Part shown: in pieces, positions 1 to 64,000 of the stretch
Numbering within the stretch: position 1 is the first letter of the stretch
How the letters are laid out: the number at the start of each line of letters is the position of its first letter
Assembly (NCBI GenBank): GCA_029261855.1
Contig: JAJDAN010000089.1
Location: 124,001-188,000 of the forward strand
Length of the DNA stretch: 64,000 bases
Direction of reading: 5' to 3'
Origin: Deltaproteobacteria bacterium
GTDB taxonomy: Bacteria > Myxococcota_A > UBA9160 > UBA4427
Notes under the pieces: generated by a model
What the model was told of the DNA's origin: nothing
Database searches by the model: none
Seen by the model: only the letters and a program-made list of their open reading frames with translations
Position numbers and translations under genes: made by a program

Positions 1-187
1 TGCCCTCGAAGAGCGCCGCAGCCACGACGGTGGGCGTCAGCAGCGGATCGCCGCGCGTGACGTCGACGATCAGGAAGAAGATCGCGACCACCGATCCGCC
101 GAGACCTGCCGAGAAGAAGGCGTCGTAGAGAATGTCACCGGTGGTGTGACCACTGCTCGAACCGCCCGAAGGCGCCGGTGCCGTCAT
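1..187 (-). CDS. Partial hypothetical membrane protein (N-terminus only)
   Basis: Only the first 62 codons lie in the window; the gene runs off the left edge. The start is an ATG with a GGAGGA ribosome site a few bases upstream. The N-terminus is short and Gly/Ser-rich, followed by an amphipathic stretch (about residues 18-29) and a hydrophobic segment (about 30-45) that is probably the first membrane span. It ends in an open frame with a second hydrophobic stretch beginning. No recognised family motif is visible. Its start faces the end of the EamA permease gene, so the two could be cotranscribed, although a hairpin lies between them. Confidence 0.6.
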   Translation of the reverse strand, partial: MTAPAPSGGSSSGHTTGDILYDAFFSAGLGGSVVAIFFLIVDVTRGDPLLTPTVVAAALFEG

Positions 188-199
188 GGGGTCCTCCGC

Positions 200-220
200 G
201 CCGAAGCCATCCGCTTCGGC
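200..220. terminator. Hairpin between EamA gene and partial gene
   Basis: A perfect 8-bp stem (GCCGAAGC / GCTTCGGC) with a five-base loop lies just upstream of the partial gene. The rest of the 175-bp gap (188-362) contains further GC-rich inverted stretches but no gene that I can see. There is no T-run after the stem on either strand, so it may be a Rho-type or attenuating structure, or a remnant of a dispersed repeat. Confidence 0.35.
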
Positions 221-362
221 TCTGCGCCGGGGACCCAGCAATTGGCGCGGGGACATGCCCCGGCTGTTTGAAGGCGCAAGCATATCCGACTGCCGGGGAA
301 CCGCGACGCCCCGCCCCGATGGTCGCGAGAAGGCGGAGACTGAGCCGGGTCCCGGAACGCCC

Positions 363-1331
363 TCAAGCCTCGTCGCCGCCCGCCTCGTCGCCGCCCTCTG
401 CGCCGAGCGGTGCCGTCAGGGCGGGGACACGTTCGCGGGTCTCGACCGCGTGCGGAGCACGCACGAAGAGCAACACCCCCACCGCGACCAGCAGGAGGCC
501 TGCGATCTGCTGCGGGGACGGGACCTCGCCAACGATCACGAACGCGGGCACGAGGGTCAGCACGGGGATCGAAGGCACGACGATGGCAGTCGCACGCGCC
601 AGGTCGAGCCGGGCGATCGCCTGGTACCAGAGCATCGTTCCGACGTAGGACAGCACGATGCCCTGCACCGCCAGGACCGGGAGCTGCGCTTCGGCGATGC
701 TGCCCGGCAGCAGCGACCGCCCGGAAAGCAGCGCGTAGCCCAAGGCCGTGAGCGCCAGCAGCAGGCCACCCCAGAAATAGCGAGCGCCCGTGAGCAGCTC
801 CGGCACCGCGTGCGGCAGTCGCCGCAGCACCAGCAGGTGGGAGAGCTGCCAGGCGAGTGGCGTCGCGAGCAACATGCCGATCCCGAGCGGATCGGCCTCG
901 GACTCGCCCGTCATCGCGAACGCGATGCCCACCAGCAGCAGCGCCGCCGACCCCACGCGGCGCAAGGTCAAGCGGTGGCCCAGGACCCCCCATGCGAGCA
1001 GCAGGGAGTAGACGGGCTCGATCTGCAGACACAGCACCGCGTCGAGCGCCGAGGTGCGCGCCGTCCCCACGAAGAAGAGCAGGTACGGGACCACGGTGCC
1101 CAGGACGCCGACCCCCGCCAGCAACGGCGCGTCGCGACCCTGGAACAAGCTGCGAAGCTGGCCTCGGGCGACCAGAACACCGGCGGCCGCGAGTCCCCCG
1201 AACAAGGTGGTGACGGCCGCCACGAAGACCGGATCACCCGCCTCGGTGGTGAGCCGTGCAACGGGGCCCACGAAGGCACCGTTCAGCGCGCACAGCGCCG
1301 CAAACACGAGCCCAGCTCGTTCGGGATTCAC
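363..1331 (-). CDS. EamA/DMT-family permease
   Basis: An inner-membrane protein of 322 residues with about ten hydrophobic segments in two similar halves, the usual layout and length of EamA drug/metabolite transporters. The transported compound cannot be predicted; members export amino acids, nucleosides, sugars or drugs. Typical features include the small-residue-rich spans and the second-repeat segment around residue 215 (SYVGTMLWYQAI). The C-terminal 35 residues are a polar, Glu/Gly-rich cytoplasmic tail. The start is GTG; no strong ribosome site is visible, so a start a few codons away is possible. It lies alone between the partial gene and the PEP-CTERM gene, all on the same strand. Confidence 0.85.
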   Translation of the reverse strand: MNPERAGLVFAALCALNGAFVGPVARLTTEAGDPVFVAAVTTLFGGLAAAGVLVARGQLRSLFQGRDAPLLAGVGVLGTVVPYLLFFVGTARTSALDAVLCLQIEPVYSLLLAWGVLGHRLTLRRVGSAALLLVGIAFAMTGESEADPLGIGMLLATPLAWQLSHLLVLRRLPHAVPELLTGARYFWGGLLLALTALGYALLSGRSLLPGSIAEAQLPVLAVQGIVLSYVGTMLWYQAIARLDLARATAIVVPSIPVLTLVPAFVIVGEVPSPQQIAGLLLVAVGVLLFVRAPHAVETRERVPALTAPLGAEGGDEAGGDEA

Positions 1332-1418
1332 GGGTCGGGTCCGTCCTCACAGCCAAGCGCGATGCTTGGGATCGGTCCCGTATAGCCTGGGCGGGCGGAG
1401 GCCGGTAGGGTCGGCGCG

Positions 1419-2069
1419 TTATGGGCGAATACGCCGCCGGCCGAGCGCGAGCGCGATGCCCGCGCTGAGCAGCAGGCCCGTGGTCGGCTCGGGAACTACG
1501 CCGCCGACGGTCTCCGAGCTCGCACCCGATACGAGGGATGTCCCCTGCACGTGGAGCGCTGCCATCGCTGCGATCGAGCCCCCCGAAGCGAAGGAGGGTG
1601 CCGCAGCCAGGAAGGCCTCGAGATCGAGGGACAACGAGGTGTCCACCGGCGCGATCCGGAAGCTGGCGGTGGTCAGCTGACCGTTGCCGGGCGGACCGGC
1701 GCCATTGCCGAACGACACGCCGTAGTCGAAGTCGCTTCCGGCACCACCCGCCACGGGCGGCGCCAGCGAGAGTACGTACGCGGTCGTGACTTCGTCGTCC
1801 GAGGTGATCGACAGCTCCGGGATCGCACCGTCGAGGTTGAAATAGAAGCGATGGAGATCGGCGTCCGGGCCGAGCGCGTCGCGTAGCGCGATCTCGAACA
1901 GCAGGCCCGTGCCGTCCTGGACGACTTCGACGTCCGCATAGCTTCCTTGCAGTCCGTCATCGAACTCGACATCGAGCGTGAAGGCGACCGCCTGCGCGGA
2001 CTGCGCCAGCAACAAGCTCGCCCCCGCGATCGCGATCCCGCCCATCCAACGCCTGGTCTGTCGAAGCAT
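1419..2069 (-). CDS. PEP-CTERM sorting-domain protein
   Basis: A 216-residue exported protein. A signal peptide occupies about residues 1-28 (basic RRW start, hydrophobic core, cleavage near AQA). The C-terminus has the tripartite PEP-CTERM signal: Val-Pro-Glu-Pro near residue 193, a hydrophobic span of about 15 residues and a terminal Arg-rich tail (GRRRIRP). Such proteins are cleaved and anchored or released by exosortase (EpsH/XrtA type) in Gram-negative bacteria that make exopolysaccharide. The middle is acidic and beta-rich, with no catalytic motif, and may be a cohesin-like or structural domain. No exosortase is in the window, so the processing enzyme must be encoded elsewhere. Confidence 0.85.
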   Translation of the reverse strand: MLRQTRRWMGGIAIAGASLLLAQSAQAVAFTLDVEFDDGLQGSYADVEVVQDGTGLLFEIALRDALGPDADLHRFYFNLDGAIPELSITSDDEVTTAYVLSLAPPVAGGAGSDFDYGVSFGNGAGPPGNGQLTTASFRIAPVDTSLSLDLEAFLAAAPSFASGGSIAAMAALHVQGTSLVSGASSETVGGVVPEPTTGLLLSAGIALALGRRRIRP

Positions 2070-2198
2070 GCCGACACGCCTTCCCTACGCAGCCTGCCCT
2101 CTACCGGGCGGCTACCAGGGAAGTGGGTGTCGATGCGCGGATGTGGCAAACCGCGGCAAGAACCCCGCGGGCGACGCTCTCTACGATTCGCGCAGGGC

Positions 2199-3209
2199 TC
2201 AGCGACGCGAGCGCAGGCCCAGGTTCACGATCTTCTGCAGGAAGGCCGGGTACTCGAGACCGGCGGCCTTGGCGGCGGTGGCGGCCTCCTCGCCGTCGGC
2301 GAGCTCGGGGTTCGGGTTGGCTTCGAGGAAATAGAACTCGCCGTCTTCGCCGAGACGGAAGTCGAGGCGTCCATAGCCGCGCAGCTCGAGGGTCCGGTAG
2401 GCCCGACGCGAGATGCGGTCGAGCTTTCGCCGCTGCAGGTCGGTCAGATCGGGAGCGATCAGGTCGACCTTCTTCTTTTCCTGGTAGGCCGCGTCGTGCT
2501 TGACCTTCTCGGTCGCGATCAGCGGCTCCCCTTCCGCGCGCCCACCGATCACGAGTTCCTGGGGCGGCAGGACCTGGAGGCGCTCGTTGCCGAGCACGGC
2601 GACGTAGATCTCGCGGCCTGGAATGAACTCCTCGACGATGGCGTCGGTGCCGACGCGATCGTGAACGAACTGAACGCGTTCTTCCAGCTTCTCCACGTTG
2701 TTCACGATCGAGGCCTTGGCGATGGCGATCGACGCCTCTTCGACCAACGACTTCACGATGAGCGGAAACTGGAGCCGTCGCGGAAGCCTCGTCTTGCGGC
2801 CGAGGCGCGCCACGAAGAAGCGGGGCACGCGCACCCGGTGGTAGATCATCAGCTTCTTCGCGAGGGACTTGTCCCGGGCGAGCATCAGTCCGCGGGGGCC
2901 GCAGCCCGTGAAGGGTACGCCCAACAGCTGCAGGTAGGAGACGATCGCGTGGTCATAGACGGCCTCCTCCTGGAATTCTTCGAGCAGGTTGAAGACCAGG
3001 TGCGGCTTCCAGGTGACGACCGCCCGTCGGATGGGTAGGAGCTCTTCGCGCACCCCGAGCTGCCGGACCTCGTGGCCGAGCGCCCGCAAGGTCGTGACGA
3101 CGCCCCACTCGGTCTTGATGTCGTGGACCTGCTGCTCGCTCAGGCCATCGAGCGAATCCGGCACGACGTGATCCTCGTGGCTGAGGACGAGGATGCGACG
3201 CTTGCGCAT
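2199..3209 (-). CDS. ATP-grasp ligase, D-Ala-D-Ala ligase-like
   Basis: A 336-residue ATP-grasp enzyme. The N-terminal half has the nucleotide-fold pre-ATP-grasp region (residues 5-105). ATP-binding lysines lie near 125 and 173, the loop EEFIPGREIYVAV near 205, and the metal-binding strand pair DFRLGEDGEFYFLEANPNP near 290-310, with the Glu and Asn that coordinate magnesium. Such enzymes join a carboxylate, as acyl-phosphate, to an amine; the substrate is not identifiable. It lies directly downstream of a zinc-peptidase gene on the same strand (40-bp gap), so a ligase plus peptidase acting on the same peptide is likely. The ATG has an AAGGAG ribosome site six bases upstream. Confidence 0.82.
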   Translation of the reverse strand: MRKRRILVLSHEDHVVPDSLDGLSEQQVHDIKTEWGVVTTLRALGHEVRQLGVREELLPIRRAVVTWKPHLVFNLLEEFQEEAVYDHAIVSYLQLLGVPFTGCGPRGLMLARDKSLAKKLMIYHRVRVPRFFVARLGRKTRLPRRLQFPLIVKSLVEEASIAIAKASIVNNVEKLEERVQFVHDRVGTDAIVEEFIPGREIYVAVLGNERLQVLPPQELVIGGRAEGEPLIATEKVKHDAAYQEKKKVDLIAPDLTDLQRRKLDRISRRAYRTLELRGYGRLDFRLGEDGEFYFLEANPNPELADGEEAATAAKAAGLEYPAFLQKIVNLGLRSRR

Positions 3210-3249
3210 GGAATCTCCTTGGCACCGGCGCGCAGCCGCGCCGGGACGG

Positions 3250-4269
3250 TCACATCGCGTGCCACTCCCGCCGCCGGTACACGTACTCCACGGTCCGGGC
3301 CGCCACCAGAACGGCCAGGTCGTTGACGAGCTGGTCCGCGGGCGCGGTGGCTCGCAATCGGAGCTGACGGCAGCGGTTGGTCATTTCGCGCAACACGAGG
3401 TCGATCGCGTACTCGTGGCGCCCGGTTCCCCGCGCGACCTGCCGGCGGATCCGCGCGCGGGTGCGACGCAGGAACGAGGCCGCCGACGGACCACTGGCAT
3501 CCGACCGACCGAAGAGCCGGTGCAGGTCGGCGTCGTAGACGTGGCTCTCCACGTAGTCGAAACGCCCGCGCTTGGCCTCGTAGTACTCCGCGAGCGTACT
3601 GCGCAGACGCGGCAGGTGTTCGGGCCGGGCGCGGCTCCGCACCGGGGGACGCCTGCCTGCGAGCTCCCGCATCAGCTCGTCCACGTACTCGAGCTTCTTG
3701 AGAGCAGGCCAGCCCTTGTAGCGGGTTCGCCAGCGGGAACGCGGCGTGAGCCAGACCGCGAAGGTCTCCGCGAAGTCCTCGTCCGGGTGCGCCTGGGCAT
3801 ACCAGTAGTCGAGGTGGAGGACATAGCGCTGGCTCGCGGGATTCGGGCGGTACGAGTCCGGGTAGCGCTGGGACGACTTCCCGAAGTGCTTCTGCCAGCG
3901 GCGCCGCCGCTGCAGGTTGAAGGCGTGCTGCACCGCGTGTCCCAGCTCGTGCCGGAGCAGACGCACGCAGCTCGCGCGGGTGGCACCCTCGGCCTCGAGC
4001 ATCTGTCGCCGCTCGAGCCGGATCAGGCGCGGGTGGGCGAGATAGAAGGGAATCGCGACACCCGGAACACCCTCGGGCGAGAACCATTCCTCGGAAAGCC
4101 AGAAGTGCGGGCGCAGCAACAGGCCGCAGGCGGCGATCTCTTCCTGGACCTGCGCGACCTGGTCCGCCACCCAGGAATCCTCGAGCTCCACCCCGAGGTC
4201 GCAGAGCCGCATTTCGAGCAGCTGCGCGTCGCTGGCTTCCGCCCAGTCGTGATCCGAGGCTCCGCGCAT
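3250..4269 (-). CDS. Putative zinc-binding metallopeptidase (gluzincin-like)
   Basis: A protein of 339 residues with the zinc motif HELGH near residue 107 and a downstream Asp-Phe-Ala-Glu-Thr-Phe-Ala segment (about 165-171) whose Glu is the expected third zinc ligand. This is the pattern of the 'putative zinc-binding metallopeptidase' family (COG4307-like). No signal peptide is seen, so it is probably cytoplasmic. I chose the ATG at 4269 because AAGG lies eight bases upstream; another ATG at 4305 would add twelve Arg-rich residues and has no ribosome site. It is upstream of, and probably cotranscribed with, the ATP-grasp ligase. The C-terminal 100 residues are basic, with no recognised domain. 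Confidence 0.75.
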   Translation of the reverse strand: MRGASDHDWAEASDAQLLEMRLCDLGVELEDSWVADQVAQVQEEIAACGLLLRPHFWLSEEWFSPEGVPGVAIPFYLAHPRLIRLERRQMLEAEGATRASCVRLLRHELGHAVQHAFNLQRRRRWQKHFGKSSQRYPDSYRPNPASQRYVLHLDYWYAQAHPDEDFAETFAVWLTPRSRWRTRYKGWPALKKLEYVDELMRELAGRRPPVRSRARPEHLPRLRSTLAEYYEAKRGRFDYVESHVYDADLHRLFGRSDASGPSAASFLRRTRARIRRQVARGTGRHEYAIDLVLREMTNRCRQLRLRATAPADQLVNDLAVLVAARTVEYVYRRREWHAM

Positions 4270-4367
4270 CGGACCAACCTTAAGGCGGCGCCTGCGATCC
4301 GTCATGGGGTCGATGAGGGCGCTCTCGCGAGTGGGGGTACACTGGGCCCACGGCAGGGGAGCACAGC

Positions 4368-4595
4368 GTGAGAAGCAGGAAGCTCGGCCTCATTGGTCAC
4401 GCAGCACTCGGCTGCGCGACCGCGATCGCTCTCATCGCGTGCGACGGGGACTGGGTGTCCGAGGGCCCGGTGACGGCGTGCACCGAAGTCGGCGTCCAGT
4501 GTTCGCTCGCAAAAGGACCGCTCGGGGTCTGCGAGCGGGTACCCTGCCCTCCCGGACAGGACCCGCCCTGCTTCACGTGCACACCCCAACACTAG
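4368..4595 (+). CDS. Small cysteine-containing lipoprotein
   Basis: A 75-residue protein. It has a basic N-terminus, a hydrophobic stretch and a lipobox ending Leu-Ile-Ala-Cys near residue 25, so it should be lipidated and anchored in the envelope. The mature part is about 50 residues with six further cysteines (among CTEVGVQC, CERVPC and CFTC), suggesting a disulfide-stabilised small domain. The start is GTG with GGGGAG eight bases upstream, and a -10-like TACACT lies at 4338-4343. No family is recognised. It diverges from the zinc peptidase and converges on yghU across a repeat element. Confidence 0.65.
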   Translation: MRSRKLGLIGHAALGCATAIALIACDGDWVSEGPVTACTEVGVQCSLAKGPLGVCERVPCPPGQDPPCFTCTPQH

Positions 4596-4606
4596 ACGGG
4601 GCGGGG

Positions 4607-4681
4607 CTAGCTGGCGAAGCGTAGGCTTCGCTTGCGACGGAAGCCGAGATCCCAAGACGGAGTCTTGGGTCGGCCCCCTAG
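4607..4681. repeat. CTAG-bounded repeat, type 1 (copy C)
   Basis: A 75-bp element beginning and ending with CTAG. It has two hairpins in tandem: GCGAAGC/GCTTCGC (4614-4620 with 4625-4631) and CCCAAGAC-GGA-GTCTTGGG (4651-4669). It is closely similar to 10770-10846. It fills the gap between two convergent genes, and its right-hand CTAG contains the TAG stop of yghU. A role as bidirectional terminator is plausible but there is no T-tract. Confidence 0.7.
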
Positions 4682-5520
4682 TCCAGATCGCTCGCGCTGT
4701 GACGTTCGGGTACGCGCAACGCTTCGTCGCCCCAGGCCTTGTTGACGCGCTGCCCGCGCTTCACCGCGGGTCGCTCCTGGATCTCCGACGTCCAGCGCAG
4801 GACGTTCGCGTACGACCCGACGTCCAGGAATTCGCCGGCCTCGTAGAGCTTCCCCTGGACGAGACCGCCGTACCAGGGGAAGGTCGCCATGTCGGCGATG
4901 GTGTACTCGTCGCCGCCGAGATAGGCCCGGTCGGCGAGATTCCGGTCGAGCACGTCGAGTTGGCGCTTCACCTCCATGGCGAAGCGGTTGATCGGGTACT
5001 CGTACTTCTCGGGCGCGTAGGCGTAGAAGTGACCGAAGCCCCCGCCCAGGTACGGCGCGCTACCCATCTGCCAGAACAGCCACGACATGCACTCGGCGCG
5101 GGCCGCCGGGTCCTTCGGGAGGAAGGCGTCGTACTTCTCCGCCAGGTAGACCAGGATCGCGCCGGACTCAAACACCCGGGTGGGCGGCGACGTGCTGTGA
5201 TCGACGAGTGCCGGGATCTTCGAGTTCGGGTTGGCGGCCACGAAGCCGCTGCCGAACTGGTCCCCCTCGCCGATGTTGATCAACCAGGCGTCGTACTCGG
5301 CGTCCTGCTTGCCGATCGCGAGCAGCTCCTCGAGCAACACCGTCACCTTCACGCCGTTGGGCGTGGCGAGGGAGTAGAGCTGCAGCGCGTGCTCGCCCAC
5401 CGGGAGGTCCTTGTCCTGGGTCGCTCCCGCGATCGGGCGGTTGATCTTTGCGAAGCGGCCGCCGCTCTCGGAATCCCACTTCCAGACTTTGGGGGGAACG
5501 TATGCAGGGGAGTCGGTCAA
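4678..5520 (-). CDS. yghU: YghU-like disulfide-bond oxidoreductase / glutathione transferase
   Basis: A 280-residue soluble protein that follows E. coli YghU closely along its length: the N-terminal segment PPKVWKWD, the thioredoxin-like part with LYSLATPNGVKVTVLLEELL, the glutathione-binding NPNSKIPAL and FESGAILVYLAEKY, then the helical domain with GGGFGHFYAYAPEKYEYPINRF and the tail ERHSASD. YghU-type enzymes bind two glutathiones and reduce disulfides and hydroperoxides. I place the start at the TTG at 5520 because AAGGA lies seven bases upstream and it matches the family's N-terminus. An upstream ATG at 5598 would overlap the end of ychF. The stop lies in a repeat. Confidence 0.92.
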   Translation of the reverse strand: MTDSPAYVPPKVWKWDSESGGRFAKINRPIAGATQDKDLPVGEHALQLYSLATPNGVKVTVLLEELLAIGKQDAEYDAWLINIGEGDQFGSGFVAANPNSKIPALVDHSTSPPTRVFESGAILVYLAEKYDAFLPKDPAARAECMSWLFWQMGSAPYLGGGFGHFYAYAPEKYEYPINRFAMEVKRQLDVLDRNLADRAYLGGDEYTIADMATFPWYGGLVQGKLYEAGEFLDVGSYANVLRWTSEIQERPAVKRGQRVNKAWGDEALRVPERHSASDLD

Positions 5521-5563
5521 GGGGATTTCCTTCAGTGGTCGGGGGTACAGTGGCTCGCGAGCT

Positions 5564-6655
5564 TCAGTTGCTCGTGAGAAAGTGACAGACGTCGCCATCG
5601 GCGACGATGTAGTCCTTGCCTTCGCTGCGCAGCTTCCCGGCCTGGCGAATGGCCTTCTCGGACTTCAGCGCCTCGAGATCGTCGACGCTGTACACCTCGG
5701 CGCGGATGTAGCCCTTCTCGATGTGGGTTTGGAACACGCCCGCCGCGACCGGACCGGTCGCGCCGGCGGGGATCGTCCAGGCGCGGATCTCCATCGGCCC
5801 GGCGGTAAAGAAGCTCTGCAGCCCGAGCAGCCGATAAGCGGCCCGTGCCAGGCTGTGGAGCGCGGGCTCGGCGAGTCCGACCGCTTCGAGCATTTCTGCG
5901 CGCTCTTCGGCGTCCAGCTCCGCGAGCTCGGCTTCGAGCTTCGCGCATACGCTGACGACCTCGCCGCCGTCGGCGACCGCCAGGGCGGCAACGCGCTCGG
6001 TGTACTCGTTGCCTCCAGAAGCGAGACAGTCTTCGTCGATGTTGCAGACGTACAGCAGGGGCTTGGCGGTCAGGAAGCCGAACGCGCGGGCAGCGCGCGC
6101 CTCGTCCTTCGTGAGATCGAGCAGGCGCAGGGGCTTGTCGTCGGCCAGCAAGGCCTGGGCCTTCTCGAGCAGCGAAAGGCGGTTGCCCGCCTCTTTGTCT
6201 CCTCCCCGTGCAGCCCGACGCGCCTTGTCGACGGCGTTCTCGACAACCTCGATGTCCGCGAGCATCAACTCGGCTTCGATGGTCTCGACGTCCCGGAGCG
6301 GATCGACCGTCCCGTCGACGTGGGTGACGTCGTCGTCCTCGAAGCAACGCACCACGTGAAGGATCGCGTCGACGTCCCGGATGTGACTGAGGAACTTGTT
6401 GCCGAGACCCTCGCCCTGGCTCGCGCCTCGCACGATGCCTGCGATATCCACGAGCCGAAGAGAGGCCGGCACCACGCGCTCCGTCTCGACGTGACGATGG
6501 ATCTGCGCCAAACGGGCATCGGGCACCGCGACGATGCCGACGTTGGGCTCGATCGTCGCGAACGGGTAGTTGGCCGCGAGCGCACCGGCAGAGGTGAGCG
6601 CGTTGAACAACGTCGACTTGCCGACGTTGGGCAGCCCTACGATTCCAGCTTCCAT
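5564..6655 (-). CDS. ychF: Redox/translation-linked ATPase YchF (Obg-family)
   Basis: A 363-residue protein, exactly the usual YchF length. The P-loop is GLPNVGKST near residue 7, the switch region holds [10 protein letters not shown], and the base-recognition segment is CNIDED in place of the GTPase NKxD, as expected for this ATP-preferring Obg relative. The C-terminal TGS/DUF933 part ends with the characteristic [12 protein letters not shown]. YchF binds ribosomes and influences the oxidative stress response. The ATG begins the protein directly at the P-loop strand. The open frame continues upstream across the next gene, but that part is not coding. Confidence 0.96.
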
Positions 6656-6774
6656 GGCGGCGGAGGATAGTCGTCCGGCCGGGGCGCGCCACGAACACAG
6701 GGCTGCACCCCGGGTGGCGGCCTTGCTCGCCCTATGCGCCCGCCCTGCCCGCCGCCATTCTCGCCTTACTCGCC

Positions 6775-7605
6775 TTACTCGCCCTTGAAGACGGGCTCCC
6801 GCTTCTCCATGAACGCGCTGAGTGCCTCGCGTAGATCGTTGCTCTGCAGGAAGGCCGCGTTCCAGGTCGCGACGAAGTCGAGCCCGTCTTCGACGCTCTT
6901 GCCCTCGCAATAGCGAAGCACCCGCTTCGTCCCCTGCACCGCCAGGGGGGAGTTCCGCGCAATGCGCCCGGCCATGTCCCGCGCCGCGTCGAGCGTGGCG
7001 TCCGCGTTCTCGTGCACGGCGTTGACCAGGCCGATGTCCCGGGCGCGGTCGGCGCCGAAATCGTCTCCCGTCAAGGCAAGCTCCGCCGCGATGCCCTTGC
7101 CCACGATGCCCGGCAGTCGCTGCAGCGTCCCCACGTCCGCGATGATGGCGATCCGGGTCTCGCGCACCGAGAACACACTGTCGGCGGACGCCAGACGGAT
7201 GTCGCAGGCGGTGATGAGATCGATGCCGCCGCCCAGGCAGTAGCCGTGCACTGCGGCGACGACGGGCTTCGGACAATCGGCGACGCTGGTGATCGACCGC
7301 TGCAGACGCTGGATCTCGGCAAGGGACTCGAGGCGTCGCGAAGCCCCGGAACGCGGGTCCGACCCGGCACCGGCGATGGATCCGCCCATGCTCTTGAGGT
7401 CGAGGCCCGCACTGAAGTGGGGCCCGCGGGCGGCGAGCACCACCGCGCGCACGGCGTCGTCGGCGGCGACGGCCTGCATGGCCCGGGGTAGCTCTTCCCA
7501 GAACGCAGGGCCCATCGCGTTTCGTCGCTCGGCGTTGTCGAGCCAGAGGGTCGCCACCCCGTCGGACTGCTCGAGGTCGAAGACCGTATAGGGATTCGCT
7601 GCCAT
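6775..7605 (-). CDS. Enoyl-CoA hydratase/isomerase, dienoyl-CoA isomerase (ECH1)-like
   Basis: A 276-residue crotonase-fold enzyme. The oxyanion-hole segments are [11 protein letters not shown] (about 63-73) and [11 protein letters not shown] (about 120-130). Asp129, Glu149 and Asp157 occur at the 20- and 8-residue spacings of the three catalytic acids of mammalian ECH1 (delta3,5-delta2,4-dienoyl-CoA isomerase), and [10 protein letters not shown] around 156 is typical of that subfamily. It should therefore shift double bonds in oxidation of polyunsaturated or odd-position unsaturated acyl chains. It is the last gene of a three-gene operon with two MaoC-type proteins (35-bp gap). A 9-bp tandem repeat at the 3' end gives two successive in-frame TAA stops. 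Confidence 0.88.
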
Positions 7606-7640
7606 GTTGTTCTCCTGCTGATCGAGTGGCTGGGCTCTGC

Positions 7641-8081
7641 CTACCTGGCCGGGACCGTCAGCATGACGGTTCCACTGGCGTGCTCGCCCAGTTCGTTCGA
7701 GGCGGCGACCGCGAGTTCCAACAGGCACTCGTCGCCCTCGATGCTCTTCTGCTTGACCTCGCCGCTGAAATGCAGAGCCTGACCCGGGATGGCGGGAGCC
7801 CCGAGACGGATCGCGATCTTCTTCAGCATCGCCTCGGGCCCCGCCCAGTCCGTGACGAAGCGCGCCACGTAGCCGTTGGTGGTCAGGATGTTCATGAACA
7901 TGTGCGGCGCCCCCTGGGCACGCGCGTAGTCCGGATCGTGGTGCACGGGCATGAAGTCGCGAGATGCGATCGCGCCGGCCACGATGACGGTAGACGTCAC
8001 GGGGAGCGCGAAGGGCGGAAGCGCGTCTCCGACCGCGACGTCCCCCCCACGGATGGATTCGGTTGCCAGGCGCGTCATCAT
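7641..8081 (-). CDS. MaoC-type acyl dehydratase
   Basis: A 146-residue single hot-dog domain protein. The segment [15 protein letters not shown] holds the Asp (about 42) and His (about 47) of the R-specific hydratase catalytic pair, although the usual Asn-Pro is replaced by Met-Pro. Proteins of this kind hydrate enoyl-CoA, often as a heteromer with a MaoC_N-type partner. The partner gene immediately upstream overlaps it by ATGA (8078-8081), so the two are very probably translated together and act as one enzyme. The downstream neighbour is the dienoyl-CoA isomerase-like gene. Confidence 0.85.
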
Positions 8082-8635
8082 GCCGCCCCCATCGTCGACG
8101 GATCGAACTTGAAGACCCGGAAGAGTTGACGCCCGACCAGTTCACCGTCGCCGGTCGTGTAGGTCGTGATCCACGTGACGAAGTAGCCCTTCCCGAGTGA
8201 CGTCTGCTTGCGCGGCGAGATCGATTCGCACTCGGATCGGGTATGCAGGTGGTCTCCCGGTCGCAGGTAGCGCATGAATTCCAGCTCGGAGTTCGTTGCA
8301 AGGGTCCCGACGTAGCCCTCCTCGTCGAGGGCCACGATCGGGTTGTCGTGGGACATCTCGTTCGGCGCACCGCCGCGCTCGGCGATGCCTTCGATCTTGG
8401 GCCGAGGCATCGACCAGGCCTGGAGCATCGCGGGTGGCGCGACGACGCCGCCGAAGCGCGTCGTCCTCGCGAACTCCTCGTCGAGATAGACCGGGTTGCG
8501 GTCGTCGAGTGCGTCGACCCAGTGCCGGATCATGGGGACGTTCACCGGGTCGGGCGAGATCACGGGCGGGGAGATGGACTGCCCGACGTAGGCCTCGAGC
8601 TTCTCTCGCACGGGATCGGCTTCTTCTGCGGACAT
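8078..8635 (-). CDS. MaoC N-terminal-type (FAS1-like) dehydratase subunit
   Basis: A 185-residue protein of the MaoC_dehydratas_N family. It has an N-terminal helix (VREKLEAYVGQ), the substrate-pocket region NPVYLDEEFARTTRFGGVVAPP, and a hot-dog core with LEFMRYLRPGDHL. This family forms heterodimers with MaoC proteins, as in mycobacterial HadAB/HadBC and the hydratases of sterol side-chain degradation. It starts the operon 8635-6775. The stop overlaps the next start by four bases. The substrate is probably a bulky or long acyl-CoA, which is inference from the family. Confidence 0.85.
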   Translation of the reverse strand: MSAEEADPVREKLEAYVGQSISPPVISPDPVNVPMIRHWVDALDDRNPVYLDEEFARTTRFGGVVAPPAMLQAWSMPRPKIEGIAERGGAPNEMSHDNPIVALDEEGYVGTLATNSELEFMRYLRPGDHLHTRSECESISPRKQTSLGKGYFVTWITTYTTGDGELVGRQLFRVFKFDPSTMGAA

Positions 8636-8798
8636 GGATCTGCGGCTCCTCCACCTCTTGCTCTGCCTTGTGTGTCGACCCGCGTTCTTCGTTCTCGCGG
8701 GGTCGAGAGAGTACCGCGCGAGTCGCCGCCACCCATCGCCGGAACGATCTTCTAGGTTAGAGTTCCGGCTCCGCTTACCGTGCAAGGCGTGAATCCCG

Positions 8799-10007
8799 AT
8801 GGCGATCCCGCTGTCCGCGAATGCTCCCCTGCTCCTCGTCGGGTTCCACGGCGGAATCAGGCGCGCCCTGGCCTCCCTGGATCGCCCGGCCTGCGCGCTG
8901 ATGCCGCGCGGCCTCGAACGGCGCGGCAGTGAGATTCTCGAAGCGAGTCGCGAGGTGGATCTGCACGGGCCACTCATCGCCATCGAGGAGGCCGCGCGTG
9001 ACATGCTCGGCGACCGGCGACCCGCCGCCGTCGTCGCCCTGGCGGAACGTACGGTGGTCGATGCCGCCCATCTGCGCGTCGTCTTCGGCGTGCCCGGTAA
9101 CTCCCCGGCAACGGCGCTCGCCTGCGCGGACAAGGTCGAGATGAAGCGCGCCATGGATCGCGCCGGCGTGCCCGTCGCGCCCTGGCGCGAAGTGGGACCT
9201 GACACGCGGGCGGCCGATCTGGTCACAGGCCTGGGCCTGCCACTCGTGCTGAAGCCCCGGCGCGACTCGGGTGGGCGCGGTCAGAGGCGCCTGGAAGATG
9301 CCGCCGGGGTCGAGGCGGCCCTGGCGGAGCTCGTCCGGGACGGCGCCTTCGGCGAAGGCTACGGCTGGCTCGCCGAGGGTTGGATCCGGGGCGTCGAGAT
9401 GAGCGTCGAAAGCTTCGTCCACGCCGGTCGTCCGCTGTTCGCGAACCCGACGGAATACATGGTCGCGAGGCACGCGAGCATCCTGCCCGCGCCCATCCCC
9501 GACGACGAATGGACCGAGCTGCGCGCCTTTGCGACAGGCGCCATCGCGGCCGCGGGCGTCGAGCGGGGGCTCACGCATCTGGAGCTGTTCCGCACCGAAG
9601 CAGGGCCGGTGTTCGGCGAGCTCGCCTCGCGACCGCCCGGCGGACGCCTGATGACGCTGCTACGACGCGCCTGGAACTTCGACCCCTGGGAGGCCCTGCT
9701 TCGCCTCGAGCTGGGCGAGCGAGTCGCGTTCCCGGAACAGGCGCGGCGCACCGCCGGCGCCTGGTTGCTGCACCCGGGCGCCGGTCACGTCGTCGCACTG
9801 CGCGGCGCCGAGGAGGCGCGCGCCGTGCCCCACATCCGGCGCGTCGCCCTCAAGGTCGAGGCCGGTGACACCATCCCCGAGCGCCTCGGGTCGGGGCAGG
9901 ACGTAGGCGCCCTCTATGCGGAAGGTCCCGATCGAGACTGCGTGGCGAACGCGCTCCACGCCGCCCACTCGCGAATCGACTTCGAGATGGCCCATGCGAC
10001 GCCCTAG
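8799..10007 (+). CDS. ATP-grasp domain protein (carbamoyl-phosphate synthase/biotin carboxylase-like)
   Basis: A 402-residue protein. The N-terminal region (1-95) resembles a degenerate nucleotide fold, then comes a canonical ATP-grasp core: LACADKVEMKRAMDRAGVPVAP (about 107-128), PLVLKPRRDSGGRGQRRL near 150, GVEMSVESFV near 200, and the metal-binding HLELFRTEAGPVFGELASRPPGG near 262-285. The C-terminal 110 residues form a cap as in carboxylate-amine ligases of the PurK/BtrJ kind. The carboxylate and amine substrates are unknown. A TAGAGT -10-like hexamer lies at 8758-8763. It is followed after 32 bp by the DUF899 gene. Confidence 0.8.
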   Translation: MAIPLSANAPLLLVGFHGGIRRALASLDRPACALMPRGLERRGSEILEASREVDLHGPLIAIEEAARDMLGDRRPAAVVALAERTVVDAAHLRVVFGVPGNSPATALACADKVEMKRAMDRAGVPVAPWREVGPDTRAADLVTGLGLPLVLKPRRDSGGRGQRRLEDAAGVEAALAELVRDGAFGEGYGWLAEGWIRGVEMSVESFVHAGRPLFANPTEYMVARHASILPAPIPDDEWTELRAFATGAIAAAGVERGLTHLELFRTEAGPVFGELASRPPGGRLMTLLRRAWNFDPWEALLRLELGERVAFPEQARRTAGAWLLHPGAGHVVALRGAEEARAVPHIRRVALKVEAGDTIPERLGSGQDVGALYAEGPDRDCVANALHAAHSRIDFEMAHATP

Positions 10008-10039
10008 GCTATGGCGTCTTCGTCCTGGGAGGAGAGTCC

Positions 10040-10723
10040 ATGCCCGAATCCACGCCCGCGCGACCTGAGATCGTCTCCGAGGAGGAATGGCGGCAGTCCC
10101 TCGAGAGCCTTCGGATCGAAGAAAAGGCGCTCACCCGGCGCCTCGACGAGCTGAATGCGAAACGCCGACGACTTCCGATGGTCCTCGTGGACAAGAACTA
10201 CGTGTTCCTCGGGAGCGATGGCGAGACGAGTCTGCTCGACCTGTTCGACGGGCGCCGGCAGCTCATCATCTACCACTTCATGTTCGCTGCGGACTGGGAC
10301 GAAGGCTGCCGCGGCTGCTCGTGGGTCGTCGATGCCATGTCGCATCCCGCTCATCTCAACGCCCGGGACACATCGCTCGCGATCGTATCCCGCGCACCTC
10401 TCGAGAAGCTGCACGGCTATCGAGACCGGATGGGTTGGTCACTTCCCTGGTACTCGTCGTCCAACAGTGACTTCAACCTCCACATGGGCGTCACCGTCGA
10501 CGGCGAGGAATGGCACGGCGTGAGTGTCTTCCTGAGGAGCGGCGCCAACATCTACCGGACCTACTTCACGGGAGACCGGGGAGTCGAACACCTCGGAAGT
10601 CACTGGACCTACCTCGACCTGACTCCGTACGGCCGCCAGGAAGCCTGGGAGGATTCGCCGCCGGGCTGGCCTCAGACCGGGCCGTACGACTGGATCCAGC
10701 GCCACGACGACTACTCGTCCTAG
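10040..10723 (+). CDS. DUF899-family thioredoxin-like protein
   Basis: A 227-residue protein of the DUF899 family, a thioredoxin-fold group related to AhpC/TSA. Diagnostic segments are the N-terminal helix EEEWRQSLESL, KNYVFLGSDGETSLLDLFDGR, IIYHFMFAADWDEGCRGCSW with a CxxC pair at Cys90 and Cys93, and the C-terminal region with YLDLTPYGRQEAWEDSP. It has no signal peptide. The family's biochemical role is not established; a thiol-redox activity is likely from the CxxC. The ATG has GGAGGAGAG upstream. It follows the ATP-grasp gene, and a repeat pair begins 46 bp after its stop. Confidence 0.88.
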   Translation: MPESTPARPEIVSEEEWRQSLESLRIEEKALTRRLDELNAKRRRLPMVLVDKNYVFLGSDGETSLLDLFDGRRQLIIYHFMFAADWDEGCRGCSWVVDAMSHPAHLNARDTSLAIVSRAPLEKLHGYRDRMGWSLPWYSSSNSDFNLHMGVTVDGEEWHGVSVFLRSGANIYRTYFTGDRGVEHLGSHWTYLDLTPYGRQEAWEDSPPGWPQTGPYDWIQRHDDYSS

Positions 10724-10769
10724 GCGTCCCGGGCGTCCTGGGCGCAGGTGCGGCAAAGGGCCGCAGCCG

Positions 10770-10846
10770 CTAGCTGGCGAAGCCGTAGGCTTCGCTTGCG
10801 ACGGAAGCCGAAGTTCCAGGACTCCGTCTTGGGTCGGCCTCCTGGC
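10770..10846. repeat. CTAG-bounded repeat, type 1 (copy A)
   Basis: A second copy of the 75-bp element seen at 4607-4681. It begins CTAGCTGGCGAAG and contains the perfect hairpin GCGAAGCC-GTA-GGCTTCGC. The second hairpin of copy C is degraded here. It directly abuts the type 2 repeat, making a composite of about 286 bp that fills the gap between two convergent genes. No gene is credible in this gap (10724-11051). Confidence 0.7.
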
Positions 10847-11055
10847 CCAATGCGTATTGGCTTGGCTTCGCGCGCGGGTAGTTCCGGGTAGAACCCTTCG
10901 GAACTGGCTTCGCGAGCCGATGCGACTGGAACAGGAGAACCTCACTGGCGTGAGATCCTGTCGGCAGTCTCCGGATGCCGCGCGGGCCGCCCTGTCGCGG
11001 GCTCCCGGCCGCGCATTGGAGTCGCGCCCGGATCCGCATGACGGATCAGGGCTAG
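10842..11055 (-). repeat. CTAG-bounded repeat, type 2 (copy A)
   Basis: A 214-bp element that, reversed, matches 28475-28690 at roughly nine-tenths of positions by eye. It contains a GATCCG/CGGATC hairpin and a GTTCCG/CGGAAC hairpin. Its CTAG end at 11052-11055 carries the TAG stop of the transglutaminase-like gene. The other end has lost one terminal CTAG base (CTGGCCC). An open frame runs through both copies, but most codon differences between the copies change the amino acid, so I treat it as non-coding. Confidence 0.75.
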
Positions 11056-11771
11056 CTCGCCGTTTCCGTCTCGACATCCCGGTCGAAGTCGGCTTCGGGG
11101 CCGAACGCACTGCCCGAGTCGTCGCGGTCGAAGCGGAGCGACGGGTACTTCGCGGCGAAGGTCGTCCGCATGGCGTCGAGCGGGACATCGCTGAACTCGC
11201 CGCGCTCGTGGAGGTACTCCATGTGCTTGCGCCCTTCGAGGTCGTAGGCGTGGTAGAGCGAGTCGTTCTCTCCGTCGAAGTCGAGGGGGAGGAAGCCGAA
11301 CTTCTCGCACAGCTCGATGTTGAAAGCCGGCGTCGCCTTCACCCACTGACCACCTTCTCCGCACAGGATCGACGTGTAGCCGTGCCAGTAGAAGACCTCC
11401 GTCTGCATGTGCTCACGCATGCGCGCGGTCGACAGGTGGTTTCGGACGTCCGCGAAGCCCAGACGGGCCGGAACCCCGACGGCCCGGCACGCGGCGGCAA
11501 GCAGGACGGCCTTCGACACGCACCATCCGCGCCTGGTTTCGAGCGTGGCGCTCGCGCGCAGAGACTCGACATCGACGACCGCGCCGTACGGGTCGTAGCG
11601 AACCTCGTCGCGGACCGCGTAGTAGAGCTGGATCGCCTTGCTCTTCCAGGAACTCGCCCCACTCGCGCGCGCGACCGCGAAGTCTCGGACGGCGGGATGG
11701 TCCGAATCGACCATGGCGGTCGGTTTCAGGAATTCGCGGTGGTTCATGACTTCAGTGGAGGGCTCGACCAT
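11052..11771 (-). CDS. Transglutaminase-like cysteine protease-fold protein
   Basis: A 239-residue protein of the transglutaminase-like superfamily. The catalytic Cys is in RRGWCVSKAVLLAAACRAVGVPARLGF (Cys84), and the His is in VFYWHGYTSI (His130). The usual third residue, an Asp after a Trp-Val strand, is not obvious: the corresponding segment reads WVKATPAFN. No signal peptide is visible, so a cytoplasmic peptidase or amidase role is more likely than cross-linking. It is divergent from the repeat region and lies upstream of nothing on its strand until the DUF899 gene. Its stop is inside the type 2 repeat. Confidence 0.8.
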   Translation of the reverse strand: MVEPSTEVMNHREFLKPTAMVDSDHPAVRDFAVARASGASSWKSKAIQLYYAVRDEVRYDPYGAVVDVESLRASATLETRRGWCVSKAVLLAAACRAVGVPARLGFADVRNHLSTARMREHMQTEVFYWHGYTSILCGEGGQWVKATPAFNIELCEKFGFLPLDFDGENDSLYHAYDLEGRKHMEYLHERGEFSDVPLDAMRTTFAAKYPSLRFDRDDSGSAFGPEADFDRDVETETAS

Positions 11772-11803
11772 CGGTCCACGCTAGCGAACACCGGATACCG
11801 CGC

Positions 11804-12682
11804 TCATTCCCGCGCGCGTCCGCCTTCTGCGAGCGTCTCGAACACGCGCTTCGCAGCCTCGACTCGTTCGAGATACCCGGCGGTGTCGTGGCTGCCGCAG
11901 CGCGCACCGAGCGGAAGTTCGAGACCGCGCCGCGCATGCCGGTTGCCTGCCCCGGTACCGCACAGGTGGATCAAGGCGGCGAGCGCCTGCTTCTGGGCCA
12001 GCGTGGCGCTGCGAATCCCATTGCGCCCGAGGGTGTCCGAGACGGCGCGGTCCAGGAACGCGGAGGTGAGCTCGACGGCGTGGCTCGGAAGCACGCGAAA
12101 GTAGAGCCCGTTGAACCAACAGGACCGCCAGGCGTGCCACGGACCTTCCTCGACGACGACGTGGTCGTGGACGCAGTAGCGCTTGGCCCGCTCGAAGGTG
12201 CCGTCGGTGATCTGGTACATCCCGACCGCGCTCGAGGCCGGGCGATACACGTCGAACGGGTCCGGCCGCCAGGACCAGCGCCAGTAGGTGCGTGCCACGG
12301 GGTTGCCCGACGCTTCCACCTGCGCGATCGCCGCAAGCAGCTCTGGCGACATCAGGTCCGTCGCGTGGCGGCGGAAGAGAGGCGCATACGCGTCCCAGGT
12401 CTGGGACGGTGTCTTGTGGAGCGCGTCGCTCACCGGAAAGAAGAGCTCGGTGGGTTTGCGCACGACCTGATAGATGCCGTTGGCCGCGCCCCACAGCATG
12501 GCAACGAGAACGAGACCGGCGACGACCTGGAGCCACGCCGGTGCGCGCCGAAAGACGCGCCACATCCGCCGTCGCCGCGCCGGGCTCGGCCAGACGCGCC
12601 ACGCAAGGCGCCGGATGCGCCCGCGCCGCCGGGCCTTCCCTTTCCGAGCCTTGCTTCTCCTGGATCGAGCCTGACGCGGCAC
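11804..12682 (-). CDS. Membrane-anchored lytic transglycosylase (SLT domain)
   Basis: A 292-residue protein. A very basic N-terminus (Arg/Lys-rich, residues 1-46) precedes one membrane span (about 48-66), giving an N-in, periplasmic C-terminal domain. The SLT domain starts near 112: LLAAIAQVEASGNP carries the catalytic Glu (about 123), and SSAVGMYQITDGTFERAKRYC matches the 'SSARGLMQI' motif. The active enzyme would cleave peptidoglycan glycan strands to 1,6-anhydromuropeptides. Three cysteines after residue 165 may form disulfides. The start is GTG with a weak ribosome site, and the long basic leader may be shorter in vivo. Confidence 0.8.
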   Translation of the reverse strand: MPRQARSRRSKARKGKARRRGRIRRLAWRVWPSPARRRRMWRVFRRAPAWLQVVAGLVLVAMLWGAANGIYQVVRKPTELFFPVSDALHKTPSQTWDAYAPLFRRHATDLMSPELLAAIAQVEASGNPVARTYWRWSWRPDPFDVYRPASSAVGMYQITDGTFERAKRYCVHDHVVVEEGPWHAWRSCWFNGLYFRVLPSHAVELTSAFLDRAVSDTLGRNGIRSATLAQKQALAALIHLCGTGAGNRHARRGLELPLGARCGSHDTAGYLERVEAAKRVFETLAEGGRARE

Positions 12683-12697
12683 GGGACCCGACTGGCG

Positions 12698-13270
12698 CTA
12701 TTCGCAGGGGTCGAGCCGCAGCGTGACCGTCTCGGGGCCCGGGCCGTCGCCGAAGAGACCGAGCGCGCCCGCCAGACGTTGGACCGCGTACTTGTCCTGG
12801 CGCAGATCGAAGGTCCTGCGGTTCGCGACCGGGTCGTCGACGACGTGCGGGACGACGCAACGCATCTCGCCGCTTCGCAGCAACTGGAGCCGTGCACCGT
12901 CGAGGGTGTTCTGGTCCGCCTTCGCGCGCTTCATCGAAACCCACTCGCTTCCTGCGTGGTCGACGATCCACAGCCGCAAAGCTGCGCCGTCGGGATCGAG
13001 AACGACGACTTCCTCGACTTCCGCCAACGCACCGTAGAGCGCGAGAAATAGGACGAAGGGCGCTGCGACCCCCGCCGCGACCCGCAAGACCCGGGGCGTG
13101 CCGCGGACGAGCAGCGTGGTCGCAATCGCGAAGCATAGGAGCCCCCCGACCAGACCCCGTCCGGGGATCCCGTAGGGACCCGCGTGCCCGAGCGGCACGA
13201 GGAAGGCAGCCAGCCCCGCGCCCAACACGAGCACACCGGCAATCGTCGCGGCGATGGATCGGGGCTGCAC
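12698..13270 (-). CDS. Hypothetical membrane protein with small beta domain
   Basis: A 190-residue protein with three hydrophobic segments in the first 85 residues (about 10-27, 40-55 and 64-84), then a soluble C-terminal domain of about 100 residues. That domain (VVLDPDGAALRLWIVDHAGSEWV, split over two strands, and RTFDLRQDKYAVQRLAGALGLF) faintly recalls the split-barrel of F420/quinone nitroreductase-like proteins. I would not assign a function. GTG start with AGGAGG upstream. It sits seven bases downstream of the hydrolase gene stop on the same strand, so the two are probably cotranscribed. Confidence 0.6.
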   Translation of the reverse strand: MQPRSIAATIAGVLVLGAGLAAFLVPLGHAGPYGIPGRGLVGGLLCFAIATTLLVRGTPRVLRVAAGVAAPFVLFLALYGALAEVEEVVVLDPDGAALRLWIVDHAGSEWVSMKRAKADQNTLDGARLQLLRSGEMRCVVPHVVDDPVANRRTFDLRQDKYAVQRLAGALGLFGDGPGPETVTLRLDPCE

Positions 13271-13277
13271 GTTCCTC

Positions 13278-14375
13278 CTACTTCTTGGATCGCAGCTTCA
13301 GACTGTAGTCGACTGCGAGCCCCGCTTCCGAGACGTACTCGGGCAGCAGGTATTGGGTGAAGCGGACTTCATCGGTCAGGGTCTTCTTGAAGAAGGACGT
13401 GACGTACAGCTTGGTGATGCGCTGCGCCTCCTCGATGGGGATCAAGTCGGGACCACAGCCCTCTTCGACGTTTCCGAGCAGGATCGCGAGGAGCGCCGGC
13501 GGCAGCCCCGCGTCGGCGAGCACGTCGAAGAACAGGCAGATCTCCGTGAACGAGTTGTGCCCTGCCCCGACGATATCCGCCCGGAAGCGGGGGAACCCGG
13601 ACGTCTCCTCGAAGGCGCGCCGGCTGTTGGGCTCGATGGGCGTCGTTTGGTCGAGGGTTCCGCCGAGCACGAAGGTCGGCACGTCGACCGCGGCCAGCAG
13701 CTCGGCCGGGAGTCCTCCAACGGCTGGCGCGATGGGCAGGATCGCAAGGACCCGCTCGTCGCCCGGCACGTCCTGGAAGCCGCTGACCATCGCCAGGGTC
13801 GTGAAGCCGCCGAAGCTGTGGCCGAACACGCCGATGCGGTCCTCGTCGATTCGCCCGTAGAGGGGATCGGCCGGGTCGGCATCGATCGCGAGCATCTCGT
13901 CGATGACGAGCGAGATGTCGAGGGGGCGGTCCTTCGCAGTAAAGGGCTGCGGGTTCGGCAGGATGGCGTCGGCGGCCGTATTCCCCGAGTGATCCGGCGC
14001 TGCGACGATGAAGCCCTGACTCGCCAGGTGCTCCTGCACGAAGATCGACTGGAAGCGGATCCCGGCGTTGCCGTGGGAGAAGACGAGCAGTGGGAACTCA
14101 CCCTGGGCGGCCGGCGGGTTGTCGAGCGCCACGTCCGACTCGATCGACGCGACCAGCAGGTCGTACAGCGAGTACGGCGTCACTCCGTCGTCGACCGCCG
14201 GGTACCAGACGTCAACGAGCAGGCTGCGATCGTCGCGATCGGGATCGACGACCGTGAAGGTCGTGCGCCCGACGGCGTGGGGGCCGAGCTGGTCGGGCGG
14301 ACCGATGGGGCAGGAACTACCCAGGACCGCAACGGAAACGATGGAGAGAACGAGGACCAGGATTCGTCTGCGCAT
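13278..14375 (-). CDS. Exported alpha/beta hydrolase, PAF-acetylhydrolase/dienelactone hydrolase-like
   Basis: A 365-residue protein. It has a basic, hydrophobic signal sequence (1-20) followed by Gly-Ser-Ser-Cys, a possible but imperfect lipobox. The hydrolase domain includes the oxyanion strand LLVFSHGNAG (about 96-105), the nucleophile elbow GHSFGG (Ser187) and a later GAGHNSF with the likely catalytic His. The arrangement with VDVWYP early and a long C-terminal cap matches the platelet-activating-factor acetylhydrolase-like family, so an ester of a lipid or polyester is a reasonable substrate. GGAGG lies seven bases upstream of the ATG. An earlier in-frame ATG at 14543 lacks support. Confidence 0.82.
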   Translation of the reverse strand: MRRRILVLVLSIVSVAVLGSSCPIGPPDQLGPHAVGRTTFTVVDPDRDDRSLLVDVWYPAVDDGVTPYSLYDLLVASIESDVALDNPPAAQGEFPLLVFSHGNAGIRFQSIFVQEHLASQGFIVAAPDHSGNTAADAILPNPQPFTAKDRPLDISLVIDEMLAIDADPADPLYGRIDEDRIGVFGHSFGGFTTLAMVSGFQDVPGDERVLAILPIAPAVGGLPAELLAAVDVPTFVLGGTLDQTTPIEPNSRRAFEETSGFPRFRADIVGAGHNSFTEICLFFDVLADAGLPPALLAILLGNVEEGCGPDLIPIEEAQRITKLYVTSFFKKTLTDEVRFTQYLLPEYVSEAGLAVDYSLKLRSKK

Positions 14376-14545
14376 GAGAGCCTCCAGGGTGCGGCGCGCG
14401 TGGCCCTCCATTCTCCCACAAACCCCCCGTCTGCCGTCAGCAAATTCGAGGGCAGCTGGCGCGCCGGGCCCGGCCGCGCGAGGCGAGCCAGCAAGGCCTA
14501 GAATCCAGGCCGACGCCCGCCCAGCGCCCGCAACGGAGAGCAATC

Positions 14546-15364
14546 ATGACGGCCCAGCCGACCCTGCCGAAGGGCATCGAGATCGTGCCCCGCAAGTTCT
14601 CGTTCCGCGACCTCGATTCCGTCCCGAAGTACTGGTTCGGCGGCAACAAGGGCATCACGCACCTCGAGAACACCTTCTCGATCCTGATCCCGCCGGGAGA
14701 GCGCTTCTTCATCCAGTCCGTGCGCAACTACGCGGACCGGGTGGAAGACCCGGAGTTCGCGAAGCTGGTGCAGGCCTTCATCCAACAGGAAGGTCACCAC
14801 ACCCGGGCGCACCACGACTTCAACCGGCACTTCGCGAGCCACGGGATCGGGGTCGAGCGCGAAGAAGCCTACGCGGCGAGAGTCATGGAGCGGGCAGCCC
14901 GTTGGTTGCCGAAGAAGATCCAGCTCGGGATCACGGTCTTCTTCGAACACCTGACGGCGACCGGCGCGCACATGCTCTTCGCGGCACCGGAGATCGCGCG
15001 CGAGATCCACCCGGAGGCGCTCCGCTTCTGGCGCTGGCACGCTGCCGAGGAGCTCGAGCACAAGGCCGTCGCCTTCGACCTGCTTCGACAGGTCGGTGGC
15101 GGCTACGTCACGCGGATGGTCTCGGCGCTCATCGGGATCCTCTGGTTCGCCCCGGCTTTCGCGATCATGGCGCGTCGGATGATCCGAGAGGATCCGGTGC
15201 CGGCCACCGACGAGATGCGCGCCCAGGCGAAAGCGATCGACGCCCTTGCCCGCAAGCTCCAGACGCCGCTGCTGCTCGCCTACTTCAAGCCGAGCTTCCA
15301 CCCGTGGCAGCAGCGCGACGAGGCATTCCTGGCCGAGTTCTACGCCTCACCCGAGATCGCCTAG
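14546..15364 (+). CDS. Predicted metal-dependent hydrolase (PF10118 type), diiron-like helical protein
   Basis: A 272-residue mostly helical protein. Two acidic His clusters stand out: FIQQEGHHTRAHHDFNRHF (about 76-94) and WHAAEELEHKAVAFDLL (about 159-176). They have the E..H and EExxH spacing of the ferritin-like metal site seen in the PF10118 family. The N-terminal PRKFSFRDL is also typical. The family is often found beside acyl-CoA or sterol metabolism genes and is poorly characterised; an oxygenase or hydrolase role is possible. A hydrophobic segment near 195-210 may associate with membrane. It is convergent with the acyl-CoA dehydrogenase pair. Confidence 0.8.
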   Translation: MTAQPTLPKGIEIVPRKFSFRDLDSVPKYWFGGNKGITHLENTFSILIPPGERFFIQSVRNYADRVEDPEFAKLVQAFIQQEGHHTRAHHDFNRHFASHGIGVEREEAYAARVMERAARWLPKKIQLGITVFFEHLTATGAHMLFAAPEIAREIHPEALRFWRWHAAEELEHKAVAFDLLRQVGGGYVTRMVSALIGILWFAPAFAIMARRMIREDPVPATDEMRAQAKAIDALARKLQTPLLLAYFKPSFHPWQQRDEAFLAEFYASPEIA

Positions 15365-15391
15365 CTTCGGCTCGGTTCGGGCTCGACTTCG

Positions 15392-16528
15392 TCAGATTCC
15401 GATCAGAGTCGCGTAGCGGTCCCGGTGGAAGGCCTGGTTGCCGAAGGTCGCCTCCAGGGCCCGGGCTCGCTTCAGGTACAGACCCGCGTCGAACTCGTCC
15501 GTCATGCCGATACCGCCGTGAATCTGGATCAGCTCGTTCGACATGTGATGCAGGAAGTCGCCGGCCTTGCACTTGGCGAGCGAGCAGAGCTGCGCGACGT
15601 CATCTGATCCGTCGTCGATGGCCTGGAGCGCGGCTTCGACGCAGGAACGCGCCATCTCCATCTCGGTGAACAGACCCGCCGCCCGGTGGCCGAGCGCCTG
15701 GAACGAACCGATCACCTGGCCGAACTGCACCCGGTTCTTGAGATAGTCGAGGGTCATGTCGAAGGACTGCGCGGCCGTACCCAGCATCTCGGCGGCGAGG
15801 CCTGCACGCCCGCGATCCAGGATGGCGTCCAGGACCTCTGCGCCCCGGTCGACTTCGCCCAGGAGCGCGTCGCTCGCCACCTCGACGCCGTCGAAGCCGA
15901 CGCTCGCATAGCCGCGGCTGTCCGCCGTGATCAGGCGCTGACGGCTCAAGCCGCTGGCACCGGCTTCCACGAGAAAGAGGCTGATGCCCGCCGAGTCGCC
16001 GGGGGAGCCGCTCGTGCGAGCCGCCACGACGAACGCATCCGCCGACATGCCCTCGAGCACGTGCAGCTTGTGACCGCGGAGCGCGTAGCCGCTCCCCGTC
16101 TTCTCCGCCGCGAGGGCGGTGCGGGCCGGTGCGTGGCGCGGACCCTCGTCGACCGCCAGGGTCACGGTCGCCGTGCCGTCGGCGATCTTCGGAAGCCAGG
16201 CCTGCTTCTGGTCCTCGCTTCCACCGAGCACCAGCGCGGTCGCTCCGACGAGCCCGGATGCCAGCAGCGGTGACGCCGTGAGCTGGCGTCCCAGCTCTTC
16301 CAGGACGACGCCGAAGGTCAGGTAGCCCATGTCGACTCCGCCGAATTCCTCGGGGACCACGATGCCTGCCCAGCCCATCTCGCCGATGCTCGCCCAGGTC
16401 GCCTTGTCGAAGCCGAACTCGTTGCCGCTGTCGCGCATCTCGCGAAACTTGGCGACGGACGCCTCGTCCCGGGCCCAGGCCTTTGCCTGTTCCTTGAGGA
16501 GGGACTGCTCTTCGGTCAGCGCTGCCAT
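15392..16528 (-). CDS. Acyl-CoA dehydrogenase, short subunit of an adjacent pair
   Basis: A 378-residue flavoprotein of the acyl-CoA dehydrogenase fold: N-terminal helices (1-115), a beta domain with AVDEGPRHAPAR and LHVLEGMSADAFVVAART, and a C-terminal helical domain ending HGGIGMTDEFDAGLYLKRA. No Glu is found at the usual C-terminal catalytic place. The next gene upstream encodes a 406-residue relative, 27 bp away. Adjacent 380/400-residue pairs of this sort form alpha2beta2 enzymes in steroid side-chain oxidation, where a single FAD-site set is made from two genes. That this pair is heteromeric is inference. AGGAGA lies eight bases before the ATG. Confidence 0.85.
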   Translation of the reverse strand: MAALTEEQSLLKEQAKAWARDEASVAKFREMRDSGNEFGFDKATWASIGEMGWAGIVVPEEFGGVDMGYLTFGVVLEELGRQLTASPLLASGLVGATALVLGGSEDQKQAWLPKIADGTATVTLAVDEGPRHAPARTALAAEKTGSGYALRGHKLHVLEGMSADAFVVAARTSGSPGDSAGISLFLVEAGASGLSRQRLITADSRGYASVGFDGVEVASDALLGEVDRGAEVLDAILDRGRAGLAAEMLGTAAQSFDMTLDYLKNRVQFGQVIGSFQALGHRAAGLFTEMEMARSCVEAALQAIDDGSDDVAQLCSLAKCKAGDFLHHMSNELIQIHGGIGMTDEFDAGLYLKRARALEATFGNQAFHRDRYATLIGI

Positions 16529-16555
16529 GGGGTCGTCTCCTGCGGTGCTGCGGGG

Positions 16556-17776
16556 TCAGCCGCGCTGGGTGTTCTCGGGCAAGCCGAGGATGTTCTTGGC
16601 GATGATGTTGTTCTGGATCTCGGCGGAGCCGCCGTAGATCGACATCGCCTTGCCCGAGAGCCAGGCGCGCACGGCGTCGAGCTCTTCCGGGCTGAAGCCC
16701 TCGCCTTCCCAGCCCAGGCCGTTGTGCCCCATCATTTCCACGATCAGCTCGGCGCGTTGCTGCGCGACGAGCGACGCGGCGTTCTTCAGGATCGACGCCG
16801 CCGCGCTGACCTTGGCGCTGCCGCGCGCCTCGGCGGTCACGCGCGCGAGGGTCAGCGAGTGAGACTTGGCGTCCATCATGTGAGCAGTCAGCCGCGAGCG
16901 CAGGTCCGCATCGGCGAGGCGTCCGTCTCCATCGACGCCGGCGTACTCGCGCGCAACGTCCCGAAGCGAACGGCGGGCACCGCCTCCCATGCCGGAGGTC
17001 GCCCCGGTCTGGCTGGCGCGCTCGTGTTGGAGGAGCCGCTTGCCGACGGTCCAGCCCGCGTTCAACTCTCCGAGCATCTCGTTCTTCTCGGCGCGCGCGT
17101 CGTTGAAGAAGGTCTCGCAGAACGGGGACGCGCCCCCGATCAACCGGATCGGCCGCGTCTCGACGCCGGGCTGGTGCATGTCGATCATCAAGAAACTGAT
17201 GCCGTCGCGCTTCTCGGCCTTGAAGTCGGTGCGTACGAGTACACCGCACCAGTCCGAGATGTCCGCGCCGGAGGTCCAGGTCTTCTGCCCGTTCACCACC
17301 CAGTGGTCGCCGACGTCTTCAGCGCGGGTCGACAGCGACGCGAGGTCGGACCCGGCATTCGGCTCGGAATAGCCAAGCGACCAGAAGACCTCGCCGCGAC
17401 AAATCTTCGGGATGTGACGCTGCTTCTGATCTTCGGTCCCGTACTCGAGGATCGTGGGCCCGACCATCGTGATGCCCATACCCGTCGTGCGGATCAGCGG
17501 GTTGAAGGCGCGAGCGCGATCCATTTCCTGGTGGAGGGCCTGGGCCTGGAGCTGGGTGAGACCGCCGCCACCGTACTCGGCGGGCCAGGTCGGGGTGCCC
17601 CATCCCTTCTCGCCCAGCCGCTTCGCCCAGTCCAGCGCCTCACTCTCCGATTCGTCGATGGACTCGGATCGCATCATGGCGCCGCCTCGGCCGGCCAGCG
17701 ACTTCGGGAAGTTCTGCTCGAGCCAGGCCCGCGCCTCGGCCCGGAAGTCCTCGAGCTCGTCTCGTGAGTCGGTCAT
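16556..17776 (-). CDS. Acyl-CoA dehydrogenase, long subunit of an adjacent pair
   Basis: A 406-residue acyl-CoA dehydrogenase. It shows the N-terminal WAKRLGEKGWGTPTWPAEYGG, the FAD-contacting segment CRGEVFWSLGYSEPNAGSDL, the beta-domain NGQKTWTSGADISDW, and the C-terminal SIYGGSAEIQNNIIAKNILGLP. The last segment reads Tyr-Gly-Gly where the medium-chain enzyme has Tyr-Glu-Gly with its catalytic Glu, so the base must be elsewhere or supplied by the partner. It is the first gene of the pair, with GAGGA eight bases before the ATG. Substrate is unknown; pairs like this often handle branched or polycyclic acyl-CoA. Confidence 0.87.
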   Translation of the reverse strand: MTDSRDELEDFRAEARAWLEQNFPKSLAGRGGAMMRSESIDESESEALDWAKRLGEKGWGTPTWPAEYGGGGLTQLQAQALHQEMDRARAFNPLIRTTGMGITMVGPTILEYGTEDQKQRHIPKICRGEVFWSLGYSEPNAGSDLASLSTRAEDVGDHWVVNGQKTWTSGADISDWCGVLVRTDFKAEKRDGISFLMIDMHQPGVETRPIRLIGGASPFCETFFNDARAEKNEMLGELNAGWTVGKRLLQHERASQTGATSGMGGGARRSLRDVAREYAGVDGDGRLADADLRSRLTAHMMDAKSHSLTLARVTAEARGSAKVSAAASILKNAASLVAQQRAELIVEMMGHNGLGWEGEGFSPEELDAVRAWLSGKAMSIYGGSAEIQNNIIAKNILGLPENTQRG

Positions 17777-17839
17777 CGCGTCGTCCTCTTCTGGGGAGGC
17801 GAAGACGATAACAGAGGACCGTCGCGGGGAATCGGGGTC

Positions 17840-18526
17840 TCAGACGCCCCGCGGCGCCTCGGGCAGGGACGAGAGGAAGCGCCCTCCGCACTTGCCCAGC
17901 CACAGGAACTCGTCGTCGATGCGACGCGCGACCACCGGACGCGAGATCGTGAACCCCATGATCAACGCCACGAATGCCGTGGAGAAGAAGATCAACAATG
18001 GCGCCGCGCCGATGGGCCCGTCGACGTCGAGAGCGGCGACCGCCCACGCGATGCCGGTCCCGATGCCCATCAGCGCCCAGGCGCCCAGGAATCCGTAGCG
18101 GCGGATCTTCGCGTGCCGGGCGCATTGCGGCACTTCCAGCTCGGCCTTCTTACGCAGCGCGAGCGCAACGACGGCATAGACGAGGAGATTCAACAGCGCG
18201 AACAGGTAGACCCAGCCGCGGTGCCAGGACAGCTTCGACCGGATCCGGGTCTCGGCAGGCTCGTTGCACGAGACGCAGCGGTCCGGAAGCCTCGCGAGTC
18301 GGCTGACCACGAGGACGCCCCCGCGCCGCCAAACGCCCTCGCTTGGATCCACCGGTTCTTCGTTTGCGGGAAGACCGGGTGCTCGCGTCGTTACGGGCTC
18401 GGGAGTCGGGGCTGCCTGCATGCGCGGACCCCGGTACTTCGCAAAGACGATCCCGCAGGTGGGGCAGTCGGACGCTTCGGGGCGGCGCGTGGCGCCACAC
18501 TGCGGACACGCGGTCGTCGTCTCCAT
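17840..18526 (-). CDS. Zinc-ribbon membrane protein
   Basis: A 228-residue protein. The N-terminus has a double CxxC zinc ribbon (CPQCGATRRPEASDCPTCG, residues 7-25). A proline-rich linker follows, then a second cysteine pair in RCVSCNEPAE (about 83-92) with a later PQCARH. Three or four hydrophobic segments lie between about 105 and 200. This looks like a membrane protein with cytosolic zinc ribbons, common in this kind of genome and without known role. GGGAG precedes the ATG. It is the gene upstream of the acyl-CoA dehydrogenase pair, 63 bp before the first one. Confidence 0.72.
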   Translation of the reverse strand: METTTACPQCGATRRPEASDCPTCGIVFAKYRGPRMQAAPTPEPVTTRAPGLPANEEPVDPSEGVWRRGGVLVVSRLARLPDRCVSCNEPAETRIRSKLSWHRGWVYLFALLNLLVYAVVALALRKKAELEVPQCARHAKIRRYGFLGAWALMGIGTGIAWAVAALDVDGPIGAAPLLIFFSTAFVALIMGFTISRPVVARRIDDEFLWLGKCGGRFLSSLPEAPRGV

Positions 18527-18700
18527 CGGGATCTCCCGTTCCGCGGAGCCGATCGGGCTCCGTTGAAGTTCCTGGATCGGCCGTCCGGCGCGATCCCTGA
18601 ACCGGCCCTCGGCCCGGGAATTGCGTGTGGGCTGCACCCGTGTGAATGCGGCGCCGCGGACTATCCTCCTGCGTCCTGCTCTGACGCGGAGGAGAATCGC

Positions 18701-19465
18701 TTGAGCTTCGAGGGCTTCGATGGAAAGACGGTGGTGGTCACCGGCGCTGGATCCGGGATCGGACGGAGCAGCGCCGAACGATTCGCTGCCGAAGGCGCCA
18801 CCGTCGTGTGCGTGGACCTGGCCAGCGATTCATTGAACGCGGTCGCCGACGGGATCGGCGGCGTCGCCGTCGCCGGCAGTGTCGCGGATCCCGGGACCTG
18901 GCAAGCCGTGGTCGCGGCCGTCGAAAGCGCTGCCCCCCTCGCCGCCGCGCACCTGAACGCCGGCGTATACGGCTGGACCGGAGCCATCGAGGAGCTACCC
19001 GACGACGTCTATCACCGCACCACGTCGGCGAACATCGATGGCGTGGCGTTCGGTGTTCGAGCGCTCGTACCGCTGTTGCGTCGGGCGGGCGGTGGAAGCC
19101 TCGTCGCCACGGCATCCGTTGCCGGGTTGGCGCCCTTCCCGCCGAACCCGATCTACACCATGACGAAGCACGCGGTCGTCGGCCTCGTGCGTGCCCTGGC
19201 TCCGACACTCGCAGCGGACGGCATCGGCATCGCAGCCGTCTGCCCCGGCGTGGTCGATACGCCGATGACCGTCGAGGCCGCCGGCGGCAGCAGCCTCGAC
19301 GTGGCCGCCCTGCCGATGCCACTCATTCCGCCGGAGGCAGTCGTCGACGCGGTGGTCGCGCTCGCCGCGGAACGCGCCCAGGGCACGTGCCGCGCGGTAC
19401 TGCCCCATGGCACGGTCGACTGGGAATTCGGCGGCTGGGATCGCCTGATGCCCCAACCCGGGTGA
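18701..19465 (+). CDS. Short-chain dehydrogenase/reductase
   Basis: A 254-residue classical SDR. It has the cofactor loop TGAGSGIG (about 14-21), an Asp at the end of the second strand (CVDLA) that favours NAD(H), LNAGV in place of NNAG, the catalytic Ser in ATASVAGLA and Tyr-x-x-x-Lys in YTMTK. The substrate is not predictable. The start is a TTG at 18701 with GGAG seven bases upstream, which puts the nucleotide-binding strand at the N-terminus as in the family; the open frame upstream is not coding. The gene converges on the DoxX-like gene. Confidence 0.88.
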   Translation: MSFEGFDGKTVVVTGAGSGIGRSSAERFAAEGATVVCVDLASDSLNAVADGIGGVAVAGSVADPGTWQAVVAAVESAAPLAAAHLNAGVYGWTGAIEELPDDVYHRTTSANIDGVAFGVRALVPLLRRAGGGSLVATASVAGLAPFPPNPIYTMTKHAVVGLVRALAPTLAADGIGIAAVCPGVVDTPMTVEAAGGSSLDVAALPMPLIPPEAVVDAVVALAAERAQGTCRAVLPHGTVDWEFGGWDRLMPQPG

Positions 19466-19472
19466 TGCCCGC

Positions 19473-19853
19473 TCAGGCGGGCGCGTTCCAGGCCTGGGTC
19501 AAGGGACCCCGCGTCTTCCACACGAAATAGGCGGCCGCGCAGAAGAGAGCCGCGAAGACGGCCGGGGCCGTCTGCTCGAAGGTGTCGCCGGCGATCCCGT
19601 GCGACGCGATCGCGCCGTAGAAGTCCACGGCGAAGCCCGCGAAGGCCCACTCCTTGATGCGGTCCAAGGACGGGACCAGGACGATCGCGCCTCCGGCGAT
19701 CTTGCCGACGCCGATCAGCGTCAGCGCGTAGTGCGGGAAGCCCAACCGGTCCATGGTGTCGGTCAGTTCCTTGGGGTGAGTCAGCTCGAAGATGCCGGCG
19801 CCGATCATCGCTACGCCGAACAGCCCGGTCACACCCCAATACAAAGCCTTCAT
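19473..19853 (-). CDS. DoxX-like membrane protein
   Basis: A 126-residue protein with four predicted membrane helices, in the DoxX/DoxD-like family. The signature is the first-helix YWGVTGLFGVAMIGAGIFEL, then HPKELTDTMDRLGFPHYALTLIGVGKIAGG. Family members take part in membrane redox or quinone-linked functions in some bacteria, but most have no assigned role. The ATG has GAGGAGG just upstream; longer in-frame starts lack ribosome sites. It ends eight bases from the end of the SDR gene on the other strand. Confidence 0.82.
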   Translation of the reverse strand: MKALYWGVTGLFGVAMIGAGIFELTHPKELTDTMDRLGFPHYALTLIGVGKIAGGAIVLVPSLDRIKEWAFAGFAVDFYGAIASHGIAGDTFEQTAPAVFAALFCAAAYFVWKTRGPLTQAWNAPA

Positions 19854-19911
19854 GGATCCTCCTCGCCTCTCGCAGCGCGGTCCGAGAACGACCGCACGAT
19901 AGCGCGGGCGA

Positions 19912-21807
19912 TCAGCGCGAAGTCGACAACACCGAGCCGGCGTTCTCGGAGCTGCTCTTCCCGACCTCGGGTGCACAGGTCTTCCACCACTCGCGGGCGC
20001 GTTCGGGCGTCCAGCCGCCGGCGTCACGGCAGGCCGCCAGACGGCGCTCCAGCTCGGCCGCAGAGGTCGGTCGCTCGTTGGGCTTCTTGCGGAGCAACGC
20101 GAGGACGATGGCTTCGAGGTCCTCGGGCACGGGCTCGCCGAGCCGCGACGAAGGCGCCTCGGGCTCCTCGGTCACGTGCGCCACGGCCATCTGCGCGGCG
20201 TTGTCCGCCTGGAAGACGGTCCGGCCCGTGACGAGCCAGTAGGCCACGCAGCCGAGCGAATAGAGATCGGAGCGGGCGTCGATCTCTTCCGCGCCGAGCA
20301 CGATCTCCGGCGCCAGACACAGGGGCGTCCCCGTGATGACGTCGGCCTTGGTGAGCGCCAGCGCGCCGGCGTCTTCCTGGGCGCGCAGCTTGACGAGTCC
20401 GAAATCGAGCACCTTCACGGCGTCGTACTCGCTTCCGAGCTGGCAGGCGAAGATGTTCGCGGGCTTGATGTCGCGGTGAAGCAGCCCGGCGTCGTGGGCC
20501 TCTTCGAGGGACTGGCAGACCTGGCGCAGCAGGTGGATGGTGCGTTCGGGCGGGAGCGGACCGAAGCGTTCCACCAGGCTCTGCAGGTCGAGGCCAGACA
20601 GCAGCTCCATCGCGTAGTAGACGGAACCGTCCTCGCTCTCTCCATAGTCGTACAGCTCGATCGTCCGGCTCGAGCGCAGGGCCGCGGTCGCGCGCGCCTC
20701 CCGTTCGAAACGAACGCGGGCGCTCTCCGCACTTTCGTCGCCTCCTCGCAGGGCGTCGACCCGGATCAGCTTGATGGCGGCGGGACGCGACAGGGACAGG
20801 TGCCGGGCGCGCCACACCTCGCCCATGCCACCCGCGCCCACGATCTCGAGCAGCTCGTAGCTACCGAGCTGCAGCGCATCTCCCTTCGCACGGAGGCCGC
20901 CCTTCGGTCTCCGGCGTCCCCACGCGAACGCCGCGGCAGCCGCCGCCAGCGCCAGCACCAGCGCGGCGGCTCCGGCAGTCAACCACACGGGGGGCGTACC
21001 GGATTCCGGCGCGTGCTGAGCCCCCAGGCCGAGGTAGCGGTTGTAGATCTCCTGGAACTCGCCGGTTCGTCGCAGGTCTGCCAGGCCGCGGTCCAGGCGC
21101 TCGAGCAGCGCCTGGTTGCCGTCGAGCACCGCGAAGCCCCAACCCGTCGAGTGGATCGGCGGACCGGACGGCTCCACGTTCTCGAGCCCGTCCCGCTGGG
21201 CGATCAGGAGACCCTGCTGATAGGGGACGAGCGCCGCCGCCTCGCCTCCCGTGTCGAGCCGGCGCAGGGCTTCGGGCTCGCTGTCCACGAGCACCGCCTC
21301 GGCCTCCATGCCGGCGGACACCAGGAACTCGTGCATCAACGAGTCTCTCTCGACCAGTACTGTCCGGCCGCGCAGGTCCTCCGCAGATCCGACACCGCGT
21401 GTTCCGTGCCGGACGAAGATCGAGTACTCGATGTTGATGAGGGGTGTCGCGAAGTCCACCCAGGACTCGCGCGCCTCGGAACGCAGCATGCCCGCCAGCG
21501 CGTCGACCTCACCACCGCGCAGCGCGTCCAGCGCGTCGGCCCACAGCATCGGCCGCAGCTCGAGCTGGAACCCCATGGTGCGCGCGACGGCGCGCATGAC
21601 GTCGACGTTGAAGCCCTCGATCCGGCCGTCCTCGAGCACGTACTCGAAGGGCGGGTAGTCCTTCGAGACCGACACCCGCACGGCATCGCCGAACCCGCCG
21701 CGGGCGGCCGGCTCCGCCTGAGCGCCCGCAGCCAGGACCCCGCCGCCTGCAAACGCCGCAAGCACCAGAGTGAGTGCACCGCGCGCGGCTCCGGGTCGTC
21801 TCGTCAC
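19912..21807 (-). CDS. Receptor-like Ser/Thr protein kinase with extracytoplasmic solute-binding (SBP_bac_3) domain
   Basis: A 631-residue fusion. A signal sequence (about 1-31) is followed by a periplasmic amino-acid-binding-type SBP_bac_3 domain (42-262; SVSKDYPPFEYVLEDGRIEG, FNVDVMRAVA, DFATP). One membrane span lies at 274-296, and a cytoplasmic Hanks kinase at about 316-600. The kinase has every essential motif: GAGGMGEV loop, Lys346, HRDIKPAN (444-451), DFG (468-470) and APE (499-501). The topology is sensor-out, kinase-in, the reverse order of PASTA kinases. It should sense a small ligand and phosphorylate proteins. It overlaps the upstream oxidase subunit gene by ATGA, so the two are translationally coupled. 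Confidence 0.9.
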   Translation of the reverse strand: MTRRPGAARGALTLVLAAFAGGGVLAAGAQAEPAARGGFGDAVRVSVSKDYPPFEYVLEDGRIEGFNVDVMRAVARTMGFQLELRPMLWADALDALRGGEVDALAGMLRSEARESWVDFATPLINIEYSIFVRHGTRGVGSAEDLRGRTVLVERDSLMHEFLVSAGMEAEAVLVDSEPEALRRLDTGGEAAALVPYQQGLLIAQRDGLENVEPSGPPIHSTGWGFAVLDGNQALLERLDRGLADLRRTGEFQEIYNRYLGLGAQHAPESGTPPVWLTAGAAALVLALAAAAAAFAWGRRRPKGGLRAKGDALQLGSYELLEIVGAGGMGEVWRARHLSLSRPAAIKLIRVDALRGGDESAESARVRFEREARATAALRSSRTIELYDYGESEDGSVYYAMELLSGLDLQSLVERFGPLPPERTIHLLRQVCQSLEEAHDAGLLHRDIKPANIFACQLGSEYDAVKVLDFGLVKLRAQEDAGALALTKADVITGTPLCLAPEIVLGAEEIDARSDLYSLGCVAYWLVTGRTVFQADNAAQMAVAHVTEEPEAPSSRLGEPVPEDLEAIVLALLRKKPNERPTSAAELERRLAACRDAGGWTPERAREWWKTCAPEVGKSSSENAGSVLSTSR

Positions 21808-22091
21808 GGCGGCCCAATGTACAAGATCGCCAGGACCCCGGCCGTCTCGAACAGGAGGAACCCGCTCATGACGAGCGCCCAGGCGACCGGGGCGCGACGC
21901 AGATCCATGAAGACGATGGCGATCAAGTGGCTCTTCAGCATGGCGAAGCCGAGCAGCCAGACGGCTGATCCAATCGCCGACCCCGTCCGGGAGTCCGCCA
22001 GCCAGAAGCTGCCGACCGTCAGCGCGACGAGCACCCCCCAGGTTGCGATCAGGACGCGCGCCTCGCGCTTCGTTTCACTTCGCTGTGCCAT
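21804..22091 (-). CDS. Prokaryotic cytochrome c oxidase subunit IV-like protein
   Basis: A 95-residue protein with three hydrophobic helices. It matches the small caa3-type subunit IV family: the segments LKSHLIAIVFMDLRRAP (about 50-66) and the following hydrophobic helix are characteristic, with the conserved His and Met-Asp-Leu. It would assist assembly of a haem-copper oxidase or nitric oxide reductase-like complex in the inner membrane. The catalytic subunits I and II are not in the window. It starts two bases after the upstream subunit III gene and overlaps the kinase gene by four bases. Confidence 0.85.
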   Translation of the reverse strand: MAQRSETKREARVLIATWGVLVALTVGSFWLADSRTGSAIGSAVWLLGFAMLKSHLIAIVFMDLRRAPVAWALVMSGFLLFETAGVLAILYIGPP

Positions 22092-22093
22092 GG

Positions 22094-22678
22094 TCAGCGC
22101 ACCAGGTAGAAGAGCGGGAACAGGAAGACCCAGATCAGGTCGACCAGGTGCCAGAAGACTGCCACCGCCTCCACGGTCGTCGGCTCGGTCGGCCCGTAGT
22201 CGCCCCTTCCCGTCCGCCAGGCAGTCGGAACGAGAAAGCCGACGCCGGCGAGGACGTGCAGGAAGTGCAGCCCCGTCACGAAGAGGTAGAAGAACCAGAA
22301 CGTACTGGTCGAAAGCGACACACCTCCCGCGAAGACCATCCCGTACTCGTGAAGCTTGATCCCCATGAAGACGACCCCCGTCGCAGCCGCGCCCCAGAGG
22401 CAGGCCGCGGCCGTGGAGGCGTCGGCCCGTCGATTGGCGAGCACGCCCCGGGCGGCGAGCAGCCCGCCGGTCAGCAGGACGCAGGTGTTGACCGCGCCCA
22501 GCAGGGGATGCAGCTGTGCCTGGCCCGCGCCGAAGGCGGCCGGGTCGGATCGGCGTGCGGCCGCGAAGCCAAAGAAGAAGAGGCCGAAGGTCAGCAGCTC
22601 GACGGCGACGAAGAGCCAAATGACGGTTCCACCCGGCAGCTCGCGACGCTCGTCCGGCAAGGTGGCGGGACTGGACAC
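22094..22678 (-). CDS. Cytochrome c oxidase subunit III-like (CtaE/NorE-type)
   Basis: A protein of 194 residues with five predicted membrane helices, in the haem-copper oxidase subunit III family (short, NorE/CyoC type). Diagnostic segments are WLFVAVELLTFGLFF, NTCVLLTGGLLAARGV, FYLFVTGLHFLHVLAG and VEAVAVFWHLVDLIWVFLFPLFYL. The start is the GTG at 22678 with GGAG six bases upstream. An in-frame ATG at 22792 would add an unlikely polar leader. It heads a three-gene operon (subunit III, subunit IV, receptor kinase) divergent from the histone-like gene. Confidence 0.88.
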   Translation of the reverse strand: MSSPATLPDERRELPGGTVIWLFVAVELLTFGLFFFGFAAARRSDPAAFGAGQAQLHPLLGAVNTCVLLTGGLLAARGVLANRRADASTAAACLWGAAATGVVFMGIKLHEYGMVFAGGVSLSTSTFWFFYLFVTGLHFLHVLAGVGFLVPTAWRTGRGDYGPTEPTTVEAVAVFWHLVDLIWVFLFPLFYLVR

Positions 22679-22797
22679 GCGACTCCGATAGCAAAGACCC
22701 TGCGGCGCGTCAGGTCGGGCGAACCCCTGCGATTGCAATCCGGTTCTCGGTAGTCTCTCGTCCCTCAACCCAAGCGAGACACCAGGGGACACGAACC

Positions 22798-23040
22798 ATG
22801 GCTGCCAAGAAGAAGAAGAAGAAGACCGCCAAGAAGAAGACCGCGAACAAGAAGGCGGCCAGAAAGAAGACCGCGAAGAAGAAGACCGCGAAGAAGAAGA
22901 CCGCGAAGAAGAAGACCGCGAAGAAGAAGGCGGCCAAGAAGAAGGCCTCCAAGAAGAAGACCTCCCGGAAGAAGAGCGGCGAGGACCCGGACCCGTTGCG
23001 CTCGGCTGCCGTAGCGTTCGCCGCGCGGCTGCTTCGCTGA
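22798..23040 (+). CDS. Lysine/alanine-rich histone H1-like protein
   Basis: An 80-residue protein. Residues 3-60 are almost only Lys, Ala, Thr and Ser in KKKTA-type repeats, like the tail of histone H1 and the AlgP/Hc1-type bacterial proteins. The last 20 residues are ordinary (EDPDPLRSAAVAFAARLLR) and may form a short helix. It is likely to bind DNA or other polyanions and compact the nucleoid. The start is the ATG at 22798, nine bases after GGGG. The lipase-lipoprotein gene follows after three bases, so they are cotranscribed. A related Lys-rich protein occurs at 56715-57053. Confidence 0.82.
   Translation: MAAKKKKKKTAKKKTANKKAARKKTAKKKTAKKKTAKKKTAKKKAAKKKASKKKTSRKKSGEDPDPLRSAAVAFAARLLR
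22861..22935 (+). repeat. 15-bp tandem repeat in histone-like gene
   Basis: Three perfect copies of AAGAAGAAGACCGCG (22876-22920), flanked by degenerate copies, encode the Lys-Lys-Lys-Thr-Ala repeat. Because the unit is a multiple of three, gain or loss of copies changes the length of the basic tail without a frameshift. Confidence 0.85.
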
Positions 23041-23043
23041 CGC

Positions 23044-23991
23044 GTGTCCGGTCGACGGGCCTCCATTGCCCTCGCGGCGCTCATCGGCCTGCTGGCGGGT
23101 TGTGGCGGAGCAACGACGACACCCTTGGATTTCGGCACCGGGACGACCCGGGTCGTGCCCGGGCTGGCCTCCTGCTCGCCCGACCCGTCGGCGACCCGGA
23201 GTATCGACCCGGAACAACCCTTGGTCTTGTTGGTCCACGGCTGTTACTCGTCGGGAGGTCGCTTCCGGGCGTTGGCGAGCGTCTTCGAGCTCCACGGCCA
23301 GCAGACCCTCTGCTTCAACTACGACTACCGCGACAGCCTGCAGGACAGCGCCGATCAGCTGAAGACCGCCCTCCGCGGGCTCCGTCGCTACATGCGCGAC
23401 GATCGCCTGACCGTGATCGGCCATAGCCAGGGCGGACTCGTCGCCCGTGCGGCGCTCAGCGGACCCATCGACGCCAGCTCGCAGTACGGAAACCGACCCG
23501 AGTCCCGACTCGTAACCGTCTCATCCCCGTTCGCCGGGATCCAGCTGGCGTCGCACTGCGGATCCATTCCCCTGCACGTCGCGACGCTGGGCGTCACCGT
23601 GGCGGTCTGTCAGATCGCCACGGGTTCGAACTGGAACGAGATCCATCCCGCGGCGTCGATGGTCCGCGACCCGGCTCCGTTGGGGCCAGCCGTCGCCGAC
23701 CACCTGATCGTCATGACCGACGAGCGGGACAGCTGCCGTCGACGCGATCCGGCGGGTGCATGTGAGGAAGCCGACTTCGTGTTCAGTCTCGAGGAGCAGG
23801 ACAACCCCCTCCTGCGGACCGACGACCGCGTCCGAAGCGAGCGCATCGAGGCCGGGCATGTGGAGATCGTCGGCGACGAGGGCACCCGACCCGAGAAGCT
23901 GATCGAGGCGCTGCAACGCCACGACGTCCTCCCAGAGACTCCACCGGATAAGCGGCAGGCGCTCGCGCGGCTGCTGCGACGGATCTTCTGA
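23044..23991 (+). CDS. Lipoprotein alpha/beta hydrolase (lipase/PGAP1-like)
   Basis: A 315-residue protein. The lipobox LLAGC lies at about residue 20, so it is a lipoprotein. The hydrolase fold has the oxyanion strand LVLLVHGCYSSGG, the nucleophile elbow GHSQGG near residue 128 and, further on, Asp and His candidates (VMTDERDS and EAGHVEIVG). It resembles triacylglycerol lipase/PGAP1-like enzymes with a short cap. It is likely to act on lipids or esters at the envelope. GTG start, three bases after the histone-like stop codon and presumably coupled to it. Several cysteines after residue 165 may form disulfides. Confidence 0.82.
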   Translation: MSGRRASIALAALIGLLAGCGGATTTPLDFGTGTTRVVPGLASCSPDPSATRSIDPEQPLVLLVHGCYSSGGRFRALASVFELHGQQTLCFNYDYRDSLQDSADQLKTALRGLRRYMRDDRLTVIGHSQGGLVARAALSGPIDASSQYGNRPESRLVTVSSPFAGIQLASHCGSIPLHVATLGVTVAVCQIATGSNWNEIHPAASMVRDPAPLGPAVADHLIVMTDERDSCRRRDPAGACEEADFVFSLEEQDNPLLRTDDRVRSERIEAGHVEIVGDEGTRPEKLIEALQRHDVLPETPPDKRQALARLLRRIF

Positions 23992-24003
23992 TCCGAGGGG
24001 CCG

Positions 24004-24762
24004 TCAGCCGCCGACCGCGACCGCCGTCTGACTCGCCTCATGGCGACGCCGGAGCCAACGGAGATACGCCTTCGGCGGCAAGAAGGAGAACCACATCGCG
24101 GCGTAGATCGCGAAGCCGGTGATCCGGACGGTGACCGCGAAGAGCGGCCCATAGGCCTCGTTCTTCGTCGGGTCGAAGAGCCCGGCGAGGAGCAGAACCG
24201 CGCCTGGCAGTACCGCGAGCACGCCACTCCAGATCTCGAAGAGCAGGAAGCGGTTGACCACGACGGGGTCCGCGAGCCCCAGTCGCAGGCGACGGACGAG
24301 AAGCCTGCGGTGAAGATGGCATTCGACGAAGACCCAGACGTAGATCGAGAGCAGCGCGACCCGACTCATGAGGGAGCGCGTCTCGACGGCGATATCCCGG
24401 AACTCGAAAGCGATCAGTCCCGTCATTCCCAGGAAGTAGACGACGGTGAGGCCCACCAGGCACTTCGCCCAGAGCGCCTCGGGTCGGAACACCCGCCAGG
24501 CGAACCCGGCAAGGCTCACTGCCGAGAGCGCCATCAAGAAGAAGGCGACGAGCTGCAGGTCCTTCTGGTAGGCGAGGTCGAAGCGATCGACGCGCATCAG
24601 CAGGCTCGTCGCCGGCGGCGAGAGCATGAGGTAGAGCCCGATCAACAGCTCCGGCGCGCTCCGATTGCGGCGGGCGATGGCGAGCAGCCGACCGCCCAGG
24701 GCCATCAGCGCCAGCGAGATCAGTATGCCGAGGTCACTTGCCTGAAACGCGAAACCAGCCAT
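24004..24762 (-). CDS. Hypothetical seven-helix membrane protein (paralogue of 28708-29421)
   Basis: A 252-residue integral membrane protein with seven hydrophobic segments and no signal peptide. A cytoplasmic Arg-rich loop near residues 150-165 reads RRLRLGLADPVVVNRFLL, which resembles the loop in the protein at 28708-29421 (RRRLALGLSDPMAVRQYL). The two share length and topology, so they are probably distant paralogues of an uncharacterised family. No catalytic motif is visible. GGGGAGGAG lies before the ATG. It converges on the lipase gene (12-bp gap) and is divergent from the thioesterase gene. Confidence 0.7.
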   Translation of the reverse strand: MAGFAFQASDLGILISLALMALGGRLLAIARRNRSAPELLIGLYLMLSPPATSLLMRVDRFDLAYQKDLQLVAFFLMALSAVSLAGFAWRVFRPEALWAKCLVGLTVVYFLGMTGLIAFEFRDIAVETRSLMSRVALLSIYVWVFVECHLHRRLLVRRLRLGLADPVVVNRFLLFEIWSGVLAVLPGAVLLLAGLFDPTKNEAYGPLFAVTVRITGFAIYAAMWFSFLPPKAYLRWLRRRHEASQTAVAVGG

Positions 24763-24931
24763 GGCTTCTCCTCCCCGGGGCCGACTGCGAACGCCGCCCT
24801 TCCGGCGCCATCGGAGTCACGGGAACTCCGCTTGAGGCGGCCGTTGCGAAACGCCCCAGCTCGGCCACCATGCGTCCGCTCTCGACAGAAGAGGCCTCGA
24901 CACAGGAGCGAGCCATCCACGGAGGTACTTC

Positions 24932-25357
24932 ATGCGTGAGACACTTCAGCCCGGCATCCGTCACAGCTTCCGCTTCACGGTGCCGAACGACAAGCTCGTT
25001 CCCGCCCTGTATCCGGAAGCGCCCGAGTTCCAGGCGATGCCGAAGGTGTTTGCGAGCGGCTACCTGATCGGACTGATCGAGTGGGTGTGCATCCAGGCGG
25101 TGAATCCGCACATCGACTGGCCCCGGGAACAGTCCGTCGGCACCCATTTCGATCTGAGCCACGCGGCGCCGACCCCAGCGGGTTGCCCCGTCGAAGTCGA
25201 GGTGGAGCTCATCGAGGTGGAGAAACGGCGCGTGAAGTTCCGGGTCTCCGCACGGGACGACGTCGGAACGATCTCCGAGGGCACGCACGAACGCTTCGTC
25301 GTCGACGCCGAGCGCTTCGGGGCAGCCCTGAAGCAACGGTCCGCGGGCGACTCGTGA
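24932..25357 (+). CDS. Hot-dog thioesterase, FlK-like
   Basis: A 141-residue single hot-dog domain. The layout follows the fluoroacetyl-CoA thioesterase (FlK) family: KVFASGYLIGLIEWVCIQAV with the conserved Glu in LIEW, then VGTHFDLSHAAPTPAG with the conserved His, and a last strand with EGTHERFVV. Family members cleave short or modified acyl-CoA. The substrate here is unknown. The upstream gap 24763-24931 (169 bp) holds no evident gene. GGAGGT lies six bases before the ATG. The PilZ gene follows after 46 bp. Confidence 0.82.
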   Translation: MRETLQPGIRHSFRFTVPNDKLVPALYPEAPEFQAMPKVFASGYLIGLIEWVCIQAVNPHIDWPREQSVGTHFDLSHAAPTPAGCPVEVEVELIEVEKRRVKFRVSARDDVGTISEGTHERFVVDAERFGAALKQRSAGDS

Positions 25358-25403
25358 GCCGCGTCACCAACGGCCGGGTCGCGGGCGGCCGATCCGTAGG
25401 GAC

Positions 25404-25745
25404 ATGGCCTGCAACAAGAGCTTCGAGCGCTTTCGCTACCGCCTGACCTGTGATCTCGTCATCGGAGACGACCGCCACGGGGCGATCGTCACCGACCTCT
25501 CGGCCAGCGGGTTGTACGTGCGCACGCAGCACAAGATCGGACCGGGCAGCCGCGTTTTGCTCGTCCTGCACGAGCAGGCCGGCGAGCTGGAGGTCGACGC
25601 GGAGGTCGTGCGCGAGCATCGCATGAGCCGCCACCACACGACCGGCATCCCGAGCGGCCTCGGCGTACGCATCACCGCCGCGCCCGAAGCGTACTTCCAG
25701 CTCCTGACCCGCCTGATGCAGCAAGCGCCAGCACCGGCTCGCTAG
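25404..25745 (+). CDS. PilZ-domain protein (c-di-GMP receptor)
   Basis: A 113-residue protein consisting of a single PilZ domain. The arginine motif is RFRYRL near the N-terminus, and the second motif is Asp-Leu-Ser-Ala-Ser-Gly (about 33-38), fitting the [D/N]xSxxG consensus that binds c-di-GMP. The rest is a six-stranded barrel with a C-terminal helix. No partner domain is present, so it probably acts by protein interaction. Its TAG stop is part of a CTAG palindrome (25742-25745) that is also the stop of the MAPEG gene on the other strand. Confidence 0.85.
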   Translation: MACNKSFERFRYRLTCDLVIGDDRHGAIVTDLSASGLYVRTQHKIGPGSRVLLVLHEQAGELEVDAEVVREHRMSRHHTTGIPSGLGVRITAAPEAYFQLLTRLMQQAPAPAR

Positions 25746-26161
25746 CGCCCGACGACCAGCACGCCCCACATCGACAGCAGTACGAACCAGCTCGAGAAGT
25801 ACGCAGCAATGCGCGGGTTCAACCGGTTCGTCCCGGTGTGGATGTAGGCGTGAACGGCGCGAATCGCCACGTATGCCCAGGCGAGCACCAGGAACGCGGT
25901 CGTCGCCTCGCCCAGGACCATGGCGACGAGGCAGGCGGCATAGAACAGCACCGGCGCCTCGAAGAGGTTTGCGAAGTGTCGCGACAGCTGGATCGAGGCA
26001 TCGGCTTCGCCCTCGCCTTGATAGGTCTTGAAGTAGCCGGCGGGAACGCTGCCCTGCCGGACCTGCGACAACCGGCTGCGAAACAGGGCCACGAGCACCG
26101 TCGCGGTCAGGACGACCATCGCGGCCATCGGGTAGACCAGAATCCTTGCATCCATCGACAT
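25742..26161 (-). CDS. MAPEG-family membrane protein
   Basis: A 139-residue protein with four membrane helices, in the MAPEG (membrane-associated eicosanoid/glutathione) family. Diagnostic segments are SRHFANLFEAPVLFYAACLVAMV (helix 2, with the glutathione-contacting residues) and AWAYVAIRAVHAYIHTGTN. Bacterial members may be microsomal-type glutathione transferases. The stop is shared with the convergent PilZ gene through CTAG. It lies five bases downstream of the alpha/beta hydrolase gene stop, so the two are probably one operon under the TetR-controlled promoter. Confidence 0.88.
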   Translation of the reverse strand: MSMDARILVYPMAAMVVLTATVLVALFRSRLSQVRQGSVPAGYFKTYQGEGEADASIQLSRHFANLFEAPVLFYAACLVAMVLGEATTAFLVLAWAYVAIRAVHAYIHTGTNRLNPRIAAYFSSWFVLLSMWGVLVVGR

Positions 26162-26166
26162 CGCGC

Positions 26167-27048
26167 TCAGCTCGCCTCCCAGTGCTTTCTCAGCTCCGCG
26201 ATCAGCTCCGCCGAGCGCTCCTGGGGGAAGAATAGCTTCGCGCCCGGCAGCTCGACCACGCGCGTTGCGCCCGGGATGGTTCGCGCCAGCCAATGCGCCC
26301 ATTCGATATCGAAGAACACATCACCGGTGCCCCACACGAGCAGGGTCGGTGCCTCGAGCCTCGCGAGGTCGGCTTCGACGGCAACCGTCTGGCGACAGTC
26401 CATCGCCTCGAAGAAGCGGACGAGGTCGGCGGCACGCTCGGGACTGGTCGCGAACGGTTCGAGGTAGATGCGCAGGGATTCGTCGCTCAGCTGAGACGGG
26501 TCCTCGAAGCCGACGCCCAGCGCGCCGCGCGCGAGGTCCAGATTGGCGACCATCGCCGGCAGCATGGCCGTCAGCTGCCCGCTCGCGGCGGCGGCGACGG
26601 TCGGCACGAACGCCTCCGGCGGCCAGTTGTCGTGGGTGTCGCAGTTGGTGAGGACCAGACTGCGAATGCGATCCCGATGCGTCGCCGCGAAGATCTGGGC
26701 GATGCCGCCTCCGCTGTCGTTCGCGACGAGGTCGACGCGGTCGATGCCGAGGGCGTCGAGAAGCTGACGGAGCATCTCGGCCTGGCCCGCGAACGAGAGG
26801 TCGACACCCGCCCTCGCCTCCGTCGCGCCGTGCGCGAGCAGGTCGACGGCGATACAGCGGCGCACATCCGAGAGCTGCTCGAGACTGTCTCGCCAGAGGT
26901 GACCGTTCAGGAAGACGCCATGGACGAAGAGAGCGACCGGACCGGCACCGCGCTCGACATAGGCGATCCTCCCGGCCGGGGCGTCGACGAATTTCTTTGT
27001 AACAACAGTTGCTTGCGGGTTCATGGCCTTCTCTTTTGAATTTGACAT
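26167..27048 (-). CDS. Alpha/beta hydrolase with Asp-type nucleophile elbow
   Basis: A 293-residue enzyme of the haloalkane dehalogenase/epoxide hydrolase-like branch. The HG oxyanion motif is FVHGVFLNGHLW (about 41-52). The nucleophile elbow reads LVANDSGGGIAQ, where Asp111 takes the place of the usual serine, although Ser112 cannot be excluded. The C-terminal acid and His regions are LLVWGTGDVFFD and the last helix. Two starts are possible: ATG at 27048, which lies six bases after a CATATT -10 and would be leaderless, or ATG at 27024 with AGAGAAGG upstream. It is divergent from the TetR gene and shares its palindromic control region; the MAPEG gene follows. Confidence 0.82.
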   Translation of the reverse strand: MSNSKEKAMNPQATVVTKKFVDAPAGRIAYVERGAGPVALFVHGVFLNGHLWRDSLEQLSDVRRCIAVDLLAHGATEARAGVDLSFAGQAEMLRQLLDALGIDRVDLVANDSGGGIAQIFAATHRDRIRSLVLTNCDTHDNWPPEAFVPTVAAAASGQLTAMLPAMVANLDLARGALGVGFEDPSQLSDESLRIYLEPFATSPERAADLVRFFEAMDCRQTVAVEADLARLEAPTLLVWGTGDVFFDIEWAHWLARTIPGATRVVELPGAKLFFPQERSAELIAELRKHWEAS

Positions 27049-27083
27049 GATCGAAATATGTCACATGATTACATCATGTCAAA
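27041..27083. promoter_or_regulatory. Divergent TetR-type operator and face-to-face promoters
   Basis: An A/T-rich island in a GC-rich region. Outer arms TTTGACATGAT (27041-27051) and ATCATGTCAAA (27073-27083) are perfect inverted repeats. A tighter palindrome ACATGAT-TAC-ATCATGT lies at 27064-27080. Each outer arm holds a consensus TTGACA -35: 27042-27047 rightward, 27077-27082 leftward. With 16-bp spacers the -10 boxes are CATGAT (27064-27069) and CATATT (27055-27060, minus). The inner palindrome covers the rightward -10 and the leftward -35, so one bound repressor could silence both directions. Both -10 boxes sit six bases before an ATG-TCA-AA start. Confidence 0.75.
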
Positions 27084-27738
27084 CGGAAAACCCGCGCCCT
27101 CGCCGGCTGGATTCCCCGTCTGGCTATGGTTGGCCGCCATGGCGGGCCGGACCCTGCGTGACGAGCACGCTGAGATCACGCGACGAGAGCTGGTCAGCGC
27201 CGCGCGCGACCTCTTCGGTCGCCGCGGCTTCGCGGGGACCGGAGTCGACGAGGTCGCGGCACAGGCTCGGGTGACGCGAGGCGCGCTCTACCACCACTTC
27301 CCGGGGAAGAAGGACGTCTTCCTCGCGGTCTTCGAGCAGGTCCAGGGCGAGTTGCGCGAGATCGTCGCGCGCGCCGCCGCGCAAGAGAGCGACGCCTGGG
27401 AACGCATGCGCGTGTCGCTACGCGTCTTCCTGGACGCCTGTTCGGAGCCGGGCATCCAGCGGATCCTGCTCGAGGACGGTCCGGCGGTGCTCGGCTGGGC
27501 GCGCTGGCGGGAGATCGACGCGCGCTACTTCATGGGCGGAATGATCGCAGGCCTCGAAGAGCTGATCGCCGAAGGCAGGCTGAAGGCTCTCGACGCCGAG
27601 GTGCTGGGTCACCTGATCCTGGCCGTCGTCACCGAGGCCGCGATGATGCTGGCGGACACTGCGGACGTGGACGCGACACGCGCCGAGGCCGAGCGCGCCC
27701 TCGACGCCATCTTCGAGGGGCTGCGCGCCGACTCGTGA
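27076..27738 (+). CDS. TetR-family transcriptional regulator
   Basis: About 220 residues. The HTH is in residues 37-82: RRELVSAARDLFGRRGFAGT followed by VDEVAAQARVTRGALYHHFPGKKDVF. The C-terminal ligand-binding domain is helical, with ILLEDGPAVLGWARWREIDARYFMGG as the dimer or ligand region. It most likely represses the divergent hydrolase-MAPEG operon and itself through the palindrome just upstream. The start is uncertain: ATG 27058 lies inside the operator, ATG 27076 is six bases after a -10 box (leaderless), and ATG 27139 is eight bases after another -10-like TATGGT. I show 27076. The stop overlaps the TSUP permease GTG. Confidence 0.87.
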   Translation: MSNGKPAPSPAGFPVWLWLAAMAGRTLRDEHAEITRRELVSAARDLFGRRGFAGTGVDEVAAQARVTRGALYHHFPGKKDVFLAVFEQVQGELREIVARAAAQESDAWERMRVSLRVFLDACSEPGIQRILLEDGPAVLGWARWREIDARYFMGGMIAGLEELIAEGRLKALDAEVLGHLILAVVTEAAMMLADTADVDATRAEAERALDAIFEGLRADS

Positions 27739-28478
27739 TCGACGATCCCTGGTTCTATGCGACCGCAGTCGTCGCCGTGCTGCTGCTCGGGATCGCGAAG
27801 GGGGGCCTCGCGGGCGGGATCGGACTCGTCGCGGTGCCGCTGATGTCGCTCACCATCGAGCCCGCCCGGGCCGCAGCGATCCTGCTTCCAATCCTGATGC
27901 TGATGGACCTGACCGCACTGCGCCCCTGGTGGGGCCAATGGGACGGCTTCAACCTGCGCACCATGGCACCCGGGGCCGTGATCGGCACCGGGATCGGACT
28001 CGCCACCTTCGACCTGCTCTCGCCGGATGCGTTGCGCGTCCTGGTGGGAAGCATCGCGCTCGTATTCTCGCTGCGCTGGTGGCTGGCGCGCGACGTCGGT
28101 CCGGCGCGAGAAGCCGGCTATCTGCGCGGCACGCTCTGGTCGACCCTCGCGGGCTTCACCAGCTTCAGCGTGCACGCCGGAGGACCGCCACTCCACATCT
28201 ATCTGCTCTCTCAAAAGCTCGACAAGAAGACCTTTCAGGCGACGACGGTCGCCTTCTTCTTCGGGGTGAACTGGCTCAAGCTCGGCCCCTATGCGTGGCT
28301 CGGGCAGCTCGACGGCTCGAACCTCGCGACTTCACTCCTGCTCTCGCCGCTGGCGCCGGTGGGCATCGGCCTCGGCACCTGGCTGCATCACCGCATCGAC
28401 GAGAAGCTGTTCTTCCGGGTGGTGTACGCGTCGCTGCTCGTGCTGGGACTGAAGCTGATCCAGGACGGACTGAGCTAG
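27735..28478 (+). CDS. Sulfite exporter TauE/SafE (TSUP) family permease
   Basis: A 247-residue membrane protein with seven or eight helices. TSUP signatures are KGGLAGGIGLVAVPLM near the N-terminus and the mirrored HAGGPPLHIYLLSQKLDKKTF in the second half. The family moves small organosulfur or C2 anions, such as sulfite, sulfoacetate and 3-sulfolactate, outward or inward; the substrate here is unknown. The GTG start overlaps the TetR stop (GTGA), so it is translationally coupled to the regulator. Its TAG stop is the first TAG of the type 2 repeat at 28475-28690. Confidence 0.87.
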   Translation: MIDDPWFYATAVVAVLLLGIAKGGLAGGIGLVAVPLMSLTIEPARAAAILLPILMLMDLTALRPWWGQWDGFNLRTMAPGAVIGTGIGLATFDLLSPDALRVLVGSIALVFSLRWWLARDVGPAREAGYLRGTLWSTLAGFTSFSVHAGGPPLHIYLLSQKLDKKTFQATTVAFFFGVNWLKLGPYAWLGQLDGSNLATSLLLSPLAPVGIGLGTWLHHRIDEKLFFRVVYASLLVLGLKLIQDGLS

Positions 28479-28690
28479 CCCCGATCCGTCATGCGGATCA
28501 GGGCGCGACTCCAATGCGCGGCCGGGAGCCCACTACGGGGCTGCCCGCGCGGCATCCCGAGACTGCCGACAGGATCTCACACCCGTGAGGTTCTCCTGTT
28601 CCAGCCGCATCCGCTCGCGAAGCCGGTTCCGAAGGGTTCTACCCGGAACTCCGCGCGCTCGAAGCCAAGGCAATGACGCATTGGGGCTAG
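28475..28690 (+). repeat. CTAG-bounded repeat, type 2 (copy B)
   Basis: A 216-bp element with terminal inverted repeats CTAGCCCC (28475-28482) and GGGGCTAG (28683-28690). Internal hairpins are GATCCG-TCATG-CGGATC (28483-28499) and GTTCCG/CGGAAC (28626-28631 with 28644-28649). It matches 10842-11055 in inverted orientation. It fills almost the whole gap between the TSUP gene and the next membrane protein gene. I see no promoter or gene in it. Confidence 0.78.
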
Positions 28691-28707
28691 GCCCCAGGCG
28701 GCGTCAG

Positions 28708-29421
28708 CTATGCGGCGGGGGCGGCTGCCACGACGGATCGCCTGGGGAAGATCCCGATCCAGACGCAAGCCGTGATCGCGCCGTAGAGCAGTCCGCGTAC
28801 GACCTGGGCGACATCCGCCGCCGCCTGATCGCCGGCGGCCTGCGCCAGACCGGTTGCGATTGCGAGCAGACAGACGCCGACGAAGAAAACCGTCGTGAGT
28901 GTCCAGACGAGGTACTGCCGCACGGCCATCGGGTCGCTCAGCCCTAGCGCGAGGCGGCGGCGCCCGCGTGACCACAAGATCCCGCTCTCGACGGCGGACC
29001 ACGCGAAAGGAGCCGCGACCGCCAACTGGTTGATGTGCGAGCTGAGAAGCGTGTAGTCGTAGTCGAGCAAGGAGACCTGTGCGTGCTGATCCCAGACGAG
29101 GGCACCGATCACGCCGGAACCGCACGCGAATGCAGCGATGCCTCCGGCGAGTCCGGGCCGGAAGGTGCGCGCGATGAAGACGCACAGCAGCAGCATGGCG
29201 GCGCGAATCGCGATCTCTCCGGTCCAGGCAAGGGGAAGAGAATCGAGCGGCTTCGCTGCCGGCAGGGCCAGCAGCCCGACGCCCCCGAGGCAAATGGCAG
29301 CCAACGCGATCGTGTGCAGCCCGACTCCGTCACGGCGCGTCGCCGCGCCGAGCTTGATGCCCACCGCGACCCCGATCAACGCGAACGAGAGCTTGCCGAG
29401 AAGAAGAATCAGTCCAGCCAT
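28708..29421 (-). CDS. Hypothetical seven-helix membrane protein (paralogue of 24004-24762)
   Basis: A 237-residue integral membrane protein with about seven hydrophobic helices. A loop near residue 155 reads RRRLALGLSDPMAVRQYL, close to the corresponding loop of the protein at 24004-24762. No known family is recognised and no catalytic residues stand out. The ATG has GAGGGGG upstream. It converges on the type 2 repeat and is divergent from the P450 gene. Confidence 0.7.
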   Translation of the reverse strand: MAGLILLLGKLSFALIGVAVGIKLGAATRRDGVGLHTIALAAICLGGVGLLALPAAKPLDSLPLAWTGEIAIRAAMLLLCVFIARTFRPGLAGGIAAFACGSGVIGALVWDQHAQVSLLDYDYTLLSSHINQLAVAAPFAWSAVESGILWSRGRRRLALGLSDPMAVRQYLVWTLTTVFFVGVCLLAIATGLAQAAGDQAAADVAQVVRGLLYGAITACVWIGIFPRRSVVAAAPAA

Positions 29422-29532
29422 CGCCCCCTCCGACACTTCTCGTCGACGCGACGGCTCGCGGTCTTGAGAGAGAGAGGGGCCGTAGGGGCGGAGCCCCGCC
29501 CTGGGGTACCGTGCCCGCATTGGAGGTCTTCC

Positions 29533-30777
29533 GTGAGCACGCCCGCCATCCCCGACTTCTCCGACCCCGAGACCTTCGAACGCGCCATGCCCCACGAATC
29601 ACTCGCCTGGCTACGCGCGAACGAACCGATCTACTGGCAGCGTGCGAAAAGTGGCGCGCGCCCCGTGGGCATGGACGACTGGCCCGAAGCCCGAGGCTTC
29701 TGGTTGGTCACTCGCTACGACGATCTGCAGACGATCTCGCGCGACCAGGCGACTTTTTCGTCCGAGCGCGGGACCACCGTCGTCCGTGACATCTCGCCCG
29801 ACCTGCTCGATCGACTGCGCATCTGGATGATCAACCAGGACCACCCGCGTCACACGCGGCTGCGCAAGCTCATCAACGCCGGATTCACACCGCGGATGAT
29901 CCAGCGCATGGAGCAGCACATCCGTGATCTGACCCGAAGCGTCGTCGACGGCGTCGCCCGGCGCGGCACCTGCGACTTCGTCGCCGATGTTGCCGCCGAG
30001 CTACCCCTGCTGGTGATCGCCGAGCTGGTGGGCGCGCCCGTCGAAGACCGCGCCAAGCTCTTCGACTGGAGCAATCGACTGATCGGATTCGAGGACCCCG
30101 ACCTGCAAGGCCCGACTGGGCAGCAGGACACCATGCTCGAGATGTTCGAGTACGCGGGCGCCCTGGCAAAACTCCGCAGAGATGACCCGCGCGAGGACCT
30201 CACGTCGGTACTCGTCAACGCCGAGGTCGACGGGGAGAAGCTCGATGAGCTCGGCTTCAACATGTTCTTCATCCTTTTGATCCTGGCCGGCAACGAGACC
30301 ACCCGCAACGCGATCTCCGGCGGGATGCTGGCGCTGTCCGAGCACCCGGACCAGAAGCAGCGTCTGGTCAGCGACCGCGACCTGCTGCCCACGGCCACGG
30401 ACGAGATCCTGCGCTTCGTCAGTCCCGTCATCTACATGCGCCGCACGGCCACGCGGGACGTCACCCTGCGCGGGCAGAAGATCGCCGAGAACGACAAGGT
30501 GGTGCTCTGCTATCCGGCGGCGAACCGCGACCCGGCGATCTTCTCGCCACCCGACGCGTTCGACGTCACCCGCGACCCGAACCCGCACGTGGCCTTCGGC
30601 TACGGACCCCACTACTGCCTCGGCGCCAACCTCGCGCGGATGGAGATCCAGTGCATCTTCGACGAGCTACTGCGGCGCTTGCCTGACATCGAGGTCGCGG
30701 GCCCCGTTCGGCGCCTGCGTTCGACGGTGGTGAACAGCGTCAAGTCGTTGCCCGTACGCTTCACGCCCGAAGGCTGA
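29533..30777 (+). CDS. Cytochrome P450
   Basis: A 414-residue soluble bacterial P450. The I-helix oxygen-binding motif is LAGNETTRN (251-259), the ExxR pair is in DEILRF (about 290-295), and the haem loop FGYGPHYCLGANLAR has the ligand Cys362. The 'DPNPHVAFGYGPHYCLG' context and NQDHPRHTRLR are typical of the CYP class near CYP125/CYP142 and other proteobacterial lipid or terpenoid hydroxylases. No ferredoxin gene is adjacent, so its redox partner is elsewhere. GTG start with GGAGGT six bases upstream. The 3' end overlaps the convergent epoxide hydrolase gene by 17 bp. Confidence 0.93.
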   Translation: MSTPAIPDFSDPETFERAMPHESLAWLRANEPIYWQRAKSGARPVGMDDWPEARGFWLVTRYDDLQTISRDQATFSSERGTTVVRDISPDLLDRLRIWMINQDHPRHTRLRKLINAGFTPRMIQRMEQHIRDLTRSVVDGVARRGTCDFVADVAAELPLLVIAELVGAPVEDRAKLFDWSNRLIGFEDPDLQGPTGQQDTMLEMFEYAGALAKLRRDDPREDLTSVLVNAEVDGEKLDELGFNMFFILLILAGNETTRNAISGGMLALSEHPDQKQRLVSDRDLLPTATDEILRFVSPVIYMRRTATRDVTLRGQKIAENDKVVLCYPAANRDPAIFSPPDAFDVTRDPNPHVAFGYGPHYCLGANLARMEIQCIFDELLRRLPDIEVAGPVRRLRSTVVNSVKSLPVRFTPEG

Positions 30778-31741
30778 CACGGTCGAGCCAGGCGATCAGA
30801 CGCTGGTTCACGACGTCCGGCGCTTCCTGCTGCATCCAATGGGCCACCTTCTCGACGAGGTGAAGCTCGAGGTCCGAGCAGAGCGCTCGCATGGGCTCCG
30901 CGAACTCGGGGCGCAAGCCCGGGTCCCATTCGGCCGTCAACATCAGGCACGGGAGGGAGAGCGGTTGGGTGCCCAGGGCGGGATGCTCGTCCGCGTTCCG
31001 GTCGATGTTGCGATACCAGTTGATGCCCCCGCGGAAGCCCGTGCGTTCGAAGACCCGGCAGTAGTGGTCGAGGTCCTCGGCGCTGCCGAGCCGCTCACCC
31101 AGCACCGGCCAACGGGCCGCTCCTCGAAACGGGTTCATGTCGAGACTGCCACTCGCGAGCGCGAAACGCAGCACCTGCTCGAGGGGCACGCCCGTGCGAA
31201 AGACGCGCGTCAGGATGGCGCGAACGTTGGCGTCCATCTCGGCTTCCGCGATTCCGGCTTCCTGGAACCACGCCACGTACTGCCGCTCGACGGCGCCCCC
31301 TACGACCCGGAGATGCGTTGCCACGCTCGGGAACGGCATGTACGGGGTGCAGAGGCCCGCGACCCCGAGCACGCGTTCGGGGTGGAGCACCGGCATGGCC
31401 CAGGCCACGAAGCCTCCCCAGTCGTGGCCTACGAAGTACGCGCGCTCGATGTCGAGCGCATCCAGCAGCCCGACGAGGTCGCCCGTGAGATCGGCGATCC
31501 CATAGTCGGTGACGTCCGGCGGTGCACTGCTGGCCCCGCACCCTCGCTGATCGGGTGCGATCGCGCGGTAGCCCGCTTCGGCGACCCGGGCGAGCTGATT
31601 GCGCCAGCCGAACGCGACATCGGGGAAGCCGTGGCAGAAGACCACGGCCGGGCCCGACCCGACCTGGTGCGTAGAGAGCGTGATCGGGTCTTCGCGTGCT
31701 CGCGTCGGGAGCTGGATGGGTGTCGCGGAGGGGAACGGCAT
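30761..31741 (-). CDS. Epoxide hydrolase (alpha/beta fold)
   Basis: A 326-residue soluble epoxide hydrolase. It has the HGxP oxyanion motif HGFPD (37-41), DQRGCGAS (64-71), and the nucleophile elbow VGHDWGG with Asp107. The C-terminal acid and His lie in EWDPGL and VEKVAHWMQQEAPD. The cap region includes residues that normally supply the two ring-opening tyrosines (for example INWYRNI). It would convert epoxides to diols and is plausibly linked to the neighbouring P450, whose 3' end overlaps it. It is divergent from the envelope-acylation operon that starts at 31813. Confidence 0.92.
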   Translation of the reverse strand: MPFPSATPIQLPTRAREDPITLSTHQVGSGPAVVFCHGFPDVAFGWRNQLARVAEAGYRAIAPDQRGCGASSAPPDVTDYGIADLTGDLVGLLDALDIERAYFVGHDWGGFVAWAMPVLHPERVLGVAGLCTPYMPFPSVATHLRVVGGAVERQYVAWFQEAGIAEAEMDANVRAILTRVFRTGVPLEQVLRFALASGSLDMNPFRGAARWPVLGERLGSAEDLDHYCRVFERTGFRGGINWYRNIDRNADEHPALGTQPLSLPCLMLTAEWDPGLRPEFAEPMRALCSDLELHLVEKVAHWMQQEAPDVVNQRLIAWLDRVSLRA

Positions 31742-31812
31742 CGCGCGAGCATATCGGAGAGCGCAGCCCGCCCGCGCCCTGCGATAGAGTCGGCCCAGGG
31801 ACGGAGTCGGCG

Positions 31813-32796
31813 ATGATTCAGGACAGCGACGAGTGGCTGCACGAGGTCGGGAGCGACCCCGCCTGGCAGGAGAGCTTCTACTTCAACTGGGCCGATCCCG
31901 CGCGCCGAAGCTTTACCCTGGCTCGAACGGGCTACCGCTTCCACCCGCGCAAGACCGACGGACTGGCGATCTCCCTGCGCGACGGCGAGCTCGAGCTCTA
32001 CTACGGCCCGGCAGACCTCGACCACGAAGGAGACTGCAGCGACGAAGACCCCGCGCGGGGCATGCGCGCCGGCGATCTCGTCGTGACGATGCTCGAGCCC
32101 CTGCGGCGCTGGCGCCTGCAGATCGAAGGCGAGCGGGGCATGGACGTCGTCTTCGAGGCCCATACGCCGGCCTTCGACTATTCCGGACAGGACACGGGAG
32201 GACACGGGGGAAAGCTCGCGCGCACGATGACGGGCGCACACTTCGAACAGTCGGGCCGCGTCACGGGCTGGACGCAGTTCGGCGGGGATGATGCGCAGCG
32301 CCACGAGATCGATGCCCTCGGTCAGCGCGACAAGTCCTGGGGCGTCCGCGATTGGGATCGCCTCGAAGGTTGGGAGTGGATCAGCGGCCAGATCGGTGCG
32401 GACTTCTGCTTCAACCTCATGCAGACGATCGAGGGGGGCGAACGCCTGGACAACGGCTTCGTCTTCCGGGACGGAGCGAATCACCCCATCGCGCGGGCAC
32501 GCATCGACTACGAATGGGCCGCGCAGGAACACCAGCTGCGCCACGCGTCGATCGAGCTGGTCGAGGCGGGCGGCCGCACCCATCGGCTGCATGCCGAGGC
32601 GCTCGGCGCCTTTCCCATCCCGCGAGGCGACGTCTGGCTCGAGGAGACGCACGTCGCCTACACGCTCGAAGCCTCGGAGCATCGCGCTCGGTGCGAGGGC
32701 ACCGGGGTCGTCGAGCACGTCTGGCGGGCCACTCCCGACGAGATCGGCGCGCGCGGCCACCGTCTCGCCGCCGTCCGGAAGGCGTTGCGACCATGA
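31813..32796 (+). CDS. Lipocalin-like AttH/CrtC-type protein (hypothetical), first gene of acylation operon
   Basis: A 327-residue, Trp/Tyr-rich beta protein without signal peptide or membrane helix. The two-domain beta layout (WQESFYFNWADP near 17, then DKSWGVRDW near 178-186 at the second domain) resembles the AttH/CrtC hydratase-type lipocalin pairs and the DUF7064/7065 proteins found with lipid genes; I assign no reaction. GGAG lies seven bases before the ATG and a TAGAGT hexamer lies at 31785-31790. It overlaps the hydroxylase gene by ATGA (32793-32796). The tight coupling through seven genes suggests it works with the acylation machinery. Confidence 0.7.
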   Translation: MIQDSDEWLHEVGSDPAWQESFYFNWADPARRSFTLARTGYRFHPRKTDGLAISLRDGELELYYGPADLDHEGDCSDEDPARGMRAGDLVVTMLEPLRRWRLQIEGERGMDVVFEAHTPAFDYSGQDTGGHGGKLARTMTGAHFEQSGRVTGWTQFGGDDAQRHEIDALGQRDKSWGVRDWDRLEGWEWISGQIGADFCFNLMQTIEGGERLDNGFVFRDGANHPIARARIDYEWAAQEHQLRHASIELVEAGGRTHRLHAEALGAFPIPRGDVWLEETHVAYTLEASEHRARCEGTGVVEHVWRATPDEIGARGHRLAAVRKALRP

Positions 32797-33728
32797 CCAC
32801 GGCACCCCGGGCCTTCCAGTGGGCGGTGTTCCCGGTGGTGATGGGTGCCGCCGTCGCGGGATCGATGCTGCTCATGGCAACGGGGACGCCGGCACCCGAG
32901 TCGATCCTGGTGCCCCAGCTGAGCGCGTTCGCGGTGGTGGCGGTGCTCGAGCACGTCTACCCCCATCACCGCAGCTGGAACCGACCCCGGCGCGACGTCC
33001 GCGTCGACGCCACCCACAGCATCACGATCGCGCTACTCGTCGCGCTGGCGACGCCCTTCGTACTGGCCGGCGGCGTTGCCGTCGGCGGCTGGTTGTCCTC
33101 CGAGATCGGTATCGGGTTCTGGCCCACCCACTGGCCGCTACTCGCCCAGACCGCGCTGGCGCTGGTCGTCGGCGAACTGCCGGGCTATTGGGTCCACCGC
33201 TTCGAGCACCAGTGGGACGGCCTCTGGCGCTTCCACGCCGTACACCACAGCGCCCCGCGCTTGTACTGGCTGAACGCCGGCCGCTTCCACCCGATCGATA
33301 CGCTGCTCACCTTCGTGCCGTCCTACGGGCTACTCGTCGTGCTCGGCTGCGGCATCGAGACCCTGGCGCTGTTCACCCTCATCACCGCCGTGCACGGCAT
33401 CTTCCAGCACGCGAACCTGCAGCTGCGTCTCGGCCCACTCAACCACTTCTTCAGCATGGCCGAGCTTCACCGCTGGCACCATTCGAAGACCGTCGACGAG
33501 GCGAACCACAACTACGGTCAGACCGTGATCGTGTGGGACACGCTCTTCGGCACGCGCTTCCTTCCGGCCGACCGCGAGCCGCCGGAGGAGATCGGGATCC
33601 CGAACCTCCCGAGCTTCCCGATGACGTGGTGGGCGCAGATCCGATCGCCCTTCCGTTGGGACCGGATCCGACGTGACAGTGAAGCGACCGCCCGGACCCT
33701 GGAGACGTCGCGTGCCGCCGATACCTGA
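32793..33728 (+). CDS. Sterol desaturase/fatty acid hydroxylase-family membrane enzyme
   Basis: A 311-residue integral membrane diiron enzyme. The His boxes are HRFEH (HxxxH, about 133-137), HAVHH (HxxHH, about 147-151) and HRWHH late in the protein, with intervening His residues; four hydrophobic helices lie in the first 210 residues. The fold hydroxylates or desaturates lipids such as sterols, sphingoid bases or fatty acids. It starts by ATGA overlap with the previous gene and overlaps the next gene by 17 bases. In this operon it may prepare or modify the acyl chain that is later transferred; this is inference. Confidence 0.88.
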   Translation: MTTAPRAFQWAVFPVVMGAAVAGSMLLMATGTPAPESILVPQLSAFAVVAVLEHVYPHHRSWNRPRRDVRVDATHSITIALLVALATPFVLAGGVAVGGWLSSEIGIGFWPTHWPLLAQTALALVVGELPGYWVHRFEHQWDGLWRFHAVHHSAPRLYWLNAGRFHPIDTLLTFVPSYGLLVVLGCGIETLALFTLITAVHGIFQHANLQLRLGPLNHFFSMAELHRWHHSKTVDEANHNYGQTVIVWDTLFGTRFLPADREPPEEIGIPNLPSFPMTWWAQIRSPFRWDRIRRDSEATARTLETSRAADT

Positions 33729-36606
33729 TCCGGGGAACGCTGCGATCTTCCGCGAGGCGCTGGCGTGCCCCGGGTGCCACCAGGCCTTCGAGATCGAGAC
33801 CGCGACCGGCGACGCTACGGGCCTCGATTGCTTCCTGCTGTGCCGGCGCTGCCGGACCACAACTCCCGTGATCGCCGGTTTCCCCCTCTTCGGCGAGACA
33901 CGCCGCGACACGGATGCGGGGGATTCCGACTGGCTCGGCGAGCAGCGTGCGCGCTGGCTCGATGCCGAGACCTTCACCGACTTCCTGAACACCAAGGCGG
34001 AGCGCAACCTCTACGACGGCTATGCGTTCTTCCAACCCTTCAACGAATCCAGCCGCTCGCTGCTCGCACTGACGGGCGTGTTGCGCGAGCAGCTGTCTCC
34101 CGGCGACCGGATCCTCGACACCTGGTGCCGAACGGGTTGGACGGGCGAGTGGCTCGCATCCCTGTTTCCGGACCAGCAGGTGCTATCGATCTGGGAGGGC
34201 AACTCGAACGTCCTGGGCTACCGGGGCTTCGCCTATTGGCTGAGCGCGGAACGACGTCTCCCCAACCTCACGATCGTCTTCACGCACCCCGACGAGGCCC
34301 TTCCCCTGGCCGATGGCTGTATCGACCTGGTGGTCGGCCTCGATTCGCTCCACCGCTACGCGCCCGACGTCTTCCTATCCGAATGTCGCCGCGTCGCGCG
34401 GGACGCCGCGGTGCTCTTCTTCCCGCACGTCCATCTCAGCAACAGCGAGCCGGACCCGTTCTTCGAACGGGGTTGCCGACAGCTACACGGTCGCGAGTGG
34501 AAGGCACAGCTCGACCCGCTCTTCGTCGACCGCCCGAACTCCGCCTACCTGCTCGCCGAGCCGGACCTCTTCGACTGCGGGGACGAGTTCGCGATCTGCG
34601 ACGATCCGGACACGGCTCACTACAACGCCGCGGTCCTGATCGCCGCGCGGAGCTGGCAGGGCCGCCGCGTCCGAACCGAACATCGGCGCCCCTGCGAAGG
34701 GACCGATCGTCTCGTGACCAATCCCCTGCTGCGGATCGACCTCGACACGGCGACGGTCACAGTCCGCCAGGCCGACGACGCGGCTCGGGACATCCTCGAA
34801 CGTCATCCCATCTATGAAGAGCGCCTCGCCAGGGTGCTCGGTTCGCGCCTGTCCGATCTCGAGGTCCAGGTCCTCTTCCTGGCCGCCGGCGCGCTCACCC
34901 TCGCGGAGATCGCAGACGCCCTGGCGATCTCCGGGCCGGTGGTGCTGGCCGCCGTCGATCGTCTGCGGGAACGGGAGATCGTGTTCGCAGCCTCGGTCTC
35001 CCAGGCGATGGCGAGACTCCAGGACTACTACGGAAGTCTTCGCGTGCAGCGCGACCTGCCGGCGCACTTCGCCGACCTCTATCCCGGTCTGGGCGAGCGC
35101 TACGGCGAGGCGCCCTTGATCCTCGCCGAGGATGGATCGGAGTACGACTGGCCGGCGGTCTCGAGTCTCGTGGCCGCCACTGCACATTGGCTGCTGGAAG
35201 AAACGGCCGCCCAGGACCGGGTACTCATCCACACCCCGAACTGCCCCGAGCTTCTCCTCGTCGTGTGGGCGTGCTGGCTGACGGGGCGCATCGCCGTCCC
35301 CGTCGATCCGACCCTGCCCGCGGATGTCGTGCACCAGATCGTCAGCCGCATGTCCCCGGCCATCGTCTTCTCGGATCTCGATCTCGACCGCGAGTGCCTC
35401 GCCTTCGACAGCCTGACCCCGGACCCGGAAGACGGCACGGACGGACCGACGCGCGCCTTCTACTCGGATCGCATCGCCCCCCATCTCGATCGGGAGGCGG
35501 GCTTCATACAGGAACCGAAGCCCCACGATACGGCGCTGGTGCTCTTCACGTCGGGCTCGACGGGGACACCGAAAGCGGTGCGACTCGACCAGCGCGGGCT
35601 GCTCCACAGCGCGCACGAGCTGGCTCGACACTTCGACTGGAAGCCGGGCGAAAGACTTCTGTCTCTCGGTCCGGCCCACACCATGAGTGGGCTGCGAAAC
35701 CCCGCGCTAGCGGCACTCGTAGCCGGCGCGACGGTGGTCGTGCCCGACCCGGGCCTGATGCTCCCGGCCCGGGTACTTCGACTGCTCGGCGAGCACGACA
35801 TCGACATCCTCGCGACGGTACCGGCGCTGCTTCAGCAGCTGCGCGCATCCCGGGACCGACTGCTGCAGGAAGCTCGCCCGCCCCGGCTGCAGCTGATCCT
35901 GACCACCGGCCAGGCACTGCCCCAGAGCACCTGCAGCGAGATCGAGGCCTGGTTGGGCGCACCCGTGCGTTCCTACTACGGCCTCACGGAAACCGGCGGC
36001 ATCTGCACCGCCGACCCCCTCGACGGCCGGCTCGAGGGAGACCTGGGAGTCCCGGCCGGCGCGATCGCCCAGATCATGAACGGCGATCGGGTCCTGACAG
36101 GGCCGGGCGACGGCGAGGGGAGAGATGAGAAGGAGGGCGAGGAAACAGGTGAGCTGCGGATCTTCAGCCCCTCGAACATGCTCGGCTACTGGGAACCCTC
36201 CACGCCGAGCTCGGTCCGGCAGCAGGACGGCTGGATCCGGACGGGCGACATCGTCCGGCGCATGTCCGACGGCTCGCTCTCTTTCGTCGGGCGAGTCGAC
36301 GACCAGGTCAAGAACCGCCACGGCGAGTTGCTCTACCTCCAGGAGATCGAGCGCGTGGCCCTGTCCGTCCCGGGTCTCGCCGACGCATGCTGCCTCGAGC
36401 GGCCCGACGAAGAAGGCGGCGGGCTGGTGCTGTTCGCCGTGCTCGCCCCGGGGCGGGATGCGACGGAAACACGCAACCGGCTTCTTCAGGAAATCGACCG
36501 CGTCCTGGGGCTCAAGAAACGGCCGGACGACGTGCGCGCCGTTTCGGAGATCCATCGCGCGTCGAACGGCAAGGTCGACCGGAGTAGGATGTTCGGATGC
36601 AGCTAG
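33712..36606 (+). CDS. Trm112-like / methyltransferase-like / AMP-binding fusion protein
   Basis: A 964-residue fusion. Residues 15-60 hold a zinc ribbon (CPGC at 19-22, CRRC at 44-47) like the Trm112-type leader of methyltransferases. Residues about 100-290 resemble a class I methyltransferase, but motif I reads LDTWCRTGWTG, so the SAM glycine loop is degraded. Around 370-430 lies a winged-helix-like segment. The last 490 residues are an adenylation domain: TSGSTGTPK (about 613), YYGLTETGG, TGD, a DltA/NRPS-like A8 GRVDDQVKNRHGELL and SNGKVDRSRM. I chose GTG 33712 because GGAG lies seven bases upstream; GTG 33673 has none. It overlaps the next gene by 10 bases. Confidence 0.82.
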   Translation: MPPIPDPGNAAIFREALACPGCHQAFEIETATGDATGLDCFLLCRRCRTTTPVIAGFPLFGETRRDTDAGDSDWLGEQRARWLDAETFTDFLNTKAERNLYDGYAFFQPFNESSRSLLALTGVLREQLSPGDRILDTWCRTGWTGEWLASLFPDQQVLSIWEGNSNVLGYRGFAYWLSAERRLPNLTIVFTHPDEALPLADGCIDLVVGLDSLHRYAPDVFLSECRRVARDAAVLFFPHVHLSNSEPDPFFERGCRQLHGREWKAQLDPLFVDRPNSAYLLAEPDLFDCGDEFAICDDPDTAHYNAAVLIAARSWQGRRVRTEHRRPCEGTDRLVTNPLLRIDLDTATVTVRQADDAARDILERHPIYEERLARVLGSRLSDLEVQVLFLAAGALTLAEIADALAISGPVVLAAVDRLREREIVFAASVSQAMARLQDYYGSLRVQRDLPAHFADLYPGLGERYGEAPLILAEDGSEYDWPAVSSLVAATAHWLLEETAAQDRVLIHTPNCPELLLVVWACWLTGRIAVPVDPTLPADVVHQIVSRMSPAIVFSDLDLDRECLAFDSLTPDPEDGTDGPTRAFYSDRIAPHLDREAGFIQEPKPHDTALVLFTSGSTGTPKAVRLDQRGLLHSAHELARHFDWKPGERLLSLGPAHTMSGLRNPALAALVAGATVVVPDPGLMLPARVLRLLGEHDIDILATVPALLQQLRASRDRLLQEARPPRLQLILTTGQALPQSTCSEIEAWLGAPVRSYYGLTETGGICTADPLDGRLEGDLGVPAGAIAQIMNGDRVLTGPGDGEGRDEKEGEETGELRIFSPSNMLGYWEPSTPSSVRQQDGWIRTGDIVRRMSDGSLSFVGRVDDQVKNRHGELLYLQEIERVALSVPGLADACCLERPDEEGGGLVLFAVLAPGRDATETRNRLLQEIDRVLGLKKRPDDVRAVSEIHRASNGKVDRSRMFGCS

Positions 36607-38450
36607 ACGAAGAGCACCCGGCCGCCACGAGCTTCTACGCGCTGGCCTCCGCCCAGAAGGCCAGCAAGGTCTTTCTCGAGCGAGACCCGGGACTTCGCTA
36701 CGGCGAGCTTCGCGATCGCATCGGCGCCCTGACGAGCTACCTCGACCAGACGGAGCTGGAACCGGGCGACCGGGTCGTCATCGCCTCGCGAGACCCTTCC
36801 TGGGTCACTGCGCTGCTGTTCGCGCTCATCGACAACGGCTTGACGGCGGTCATCGCGGCGCCGGAGATGACGCGCCGCGAGTTCGACGTGTTGTGCGACG
36901 TGACCAACCCGGCCGGCTGCTTGATGGACACCCCGACCTCGGCGCGCTGCGGCGCACCCGAGCGGACCTGGAAGCTGATCCTGCCCATCGGGAAGCCGTC
37001 GAAGCGCAATGTCCTCGACAAGCTGCTTCGCGCGAAGAAGCCGAATCCGGCAGCGGACCACCTCCAGGCGGCACTCGGCGCGGTGAAGCCGCAGGCGCCG
37101 CCCGGCGCCTGGCCCGACGACCAGACCGCCTACGTGATCATGACCTCGGGCTCGACCTCCACCCCCAAGGCGGTCCCGTGCACGCGACGAGCCCTCTTCA
37201 CCCATCTGCGAACCCTGAGCAGACAATTCTCGTACGGACCCGACTCGCGCATCCTGAACCTGCTGCCCCTGTCCCACGCCGACGGCGTCATCCAGGGCCC
37301 GGCGGTGGCGTGCGCGAACGGCGCAACCTGGCTCCGGCCCTTCGACTTCAGCATTCGGAACATCGAACCCCTGCTGCATTCCATCTACGGCAAGCGCGCC
37401 ACGCATCTCATCTGCGTCCCGACCGTGCTGGCGCTGGTCCTGCGCCTGGGCTCGAAGTTCGCGGACAGCTTCGCGACGGACGACTTCCGCTTCGTCGTTT
37501 CGGCCGCGGGCCACCTCGAAGAGAAGCTGTGGAAGGACTTCCAGGACACGTTCGGAGTGACCATCGCCAACCTCTACGGCCTCACCGAAACGGTAACGGG
37601 CGGCATCTTCAGCGGCCCCGACCCGGACAGCCACCGCGTCGGATCGATCGGCAAGCCCGTGGACTGCGAGGCGCGTGTCGTCGACGAAGAAGGCAACGAA
37701 GTGGGTGCAGGAACTTCGGGCGAGCTGTTGCTGAGGGGCGACAACGTCTTCCCGGGCTATCTGAACGCGCCCGATCAGGACGTCTTCCTCGCAGGCTGGC
37801 TGCGGACCGGTGATCTCGCGCATCGGGACGCCGCGGGCTTCTTCTACATCGACGGTCGCATCAAGAACGTCGTCATCTCGGGCGGTGAGAACATCCATCC
37901 GGAAGAAGTGAGCGAGCTGCTTCAGACCCATCCGAACGTCGCCGAGGCCTTCGCGTTCGGTGTCCCCCACCGCGAATGGGGCGAGAACCTGGTCGCGCTG
38001 ATCGTCCCGCGCAGCGCCGACGACTTCGACGAGCCCGGTCTGGTCGCCTGGTGCCGGGATCAGCTGTCCGCCTACAAGGTCCCGAAGGACTGGCTCGTCG
38101 TCGACGCGCTGCCGCACGGCCCCTCCGGCAAGGTCCTCGCCCAGGACGCCAAGCGCGCCTATCAGGAGCGGCGCCGCCAGGGAAGCGCGCTGTCCGGGGC
38201 AAGCGTCGAGCAGAACGTCCTCGCCATCGCTGCCGACGTCTTCCGCTGCCCGGTCGACGCACTGAGCCTGCGATCGTCACCGGAAAACACGTCCGGCTGG
38301 GATTCGCTCGCCCACGTGAACCTGGCCCTGACCCTGGAAAGCGCGTTCGGGATCGAGCTGTCGACCACCGAGATCATGCAGATGTCGGACCTCCGGTCGA
38401 CCGTGGAGATCGTCGAGACCCGAACGGGGAGCGCCGGGGAAAGCCGCTGA
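36597..38450 (+). CDS. Acyl-AMP ligase fused to acyl carrier protein
   Basis: A 617-residue protein. Residues 1-520 form an adenylate-forming ligase: TSGSTSTPK (183-191), LYGLTETVTGG, TGDLAHRD, GRIKNVVISGGENIHPEE and the C-terminal Lys in PHGPSGKVLAQ. The A8 segment is of the acyl-CoA synthetase/fatty-acyl ligase kind, not the D-alanine kind. Residues 530-610 are a carrier domain with GWDSLAHVNL, where Ser570 would carry phosphopantetheine. So the enzyme can activate an acid and load it on its own carrier arm, joining the roles of DltA and DltC in one chain. The start lies 10 bases inside the previous gene, and the end overlaps the next by CTGA. Confidence 0.9.
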   Translation: MQLDEEHPAATSFYALASAQKASKVFLERDPGLRYGELRDRIGALTSYLDQTELEPGDRVVIASRDPSWVTALLFALIDNGLTAVIAAPEMTRREFDVLCDVTNPAGCLMDTPTSARCGAPERTWKLILPIGKPSKRNVLDKLLRAKKPNPAADHLQAALGAVKPQAPPGAWPDDQTAYVIMTSGSTSTPKAVPCTRRALFTHLRTLSRQFSYGPDSRILNLLPLSHADGVIQGPAVACANGATWLRPFDFSIRNIEPLLHSIYGKRATHLICVPTVLALVLRLGSKFADSFATDDFRFVVSAAGHLEEKLWKDFQDTFGVTIANLYGLTETVTGGIFSGPDPDSHRVGSIGKPVDCEARVVDEEGNEVGAGTSGELLLRGDNVFPGYLNAPDQDVFLAGWLRTGDLAHRDAAGFFYIDGRIKNVVISGGENIHPEEVSELLQTHPNVAEAFAFGVPHREWGENLVALIVPRSADDFDEPGLVAWCRDQLSAYKVPKDWLVVDALPHGPSGKVLAQDAKRAYQERRRQGSALSGASVEQNVLAIAADVFRCPVDALSLRSSPENTSGWDSLAHVNLALTLESAFGIELSTTEIMQMSDLRSTVEIVETRTGSAGESR

Positions 38451-39358
38451 GGGACCGGGGCGCGCTCATCTGGTTGGCGACCCTGCTTGCCGGGCTACTC
38501 GGCTGCGCCTCGGTCATCGCTGGCTTCCACGCCCTGCATCGGGGCGCGGACGTGGAATGGAAATTCTACGACCCGACCTTCCTGTACGCACTCCCCGGAA
38601 GCGCCGAGGAATTGATGGCCGAGGGTTGCGACGAGCACACGGTCTTCGCCCTGGGAAGCTCGGTGATGCTCGCGGCGTTCGACACGCTCCCCTCCCGGCC
38701 GGCTGGACGCTGGACGCTGACCTCGACCGAGATCGATTCGAAGCGAGAGCTGCGCATCCTGACGCGCTACGGCAGCACCGACCTGCGGCTCTTCTACCCG
38801 CTGATCCGCACACTTCCGAGCTGCCCCAAGACGATCCTCCTTCACAGCGACGTGTTCGTGGCACGCGACTTCAAGAGTCCGAAGCCGGGCGACTTCTACT
38901 TCACCTTCGTCGAGCGGTTGCGCGACCGCGTCGAGCGCCTGTGGCCGGACTTTCTGCAGAAGCAGATGCGCCAGGAAAGCATACGTCCCGTGGGCGAGTG
39001 CGACGCCGCCTGCCTCGCGAAGCGACGGGACGCCATGGACAGGCGCTTCGGCGACTTCCACGCCCTCGAACCCGACCACCTCGAGATCGTCCGCGAGCTG
39101 GTCGCGAACCGCGCACGGGTCGTGATCCTCGACGTCGGCCGCAGCGAGCGGCTCGAAGCCGAGTTCGTCGCAGAACTCGAACGCTTCCGAGCAGCCGTGG
39201 AATCCGTTGGCGAGGCGGAACCGGGAGTCCGCTACCTCGCGTTTGCCCCCCAGAAGAACGAGTTCTACGCGGACTACACCCACCTCAACCGAGAAGGCCG
39301 GGCGACCTTCGGGAAGTGGATCGCGACGACCGCCGCGTTCCGGGACCCGCGCCCTTGA
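38447..39358 (+). CDS. Membrane-anchored SGNH protein, DltD-like
   Basis: About 303 residues. The N-terminal hydrophobic helix (about 7-28) would anchor it with the rest in the periplasm, as for DltD. The first SGNH block is FALGSSVMLAAFD (Ser72, the third residue of Gly-Ser-Ser, is the likely nucleophile), and the last is ADYTHLNREGR with Asp276 and His279 in the DxxH arrangement. Spacing and length agree with DltD/AlgX-type acyl-transfer proteins. It presumably hands the acyl group to the final acceptor. The start is uncertain: CTG 38447 gives a CTGA overlap like its neighbours and a basic N-terminus; TTG 38474 is an alternative. Confidence 0.75.
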   Translation: MRDRGALIWLATLLAGLLGCASVIAGFHALHRGADVEWKFYDPTFLYALPGSAEELMAEGCDEHTVFALGSSVMLAAFDTLPSRPAGRWTLTSTEIDSKRELRILTRYGSTDLRLFYPLIRTLPSCPKTILLHSDVFVARDFKSPKPGDFYFTFVERLRDRVERLWPDFLQKQMRQESIRPVGECDAACLAKRRDAMDRRFGDFHALEPDHLEIVRELVANRARVVILDVGRSERLEAEFVAELERFRAAVESVGEAEPGVRYLAFAPQKNEFYADYTHLNREGRATFGKWIATTAAFRDPRP

Positions 39359-40512
39359 GCCTCGCCGGCCTGTCGCTCCTGCCGTTGTGGGCCGCCTTCG
39401 TCGCGGTCTTCTGGGTCACTCCGCGAAGGCTGCAGATCCATCTCCTCATCGCGTCCGGAACCGGGTGGATGATCTTCGCGCGCGAAGCCGAATCGTGGCT
39501 CCTGCTCGCGGCATTGTCTCCCGCCTGCTTCTTCCTCGCGAAGTCCGGAGCACAACGAGGTCGCAGCATCGGAGTCGCCGGCCTGGTCATCGTCCTGCTG
39601 GGCTACAAGCTCGTCCAGGACTACGCAGGAGACCGGACCGTCGGCGAATCCGCCGAGCCCTTCGTCCTGCTCGGCGCGAGCTTCTATCTGCTGCGCCTGG
39701 CCCACTACCTGATCGAGTCGCAGAAGCGCGCCCTGCCGGATCACTCGCTCGGCCAGTTCCTCGCCTATGCGTTCTTTCTTCCCACGCTGACGGTGGGACC
39801 GATCAATCGCTTCCCGGAGTTCCTGCGAGACGAGCACCGCCGGCGTTGGGACGCGAAGCTCTTCGTCGCCGGTCTCGAGCGGATCCTCTTCGGTCACTTC
39901 AAGGTGATCGTCGTCGCCAACTACCTGGTCCAGACCAAGCTGGGGGTCGTCGCCGCGGAGCTGGGAGGCGACCAGACGCGGCTCGGCGCCTATCTCCATT
40001 GCCTCGAGTACGGGCTGGACCTGTACTTCCGCTTCGGCGGCTACTGCGACATCGCCATCGGTCTGTCTGCGCTGCTGGGCTTCCGCATCGCCGAGAATTT
40101 CGACTATCCGTTCTTCCGGCCGAACATCAACCGGTTCTGGCAGAGTTGGCACATGTCGCTGTCGAGCTGGTGCAGGGACTACGTATTCGCTCCGATCGCG
40201 TTCAGCCTGCGACGACCGTCCGCGGGTGTGATCGCGTCGATGCTGATCTTCGGCCTCTGGCACGAAGTTTCGCCGCGCTACGTCGTCTGGGGCTTCTATC
40301 ACGGGGCGGGGATCCTGGCCTGGCAGCAGTGGCAACGCGTCCGCACGGCCATCCCACCCGGCTGGAGGCTTCCGCCGGCGATCGCCACGCCGGTCTCGAC
40401 GCTACTCACCGTGAACTTCGTGATCCTGAGCTTTGCCATCACCCGGAGCGATACGCTTACCCAGGCGATGGCGATCCTGCGGGTGATCTTCCTGGGAGAG
40501 GCAACGCGATGA
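39355..40512 (+). CDS. MBOAT-family membrane O-acyltransferase (DltB/AlgI-like)
   Basis: A 385-residue protein with about ten to twelve membrane helices. MBOAT signatures are TVGPINRFPEF (about 146-156), FGGYCDIAIGLSALLGFRIAENFDYPF (split; about 227-253), NRFWQSWHMSLSSWCRDY (259-276, with His266) and the catalytic-region FGLWHE and GFYHGAG (His303, His316). DltB and AlgI relatives take an acyl group from a cytosolic carrier and pass it through the membrane. Start TTG with TTGA overlap to the SGNH gene. It ends in ATGA overlap with the 47-residue microprotein gene. Confidence 0.93.
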   Translation: MSLAGLSLLPLWAAFVAVFWVTPRRLQIHLLIASGTGWMIFAREAESWLLLAALSPACFFLAKSGAQRGRSIGVAGLVIVLLGYKLVQDYAGDRTVGESAEPFVLLGASFYLLRLAHYLIESQKRALPDHSLGQFLAYAFFLPTLTVGPINRFPEFLRDEHRRRWDAKLFVAGLERILFGHFKVIVVANYLVQTKLGVVAAELGGDQTRLGAYLHCLEYGLDLYFRFGGYCDIAIGLSALLGFRIAENFDYPFFRPNINRFWQSWHMSLSSWCRDYVFAPIAFSLRRPSAGVIASMLIFGLWHEVSPRYVVWGFYHGAGILAWQQWQRVRTAIPPGWRLPPAIATPVSTLLTVNFVILSFAITRSDTLTQAMAILRVIFLGEATR

Positions 40513-40652
40513 TGTATCTGTGGCTCGTGCGGAAGCTCGGTTCGCCGGTCCGGGCAGCCCTGGTCTCGGTTCTCGTCTACATCCTGCTGGCGCTCGCGAT
40601 CGCCATGTACTCGGAGCTACCCGACCACAGCCTGCGCTACCTCGAGATCTGA
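40509..40652 (+). CDS. DltX-like single-span microprotein
   Basis: A 47-residue protein. A basic start (MMYLWLVRKLGSPVRAA) is followed by one membrane helix (about 18-34) and a short tail ending Ser-Leu-Arg-Tyr-Leu-Glu-Ile. The family knowledge used is that DltX is a roughly 50-residue protein encoded in dlt operons whose extreme C-terminus has a conserved Tyr flanked by hydrophobic residues and is needed for acyl transfer between DltB and DltD. Here Tyr44, Leu42 and Leu45/Ile47 reproduce that pattern. It overlaps the MBOAT stop by ATGA and is the last gene of the operon, before the separate NAD-glutamate dehydrogenase gene. Confidence 0.75.
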   Translation: MMYLWLVRKLGSPVRAALVSVLVYILLALAIAMYSELPDHSLRYLEI

Positions 40653-40673
40653 CGGAGCCGGCGGCCTATCGAC

Positions 40674-40679
40674 TACAGT
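40674..40679 (+). promoter_or_regulatory. -10-like hexamer eight bases before the glutamate dehydrogenase start
   Basis: TACAGT is followed by eight bases and the ATG of the glutamate dehydrogenase gene. No ribosome site precedes that ATG, so a leaderless transcript is possible. The -35 region is not clear. If real, it separates this gene from the upstream acylation operon. Confidence 0.35.
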
Positions 40680-40687
40680 CTCCCGCC

Positions 40688-43600
40688 ATGGACGACACCG
40701 CTCTCGAAGCCCTTGTCTCGAGCGCATCCGAACGAATCGCCGCGGACGACCGCCCCCTCTTCGACCGCTGCGCGAGGCGGCTGCTCGAGGGCGTCGAGTC
40801 CCACCCCAGCGGTGGACCGGTTGCCCTCGCCGCCCTGACGACGGAGGCCTTCGAGTGGATCCGGTTGCGGGAGCCGGGGCAGACCTGCGTCCGCGTGCGG
40901 AACTGCCCGGACCGACCGGGCCACAGCGTGCTCGAGACGCTCCAGGACGATCGCCCCTTCATCCTCGACACCCTCGAGCTGGTGCTGGCGCGCTTTGGGG
41001 TCCAGGAACGCCTGGTCATCCACCCCATCCTGCGGGTCGTCCGGGACGCTTCGGGTCAGCTGCTCGACATCCAGCCGGGCTCGAACGGCGAGCCGAGCGA
41101 GTCCTACGTCTATATCGAGTTCACGCCGCCGATCGAGGCGCCGCGCCGTCTCCGCGAGCTCGAGAATCACGTGCGGCAGGTGATGTCCTGGGTGGCCGAC
41201 GTCACCGAGGACCACCGCCGCATGATCCGCGCCGTCCGCGAGCTCAGCGCGAACCTCGAGTTCGCGGGGCCCTCCATCGAGGGCGGGACCAACCGCACCG
41301 AGCGCGTCCAGAGCTTTCTCGACTGGGTGATCGACGGCCGCTTCCTGCTCGTCGGGACCCGCCGCTACCGGGCCAGCCGAGCCGGCGGCGAGCTCGAGGT
41401 CCAGATCATCCCTCAGACCGGGCTCGGGATGTGGCGAGACGACGGTGCCAGCCGGTTGAAGGAGCCCTTGCGCGGAGACGCGGTCCCCGCAGAGATCCGG
41501 GAAGACCTCGAGGACCCGCGCATCATCCTGATCAGCAAGTCGCACATGGAATCGCGCATCCACCGCGCGGGCCGGCTCGACCGCATCTTCGTCAAGGAAC
41601 ACGACGAAGGGGGAAATCTCACCGGCTTCACGATCCTCGTCGGGCTCTTCACACGCCGCGTCCTGCGCACGCCGGGGTCTCAGATCCCGCTGCTGTCCGA
41701 ACGCCTGCGCGAGCTGATCGATCGCATGGGCCTGACCTATGGGTCGCACGCGCACCAGGCCATCGTCACGGCCTTCGACTCGCTCCCCGTCGAGCTGCTG
41801 GTGGGCGCCGACGTGGATCGTCTCGCCGACCTGCTTCCCGAGCTGGTATCGGCCGCGTCCGCGAAGTCCGTACGGCTGGTGACTCGAACCCACCCGCGCG
41901 GGCGGCTTCTCTATGCCGCCATCGTGATCCCGCGCGAGCACTACCGCGAGGACCTGCGGGTCGAGATCCGACAGCTGCTGATGCGGCGCACGGGCGCTCG
42001 CTTCATCGACGACCGCACCTCCTTCGTCGAGGAAGGTGCCGCGATCGTTCACTGCTTCTGCACCTCCGCAGAAGGCGAGACGATCCACGCCGATCTGTCG
42101 CGCCTCGAGGAGGAGGTGCGGCAGCTGTGCTCGCCCTGGGAAGACCAGCTGCTCGACGCCCTGCGCGAGGCCCTCGACGGCGACGCGGCCCGCAGTCTCG
42201 CCGCGCGCTACGAACGCGCCTTCCCAGAGACCCTCCACGTCGCCACCCACGCGACGGATGCGGTCCGCGACGTACGGGGTCTCGAAGCGCTGGCAGAAGC
42301 CGGGCAGCCCCAGTGCGCGCTCTTCTTCGATCGCGACGATGACGAACGCGAAACCTCGACCCTTCGCCTCTATCTGGCCGAAAGTCCCCTGCTTTCGGAT
42401 GTCCTTCCGATCGCCGACCACTTCGGCCTCCAGGTGCTGGACGCCCAGCTCTTCGAGATCTCGCCGGCGGATCGGCCCGAATGTTTCATCGAATCCCTGC
42501 GGATCCTGCCGCTCGGCACCACCCAGGACGATCTCGACGCCATCTCCCCCAACCTGTCCGACGCGCTCCAGGCCACGCTGACCGGCGAGATGCAGAGCGA
42601 CGCGCTCAACGCTCTCGTGCTCGCCGCCGGCCTCGACTGGCGACAGGTCGACCTGCTGCGGGCCTATCAGGAGTACTTCCTTCGCATCCAGGGCGTGCTG
42701 TCGAGGCCCTACCTATGCCGCGTATTGATCGACAACCCGGTCGCCGCACGCATGCTCGTGCACTGGTTCGAGGCGCGCTTCGATCCGACTCTCGACGACA
42801 CCCAGCGGGCACCTCGGGCGCAGGACCTCGAGCAGGCGCTGCAGTCCTACCGGGACCGCATCACCGCGCTCAATGAGGACCGGGCCCTACGGGGCTTCTT
42901 CGACCTGATCCGCGCGACGGTGCGAACCAACTATTTCGCGCCCGCCTCCCGGCCGCACCGAGTCGTCCTGAAGTTCGACCCACGCGGGATCGGCGAGCTG
43001 TCGGGCGTGGTTCCGCATCGGGAAATCTTCGTGCACTCGGCCGAGCTCACGGGCATCCACCTGCGCGGCGGACCGGTCGCGCGCGGCGGACTGCGCTGGA
43101 GCGACCGCCACGACGACCTGCGCGTGGAAGTCCTCGATCTCATGAGCACCCAGATGCTCAAGAACGGGATCATCGTCCCGGTCGGCGCGAAGGGCGGGTT
43201 CGTCATGCGCCGCGAGGGACTCTCGCCCGCGGAAGCGCGTGCCGGCGCCGACGAGCAGTACCGCGTCTTCATCGCGAGCCTGCTGGACGTGACCGACAAC
43301 CTCTCTCCCGAGGGTAACGTCCTGCCGCCGGCGGGCGTGCTCCGATTGGACGGCGACGACCCCTACCTGGTGGTGGCAGCCGACAAGGGGACCGCGCACC
43401 TCTCGGACACCGCGAACGAGATCGCGTTGAGCCGGGACTTCTGGCTCGGCGACGCCTTCGCATCCGGTGGGTCGGAGGGCTACGACCACAAGCGCTACGC
43501 GATCACCGCGCGCGGCGCATGGGAATGCGTCAAGCACCACCTCTTCGGTCTCGGGGTCGACCCGGAACGAGACAGCTACGAGGTCGCGGGCATCGGCGAC

Positions 43601-45478
43601 ATGTCGGGAGACGTCTTCGGCAACGGCCTGCTGCTGATGCGGCGCGCGAAGCTGCTCGCTGCCTTCGACCACCGCCACGTCTTCCTCGACCCGGACCCGG
43701 ACCCGGATCGCTCGTTTGCCGAGCGCAAGCGTCTGTTCGAGCTGAAGAACTCCAGCTGGGACGACTACGCGAAGGACATCCTGTCGGAAGGCGGCGGCGT
43801 CTGGCCGCGTGGGTCGAAGCGCATCCCGATACCGAAGGCGCTCCGTGCGCGCCTGGGGCTCGGCGACGAGGCCAGCGGGCAGGCGGTCGTCCGGGCCATC
43901 CTCGGCCTGGACGTCGACATCCTCTGGAACGGTGGCATCGGGACCTACGTCAAGGCCGCTCACGAGAACCATGCCGAGGTCGGCGACCGCGCGAACGACG
44001 CCGTCCGCATCGACGCCGGCGCGCTGCGCGCCCGCATCGTGGGCGAAGGCGGCAACCTGGGCCTCACCCAGGCCGCCCGGGTGGAAGCCGCCGGGAACGG
44101 CGTCTGCATGGACACCGACGCCATCCACAACAGTGCGGGTGTGGACCTTTCGGATCACGAGGTCAACTTCAAGATCGCGCTGGCGCCGCTGGTGCGTTCG
44201 GGACGGCTCAGCCCGGAAGAACGTCGCGCCTTGCTCTTCGACGTGGCCGAGCAGGCCTGCGAGAGCACCCTCGCCCACAACCGCGGACAGGCGATGGCGA
44301 TCTCGCTCGACGAGATCCGCTCGCGTCAGGATTCGGAAGCGTTCGCGAACGCCCTCACCAGTCTGTGCGAGCACGCCGGCTACGCGCCGTCGGACCTCGA
44401 CCTGCCGGACGCGGAAGCCCTGCGCGCCCGCGCCGCCGAGGGGCGAGGATTGCTGCGGCCCGAGCTGGCCGTGCTGCTCGGGCTCGCCAAGCTCGAGCTC
44501 AAGGCCGCGCTCCACGACAGCGGCTTCACCGAGAGCCCCTATCTCGAACCGATCTACCGCTCGTACTTCCCGGCGCGCTTCCGCGACGAGCTACCCGAAG
44601 CACTCGAGGGCCACCGCCTGCGCGCGGAGATCGCCACCCTGTGCGTCGTCAACCAGCTGGTGGACGACGGCGGCGCGGCCCTCTTCCCCTCGCTGCAGGG
44701 CGAGCTCGGTGTGGACGCCGCGACCACCGCGGCCGCCATGCTGCTGGCCGCCGACGTCATGCGAGTACCGGAAGTACGCCGTCAGATCGAGGACGAGACG
44801 TCGATGTCGCGCGCCTCCATCTACGCGATGCTCGTCGAACTCGACGACGGGGTCCGCACCGTGGCCCGCTTCCTGGTCAAGGCCGGGATTGCCGGGCTCG
44901 ACCTCGAGCGCGCCCAGCGCTGGCGCGTGGCACTCGACGGACTCTTCGCCGGACTGCGGAACTTCCTCGCGCCGAGTGAGCTCCGCCGCCTCGACGAGCG
45001 CCGCAATCGCTTCACGGAAGCCGGGCTCCCGCGTGACCTGGCCGATCGGGTGGCCTGTTTGCCCCTCGCGGACCGGGGCCTCAACATCCTGCGCGTGATC
45101 GAGACGACGTCGATGTCCCCGGTCGAGGCGGCCCGGGTCTACACCCACCTGGGAGAGCGAGCCGGGCTCAACTGGATGTACGAGCGCCTGGTTTCGATTC
45201 ACAGCGGCACCTTCTGGGACCGGATGATCCTGGCGGATCTGCGGCAGAATCTGCTCGACCTGCAGCGCGCCATCACCGAGCACGTCTTGATCGGGAAGCC
45301 GGACGACCCGAGCATTCCCCTCGACAGGTTCCTCGCGACCCACGCGGACGACATCCGTCGCGTCCGCGAGCTGCAGCAGAGAGTCGCCGCGACGGCGACG
45401 CCGAGCGCTCTATCGGCGATTGCAGCGCGCTTCGAACGTCTGCGCCCGCGGATCGCAAACGACGCGAGCGATTCATGA
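40688..45478 (+). CDS. NAD-specific glutamate dehydrogenase (large, about 180 kDa type)
   Basis: A 1596-residue protein of the large bacterial NAD-GDH family, which interconverts glutamate and 2-oxoglutarate with ammonia. The N-terminal half holds ACT-like and helical regulatory regions. The catalytic core is about residues 790-1220: GIHLRGGPVARGGLRWSDR, then KNGIIVPVGAKGGFV with the substrate Lys (near 830-845), NGIGTYVKA-type segment DILWNGGIGTYVK (near 1078) and RIVGEGGNLGLTQAARVE with the nucleotide loop. The rest is a long helical C-terminus. Length matches the family (1500-1650). The start ATG follows TACAGT by eight bases. Confidence 0.95.
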   Translation: MDDTALEALVSSASERIAADDRPLFDRCARRLLEGVESHPSGGPVALAALTTEAFEWIRLREPGQTCVRVRNCPDRPGHSVLETLQDDRPFILDTLELVLARFGVQERLVIHPILRVVRDASGQLLDIQPGSNGEPSESYVYIEFTPPIEAPRRLRELENHVRQVMSWVADVTEDHRRMIRAVRELSANLEFAGPSIEGGTNRTERVQSFLDWVIDGRFLLVGTRRYRASRAGGELEVQIIPQTGLGMWRDDGASRLKEPLRGDAVPAEIREDLEDPRIILISKSHMESRIHRAGRLDRIFVKEHDEGGNLTGFTILVGLFTRRVLRTPGSQIPLLSERLRELIDRMGLTYGSHAHQAIVTAFDSLPVELLVGADVDRLADLLPELVSAASAKSVRLVTRTHPRGRLLYAAIVIPREHYREDLRVEIRQLLMRRTGARFIDDRTSFVEEGAAIVHCFCTSAEGETIHADLSRLEEEVRQLCSPWEDQLLDALREALDGDAARSLAARYERAFPETLHVATHATDAVRDVRGLEALAEAGQPQCALFFDRDDDERETSTLRLYLAESPLLSDVLPIADHFGLQVLDAQLFEISPADRPECFIESLRILPLGTTQDDLDAISPNLSDALQATLTGEMQSDALNALVLAAGLDWRQVDLLRAYQEYFLRIQGVLSRPYLCRVLIDNPVAARMLVHWFEARFDPTLDDTQRAPRAQDLEQALQSYRDRITALNEDRALRGFFDLIRATVRTNYFAPASRPHRVVLKFDPRGIGELSGVVPHREIFVHSAELTGIHLRGGPVARGGLRWSDRHDDLRVEVLDLMSTQMLKNGIIVPVGAKGGFVMRREGLSPAEARAGADEQYRVFIASLLDVTDNLSPEGNVLPPAGVLRLDGDDPYLVVAADKGTAHLSDTANEIALSRDFWLGDAFASGGSEGYDHKRYAITARGAWECVKHHLFGLGVDPERDSYEVAGIGDMSGDVFGNGLLLMRRAKLLAAFDHRHVFLDPDPDPDRSFAERKRLFELKNSSWDDYAKDILSEGGGVWPRGSKRIPIPKALRARLGLGDEASGQAVVRAILGLDVDILWNGGIGTYVKAAHENHAEVGDRANDAVRIDAGALRARIVGEGGNLGLTQAARVEAAGNGVCMDTDAIHNSAGVDLSDHEVNFKIALAPLVRSGRLSPEERRALLFDVAEQACESTLAHNRGQAMAISLDEIRSRQDSEAFANALTSLCEHAGYAPSDLDLPDAEALRARAAEGRGLLRPELAVLLGLAKLELKAALHDSGFTESPYLEPIYRSYFPARFRDELPEALEGHRLRAEIATLCVVNQLVDDGGAALFPSLQGELGVDAATTAAAMLLAADVMRVPEVRRQIEDETSMSRASIYAMLVELDDGVRTVARFLVKAGIAGLDLERAQRWRVALDGLFAGLRNFLAPSELRRLDERRNRFTEAGLPRDLADRVACLPLADRGLNILRVIETTSMSPVEAARVYTHLGERAGLNWMYERLVSIHSGTFWDRMILADLRQNLLDLQRAITEHVLIGKPDDPSIPLDRFLATHADDIRRVRELQQRVAATATPSALSAIAARFERLRPRIANDASDS

Positions 45479-45773
45479 CCGGCTTGTCCCTCGCGACTCT
45501 CGCAAACCTGGCCGAGATGTCGGTCTTCCGGCGCATCGCCCCTCTCGGTCTGCTCCTCGATCTGGCTGGCGGCATCATCGTCACCATGTCCGCAAGCTCG
45601 CCATCTGGCAGCAGGACATGCGCGCCGCGCAGAACCAACCGTCCTGGGGCGAGTGGTTCGAGTGGCTCGCGGACCGCGCGCGCCAGGCCAAGCACGAGGC
45701 TCAGCCCGCCCACATGCGACACCGGGACTGGAAGCCGCAACCCGTTCGCGAGACGACGAGAAAAGGAGACACG
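45479..45773 (+). other. 295-bp gap after glutamate dehydrogenase, with a weak coding trace
   Basis: No convincing gene. An open frame in phase with the next gene (from the ATG at 45618) has high GC at third positions and translates to a polar, Trp-rich leader (WGEWFEWLADRARQ). It is probably a remnant or a short 5' extension. The first 130 bases look non-coding. The next gene's own start has an excellent ribosome site. Confidence 0.4.
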
Positions 45774-46154
45774 ATGTCGATTGCACTGAGGATCCTGGTC
45801 GGCGTGGTCGCTGCCCTGTTCGCGATGCTGGGCGCTCGCTGGATGCTCGCGCCCACGACCATCGCCGCCGAGCAGGCCATGACCCTGGCGAGCCCCGTGG
45901 CCCTGAACACAGCGCGCGGCGACATTGGCGGTCTGTTCGTCGGCGGCGCGCTGCTGTGCGTGCTGGGGCTCGTCCGAAAGCAGGGTCACTGGCTGCAGGC
46001 GGCGGCGGTGCTGGTCGGCTGCGTGGCGGTCGGTCGGGTGCTGGGAATGGCGCTGGATGGCTTCGCGCCCGAGAGCGGATCCGCGTTCGCCGTCGAGCTG
46101 GTGATCGTCGCGGTGCTGCTGCTGGCCGCACGCTCGGGGCCGAAGACCGCCTAG
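45774..46154 (+). CDS. Hypothetical four-helix membrane protein (DUF4345-like)
   Basis: A 126-residue protein with four hydrophobic helices, an Arg/Trp segment after helix 1 (GARWMLAPTTIAAEQAM) and a conserved-looking ARGDIGGLFVGGALLCVLG. This resembles DUF4345-type small membrane proteins, whose function is not known. The ATG has AAAAGGAGA seven bases upstream, a clear ribosome site. It stands between the glutamate dehydrogenase and the histidine kinase genes with no evident link to either. Confidence 0.72.
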   Translation: MSIALRILVGVVAALFAMLGARWMLAPTTIAAEQAMTLASPVALNTARGDIGGLFVGGALLCVLGLVRKQGHWLQAAAVLVGCVAVGRVLGMALDGFAPESGSAFAVELVIVAVLLLAARSGPKTA

Positions 46155-46226
46155 ATCGGGGCAGGGGCAGCCCTGCCGCGGCCCGGATCGCTTCGCCCGG
46201 CATAAACCCGAGGCGGCGGCTCGCCG

Positions 46227-48044
46227 ATGAGACTCGCCGTGAACGCTGTCGCCGTCGCCAATGCTACGACCTTCGCTCTCAGCTGCGTGCTCGGCGCACT
46301 CGTGCTCGCGCGAGGCCCGGCCGGAGCGCTTCACCGCTATCTGCTGCTGCTGGTCGGTGGCATCCTGATCTGGTCCGGCGGTGCGGTCTGGCGGGCCATG
46401 CCGGTGGACCATGAGCAGATGATGGCGGCCCACCACCTGGTCTTCCTCGGGGTGAACGCAGTCCCCGTCATCTGGCTGATGCTGTCGCTGAACGTCGCGA
46501 GGCCCCAGTTCTTCGAGGCGCACCCGCGGAGAAAGCTCTGGCTCGTTCTACCCGGGGTGCTGCTCTACATCGCCTTCGTCACGAACCCGGCACACGGCGC
46601 CTTTGCGCATATCCAGTTCGAACGCTTCGAACGTGGCCCCCTGTTCTGGGGCATGATCGCCTGGGCGTTCGCCTGCAGCGTTTCCAGTACGCTGGTGCTG
46701 CTGCAACGGGCACGCAGCCTGGCCGCGCAGGACGAGCGCTGGAGCGCGGCGAACCTGCTCGCGGTCGCGCTGATTCCCCAGGTGGTGGCAGCCACCTATC
46801 TGTTCCACATCGTGCCGTGGCCGATCGATCCGACGCCTGCGTCGCTCGGGATCTCCGCCGCCCTGCTCTACCCGATCCTGCTCCGACGCCGCACCTTCGA
46901 AGACCTGCCCCTGCTGCGCCGCGACGTGATCGAGCACCTGGCCGACGCAGTGGTGATCGCCGACCCGGACGGACGCATCGTCGACCTGAACCCCGCAGCC
47001 GAGACCCTGGTCGCCGTCGAGCAGCTCCCGCGCGAGATCCCGCTCGCCGACCTTCTCGCCGAGATCGCTCCCGAGCAGGGCGCCGACGTCGCTCGCGCGG
47101 TGTTCGAGCACGGTTCCGTCGCCTGCCCCGACCTGAAGGCCAGCGACGGTCGGCGCTTTCGGCTGCAGGCGGCACGGGTCACCGGCGTCGCGGGAGCGAG
47201 CGCCGGCTACTTCGTCGTACTGCACGACCGATCTCCGGAGCTGCGCGCCGAACGCGGACTGCGCGTCGCACAGAAGCTCGAAAGCGTGGGGCTGCTGGCG
47301 GCCGGGATCGCCCACGAAGTGAACAATCCCCTTGCCTTCGTGCGGTCGAACCTCGGTCACCTGAGCGAGGGTGCCGAGCTGGCGAAGCGGCTGGCGGGCG
47401 GCGACGTTGCCGAAGCCGCCGTTCTCGCCGAGATGCCCGAGGTGCTCGCCGAGACGCGCCAGGGGATCGAGCGCATCGCCGAGATCGTCTCCGGGATCCG
47501 CGGGCTCTCGCGCGACATCGACCCGGGTCGGCGACCCCTCGATCTCACCGAGGTCGCCAACGAGGCCATTCGCATGGCAGTCCTCGGGCGCTTTCAATGT
47601 CCCGTCGAGAGGCGCTTCGACCCGGCGTTGCCCGCTGTGTCGGGCTCTCAGGGAGAGCTCATCCAGGTACTGCTCAACCTGCTCCTGAACGCCGCCCAGG
47701 CGGTCGCGCATCAGAAGGAGCGGAAGGTCCGGGTCTCGACGAGCGCGACGTCGGACACAGTCACGGTCACCGTCGAGGACAACGGTCCGGGGATCCCCGA
47801 CGCGCTGCTCGATCGCATCTTCGACCCCTTCTTCACGACGAAGGGCCCGGACCAGGGGAGCGGCCTGGGCCTCTCGATCGCATTCGATCTGGTGCGCGAC
47901 CACGGCGGCCAGCTCGAGGTCGATGCGAGCCCCCTCGGCGGAGCACGCTTCGCGCTCCGGCTACCCGTCCCGCACGGCCCCTATGACATCTCGCCTGCCA
48001 GCAGCGCCCTCGATGCGATCAGCTCTTCCGCCAGGAAGTCGTAG
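46227..48044 (+). CDS. Membrane sensor histidine kinase (7TM N-terminus, PAS)
   Basis: A 605-residue histidine kinase. Seven hydrophobic segments lie in residues 1-220, as in the 'histidine kinase N-terminal 7TM' family. A PAS domain follows at about 232-335 ([18 protein letters not shown]). The H-box is [12 protein letters not shown] with the phosphorylated His363. The ATPase motifs are [27 protein letters not shown] and GSGLGLS. The HxxNNP type of H-box is common to NtrB-like and hybrid kinases. No response regulator is adjacent. The last ~20 residues are encoded antisense to the 3' end of the LysR gene (64-bp convergent overlap). Confidence 0.93.
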
Positions 48045-48943
48045 GTCGCGCGAATGCGAGCGCTTCGGCGCAGGCCGGGATGGGTGACGAGCCAGAGCTC
48101 CGCGCGCAGCTCCGCCTCTTCGGGCAGCACACGGACGAGGCTCGGATCGCGATTGGCGATGAAGCAGGCCTGACCGCCGATTCCGAAGCCCGCCCGGATC
48201 GCGGCGAGCTGCCCCGGCATCGTGTTCGCTCGGTACACCACACGGGCGGGGCCGATCAGCTGGTCGACGAAGCCGCCGGTGCCGGTGTAGAGGTCGCCCT
48301 CGTCGAAGCCCACGGCGAGGTGATCGGCGAGCTCCCCGGCGTTCCGGGGCAACCCGTGCGCGTCGACGTACACGCGGGATGCATAGAGGCCGAGGACCAG
48401 CTCGCCGACCCGGCGAGCAGTGAGCTCGGCCTGGCGCGGACGGCCCAGGCGGATGGCGATGTCCGCCTCGCGGCGCAGCATGTCCACGGCGTTGAGCCGG
48501 ATGATGATCTCGAAGGCGATGCCCGGATAGCGCTCGCGGAACTTCGCCAGCGCCGGCGTGAGCCACTCGACGGCGATTCCGTCGGTGGCGGTGATCCGCA
48601 CGAGCCCGGCGAGTGCGCGGTCCCGGCCAGTCATTGCGAGCTCTACGGACTGGGCGCCGCGCTCCATTTCGCGCGCGGGCTCGATCAGGGCCTCACCGGC
48701 TTCGGTCAGCTCGAGCCCCTGCGGACTGCGGCGAAACAGCTCGACGGCCAGGCTCTCTTCCAGGGCGGCGATCCGTCGGCTCAAGGTGGGCTGGCTGACG
48801 CCGAGATCGCGAGCGGCCGCGGACAGGCTGCCGTCCCGGGCCACGACGAGAAAGTCCTTCAAAGACGACCAGTTGAGGGATCGAAGCGGATCGAGGGAAG
48901 GCGGCGGCGACTCGGACGTACGAACAGCCATACGAATACGCAT
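47981..48943 (-). CDS. LysR-family transcriptional regulator
   Basis: A 320-residue LysR protein. The winged HTH is in residues 24-84: SLKDFLVVARDGSLSAAARD, LGVSQPTLSRRIAALEESL, then VELFRRSPQGLELTEAGE. The effector domain follows to the end with the strand DIAIRLG. It probably regulates the divergent small-protein and amidase genes and itself. The ATG at 48943 lies six bases after TATAGT (minus strand); an ATG four codons further in is an alternative. Its 3' end overlaps the kinase gene by 64 bp in antisense. Confidence 0.93.
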   Translation of the reverse strand: MRIRMAVRTSESPPPSLDPLRSLNWSSLKDFLVVARDGSLSAAARDLGVSQPTLSRRIAALEESLAVELFRRSPQGLELTEAGEALIEPAREMERGAQSVELAMTGRDRALAGLVRITATDGIAVEWLTPALAKFRERYPGIAFEIIIRLNAVDMLRREADIAIRLGRPRQAELTARRVGELVLGLYASRVYVDAHGLPRNAGELADHLAVGFDEGDLYTGTGGFVDQLIGPARVVYRANTMPGQLAAIRAGFGIGGQACFIANRDPSLVRVLPEEAELRAELWLVTHPGLRRSARIRATYDFLAEELIASRALLAGEMS

Positions 48944-49026
48944 AGCAGAACTATAAATTCTCCCATTCTCTATTCGAATTCGTTCACCGATGATCCCTTC
49001 ACGCGCCCAATCGGGAGTAAAGAGTC
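48944..49026. promoter_or_regulatory. A/T-rich divergent control region for LysR and the 91-residue protein
   Basis: For the LysR gene, a -10 TATAGT (48950-48955, minus strand) lies six bases before its ATG, with a TTCGAA -35-like element 17 bases further up. That hexamer is within the palindrome ATTCGAAT (48972-48979), a possible LysR binding half. Facing the other way, GGGAG precedes the next ATG. The region is far less GC-rich than its surroundings. Confidence 0.5.
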
Positions 49027-49302
49027 ATGAGCACCAGCCTGAACGATCGCCCGCTCCTTTCCGCCCATTCCGCCCGATCTGCCCGTCGTTCGACGGCCCT
49101 GCGCACGCTCGCCCTCAGCGCGCTGGCCGGCGCGTTGCTGGGGTCGGCCCTGACGGCCGTCGCAGCCGATCGGGTGCGAGCTGCCCTGGCGCTGGCCCCC
49201 ACACCGATCGCGATCGAGTTCCCGAAGCGCCCGCTCGAGCGGGAATGGCGCGGCTACAAGACGCCGGTCGACCCCGACAGCCTGTTCCGCAAGCGCCGGT
49301 AG
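49027..49302 (+). CDS. Hypothetical small exported or anchored protein
   Basis: A 91-residue protein. A Ser/Arg-rich N-terminus (residues 1-26) precedes a hydrophobic segment (about 27-47, Ala/Leu-rich), followed by a polar, Arg-rich tail (REWRGYKTPVDPDSLFRKRR). It could be a single-span membrane protein or have a cleaved signal near AVAA. No family is recognised. It starts divergently from LysR with GGGAG upstream and precedes the amidase gene by 77 bp, so it may be co-regulated with it. Confidence 0.6.
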   Translation: MSTSLNDRPLLSAHSARSARRSTALRTLALSALAGALLGSALTAVAADRVRAALALAPTPIAIEFPKRPLEREWRGYKTPVDPDSLFRKRR

Positions 49303-49379
49303 CTCCTCACAGATCGAGCCGCTCGCGTCGGCCTTCTCCGGTAGGCTCCGTCGTTCTCGCAACGCAGACGGAGGTGGGA

Positions 49380-50777
49380 ATGGAGACTGTCGTCGAGCAG
49401 GCCGAGCAGGTGAGACGGGGCGAGCGAAGCGCGCGCGACTGCGTCGACGCCTCACTCGAACGAATCGCGAAGCACGCCGAAGCGCTGGGTGCATTCATCG
49501 CCGTAGACGCGGCGCTTGCACGCCGCTGCGCTGACGACGTCGACACCCGGATCGCGCGCGGTGAAGACCCGGGCCCGCTCGCCGGCGTGCCCTTCGGCGT
49601 GAAGGACGCCGATTCCTGTGCAGGTCTGCCGCTCACCCACGGCTCGCTACTCGGCAAGGGGCGCCCCGTGCAGGATCGAGACAGCGTCCACGTCGCGCGG
49701 CTGCGCGCCGCGGGAGCCGTGCCCGTGGGCGTCACCGCCGCCCCCGAGTTCGGGGCGATCAGCTGGACCCGCTCGCGGGCCTGGGGAGTCGCCCGCAATC
49801 CCTGGAGTCTCGATCGCACTCCGGGCGGTTCGAGCGGCGGATCCGCGTCCGCCGTCGCCGCGGGCCTCGTGCCCTTTGCGACCGCCGGCGACGGTGGCGG
49901 GTCGACGCGCATTCCCGCCGCCTACAGCGGCCTCGTCGGGCACAAGCCCAGCTTCGGGCGCATCCCGCGAGAAGGCGCGACGACGTCGCAAACCGCCGTC
50001 TGGGGAGCACTCGTCACCTGCGTCCGCGACGCCGCCCGGCATCTCGACGTCGCCGCGGGACCCGACGACCGGGATCGCACCTCGCTCCCCGCTTCCGGCG
50101 TCCGTTACGAAGACGCCATCGAGACACTGGACGTAGCCGGCCTCCGCTGCATGTGGTCCGACGATCTGGGCTTCGCCGCCGTCGACCCGGAGGTGCGCGA
50201 GCTGTGCGCGGCGGCCGCGTCCACGTTGATCGAAGACGCCGGACTCGAGAGAGCCGACGCGCCCCTCGCCCTCGAGGACCTGTTTCGGGCGTGGTCCAAT
50301 TCGTCCGCCATCGACGTCTGGCTGCACCTCGAGAAGGGGGACTGGCCGGCGCGCGCCGACGACTTCGGCAGCAACATCCGGAACAGTCTCGAGGCCACCG
50401 AAGGTATCCCGCTGCCCTGGTACACGAAGGTCTTGCGCAGCCGCACCGCGCTCGAGGCGAGCGTGGCCGACATCTTCGAAGCGGTCGACGTCCTCGTGAC
50501 GCCCACGACGGCGATCCCCGCCCACGTGGCGGAAGGCCCGCCGCCCGGGACCATCGACGGGCGCGAGGTGCATCCGGCGATGTCCGTGCCGTTCACGATG
50601 CTCGCGAACCTGTGCTGGAACCCGGCGGTGTCGGTGCCGGCAGGGGTCACCCGCGACGGCCTGCCTGTCGGCTTGCAGATCATGACCCGCCGTCACGCAG
50701 ATGACGTCGCGCTGCGGCTCGCGCGAATCGTCGAGCAGTCGCGCCCGTGGCCGCGTCTGGCTCCGGCCTACCGTTGA
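49380..50777 (+). CDS. Amidase-signature hydrolase
   Basis: A 465-residue amidase (AS) family enzyme. The Lys of the Ser-cisSer-Lys triad is in LAGVPFGVKD (about 67-76), and the glycine-rich signature is TPGGSSGGSASAVAAG (about 148-163), where cis-Ser is expected. The nucleophile follows in DGGGSTRIPAAYSGLVGHKPS (Ser at about 175). The usual Gly-Gly-Ser-Ile-Arg reads Gly-Gly-Ser-Thr-Arg. Substrates range from carboxylic amides to nylon oligomers and Glu-tRNA intermediates; this one is unknown and stands alone. GGAGGTGGG lies before the ATG. LysR and the small protein are upstream; the RND adaptor follows. Confidence 0.9.
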   Translation: METVVEQAEQVRRGERSARDCVDASLERIAKHAEALGAFIAVDAALARRCADDVDTRIARGEDPGPLAGVPFGVKDADSCAGLPLTHGSLLGKGRPVQDRDSVHVARLRAAGAVPVGVTAAPEFGAISWTRSRAWGVARNPWSLDRTPGGSSGGSASAVAAGLVPFATAGDGGGSTRIPAAYSGLVGHKPSFGRIPREGATTSQTAVWGALVTCVRDAARHLDVAAGPDDRDRTSLPASGVRYEDAIETLDVAGLRCMWSDDLGFAAVDPEVRELCAAAASTLIEDAGLERADAPLALEDLFRAWSNSSAIDVWLHLEKGDWPARADDFGSNIRNSLEATEGIPLPWYTKVLRSRTALEASVADIFEAVDVLVTPTTAIPAHVAEGPPPGTIDGREVHPAMSVPFTMLANLCWNPAVSVPAGVTRDGLPVGLQIMTRRHADDVALRLARIVEQSRPWPRLAPAYR

Positions 50778-50896
50778 TGGAGTCGCAGCGCCCCTCCGAT
50801 CTGGCGCGAACCCGCGCCCAGTCGGTTAGAGTGCCTGTTACGGTGCCTGGGGGAATCGGAAGCGCGGCGTCGGACGGCGCCCGAGCGGGAGTGTTC

Positions 50897-52102
50897 GTGA
50901 AAGCGTTCGACGGTACGAAGAGTCGCCGGCGGGGAAACATCAGCGCGGCGTTCTCCGCATTCGTGGCTCTGGTTCTCCTGTCCGCCGCGGCCTGTGACAA
51001 ATCGGAAGCGCCGGCTGCCGCGCCGAAGCCCGAGGTCGTGGTCGCCGACGTCGTCTCGAAAGACGTCGAGTTGTATACCGAGTGGGTCGGCTCCACCGTG
51101 GGGATGATCGACGCCAAGATCCGCCCGAAGATCCAGGGCTACCTGCTGAGCCAGGAATACGTCGACGGTGCCGACGTGAAGGGCGGCGAGCTGCTCTTCC
51201 GCGTCGACCCGCGCCAGTTCAAGGCGGCTCTCGACGCAGCGACCGGGCAGCTCGACGTCGAGAAGGCGATCCTCGGCAAGGCCGATATCGACGTTCGCCG
51301 CTACACGCCTCTCGCCGAGAAGGGCGCCGTCAGTCAGCAGGAGCTCGACAACGCGATCCAGGCCCAGGCCGCGGGACGCGCCAGCGTCGCCGCTGCCCAG
51401 GCCAACGTCGAGCAAGCGCGCCTGAACCTGCAATGGACGCAGATCCACTCGCCCCTGGACGGCATCGCCGGGATCGCGACGGTTCAGGTCGGTGACCTGG
51501 TGAACTCGCTCACCGAGCTGACCACGGTGTCCCAGGTCGACCCGATCAAGGTGAGCATCCCGATCAGCGAGATCGACTACCTGGCGTTCGCGAGGCGCCG
51601 CGACGAACGTACAGCGAGCGGCAAGTCCGAAACGGCTCCCCCGCTGGAGCTGATCCTCGCCGACGGCAGCACGTATCCGCACCCAGGGCACGTCACGGTG
51701 ACCGGCCGTGCCGTGAGCGCGACGACGGGCACGATCATCGTCCAGGGCGTGTTCCCCAATCCCGAACGCCTGCTCCGACCCGGCCAGTTCGCCAAGGTCC
51801 GCGCGATGACCAGCCTGCGAAAGGACGCGCTGGTCGTTCCCCAGCGCGCCATCAAGCAGACCCAGGGGATGAACCAGGTCGCGGTCGTCGGGAAGGACGA
51901 CAAGGTCAGCCTCGTCGTCGTCGAGCTCGGTCCGCGCAGCGGCGAGGAATGGATCATCGAAAAGGGTGTAACGGCCGGTCAGAAGGTGATCATCGAGGGG
52001 CTGCAGAAGGCGCGAGCCGGCATGACCGTGACGCCGAAGTCCTCGCCCGCTTCGAAGCCTGGCTCCAAGCCCAGCCCCAAGCCCACCGCCGCAGGAGCCT
52101 GA
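50897..52102 (+). CDS. RND efflux periplasmic adaptor lipoprotein (AcrA/MexA-type)
   Basis: A protein of 401 residues. The lipobox LLSAAAC is near residue 33, so it is anchored to the inner membrane. The following parts are typical: barrel-sandwich half VGMIDAKIRPKIQGYLLSQEYVDGADVKGGELLF, a coiled-coil hairpin (about 110-175; split), a second lipoyl half WTQIHSPLDGIAGI, a beta-barrel, and a Pro/Lys/Ser-rich C-terminal tail that is longer than usual. The start is the GTG at 50897 with GGGAG five bases upstream; a longer frame begins in the amidase gene. It bridges the RND pump and outer-membrane factor. Confidence 0.92.
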   Translation: MKAFDGTKSRRRGNISAAFSAFVALVLLSAAACDKSEAPAAAPKPEVVVADVVSKDVELYTEWVGSTVGMIDAKIRPKIQGYLLSQEYVDGADVKGGELLFRVDPRQFKAALDAATGQLDVEKAILGKADIDVRRYTPLAEKGAVSQQELDNAIQAQAAGRASVAAAQANVEQARLNLQWTQIHSPLDGIAGIATVQVGDLVNSLTELTTVSQVDPIKVSIPISEIDYLAFARRRDERTASGKSETAPPLELILADGSTYPHPGHVTVTGRAVSATTGTIIVQGVFPNPERLLRPGQFAKVRAMTSLRKDALVVPQRAIKQTQGMNQVAVVGKDDKVSLVVVELGPRSGEEWIIEKGVTAGQKVIIEGLQKARAGMTVTPKSSPASKPGSKPSPKPTAAGA

Positions 52103-52105
52103 TCG

Positions 52106-55100
52106 GTGTCGCGCTTCTTCATCGATCGACCGATCGTGGCGATCGTGATCGCGATCCTCACCGTGATCGGTGGCGTGGTCATGATCCAGCGCCTCCCGAT
52201 CTCGCAGTATCCCGACATCGTCCCGCCGATGATCCAGATCTCGGCCACCTATACCGGCGCCGACGCGATCACCGTCGAGCAGTCCGTCGCCACGCCGCTC
52301 GAACAGCAGATGAACGGCGTGCAGGACATGATCTACCTCAAGTCCATCAACGCCAACGACGGCTCGATGACGCTTCAGGTGAGCTTCGAGGTCGGCACGG
52401 ACGTCAATCTCGACCAGGTCTTCGCACAGAATCGCCAGGCCCAGGCGACCTCGAGCCTGCCCTCGGAGGTCGTGGACTACGGGATCACCGTCAAGCAGAC
52501 CGTCGGCCTGCCCCTGCTGGTCGTCCCGATCTACTCACCGGGCGAGAGCTATGACGCCAGCTTCCTCGGCAACTACGCGACCATCAACGTCGTCGACGCC
52601 ATCAAGCGCATCCCCGGAGTGGGCCAGGTCACCACCTTCGGCACCTCGGACTACGCGATGCGCGTGTGGGTGAGCGCGGACCGACTCGCCCAGCTGCAGC
52701 TCACGGTCTCGGACGTCCTCAACGCGATCGACGCCCAGAACGCCGTCAACCCGGCGGGTCAGATCGGCGCGGAGCCGGCGCCGCCGGGCCAGCAGTTCAC
52801 CTACACGGTGCGCGCCCAGGGACGGCTGATCACCGCCGAGGAGTTCGGCGAGATCATCCTGCGCGAAAATTCAGACGGTTCGCTGGTGCGGCTCGATCAG
52901 GTGGCACGAATCGATCTCGGGTCTCAGACCTACAACCAGATCGGTCGCTACAAAGGCCTTCCGGCCACCATCCTCGCCATCTATCAGTCACCCGGCTCGA
53001 ACGCCCTGGCGACCGGGGGCGCGATCAAGGACGAGCTGAAGGTCCTGGCGGAACGCTTCCCGGAAGACGTCGAGTACGCGGTCGCCCTGGATACGACCCT
53101 GCCGGTCTCCGAGGGGATCAAGGAGATCCTCGAGACCCTGGCCGAAGCGATGCTGCTCGTCATCTTCGTCGTCTTCGTCTTCCTGCAAGGTTGGCGCGCC
53201 ACGCTGATCCCGCTGATCGCGGTACCGGTCTCGCTGATCGGCGCCTTCCTGCTCTTCCCGGCACTGGGTTTCTCGATCAACACCCTGTCCCTGCTCGGGC
53301 TGGTGCTCGCCATCGGCCTGGTGGTCGACGACGCCATCGTCGTCGTCGAGGCGGTGGAGGTCGGCATCGAGAACGGCCTGTCGCCCCGAGACGCAGCCAT
53401 CAAGGCCATGGACGAGGTGTCGAGTCCCGTGATCGGCATCGCCCTGATCCTGGCGGCGGTCTTCATCCCCGTGGCGTTCGTTCCCGGGATCACCGGGCGG
53501 CTCTATCAGCAGTTCGCGCTGACGATCGCGCTGTCCGTCGGCATTTCCGCCTTCAATGCCCTCACCCTCAGTCCGGCCCTCTCGGCCCTGCTGCTGCGCC
53601 CGAAGAAGGAATCCACCGGCCTTCTGGGGCGGCTCTTCGGCGGCTTCAACCGCGGATTCGAACGCGCCACGAACGGCTACGTGACCGCCTGCTCGTTCAT
53701 GATCCGCCGGATGCTCGCCCCGCTCGCGATCCTCCTGGCCCTGGCATTGGTGGGCGGAGGCCTCGGCGCGACCCTACCGACCTCCTTCGTCCCCGAAGAG
53801 GACCAGGGCTACTTCTTCATTCAGGTCGCCCTGCCCGACGCCGCATCCCTGCAGCGCACGGATGCGACCTGCCGGGAAATCGAGGCGCTGCTCGAGGGAA
53901 CCGCGGGCGTCCAGAGCTACTCGACGGTCGTCGGCTACAACATCCTGACCGGCATCTCGAGCACCTACGCGGCGATGTACTTCGTGCAGCTCGACCCCTG
54001 GCACGAGCGCGGCGAAGCGCTGTCCGCGAAGGCGCTCATGCACCGCCTCAACGGAGAGATGGCCGCGTTCCCGAGCGCGCGCGCCTATGCGTTTCCGCCG
54101 CCCGCCATCCCGGGGATCGGTACCTCCGGCGGCTTCGACGTCATGATCCAGGACCGCAGCGGCGGCACGCCCACCTATCTGGCCGAGAACTCCATGCGCC
54201 TGATCCAGGCGCTGAACGCTCGCCCCGAGATCGCCCGCGCCTTCACCCTCTTCGAGGCCGACGTGCCCCAGCTCTTCGCGAGCGTGGACCGGGCCAAGAT
54301 GTACAAGCTGGGTGTCGATGCCGAAGAGCTCTACGGCACCCTCCAGGCATTGCTGGGGTCGAGCTACGTCAACCAGTTCAACCGCTTCGGTCGTCAGTGG
54401 AAGGTCTTCCTGCAGGCCGAGCCGGAGTACCGGGTCACGAGCCAGGGTGTCGACCGCTTCTATGTGCGCAACAAGGAGGGCGAGATGGTTCCCCTCTCGA
54501 CCCTCGTGAAGATGGAAGAGATCGCGGCCCCGGAGTTCACCTTCCGCTTCAACCTGTTCCGGTCGGCCGAGATCCTCGGCACGCCGGCGCCCGGCTACAG
54601 CTCCGGCCAGGCAATGGCCGCCGTGGAAGAGGTGGCGAAAGAGATCCTGCCCGAAGACATGAGCTACGCCTGGACGAACATGTCCTACCAGGAGAAGGCG
54701 GCTCAAGGCGGTGCGCTCGCGATCTTCGCGTTGTCGCTGCTCTTCGTGTTCCTGATCCTGGCGGCCCTCTACGAGAGCTGGTCACTGCCCTGGAGCGTGC
54801 TCCTCACCGTGCCCATCGCCGTCTTCGGCGCGTTCTTCGGCCTCTGGATGCGCGGCTTCGACAGCGACGTCTTCGGACAGATCGGCCTGATCATGCTGAT
54901 CGGCCTGGTCGCGAAGAACGCCATCCTGATCGTCGAGTTCGCCAAGGGCGAGTTCGAGAAGGGCGAGACGATCGTCGACGCGGCGCTCAAGGGCGCGAAG
55001 GCGCGGCTGCGCCCGATCCTGATGACGAGCTTCGCATTCATCCTCGGATGCGTGCCCCTGTGGGTCGCGAGCGGGTCGGGTGCGGTGTCGCGTCAGATGA

Positions 55101-55240
55101 TCGGGACGGCGGTGATCACGGGCATGCTGGCCGCCACCCTGATTGCGATCTTCATCGTGCCAGCGCTGTTCGTCCTCTTCGAGCGCTTCGCGCACCGGGG
55201 GGACCCGAAGGCATCGGGCGCCGGAGGCGACCCCGCGTGA
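52106..55240 (+). CDS. RND multidrug efflux pump (AcrB/MexB, HAE1 family)
   Basis: A 1044-residue inner-membrane pump with twelve membrane helices and two large periplasmic loops, the usual HAE1 length. Helix 4 has GLVVDDAIVVVEAVE with the paired proton-relay aspartates, and helix 10 has GLVAKNAILIVEFAKG with the partner Lys. The N-terminal start is MSRFFIDRPIVAIVIAI, typical of the family. It would export hydrophobic and amphiphilic compounds. The GTG start is three bases after the adaptor stop, and the outer-membrane factor gene overlaps its end by GTGA, so all three subunits are coupled. Confidence 0.97.
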   Translation: MSRFFIDRPIVAIVIAILTVIGGVVMIQRLPISQYPDIVPPMIQISATYTGADAITVEQSVATPLEQQMNGVQDMIYLKSINANDGSMTLQVSFEVGTDVNLDQVFAQNRQAQATSSLPSEVVDYGITVKQTVGLPLLVVPIYSPGESYDASFLGNYATINVVDAIKRIPGVGQVTTFGTSDYAMRVWVSADRLAQLQLTVSDVLNAIDAQNAVNPAGQIGAEPAPPGQQFTYTVRAQGRLITAEEFGEIILRENSDGSLVRLDQVARIDLGSQTYNQIGRYKGLPATILAIYQSPGSNALATGGAIKDELKVLAERFPEDVEYAVALDTTLPVSEGIKEILETLAEAMLLVIFVVFVFLQGWRATLIPLIAVPVSLIGAFLLFPALGFSINTLSLLGLVLAIGLVVDDAIVVVEAVEVGIENGLSPRDAAIKAMDEVSSPVIGIALILAAVFIPVAFVPGITGRLYQQFALTIALSVGISAFNALTLSPALSALLLRPKKESTGLLGRLFGGFNRGFERATNGYVTACSFMIRRMLAPLAILLALALVGGGLGATLPTSFVPEEDQGYFFIQVALPDAASLQRTDATCREIEALLEGTAGVQSYSTVVGYNILTGISSTYAAMYFVQLDPWHERGEALSAKALMHRLNGEMAAFPSARAYAFPPPAIPGIGTSGGFDVMIQDRSGGTPTYLAENSMRLIQALNARPEIARAFTLFEADVPQLFASVDRAKMYKLGVDAEELYGTLQALLGSSYVNQFNRFGRQWKVFLQAEPEYRVTSQGVDRFYVRNKEGEMVPLSTLVKMEEIAAPEFTFRFNLFRSAEILGTPAPGYSSGQAMAAVEEVAKEILPEDMSYAWTNMSYQEKAAQGGALAIFALSLLFVFLILAALYESWSLPWSVLLTVPIAVFGAFFGLWMRGFDSDVFGQIGLIMLIGLVAKNAILIVEFAKGEFEKGETIVDAALKGAKARLRPILMTSFAFILGCVPLWVASGSGAVSRQMIGTAVITGMLAATLIAIFIVPALFVLFERFAHRGDPKASGAGGDPA

Positions 55241-56676
55241 CGCCCCGGATCCCCGCACTGTTCGCGCTGGGGCTCTTCGTGTCCGCCTGCGCGGTGGGTC
55301 CCGACTACGAGCGGCCCGAAACGACGCCGCCGGAGGTGTACCGGGGCGAGCTGGCTCCGGCCGAGGCCGAGAGCTACGCGGACCTCGCGTGGTGGCAGGT
55401 CTTCGAGGACGAAGTGCTGCAGTCGCTGATCCGCGAAGCCCTGCACGCCAACTACGACCTCGAGGTTGCCATCCACCGGGTCGAGCAGGCGCGCACGGGA
55501 GTCGGTGTCGCGCAGTCGGCCTTCTACCCCGGCATCACCGGCGAGGGCAACTTCTCGCGTCAGCGCACCCCCCAGCAGTTCGGCGAAGATGCGATGACCT
55601 TCAACACCTTCTTCGGAGGGCTCGCCCTCGCGTGGGAAATCGACATCTGGGGACGCATCCGACGCCTGAGCGAATCTGCCGAGGCGCGCTACCTGGGCTC
55701 CGAAGAGGCGCGTCGGGGTGTCATGCTCACCCTCGCGACGACCGTCGCCCAGTCGTATCTGACCCTGCTCGAGCTCGACCGCGAGCTCGAGATCGCGAAC
55801 CAGACGGTCGCTTCGTTCCAACGCACCTCGGACTTGTTCCACCAGCGATTCGAGGGCGGCATCGGAACCCGGCTGGCGACCGCCCGCGCCGACGCCGCGC
55901 TCGCGGCCACCCAGGCGGCGGTGCCCGAGCTCGAGCGCCTCATCGCGATCCAGGAGAACACGATCAGCGTGTTGCTGGGCCGCAATCCCGGCCCGATCCC
56001 GCGCGGCGTCCCCCTGGTCGAGCGCCAGGTCGCCCCCTCGGTGCCGGCCGGCCTGCCCTCGGACCTGCTCGAGCGCCGCCCCGACATCGTGCAGGCCGAA
56101 CGACAGATGCAGAGCGCCAACGCGCTGATCGGCGCCGCGAAGGCCGACTTCTTCCCACGCATCGGCTTGACGGCCTTCTACGGCGGGCAGAGCGAGCACC
56201 TCGACGACATCGCCAAGGGACGCTTCAACGTCTGGAACGCCGTGGGCAGCACGGTGGGACCGCTCTTCCAGGGCTTCCGTCTGTGGGAGCAGTACAAGGG
56301 GACGAAGGCGTTCTACGAAGAGACGGTGGCGAGCTACGAGGGCACGATCGTGACAGCCTTCGCCGAGGTCTCGAACACGCTCACCACTCGGGAGAAGCTC
56401 GCCGGAGTGCGCGAAGCTCGCGAGAGGTCGGTAACCGCCTACCAGGAAGCCGTCGAGCTTTCGCTGATGCGCTACGACGCGGGGCTTGCCGGCTACTACG
56501 AGGTGCTCGACGCGCAGCAACAGCTGTTCCCGGCCGAAATCCAACTGGCCCAGGCACAGCTCGGTCAGCTGCTCGCCGTCGTCGACCTGTACCGCGTCCT
56601 GGGAGGCGGCTGGCAGGTCGACGACACCGATTGGGTCGCGGGCGAGTTCGTTCCGGACGAAGGCGCGACAGACTAG
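55237..56676 (+). CDS. RND outer-membrane factor lipoprotein (NodT/OprM-type)
   Basis: A 479-residue protein. The lipobox Val-Ser-Ala-Cys near residue 17 is followed by AVGPDYERPE, the hallmark of the NodT/OprM family. The two repeated parts each contain coiled-coil and beta-barrel strands (for example AWEIDIWGRIRRLSESAEAR and the later LPSDLLERRPDIVQAERQM). It would form the trimeric channel of the efflux complex. The GTG overlaps the pump stop. A hairpin after the TAG may terminate the operon. Confidence 0.95.
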   Translation: MTPRIPALFALGLFVSACAVGPDYERPETTPPEVYRGELAPAEAESYADLAWWQVFEDEVLQSLIREALHANYDLEVAIHRVEQARTGVGVAQSAFYPGITGEGNFSRQRTPQQFGEDAMTFNTFFGGLALAWEIDIWGRIRRLSESAEARYLGSEEARRGVMLTLATTVAQSYLTLLELDRELEIANQTVASFQRTSDLFHQRFEGGIGTRLATARADAALAATQAAVPELERLIAIQENTISVLLGRNPGPIPRGVPLVERQVAPSVPAGLPSDLLERRPDIVQAERQMQSANALIGAAKADFFPRIGLTAFYGGQSEHLDDIAKGRFNVWNAVGSTVGPLFQGFRLWEQYKGTKAFYEETVASYEGTIVTAFAEVSNTLTTREKLAGVREARERSVTAYQEAVELSLMRYDAGLAGYYEVLDAQQQLFPAEIQLAQAQLGQLLAVVDLYRVLGGGWQVDDTDWVAGEFVPDEGATD

Positions 56677-56711
56677 CGCCGCGAACGTTCCTAGCCGGCG
56701 GGTACGCGGCG
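56677..56711. terminator. Hairpin in the convergent gap after the efflux operon
   Basis: Arms CGCCGCG (56677-56683) and CGCGGCG (56705-56711) pair with a 21-base loop that itself is GC-rich. It lies exactly between the stop of the outer-membrane factor and the stop of the Lys-rich protein, both ending in CTAG. The gap also has a direct repeat GTTCCTAG. No T-tract is visible, so intrinsic termination is uncertain. Confidence 0.35.
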
Positions 56712-56714
56712 TTC

Positions 56715-57053
56715 CTAGGCCTTCTTGGCGGCCGCCTTCTTCTTGCGCCGGGGCTTGGGCTTGGCGGGCTCGATCAGCTTCTCGAGCTTGCGGAGCGCCT
56801 TCACCGCGTCCTTCCGGATCTGCGTCTCGGCCTTGTGCAGCCGCTTCTCGGCGTCCGAACGCGCCTTGTCGATCTGCTTCTCGAGATCCCGGACGTTCTT
56901 GCGAAGCTCGCTCACGCGCTTGGCGCCCGCGGTGGGAAGCTGCTTTTCGAGGGCCTTCAAGTTGTCGTCGAAGGTCTGGCGGGCGCTGCGGCTCTTCGGG
57001 GTGCTCTTCTTCTTCGTGCTCTTCTTCTTGGCGGTCTTCTTCTTGGCAGCCAT
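56715..57053 (-). CDS. Lysine-rich coiled-coil histone-like protein
   Basis: A 112-residue protein. The N-terminus is Lys-rich (MAAKKKTAKKKSTKKK), the middle (about 25-95) is a charged heptad-type helix likely to form a coiled coil (LEKQLPTAGAKRVSELRKNV, LEKQIDKARSDAEKRL) and the C-terminus is again basic (KPRRKKKAAAKKA). This resembles histone H1-like and poly-lysine proteins that bind DNA. It shares the MAAKKK start with the protein at 22798-23040 but has the additional coil. AAGGAG lies 12 bases before the ATG. It converges on the efflux operon. Confidence 0.78.
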   Translation of the reverse strand: MAAKKKTAKKKSTKKKSTPKSRSARQTFDDNLKALEKQLPTAGAKRVSELRKNVRDLEKQIDKARSDAEKRLHKAETQIRKDAVKALRKLEKLIEPAKPKPRRKKKAAAKKA

Positions 57054-57159
57054 GGGTTGGATTCCTCTCCTTTGGGTCGCGTCCCCCTGCGAGGCGCGAG
57101 CGCCTGAACCTCGACACGCTTGCGACTTGCGCAATGGGGCAGCGTGCCCCGAATTCGAC

Positions 57160-57861
57160 CTACGTCTCCCCGTCCGGCCAGCCTGCGGCCTGCCAGGGCT
57201 CGTGACCTTCGAGAGGCGCCAGCCACTGACACGATGAGTAGACGTCGTACACACAGGTGGTCGGTTGCAGGACCTCGGACCGTTCCACCTCGTCGATCCG
57301 CCACAGGATGCCATTCGCGTCGGGGAAGCGGTCCCCCGCGAGCTCGCTCTCGTACAGCCGCCGCAAGATCGCGCCGCCTTCCATCCCCGAAGCGAACAGC
57401 CGCAGCAACAGTGCGGGCCTCGGACCAGACCGCAGCCAGGCGCAGCCATCCTCGCCCTTCGCCTGCACCTCGACCCGGAGTCGCAGGGCGTCCGGCACGC
57501 CGAAGCTCCGGGGGAATGCCCGTTGCAGCAGGACGACGGCCTCGAAGATGCCGGCCTGACGCGAGACGCCCGCGTAGTGTTCCCACGGACGGTCGTCTCC
57601 GAGATCGTCGCTGAGGTTCTGTCGGACGCCGGCGCTCATGGCGTCGCCGAAGAGGACCTCCAGCACCAGCTCGCTCGCCTCCCGCGGCGGAAGATCCTGC
57701 AACGCCATGACCGCCATCTCGGCGACGTCATCGTCCGCCACGGCGTCATCGAAGTCGGCCAGTCGCAGGACGTCGCGCAGCGCGGCGGTCGGCCAGGAAT
57801 CGGGCAGCGAGTGGATCTCGGCCCACTGGTCGATCCGCAGCTGAAACGCTTCTCTGGGCAT
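57160..57861 (-). CDS. Hypothetical protein
   Basis: A 233-residue soluble protein, no signal peptide or membrane helix. It begins with helices (about 1-110, acidic, including DDDVAEMAVMALQDLPPREA), followed by a mixed region with VEVQAKGEDG (about 130) and a Trp-rich C-terminus. I recognise no family. The gene is followed by 106 bp without any gene before the Lys-rich protein, and lies 18 bp downstream of the start of the ABC-F gene's 3' side, on the same strand. Confidence 0.6.
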   Translation of the reverse strand: MPREAFQLRIDQWAEIHSLPDSWPTAALRDVLRLADFDDAVADDDVAEMAVMALQDLPPREASELVLEVLFGDAMSAGVRQNLSDDLGDDRPWEHYAGVSRQAGIFEAVVLLQRAFPRSFGVPDALRLRVEVQAKGEDGCAWLRSGPRPALLLRLFASGMEGGAILRRLYESELAGDRFPDANGILWRIDEVERSEVLQPTTCVYDVYSSCQWLAPLEGHEPWQAAGWPDGET

Positions 57862-57879
57862 GGGAGAACGGGTGTAGTC

Positions 57880-59787
57880 CTAGTTCGCGGACCCTGCTCG
57901 CAGGGCTTCGAGCTCGTCCCAGCGCGCGTACGCCAGCTCGAGCTCGGCGGCGAGCGCCGCGATTCGTTCGTGCACGCGCGTCTGTTCGCCCGGAGCGCTC
58001 TTGTAGAAGTCGGGGCGACCCAGTCGCTCGACCAGACCGCCGTGCTCGCCCTCGAGCGACTCGATCCGCGTCGGAATCTGCTCGAGCTCCCGGGCGTCCT
58101 TGAAGCCGAGCTTTCTCGGCTTCAAGGAAGACTGCGCGTTCGACTTGCTCTTCGGCGCCCCCGGCCGCGCGCTGTTCGCGGCGGCGGCCGCCCGGGCGCG
58201 GTGTCGCAGCCAGTCCGAGTATCCGCCCACGTACTCCTGGATGCGGCCGTCTCCCTCGAAGACCAGGGTCGACGTCACGACGTTGTCGAGGAAGGCCCGG
58301 TCGTGGGATACGAGCAGGATCGTGCCGCGGTACTCCATCAGCAGCTCTTCGAGCAGCTCGAGGGTCTCGATGTCGAGATCGTTCGTGGGTTCGTCGAGCA
58401 CCAACAGGTTTGCGGGCTGCGCGAACAGCCGCGCGAGCAGCAGGCGATTGTGCTCGCCACCGGACAGCGCCCGCATGGGGGTGCGCGCACGGTCGGGACT
58501 GAACAGGAAGTCCTGCAGGTAGCCGACCACGTGACGTTGCTGCCCCTGGACCTCGACGTACTCCCGCCCCTCGGCGAGGTTTTCGATCACGGTCTTGTCG
58601 AGCTCGAGCGCCGCGCGCAGCTGGTCGTAGTAGGCGATCTCGAGCTTCGTCCCCAGCCGCACGCTGCCCGCGGACGGGGCGAGCTGGCCGAGCAGCAGCC
58701 GAAGCAGCGTGGTCTTGCCGACGCCGTTCGGTCCCACCAGCCCGATGCGGTCTCCGCGCATGATGCGCAGGGAGAAATCCCGGACGAGGGGGGTGGCGTC
58801 CTCTCCCCAGGAGTAGGACAGCTGCTGTGCCTCGGCGACGAGCTTTCCCGAGGATCGGCCTTGCTCGAGGGAGATGCGTGCCTTGCCCTCTACCTCCCGT
58901 CGTTCCGCCCGCTCGGCCCGCAGTGCGACGAGCGCCCGCGCCCGCCCCTCGTTGCGGGTGCGCCGCGCCTTGATGCCTTGGCGGATCCAGGCTTCCTCCT
59001 GGGCGAGCTTCTTGTCGAACAACGCCGCGTGACGGGCCTCCTCTTCCAACGCGGCCGCCTTCTTCTCCAGGTAGGTCGCGTAGTTGCAGGACCAGGAGGT
59101 CAGCACGCCCCGATCGAGCTCGACGATGCGGGTCGCGAGTCGGGTGAGCAGCGCGCGGTCGTGGGTCACGAACAGCACGCCTCCGCGCAGCTCGAGCAGC
59201 TGCTCTTCCAACCACTGGATCAACTCGATGTCGAGGTGGTTCGTCGGCTCGTCGAGCAGCAGCAGGTCCGGATCGCTGACGAGGGCCTGTGCCAGCGCCA
59301 CGCGCCGGCGCCAGCCACCCGAGAGCGACCCGATGCTGGCATCGGCGGGAAGCTCGAGGCGAGCGAGGATCTGGTCGACGCGCTGCCCGAGACTCCAACC
59401 CCCGCAGGCGTCGATCTCGTGCTGCAGGACCTCCATGCGCTTCAGCAGGGATGCATCCGAGGCCACGGCGTGGGACACGTGGTGGAACTCGGCGAGCAGG
59501 CGGCCGACGTCGGCCAGCCCGGCGGCCACGACGTCGTAGACCAGGGCGTCTGGGTCGCTCGGCAGGTCCTGGGACAGACGTGCGATCCGCAGTCCGGGCT
59601 GCCGCCAGATCTCCCCGGCGTCCGGCGTGACCTCGCCCTCGACGATCTTGAGCAGGGTGGACTTGCCCGCGCCGTTGCGCCCGATGAGGCACACCCGCTC
59701 CCCGGGGTCGACCTGGAAGCTCGCGCGTTCGAGCAGGGAATGCCGGCCGAACGAAATCGAGACGTCTTCGAAGCTGAGCAGGGGCAT
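57880..59787 (-). CDS. uup: ABC-F family ATPase (Uup-like)
   Basis: A 635-residue soluble protein with two ABC domains. Walker A motifs are LIGRNGAGKSTLL and LVGPNGVGKTTLL, the signatures LSGGWRRRVALAQAL and LSGGEHNRLLLARL, and the Walker B motifs LLLDEPTNHLDI and LVLDEPTNDLDI. A C-terminal helical coil (about 530-635) is as in Uup. No membrane part is present. ABC-F proteins act on the ribosome or on DNA transposition rather than transport. The linker after the second domain is charged (PRKLGFKDARELEQIPTRIESLE, split). Start ATG at 59787. Confidence 0.92.
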   Translation of the reverse strand: MPLLSFEDVSISFGRHSLLERASFQVDPGERVCLIGRNGAGKSTLLKIVEGEVTPDAGEIWRQPGLRIARLSQDLPSDPDALVYDVVAAGLADVGRLLAEFHHVSHAVASDASLLKRMEVLQHEIDACGGWSLGQRVDQILARLELPADASIGSLSGGWRRRVALAQALVSDPDLLLLDEPTNHLDIELIQWLEEQLLELRGGVLFVTHDRALLTRLATRIVELDRGVLTSWSCNYATYLEKKAAALEEEARHAALFDKKLAQEEAWIRQGIKARRTRNEGRARALVALRAERAERREVEGKARISLEQGRSSGKLVAEAQQLSYSWGEDATPLVRDFSLRIMRGDRIGLVGPNGVGKTTLLRLLLGQLAPSAGSVRLGTKLEIAYYDQLRAALELDKTVIENLAEGREYVEVQGQQRHVVGYLQDFLFSPDRARTPMRALSGGEHNRLLLARLFAQPANLLVLDEPTNDLDIETLELLEELLMEYRGTILLVSHDRAFLDNVVTSTLVFEGDGRIQEYVGGYSDWLRHRARAAAAANSARPGAPKSKSNAQSSLKPRKLGFKDARELEQIPTRIESLEGEHGGLVERLGRPDFYKSAPGEQTRVHERIAALAAELELAYARWDELEALRAGSAN

Positions 59788-59847
59788 GGATTGGCGCCGA
59801 TCAGTCCGCCCGGGACGGGGCGCTGCGAGCGCCTTGCAGAGTGGTCA

Positions 59848-61779
59848 CTAGCGGGGCGTATACCAGATCGGCGAGGTATAGGCGCGTTCCTGGGTGCTGA
59901 CCGGCGCCGCGTCGGGCAGGGCGAGATCCATCCGATAGGCGTCGTAGGTGGACCAGCGGGGTGTCGGGATCTCGATCACGCGGACGTAGTAGAAGGCCTT
60001 CTGCTTCGGGTCGAAGTCCGGGTCCCGCCAGACTGCACCGAGCTCGGACGCGCCGATCGTGTTGGTCCAGCTCGCCGTCTCGGCGTCGACGGTGCTTCCG
60101 ACCGCCGGCAGCTTGCCGTCGGCGCCGGGGCTGCGCTCCCCCGACCAGGCGATGTCGTAGACGCGCTCCTGGGTCTCACCGCTCGAGTCGAGCCAGCCCT
60201 TCACCACCTGTACACGATCGAGATTGGCGCCGATCGGATCGCGCAGGGCATAGGCCATGAAGGTCGGGGCCTTGGCCTTTGCGGGGCGCTTCGGCAGGTC
60301 GCCGCCCATGGGCACGCCCTTGTCGTATCCGGCGAACGCCGGCTCGCGGCTGTTCAGGTCCGCGTCCGTGTAGTCCCAGCCTCCGAAGAAACGAACCATC
60401 ATGCGCGAACCGGTCGTGCCGTAGACCTCCTTGCGTTCCATGGCGTCGAAGAGCGCCTCGCGCGTGTTCTCCCGGGCCCAGACGGCCGCGAGCCCGGACG
60501 CCACCTGCTGCCAGCCCATGATGGTCCCGTTCTCGTTCGACATGAAGGGATGACTCATGCGCTTCGGACTGGGTTCCGCCCCCGAGTGCTTGCCGAAGAA
60601 GTTCATCTCACCGGCCGTCGACAAGGAGGTGTGACTGTCCGTCGAGCCGATCATCCCGAACTTGTAGGGGTTGGTGCCGAGCGTGGCCTCGAGCAGCAGG
60701 CCTCCCTTGAGCGCTTCGCGCGCATACTCCCCTGCGAGCATGTCCTGGGTCTTGGCAGCGGACACATCGAGGTTCCCGATGTCCCAGGTTTCGTAGTCGG
60801 CGAACTCGTCGTCGGGCGAGAGAAAGGGGTGCGTCTCGCCGTCGCCCTTGATCTGCGTGACCTCGTACAGCGGCTCCCGGCGGATACGGGTCCGGACGTA
60901 TTCCTCGTCGAGGACCTTGCCGTCGTATTGGGCACCGAGCGGAAACATGATGCCGTTGGACAGGTTGCCGTTGTGGGGAATGGCGAGCACGCGGCCCTGG
61001 GTCTGCTGCTCGTACTTCTGCATCCAGCGCCACAGGTCGCGCGGATTGCTGCTGCCCTCCGGCGGATAGGTGGTGTAGGGGACCATCTTGCCACCCTTGT
61101 CCCCGTCGTCGCGGTACACGACCACCCGGTGCATGTTGTTGCCCTGGATGAGCGAGGTCCACTCGTAGCCGATGAAGGCGGTGAACTTTCCCGGATCGTT
61201 GAAGCGTTCCGCCGCCTCGACGGTCTGGGCCCAGGCGGCCCGGTAGGGTGCGGAGTCCGGCGAGTAGATCAGCGGTTCGGGCATCTTGCCCTGGCTGAAG
61301 AGCCCGATCAGCTCGAGGGCGACGGACACACCGTCGCCGGCCTGGATGCGCTGATACCAGTCCTTGCCGGTGGGGTCCGCCAGGATGTGTTCCTTGCCCG
61401 AGACCAGGTCGGGGAACAGGCCCATGCCGTCCGAATGGTCGGCGATGACGAGGAAGTCGAGGGGACGCGAGAGCCGGACCTTCAGCCCTCCCGACGCCGT
61501 CACCTGCTCGCCACGCGCGAAGCGATACGCCGGCTCGTGGGCCAGGCGGTCGCCGAAGGCGCCCGCGTCCATCGAGAAGGATGTGTGCAGGTGCGTGTCG
61601 CCCCAGTACACCTGGTCGGCGAAGTCGCGCTCGGCGTACGGCGAGTAGCTGCGCCCGGTGTAGCGCTGGGCCACGCCGTCCTTCCCGGCGCCGGGAGGCG
61701 GGATCTGAGCGGAACCCGCCGTTGCCGTCAGACTCGCGACGAGCACAGCGACGATGAATCCGATCGGGCGGGGGTTCAT
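59848..61779 (-). CDS. DUF3604 exported metal-dependent phosphoesterase-like protein
   Basis: A 643-residue exported protein with a signal peptide (about 1-24, cleavage near GSAQ). The metal-site motifs are YWGDTHLHTSFSMDAGAFGD (first HxH), VIADHSDGMGLFPD and IGSTDSHTSLSTAGE. These match the PHP-like metal site expected in DUF3604. The family is widespread in marine and lipid-degrading bacteria; no reaction has been firmly assigned. AGGAGGT precedes the ATG. The small CX3C protein lies just upstream (44-bp gap) and may be in the same operon. Confidence 0.9.
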   Translation of the reverse strand: MNPRPIGFIVAVLVASLTATAGSAQIPPPGAGKDGVAQRYTGRSYSPYAERDFADQVYWGDTHLHTSFSMDAGAFGDRLAHEPAYRFARGEQVTASGGLKVRLSRPLDFLVIADHSDGMGLFPDLVSGKEHILADPTGKDWYQRIQAGDGVSVALELIGLFSQGKMPEPLIYSPDSAPYRAAWAQTVEAAERFNDPGKFTAFIGYEWTSLIQGNNMHRVVVYRDDGDKGGKMVPYTTYPPEGSSNPRDLWRWMQKYEQQTQGRVLAIPHNGNLSNGIMFPLGAQYDGKVLDEEYVRTRIRREPLYEVTQIKGDGETHPFLSPDDEFADYETWDIGNLDVSAAKTQDMLAGEYAREALKGGLLLEATLGTNPYKFGMIGSTDSHTSLSTAGEMNFFGKHSGAEPSPKRMSHPFMSNENGTIMGWQQVASGLAAVWARENTREALFDAMERKEVYGTTGSRMMVRFFGGWDYTDADLNSREPAFAGYDKGVPMGGDLPKRPAKAKAPTFMAYALRDPIGANLDRVQVVKGWLDSSGETQERVYDIAWSGERSPGADGKLPAVGSTVDAETASWTNTIGASELGAVWRDPDFDPKQKAFYYVRVIEIPTPRWSTYDAYRMDLALPDAAPVSTQERAYTSPIWYTPR

Positions 61780-61823
61780 TGCTTCACCTCCTCGAGGTGG
61801 CCGGGCAGGTTGGGGGGGACCGC

Positions 61824-62075
61824 TCAGCGGCACTCGCGCAGGCAGTCCTGCCAGTCCTCGTTGCACTCGGAGTCGCACTCTTCCGGGTTGTCTCCGTCCC
61901 CGCACGTGTCGACGCAGGCGGCGTGGTCGCGGTTGCATTCCTTCTCACAGGGACCGGCATCGATGACCTGGGCCTGGGCGGCCAGGGCCCAGGCGAGAAC
62001 AGCGATTGCCGTCAGCGCGGCGAGCGCGAGCGACCCTTTCATCATCGTCTTCTTCATCGTCTTCGTCATCTTCAT
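61824..62075 (-). CDS. Small secreted protein with four CX3C motifs
   Basis: An 83-residue protein. A signal peptide (about 1-36: Lys/Met-rich start, then a hydrophobic core, AQAQ) leads to a mature part of about 45 residues. It contains eight cysteines arranged as CX3C-X6-CX3C-X8-CX3C-X6-CX3C (CEKEC, CVDTC, CDSEC, CLREC). That is two helical hairpins each of the twin-CX3C kind, likely to be clasped by four disulfides in the periplasm or outside. Function unknown. AGGAAGG lies upstream; ATGs at 62075 and 62069 are both possible starts. It precedes the DUF3604 gene and is divergent from cti. Confidence 0.72.
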   Translation of the reverse strand: MKMTKTMKKTMMKGSLALAALTAIAVLAWALAAQAQVIDAGPCEKECNRDHAACVDTCGDGDNPEECDSECNEDWQDCLRECR

Positions 62076-62174
62076 CGCCTTCCTGGAAGTTCGGGCGGCG
62101 CCCGTGCTTGTCAGTTTGCGCCGCGTGACGGAGAATCGCCAGACAATCGAGACGAACCGGGGAGTCGCCGCACC

Positions 62175-64000
62175 ATGCAGGGTCTGAACCGAATGCGCGA
62201 AGTCCTGGGGCTCGTGCTCCTGGCAGCCGTGGCCGCAGGCTGCGCTCCCACGCCGGAGGAGCCGGTCGAACGGACCGTCGCAGCCGAGCAGACCTACTCC
62301 TATACCCGGGATGTGCAGCCGATCTTCGAGACCAAGTGCATCGCCTGCCATGCCTGCTACGACTCGCCTTGTCAGCTGAACCTGACCTCTGCTGCGGGCC
62401 TGAGCCGCGGTGCCGCCAAGTCGCAGGTCTACGACAGCTCGCGCCCCCTGGCGATGTCGCCCACGCGTCTCTTCGTCGACGCGCAGACGAACGCCGAGTG
62501 GCGGCAGAAGGGCTTCTTTTCCGTCTTCAACGAGCGCGGCGGACCTCTCGGCGAGAACCTCCAGTACTCGCTGCTCTACGACATGATCGAGCTGGGTCGC
62601 CAGCATCCGTTACCTGCGAACAGCGCCGTGCCCGACGACATCGCGTTCGGGCTCGGCCGCGAGAACGTGTGCCCGACCCCCGGTGAGTTCGAGAGCTACG
62701 CGAAGGACAAGCCGCTCCAGGGCATGCCCCTCGCCATCACCGGGCTGAGCGACAAGGAGTACGAAACCCTCCGGCAGTGGATCCTCGAAGGTGGCGTCAT
62801 CGACGGGCAGCCGACGCCGGCCGGTCCGGCCGAACGGGACCGCATTCGCGTATGGGAGGCCTTCTTCAATCACCCCGCAGCGAGAAATCGCCTGGTCGCG
62901 CGCTACCTGTACGAGCACCTCTTTGCCGCCCATCTCTACTTCGACGACCTGAAGACGGGCAACTTCTTCGAGCTGGTCCGCTCGACGACGCCCCCCGGCG
63001 AGCCCGTCCAGGTCATCGCGACGGTGCGACCCAATGACGACCCGGGCCCGTCCTTCTATTACCGGTTGCGGAAGCTCGAGGAGACCATCGTCCACAAGAC
63101 CCACCTCCCCTACGCGCTGAGTGCCAGAAAGCGCGAGCGCTTCGAGGCTCTGTTCTTCGCAGGCGACTGGAAGGTCGACGCGCTGCCCGACTACTCGTCC
63201 GCGAACGCTCTCAACCCCTTCGTTGCGTTCGCAGCGATCCCCGCCCGCGCCCGCTACAGCTTCATGCTCGACAACGCGGACTACTTCGTTCGAACCTTCA
63301 TTCGTGGACCCGTCTGCGCGGGGCAGGTTGCGACCGACGTCATCGAAGACCGCTTCTTCGTCCTGTTCCAGGACCCGGACTCCGACTTGTCCGTCACCGA
63401 TGCAGGCTATCTGAAGCAGATCGAGCCCCTGATGATCCTCGTGCCGGGGACCGACGAGCGCGTCGTCGAGCTCGCGGCCGACTGGGAGACGCGCAAGCAC
63501 GCGCGGAACGACTACATCCGGCTCCGCGGGCAGGCCTATCGCGCGAAGCAACCCGGCGGTCCGTCCCTCGGCGACATCTGGGACGGCGACCGCACGAACC
63601 CGAGCGCGGCGCTGACCGTCTTCCGGAACTACGACAACGCCACCGTGAAGGAGGGCCTCGTCGGCGCGGTTCCGGAGACGCTCTGGGTGATGGACTACCC
63701 GATCCTCGAGCGCACCTACTACCTGCTGGTCGCCAACTTCGACGTATTCGGCAGCGTGGCCAGCCAGCTCGAGACGCGCTTCTACTTCGACCTGCTGCGC
63801 TCCGGTGGCGAGAACAACTTCCTGCACTTCATGCCGCCGGGCTCCCGCGCGACGCTCCGCGACTCGTGGTACCGGGGCGTACGAGCAGAGCACAAGCTCC
63901 ACACGGACTACGTGATCGTGAACGAAGACCTGCCCGTGCAGATCGAGTATCACACGCCACACCCGAAGTCCGAGTTCGTCACTTTCGTCTCGGAATACCT
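62175..64000 (+). CDS. cti: Fatty acid cis/trans isomerase (Cti), 5' part
   Basis: The gene continues past the right edge; 608 codons are visible. A signal peptide with a lipobox-like VAAGC (about 19-23) leads into a c-type haem site Cys-Ile-Ala-Cys-His-Ala-Cys-Tyr-Asp-Ser-Pro-Cys near residues 55-66, the Cti haem motif. Further Cti segments include SRPLAMSPTRLFVDA and GFFSVFNERGGPLGENLQYSLLYDMIELGRQHP (split). The enzyme turns cis into trans unsaturated acyl chains of membrane phospholipids from the periplasm, a rapid response to solvents and heat. It is divergent from the CX3C protein gene across 99 bp. Confidence 0.94.
   Translation, partial: MQGLNRMREVLGLVLLAAVAAGCAPTPEEPVERTVAAEQTYSYTRDVQPIFETKCIACHACYDSPCQLNLTSAAGLSRGAAKSQVYDSSRPLAMSPTRLFVDAQTNAEWRQKGFFSVFNERGGPLGENLQYSLLYDMIELGRQHPLPANSAVPDDIAFGLGRENVCPTPGEFESYAKDKPLQGMPLAITGLSDKEYETLRQWILEGGVIDGQPTPAGPAERDRIRVWEAFFNHPAARNRLVARYLYEHLFAAHLYFDDLKTGNFFELVRSTTPPGEPVQVIATVRPNDDPGPSFYYRLRKLEETIVHKTHLPYALSARKRERFEALFFAGDWKVDALPDYSSANALNPFVAFAAIPARARYSFMLDNADYFVRTFIRGPVCAGQVATDVIEDRFFVLFQDPDSDLSVTDAGYLKQIEPLMILVPGTDERVVELAADWETRKHARNDYIRLRGQAYRAKQPGGPSLGDIWDGDRTNPSAALTVFRNYDNATVKEGLVGAVPETLWVMDYPILERTYYLLVANFDVFGSVASQLETRFYFDLLRSGGENNFLHFMPPGSRATLRDSWYRGVRAEHKLHTDYVIVNEDLPVQIEYHTPHPKSEFVTFVSEY

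Follow-up and report, generated by a model that had tools for sequence, protein, structure and literature searches.

Behind a pair of genes with cytochrome-oxidase family names, in the window considered here (the whole stretch of 64,000 nucleotides of DNA that was analysed), there is a gene for a Ser/Thr kinase with a solute-binding protein (SBP) domain at its N-terminal end. What is unusual about this protein, and does its position in the genome say anything about what it does? We consider, with a probability of about 0.78, that the gene specifies a receptor Ser/Thr kinase in one polypeptide, whose SBP sensor would be closed by a ligand, that it was probably born by a sensor swap and that it belongs to a three- or four-gene norEF unit. 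The grounds for this reading lie in the sequence: the domains, the topology signals, the catalytic motifs, the relatives of the protein and the genomic context from which the upstream genes take their norEF identity.

The minus-strand open reading frame begins with GTG and specifies 631 amino acids (Table 1). Both of its Pfam domains, SBP_bac_3 (E 1.4e-30) and Pkinase (E 1.4e-39), are above the curated cut-offs, and profile matches of this strength are far beyond chance. The kinase motifs are complete (Gly loop GAGGMGEV at residue 324, AAIK at 343, HRD at 444, DFG at 468 and APE at 499), and catalysis is predicted with their support. Beyond the N-terminus, hydropathy analysis gives a single hydrophobic span, at about 272-298, with RRRPK after it; this span, the signal-peptide-like N-terminus and the positions of the two domains imply a periplasmic sensor, a membrane helix and a cytoplasmic kinase, in that order. 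The original prediction had proposed both that the Hanks kinase is complete and has SBP_bac_3 at its N-terminal end and that the parts are arranged in this way, and both points hold. A codon-based gene caller likewise finds the kinase, COX3 and COX4_pro genes, putting the kinase start at 21765. The kinase domain is poorly predicted in the full-length AlphaFold2 model (mean pLDDT 61.9; below 50 across residues 336-415 and 440-509), so the identity of the kinase rests on its sequence.

Table 1. Positions of the kinase gene, its parts and the adjacent genes within the window.
Feature	Position	Strand	Evidence
SBP_bac_3 - TM - Hanks Ser/Thr kinase	19912..21807	-	ORF, Pfam, codon-based gene caller
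Signal-peptide-like segment, residues 1-31 (MTRRPGAAR...AQA-EP)	21715..21807	-	Hydropathy of residues 10-30; cleavage site by eye
Predicted periplasmic SBP_bac_3 (Venus-flytrap) sensor, residues 43-260	21028..21681	-	Pfam, AlphaFold2 model, 3h7m likeness, alignment
Predicted single transmembrane helix, residues 274-296, then RRRPK	20920..20988	-	Hydropathy; helix in model
Hanks-type kinase domain, residues 317-584	20056..20859	-	Pfam, PknB as best solved relative, motifs
C-terminal tail motif WTPERAREWW, residues 599-608	19984..20013	-	Alignment; tail in related ORFs
NorE-like protein (COX3 family)	22094..22678	-	Pfam E 1.1e-14; relatives in norB-bearing genomes; norCBQD context
NorF-like protein (COX4_pro family)	21804..22091	-	Pfam E 1.7e-10; paired with NorE-like gene in relatives
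DoxX_2-family membrane protein	19473..19853	-	Pfam E 9.2e-21; 58 nt downstream of kinase; AGGAGG before ATG

When the sensor was compared with solved structures by phmmer, the top match was 3h7m ("Sensor protein"; E 2.6e-43), whose title presents it as a histidine-kinase sensor domain resembling periplasmic binding proteins. Modelled with AlphaFold2, the sensor domain has a mean pLDDT of 90.1, and Foldseek again placed 3h7m at the top (36% identity, TM 0.90). Profile and model agree in assigning the sensor to the SBP_bac_3 Venus-flytrap fold, and its nearest relatives are histidine-kinase sensors. Among the 79 genomes of the order, the five other matches of the sensor at E<=1e-25 are SBP-histidine kinases. 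Across the 377 genomes of the phylum, a six-sequence sensor profile found 29 places, spread over 25 genomes, at E<=1e-25, at most seven candidates per genome being scored in this search and in those for close SBP-kinases and for related kinases. A Ser/Thr-kinase motif is present in only two of these ORFs, the window gene and its homologue in genome G003; most of the remaining 27 places have histidine-kinase motifs, one has GGDEF, and the others, some of them free SBPs and some of them ORFs cut by the end of the stretch examined, have none of the motifs checked.

Two residues bear on the nature of the ligand. In the amino-acid binders of the SBP_bac_3 family an Arg presumably serves for the carboxylate and an Asp for the ammonium. 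In the six aligned sensors Arg113 is invariant, while the usual Asp position is occupied by Pro, Pro, Pro, Ala, Gly and Pro (Pro195 in the window protein) and never by Asp; the phmmer alignment gives AncQR an Asp there. Since the Arg is kept while the Asp position is replaced, our guess would be a carboxylate other than a standard alpha-amino acid. The same replacement in 6/6 sensors could also mean that the domain has given up ligand binding and is a mere oligomerisation or protein-docking module. We think this rather unlikely, considering the invariance of the carboxylate-type Arg and the long conserved blocks shared by the two fusion homologues, which are 58% identical overall and 54% in the sensor.

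With respect to the kinase domain, PknB is the best match of solved structure (E 2e-54), and the nearest kinases of the phylum are 42-56% identical, among the matches listed. Thirty loci, fetched out of more than 150 matches, gave a set of 29 related ORFs that includes the window gene (at L153 the motif identified none). Of these, 26 carry the kinase at the C-terminus, and in 23 a W-x4-A-x2-WW-like tail comes after it; only one, the window's own, has an SBP sensor. The tail alignment itself comprised the window protein and 11 related ORFs, 7 of 18 loci having given no ORF by motif. The N-terminal parts of the kinase relatives are mostly polytopic membrane segments; those from the order include dCache-like sensors (one over the Pfam cut-off and three weak) and one sensor with no Pfam assignment. 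Judged by these counts, the sequence of sensor, membrane and kinase is the norm among the relatives, mostly with other sensors, and the odd part is the SBP domain. The idea that the order itself, which the original prediction had set against that of PASTA kinases, is distinctive was consequently dropped.

Free SBP genes were seen beside related kinases as well. In two of the seven loci examined, free SBP_bac_3 genes lie near related, non-fused receptor kinases: in G057 two divergent genes recognized by Pfam are beside a dCache-like receptor kinase, and in G076 one gene recognized by the sensor profile is downstream of another such kinase. Four of the seven loci have a large membrane protein after the kinase, and the two of these proteins that were scanned with Pfam show a weak ATP/ADP-translocase (TLC) similarity. 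One might speculate from these few loci that the window fusion is the covalent form of a pairing of SBP and receptor kinase.

Two of the 79 genomes of the order have a close SBP-kinase, and two of the 377 genomes of the phylum do; these counts are valid for the window's phylum, the other phyla having been sampled unevenly. There is one full-length homologue, at 58% identity, on record JAFDEK010000132.1 ("Deltaproteobacteria bacterium isolate Meg19_46_Bin_145") of G003. Among the matches listed for Pfam SBP_bac_3 (PF00497) in the order, 41 frames of at least 540 aa were picked by eye; seven were already known (the two kinase fusions and five histidine kinases), and the 34 further ones are without a Ser/Thr-kinase motif. 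A genome-wide scan of contigs with two peptide patterns gave 12 loci, which include the known homologue but no further kinase fusion. Our searches of open-licence PMC papers brought up no functional study of an SBP_bac_3 + Pkinase fusion. The domain pair is nevertheless already in print: Table 1 of PMC13293324 has 5 of 55 SBP_bac_3 genes in Gram-positive siderophore clusters co-occurring with Pkinase. The expectation that such fusions are uncommon is borne out for this phylum, with the qualification that the fusion is rare rather than unheard of.

The neighbouring genes raise a different problem. The COX3- and COX4_pro-family genes are upstream of the kinase on the same strand, with 2 nt between the COX3 stop and the COX4 ATG and a 4-nt overlap of the kinase GTG with the COX4 TGA; on the other side, the DoxX_2 gene may share the operon and is possibly its last gene. 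In the original prediction the pair was cytochrome oxidase subunits III and IV, through which the kinase would couple nutrient or redox sensing to the oxidase. The Pfam names of the two genes and the overlap with the kinase are in its favor. However, an operon with subunits I and II is not seen, there being no COX1 match in the 64-kb window, and of the genome's COX1 loci, which include C24, the two oxidase-type ones that were read, at C83 and C89:218916, each have their own subunit III. Moreover, where the pair has close relatives, these are found with norCBQD or in genomes that carry norB. The COX3-family protein has relatives 74-76% identical in three other genomes of the order (G072, G016 and G018), the remaining matches being at most 40%. 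In G016 the pair is followed directly by genes of the cytochrome c, COX1, AAA/CbbQ_C and VWA families, i.e. norC-norB-norQ-norD. The same four genes lie beyond the window in its own genome, at C89:248132-252901; with about 102 kb between them and the pair, they co-occur with it here without being adjacent. NorB relatives were found in 13 of the 79 order genomes, and all four genomes with a close norE are among these (hypergeometric p 4.8e-4). In the three plasmids examined out of 20 matches listed (from Ruegeria, Azospirillum and Roseibium), a COX3-family gene adjoins norCBQD; the gene next to it is annotated as COX4 family in two and as hypothetical in the third.

NCBIfam gave only oxidase models for the pair, all below cut-off, and no NorE model appeared; the NorEF name is therefore based on genomic context and similarity. 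By these the pair is most likely NorE and NorF, accessory proteins of the cNOR nitric-oxide reductase; PMC9976466 reports that a heterologous cNOR was unaffected by NorE and NorF. What stands of the earlier description is the overlap and the gene order, the subunit names being most likely wrong. The lack of COX1 in the window and the nor context of the relatives, together with the unlinked full-length kinase homologue (see below), led us to reject coupling to the oxidase as the lead reading; it is largely refuted and in our judgment very improbable. More generally, a COX3/COX4 pair that automatic annotation reports on its own may belong to the accessory proteins of NO reductase.

The linkage between the kinase and norEF is not conserved. 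The G003 homologue is behind enoyl-CoA-hydratase-like and MFS-like genes (named by eye), with no COX or nor gene linked, and neither norB nor a close norE was detected in that genome; conversely, three of the four close norE loci have no kinase alongside. The proposed coupling to respiration is so far not borne out on either side, and the sole full-length homologue, being unlinked to oxidase genes, is of the kind that the original prediction had foreseen as counting against it. Could the kinase instead be a switch for NO respiration, sensing a periplasmic denitrification signal and phosphorylating NorE, NorF, NorQ/D or a regulator so as to act on NO-reductase assembly or expression? The translational overlap of its gene with norF and the presence of norCBQD in the same genome would fit, but a kinase in G003 and norE loci that lack one would not. 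Nor did we find an FNR/NNR-type box, which we take to have the pattern TTGAY-N4-RTCAA: with one mismatch allowed there is none ahead of norE or norC, and overall counts are at chance level. Such a dedicated NO role appears unlikely. A bolder version, in which the histidine-kinase-type Venus-flytrap sensor would let the receptor kinase read a periplasmic metabolite and NorE/NorF would be its route to control of NO-reductase assembly, in a lineage that has repeatedly paired SBPs with C-terminal receptor kinases (in cis here, possibly in trans in G057 and G076), strikes us as somewhat more doubtful again.

We rate chance co-transcription above a dedicated NO role. The kinase gene would then have been inserted behind norEF, sharing their transcript and acting on unrelated targets, which we slightly favor and which agrees with a linkage found in one of two homologues and one of four norE loci. 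Against it stand the 4-nt overlap and the close packing of norE, norF and the kinase gene, which suggest co-expression to be tolerated or selected for. Chance would explain the linkage alone and does not conflict with our preferred reading, a ligand-closed receptor kinase in a norEF unit. Should the nor link prove functional, Ser/Thr phosphorylation would be acting on denitrification, which to our knowledge is unusual.

How might such a receptor work? If SBP-type histidine kinases and Hanks receptor kinases, both established families, are taken as models, ligand-gated switching is most likely. A small ligand would close the periplasmic SBP_bac_3 domain; the closure would pass via the one membrane helix and alter the dimerisation of the cytoplasmic Hanks kinase, whose domains would trans-autophosphorylate and then phosphorylate target proteins. 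As to its origin, a histidine-kinase-type SBP sensor may have replaced the sensor in a lineage of C-terminal-kinase receptors with the W-x4-A-x2-WW tail. The kinase gene would be co-transcribed with norE and norF in a unit of three or four genes. Among bacterial receptor Ser/Thr kinases it is uncommon for the sensor to be one whose ligand a standard binding screen could reveal. With a Venus-flytrap sensor, the input, the signalling across the membrane and the output of the kinase can all be tested in a single protein.

Several known systems resemble this protein in part. The PASTA kinases (PknB/Stk1) are its best solved kinase relatives and also have one TM; the window protein differs from them in its N-terminal sensor and in having no PASTA repeats (no Pfam match), and it scores 239.4 bits with NF033483 against a cut-off of 450. 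Closer in plan are the dCache-type receptor kinases L032, L033, L035 and L038, which have the same order and WW tail and kinases 45-48% identical, with a dCache-like sensor in place of SBP_bac_3 (only L033 is over the Pfam dCache_1 cut-off, the others being weak). The Streptomyces plasmid fusion WP_329468636.1 (L209) likewise joins a Ser/Thr kinase to an extracellular SBP domain, but in reverse order, with the kinase N-terminal and a C-terminal domain of another SBP family, SBP_bac_5. The Gram-positive genes of PMC13293324 have the same Pfam pair in another phylum and context, and their listing gives neither domain order nor function. In the GlnH-GlnX-PknG system of Corynebacterium and Mycobacterium (PMC9769921), control of a Ser/Thr kinase likewise reaches across the membrane from an SBP_bac_3 protein, GlnH; the system consists of three separate proteins, PknG being cytoplasmic, whereas the window protein is a single polypeptide and so falls outside that system. 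Finally, the SBP_bac_3 sensor histidine kinases (3h7m; BvgS and EvgS also match) share with the window protein the path from periplasmic SBP sensor through a membrane helix to a cytoplasmic kinase. The output is what separates them, a predicted Hanks Ser/Thr kinase here, with no HisKA or HATPase domain found by Pfam, and these histidine-kinase cousins allow a direct comparison of one sensor type with two kinase chemistries.

Among relatives of the window kinase that carry other sensors in place of SBP_bac_3, genes for free SBP_bac_3 proteins adjoin dCache-like receptor kinases in two of seven loci, which suggests that there the binding protein and the receptor kinase may be paired in trans. 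Directly 3' of the receptor kinase, four of the seven loci have a gene for a large membrane protein; both examples scanned show weak similarity to TLC ATP/ADP transporters, and one of them HEAT-like similarity as well. Just C-terminal of the kinase domain, a W-x4-A-x2-WW tail is conserved in 23 of the 29 related ORFs (window gene included).

Features discussed (L numbers, fetched loci with their own coordinates; G000:C89, the window's genome and contig)
Feature	Position	Strand	Remark
Free SBP_bac_3 proteins	L032 1378-2232, L032 2229-3038; L210 9220-10035		
Large membrane protein after receptor kinase	L032 5277-7532; L034 2720-5044; L035 2845-5019; L210 6919-9132		
W-x4-A-x2-WW tail, window kinase	window 19984-20013		
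DoxX_2-family membrane protein	window 19473-19853	(-)	directly 3' of kinase gene
norC-norB-norQ-norD	G000:C89:248132-252901 (= L102 5133-9902)		outside window
Histone-H1-like repeat proteins	window 22798-23040; 56715-57053	(+); (-)	
NAD-glutamate dehydrogenase (Bac_GDH_CD)	window 40688-45478	(+)	1596 aa

In the window itself, a strong ribosome-binding site precedes the DoxX_2-family gene. The nor genes of this genome are split between two separate places, with norCBQD some 102 kb from norEF. Divergent from norE lies the first of two genes for histone-H1-like repeat proteins, rich in Lys, Ala and Thr (AKKKTAKKK), neither of which gave a Pfam match. The large NAD-glutamate dehydrogenase gene is separated from the kinase gene by 19 kb; in actinobacteria, 2-oxoglutarate metabolism is a target of the PknG pathway.

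Follow-up and report, generated by a model that had tools for sequence, protein, structure and literature searches.

The window analysed here is a stretch of 64,000 nucleotides from a Deltaproteobacteria bacterium (contig JAJDAN010000089.1), in which seven overlapping or closely spaced genes follow one another on the forward strand:

g1, 31813-32796, + strand: DUF7065/DUF7064 (Rv3169-like) protein; outside the system discussed below
g2, 32793-33728, + strand: FA_hydroxylase family protein, under the OlsE cut-off; outside the system
g3, 33712-36606, + strand: 964 aa, GTG start; Trm112-like zinc ribbon, class I methyltransferase-like domain, winged-helix-like region and AMP-forming ligase
g4, 36597-38450, + strand: 617 aa; AMP-forming acyl ligase with a C-terminal carrier domain (Ser in GWDSL)
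g5, 38447-39358, + strand: N-terminal membrane anchor followed by an SGNH domain (GSS ... DYTHL); start CTG at 38447 or TTG at 38474
g6, 39355-40512, + strand: 385 aa, TTG start; DltB-type MBOAT
g7, 40509-40652, + strand: 47-aa single-span DltX-like microprotein with basic N-terminal residues and the C-terminus LRYLEI

All seven frames listed in a preliminary description of this DNA are present, with the overlaps of 4, 17, 10, 4, 4 and 4 bases that it gave. The codon at 38447, with which g5 would begin, is CTG; a standard start codon first occurs in frame at 38474 (TTG), and with that start the 4-base overlap with g4 is replaced by a gap of 23 bases. A Pfam scan assigned DUF7065/7064 to g1, FA_hydroxylase to g2, AMP-binding to g3, AMP-binding and PP-binding to g4 and MBOAT to g6, and returned no domain match for g5 and g7. 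The NAD-glutamate dehydrogenase is a separate gene 3' of g7 (at 40688), and the domain scan also placed a P450 gene near the operon. A recent foreign origin of g3-g7 was considered and rejected, since there is no sign of it in the composition: in both GC and GC3 these genes resemble their neighbours.

Judged from gene content and order in related genomes, g3-g7 (33712-40652) form a conserved five-gene unit, and g1-g2 belong to a different conserved unit. In a contig from another family of the same taxonomic order (L141), an alpha/beta hydrolase gene, g1 and g2 are found at 76, 77 and 87% identity in the layout of the window, again with a 4-base overlap between g1 and g2, and without g3-g7. The divergent unit of alpha/beta hydrolase, g1 and g2, which is 76-87% identical between the two families, occupies 30761-33728 in the window and 6270-9189 in L141. 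Orthologues of g1 (63-80% identity) were found in 6 of the 40 relatives searched, including genomes that lack a g5 match; a single-sequence search with g5 gave matches in 0 of 60 relatives. The relatives of g3-g7 (L040-L042 and L050), in turn, are without g1 and g2, i.e. the hydroxylase does not travel with the unit. The preliminary description had taken all seven genes as one pathway with g3 among its unusual front genes; g1 and g2 are ruled out as members by L141 and by the g1 orthologues in genomes without a g5 match, and g3 turns out to be part of the core, being present together with g6 orthologues in genomes of the class as well as in Nitrospina.

Within the phylum the five-gene unit is rare. 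Of 379 genomes surveyed there with g6, two gave close full-length relatives of it (42-43%), and full-length g3 orthologues at E ≤ 1e-120 occur in exactly those 3 of the 91 class genomes that have close g6 orthologues. The contigs of the two g6 relatives (L040 and L041) and a third contig (L042) carry the ligase-carrier, the SGNH protein, the MBOAT and a microprotein of 45-49 aa in the order seen in the window. The unit is complete in L040, from the same taxonomic order, apart from a TGA within the MBOAT frame (L040:2749-3891), which points to either an error in sequencing or a decaying gene. The L042 locus reads ligase, ligase-carrier, SGNH, MBOAT, X. In L041, from a genome of the same family as the host, g4-g7 lie together and g3 is on another contig, which makes two loci for the five genes. 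Because g3 stands on another contig in one of the three class genomes (G007), its co-occurrence with g6 is not just hitch-hiking. In a scan of public genomes, Nitrospina sp. MSP (L050) was among the matches listed, with g3-g7 all in order and without g1 and g2, while tblastn against plasmids returned no close relative, only the DltABCD control. As to the possibility, raised at the outset, that MBOAT and SGNH genes would occur in relatives without the ligase and the microprotein, the close relatives all carry both.

The only strong solved relatives of g6 are DltB proteins (E about 5e-44), and it shares 28% identity with the DltB of an L. oris plasmid (E 3e-34; hhalign 99.8%), but its score of 172 bits stays under the TIGR04091 DltB equivalog cut-off of 375 bits. 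His266 and His303 are kept in every one of ten relatives. Ordinary MBOATs carry FxYFxF at their own end, and short MBOATs are paired with a separate microprotein; g6 has the length of DltB and ends in IFLGEATR, so that the PatA/AlgI-type shuttle hexapeptide is absent from its own C-terminus. In a maximum-likelihood tree (unrooted, with a sample chosen by similarity to g6 and with DltB as a long branch), one branch (99/96) has DltB and 12 split MBOATs on one side and 27 MBOATs with a fused shuttle motif on the other, and this branch persists after removal of the C-terminal extension. In this tree g6 lies on the DltB/split side, as a DltB-type MBOAT with the His pair and without a fused motif.

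The shuttle motif that g6 lacks is found at the end of g7, a separate DltX-like microprotein with a C-terminal Phi-x-Y-x-x-Phi. Only 1 of the 911 frames of at least 30 aa in the window ends in [hydrophobic]-x-Y-x-x-[hydrophobic], and that frame is g7, so that its ending is more than a chance match. The microproteins of the relatives were called by coding score and not by motif, and the motif was then found in them; Tyr is the sole invariant residue across ten microproteins, the closest of which also share M-Y-x-W-L with g7 near the start. The motif of g7 begins with L and not with F (FRY, FGY or FAY in the relatives). When a profile of these microproteins was run over the host genome, with neighbouring genes disregarded, g7 was recovered at 1e-13 (being itself a profile member), followed by a weak second match (E-value 0.03) to a 41-aa ORF ending in FIYQEF, directly behind an SGNH gene.

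This second microprotein (G000:C88:22034-22126; with its neighbourhood, L184:1498-1623 and 1607-2782, minus strand) lies behind an SGNH gene of 391 aa and marks a second split module in the host genome; its contig also carries a short MBOAT with an ACP and a ligase (L046), some 22 kb off. At two other loci (L044:8737-13867 and L049:5356-10548) a sulfotransferase is placed between an amino-acid-type ligase and the MBOAT, SGNH and microprotein (FRYAGF) genes, i.e. another donor flavour. Split modules indeed vary in their partners, which may be two ligases (L042), an amino-acid-type ligase and a sulfotransferase (L044, L049) or a methyltransferase (L043). Microproteins ending in FIYVDF (L062:3547-3657, Candidatus Chisholmbacteria) and WIYQGF (L052:8139-8267, Anaerolineae) each lie beside an MBOAT without a fused motif, from which it follows that the split type reaches other phyla.

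For g5, both GSS and DYTHL are present, and five relatives all share G70, S72, D276 and H279. Its AlphaFold model is weak (pLDDT 56), as is that of the N-terminal half of g3 (pLDDT 49), and both were used at the fold level only. At that level, Foldseek matched the g5 model with a probability of 1.00 to the GDSL/SGNH esterase EstL5, to DltD (7dxm) and to PatB, and a fold other than SGNH, against which the preliminary description had staked its assignment, was not found. With the Ser of block I, the DxxH of block V and the predicted fold, g5 can be classed as a putative SGNH hydrolase/transferase. Of the 26 weak matches to the g5 profile, 19 lie within 1.5 kb of an MBOAT gene; against PDB sequences the profile gave chance matches only. 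As an anchored SGNH protein with GSS and DxxH the earlier assignment of g5 therefore stands, but its identity as DltD is rejected at the level of the family model: PF04914 (the DltD family) has no match in the whole genome, and hhalign of g5 against one DltD gave 0.1%.

The g4 product combines an AMP ligase with a phosphopantetheine carrier (PP-binding match 2.2e-5; Ser570 in GWDS invariant), which it is predicted to load and which, unlike DltC, is fused to the ligase. Among solved structures it comes closest to oxalyl-CoA and malonyl-CoA ligases. The amino-group Asp of DltA (FDxS) is absent from both ligases, the corresponding column being His227 in g4 and Thr in g3, while FD is found in that column in the control L. 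oris DltA and in the L044 and L049 ligases; this bears out the earlier proposal of an acyl-type rather than a D-Ala-type ligase. The invariant H227-x-D229 of g4 aligns with FHxHG of the oxalyl-/malonyl-CoA ligases, with Asp in place of the second His, an alignment that is suggestive of the donor, not decisive. In g3 the Trm112-like ribbon matches 6zxw (1e-6) and the fold of the N-terminal half matches a class I methyltransferase. However, the glycine-rich motif I (GxGxG) of SAM-dependent methyltransferases is absent from g3 in 4 of 4 homologues: in the methyltransferase-like domain (33712-35043) motif I reads D-T-W-C-R-T-G-W (DIWCRTGW in L040), a form kept in all four across phyla, with W and R at positions of Gly, so that the initial glycines of the SAM loop are replaced.

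The host genome encodes LpxC (E 1.5e-97) and gave no match to Glyphos_transf (PF04464, a teichoic-acid polymerase family), which makes the host a lipid A-bearing diderm lacking this polymerase family, in agreement with the Gram-negative, LPS-type host that had been supposed. Dlt had also been described as known from teichoic-acid bacteria; it is not confined to these, as dltBAC and dltD have been reported in Dickeya, Pectobacterium and Photorhabdus (PMC3544676). The general kind is thus already known, and g3-g7 are a variant of it. These Gram-negative Dlt-like genes differ from g3-g7 in being annotated as D-alanine activating (PMC3544676).

With Dlt itself (DltA-D, DltX) the unit has in common a ligase with a phosphopantetheine carrier, an MBOAT without a shuttle motif of its own, a separate single-span microprotein with a C-terminal Phi-x-Y-x-x-Phi and a membrane-anchored SGNH partner. 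Unlike Dlt, it joins the carrier to an acyl-type ligase and a methyltransferase-like domain to a second ligase, has an SGNH protein that is not DltD by sequence, follows the order ligase-ligase/carrier-SGNH-MBOAT-X and belongs to an LPS-bearing host. The pairs of PatA/PatB (peptidoglycan O-acetylation), AlgI/AlgJ/AlgX and WssH type likewise combine an MBOAT, an SGNH protein and a shuttle Tyr, but in these the motif lies at the C-terminus of the MBOAT itself and acyl-CoA is used without a carrier (PMC12148441); in the tree, g6 and the 27 fused-motif MBOATs (PatA/AlgI type) lie on opposite sides of the 99/96 branch. The split modules of L044 and L049 share with the unit a carrier, ligase, SGNH protein, microprotein and short MBOAT, and differ in the DltA-like Asp of their ligase, the added sulfotransferase and a separate branch in the tree.

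Following these results, we consider it probable that g3-g7 provide their Gram-negative host with a Dlt-like system of transmembrane acylation, with an acyl shuttle and a donor other than D-alanine. The Dlt-type set of the preliminary description is thereby retained as far as the ligase, carrier, MBOAT, SGNH protein and DltX-like microprotein are concerned, without g1 and g2 and without a DltD. Gene content, catalytic residues, the shuttle motif, co-conservation and the place of g6 in the MBOAT tree are direct observations, while the order of transfer and its chemistry are modelled on the biochemistry of Dlt and PatAB (PMC12148441). By that analogy, g4 would convert an acid to its acyl-AMP and load it onto its own carrier domain, after which g6 would accept the acyl group from the thioester of the carrier on the cytoplasmic side and move it across the membrane to g7, onto Tyr44 (in LRYLEI). 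From this acyl-Tyr, g5 would take it over on its catalytic Ser (Ser72) and hand it to an envelope acceptor. The g3 protein might activate or prepare a second acid, or the same one, for the g4 carrier.

Several other readings have to be weighed against this one. Since all functional slots of Dlt are occupied, the closest solved relative of g6 is DltB, and the Gram-negative dlt genes of Dickeya have an effect on polymyxin survival (PMC3544676), the operon could be a true Dlt system that D-alanylates an anionic envelope polymer, its ligase having merely diverged. This is unlikely, given that the amino-group Asp seen in L. oris DltA and in L044/L049 is missing from g3 and g4, that g4 is nearest to oxalyl-CoA/malonyl-CoA ligases, that there are two ligases, and that PF04914 is unmatched in the genome. 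Somewhat less unlikely, yet still well behind, is that a small molecule or lipid is produced by the ligases and carrier, and that the MBOAT and SGNH protein acylate a lipid intermediate or the secreted product instead of an envelope polymer. The two ligases, the methyltransferase-like domain and the nearby P450 do resemble a biosynthetic cluster, and the rarity of the unit would fit this as well; however, the hydroxylase is not with g3-g7 in the relatives, and the targets of the MBOAT-SGNH pairs investigated to date are envelope polymers (PMC12148441). Finally, the 4- and 17-base overlaps that join g1, g2 and g3 in the window might suggest a single pathway of seven genes in which g1 and g2 produce or bind the lipid donor, which is very improbable in view of the separate hydrolase-g1-g2 unit with the identical overlap in L141, the close g1 orthologues in relatives without a g5 match and the lack of g1 and g2 beside g3-g7 elsewhere.

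According to an account from 2025, the use of a carrier and of a separate microprotein is confined to Dlt, other MBOAT/SGNH pathways using acyl-CoA and a fused motif (PMC12148441). Several of the loci described here, as far as their predicted genes go, contradict the statement that non-Dlt MBOAT/SGNH pathways lack a carrier and a microprotein (PMC12148441). No description of a split shuttle and carrier with acyl-type ligases in Gram-negatives was found in the open-access literature. A key 2023 Nat Microbiol paper on the shuttle may cover the Gram-negative split shuttle and carrier in part.

A wider picture can be offered tentatively, at somewhat less than an even chance: DltX-type microprotein shuttling may form a broad class in Gram-negatives, with carriers bearing several types of donor; D-alanylation in Firmicutes would be one of its branches, and the PatA/AlgI type with its fused motif would have arisen from it a single time. 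In the g3-g7 branch two ligases would then build a new donor on one carrier, giving an undescribed envelope ester. The split architecture is seen in Nitrospina, in a phylum of Gram-negatives and in further lineages, together with ligases that seem not to be specific for D-alanine. These split loci allow the range of donors and the origin of acyl shuttling to be tested. They point to an envelope ester that nobody has looked for.
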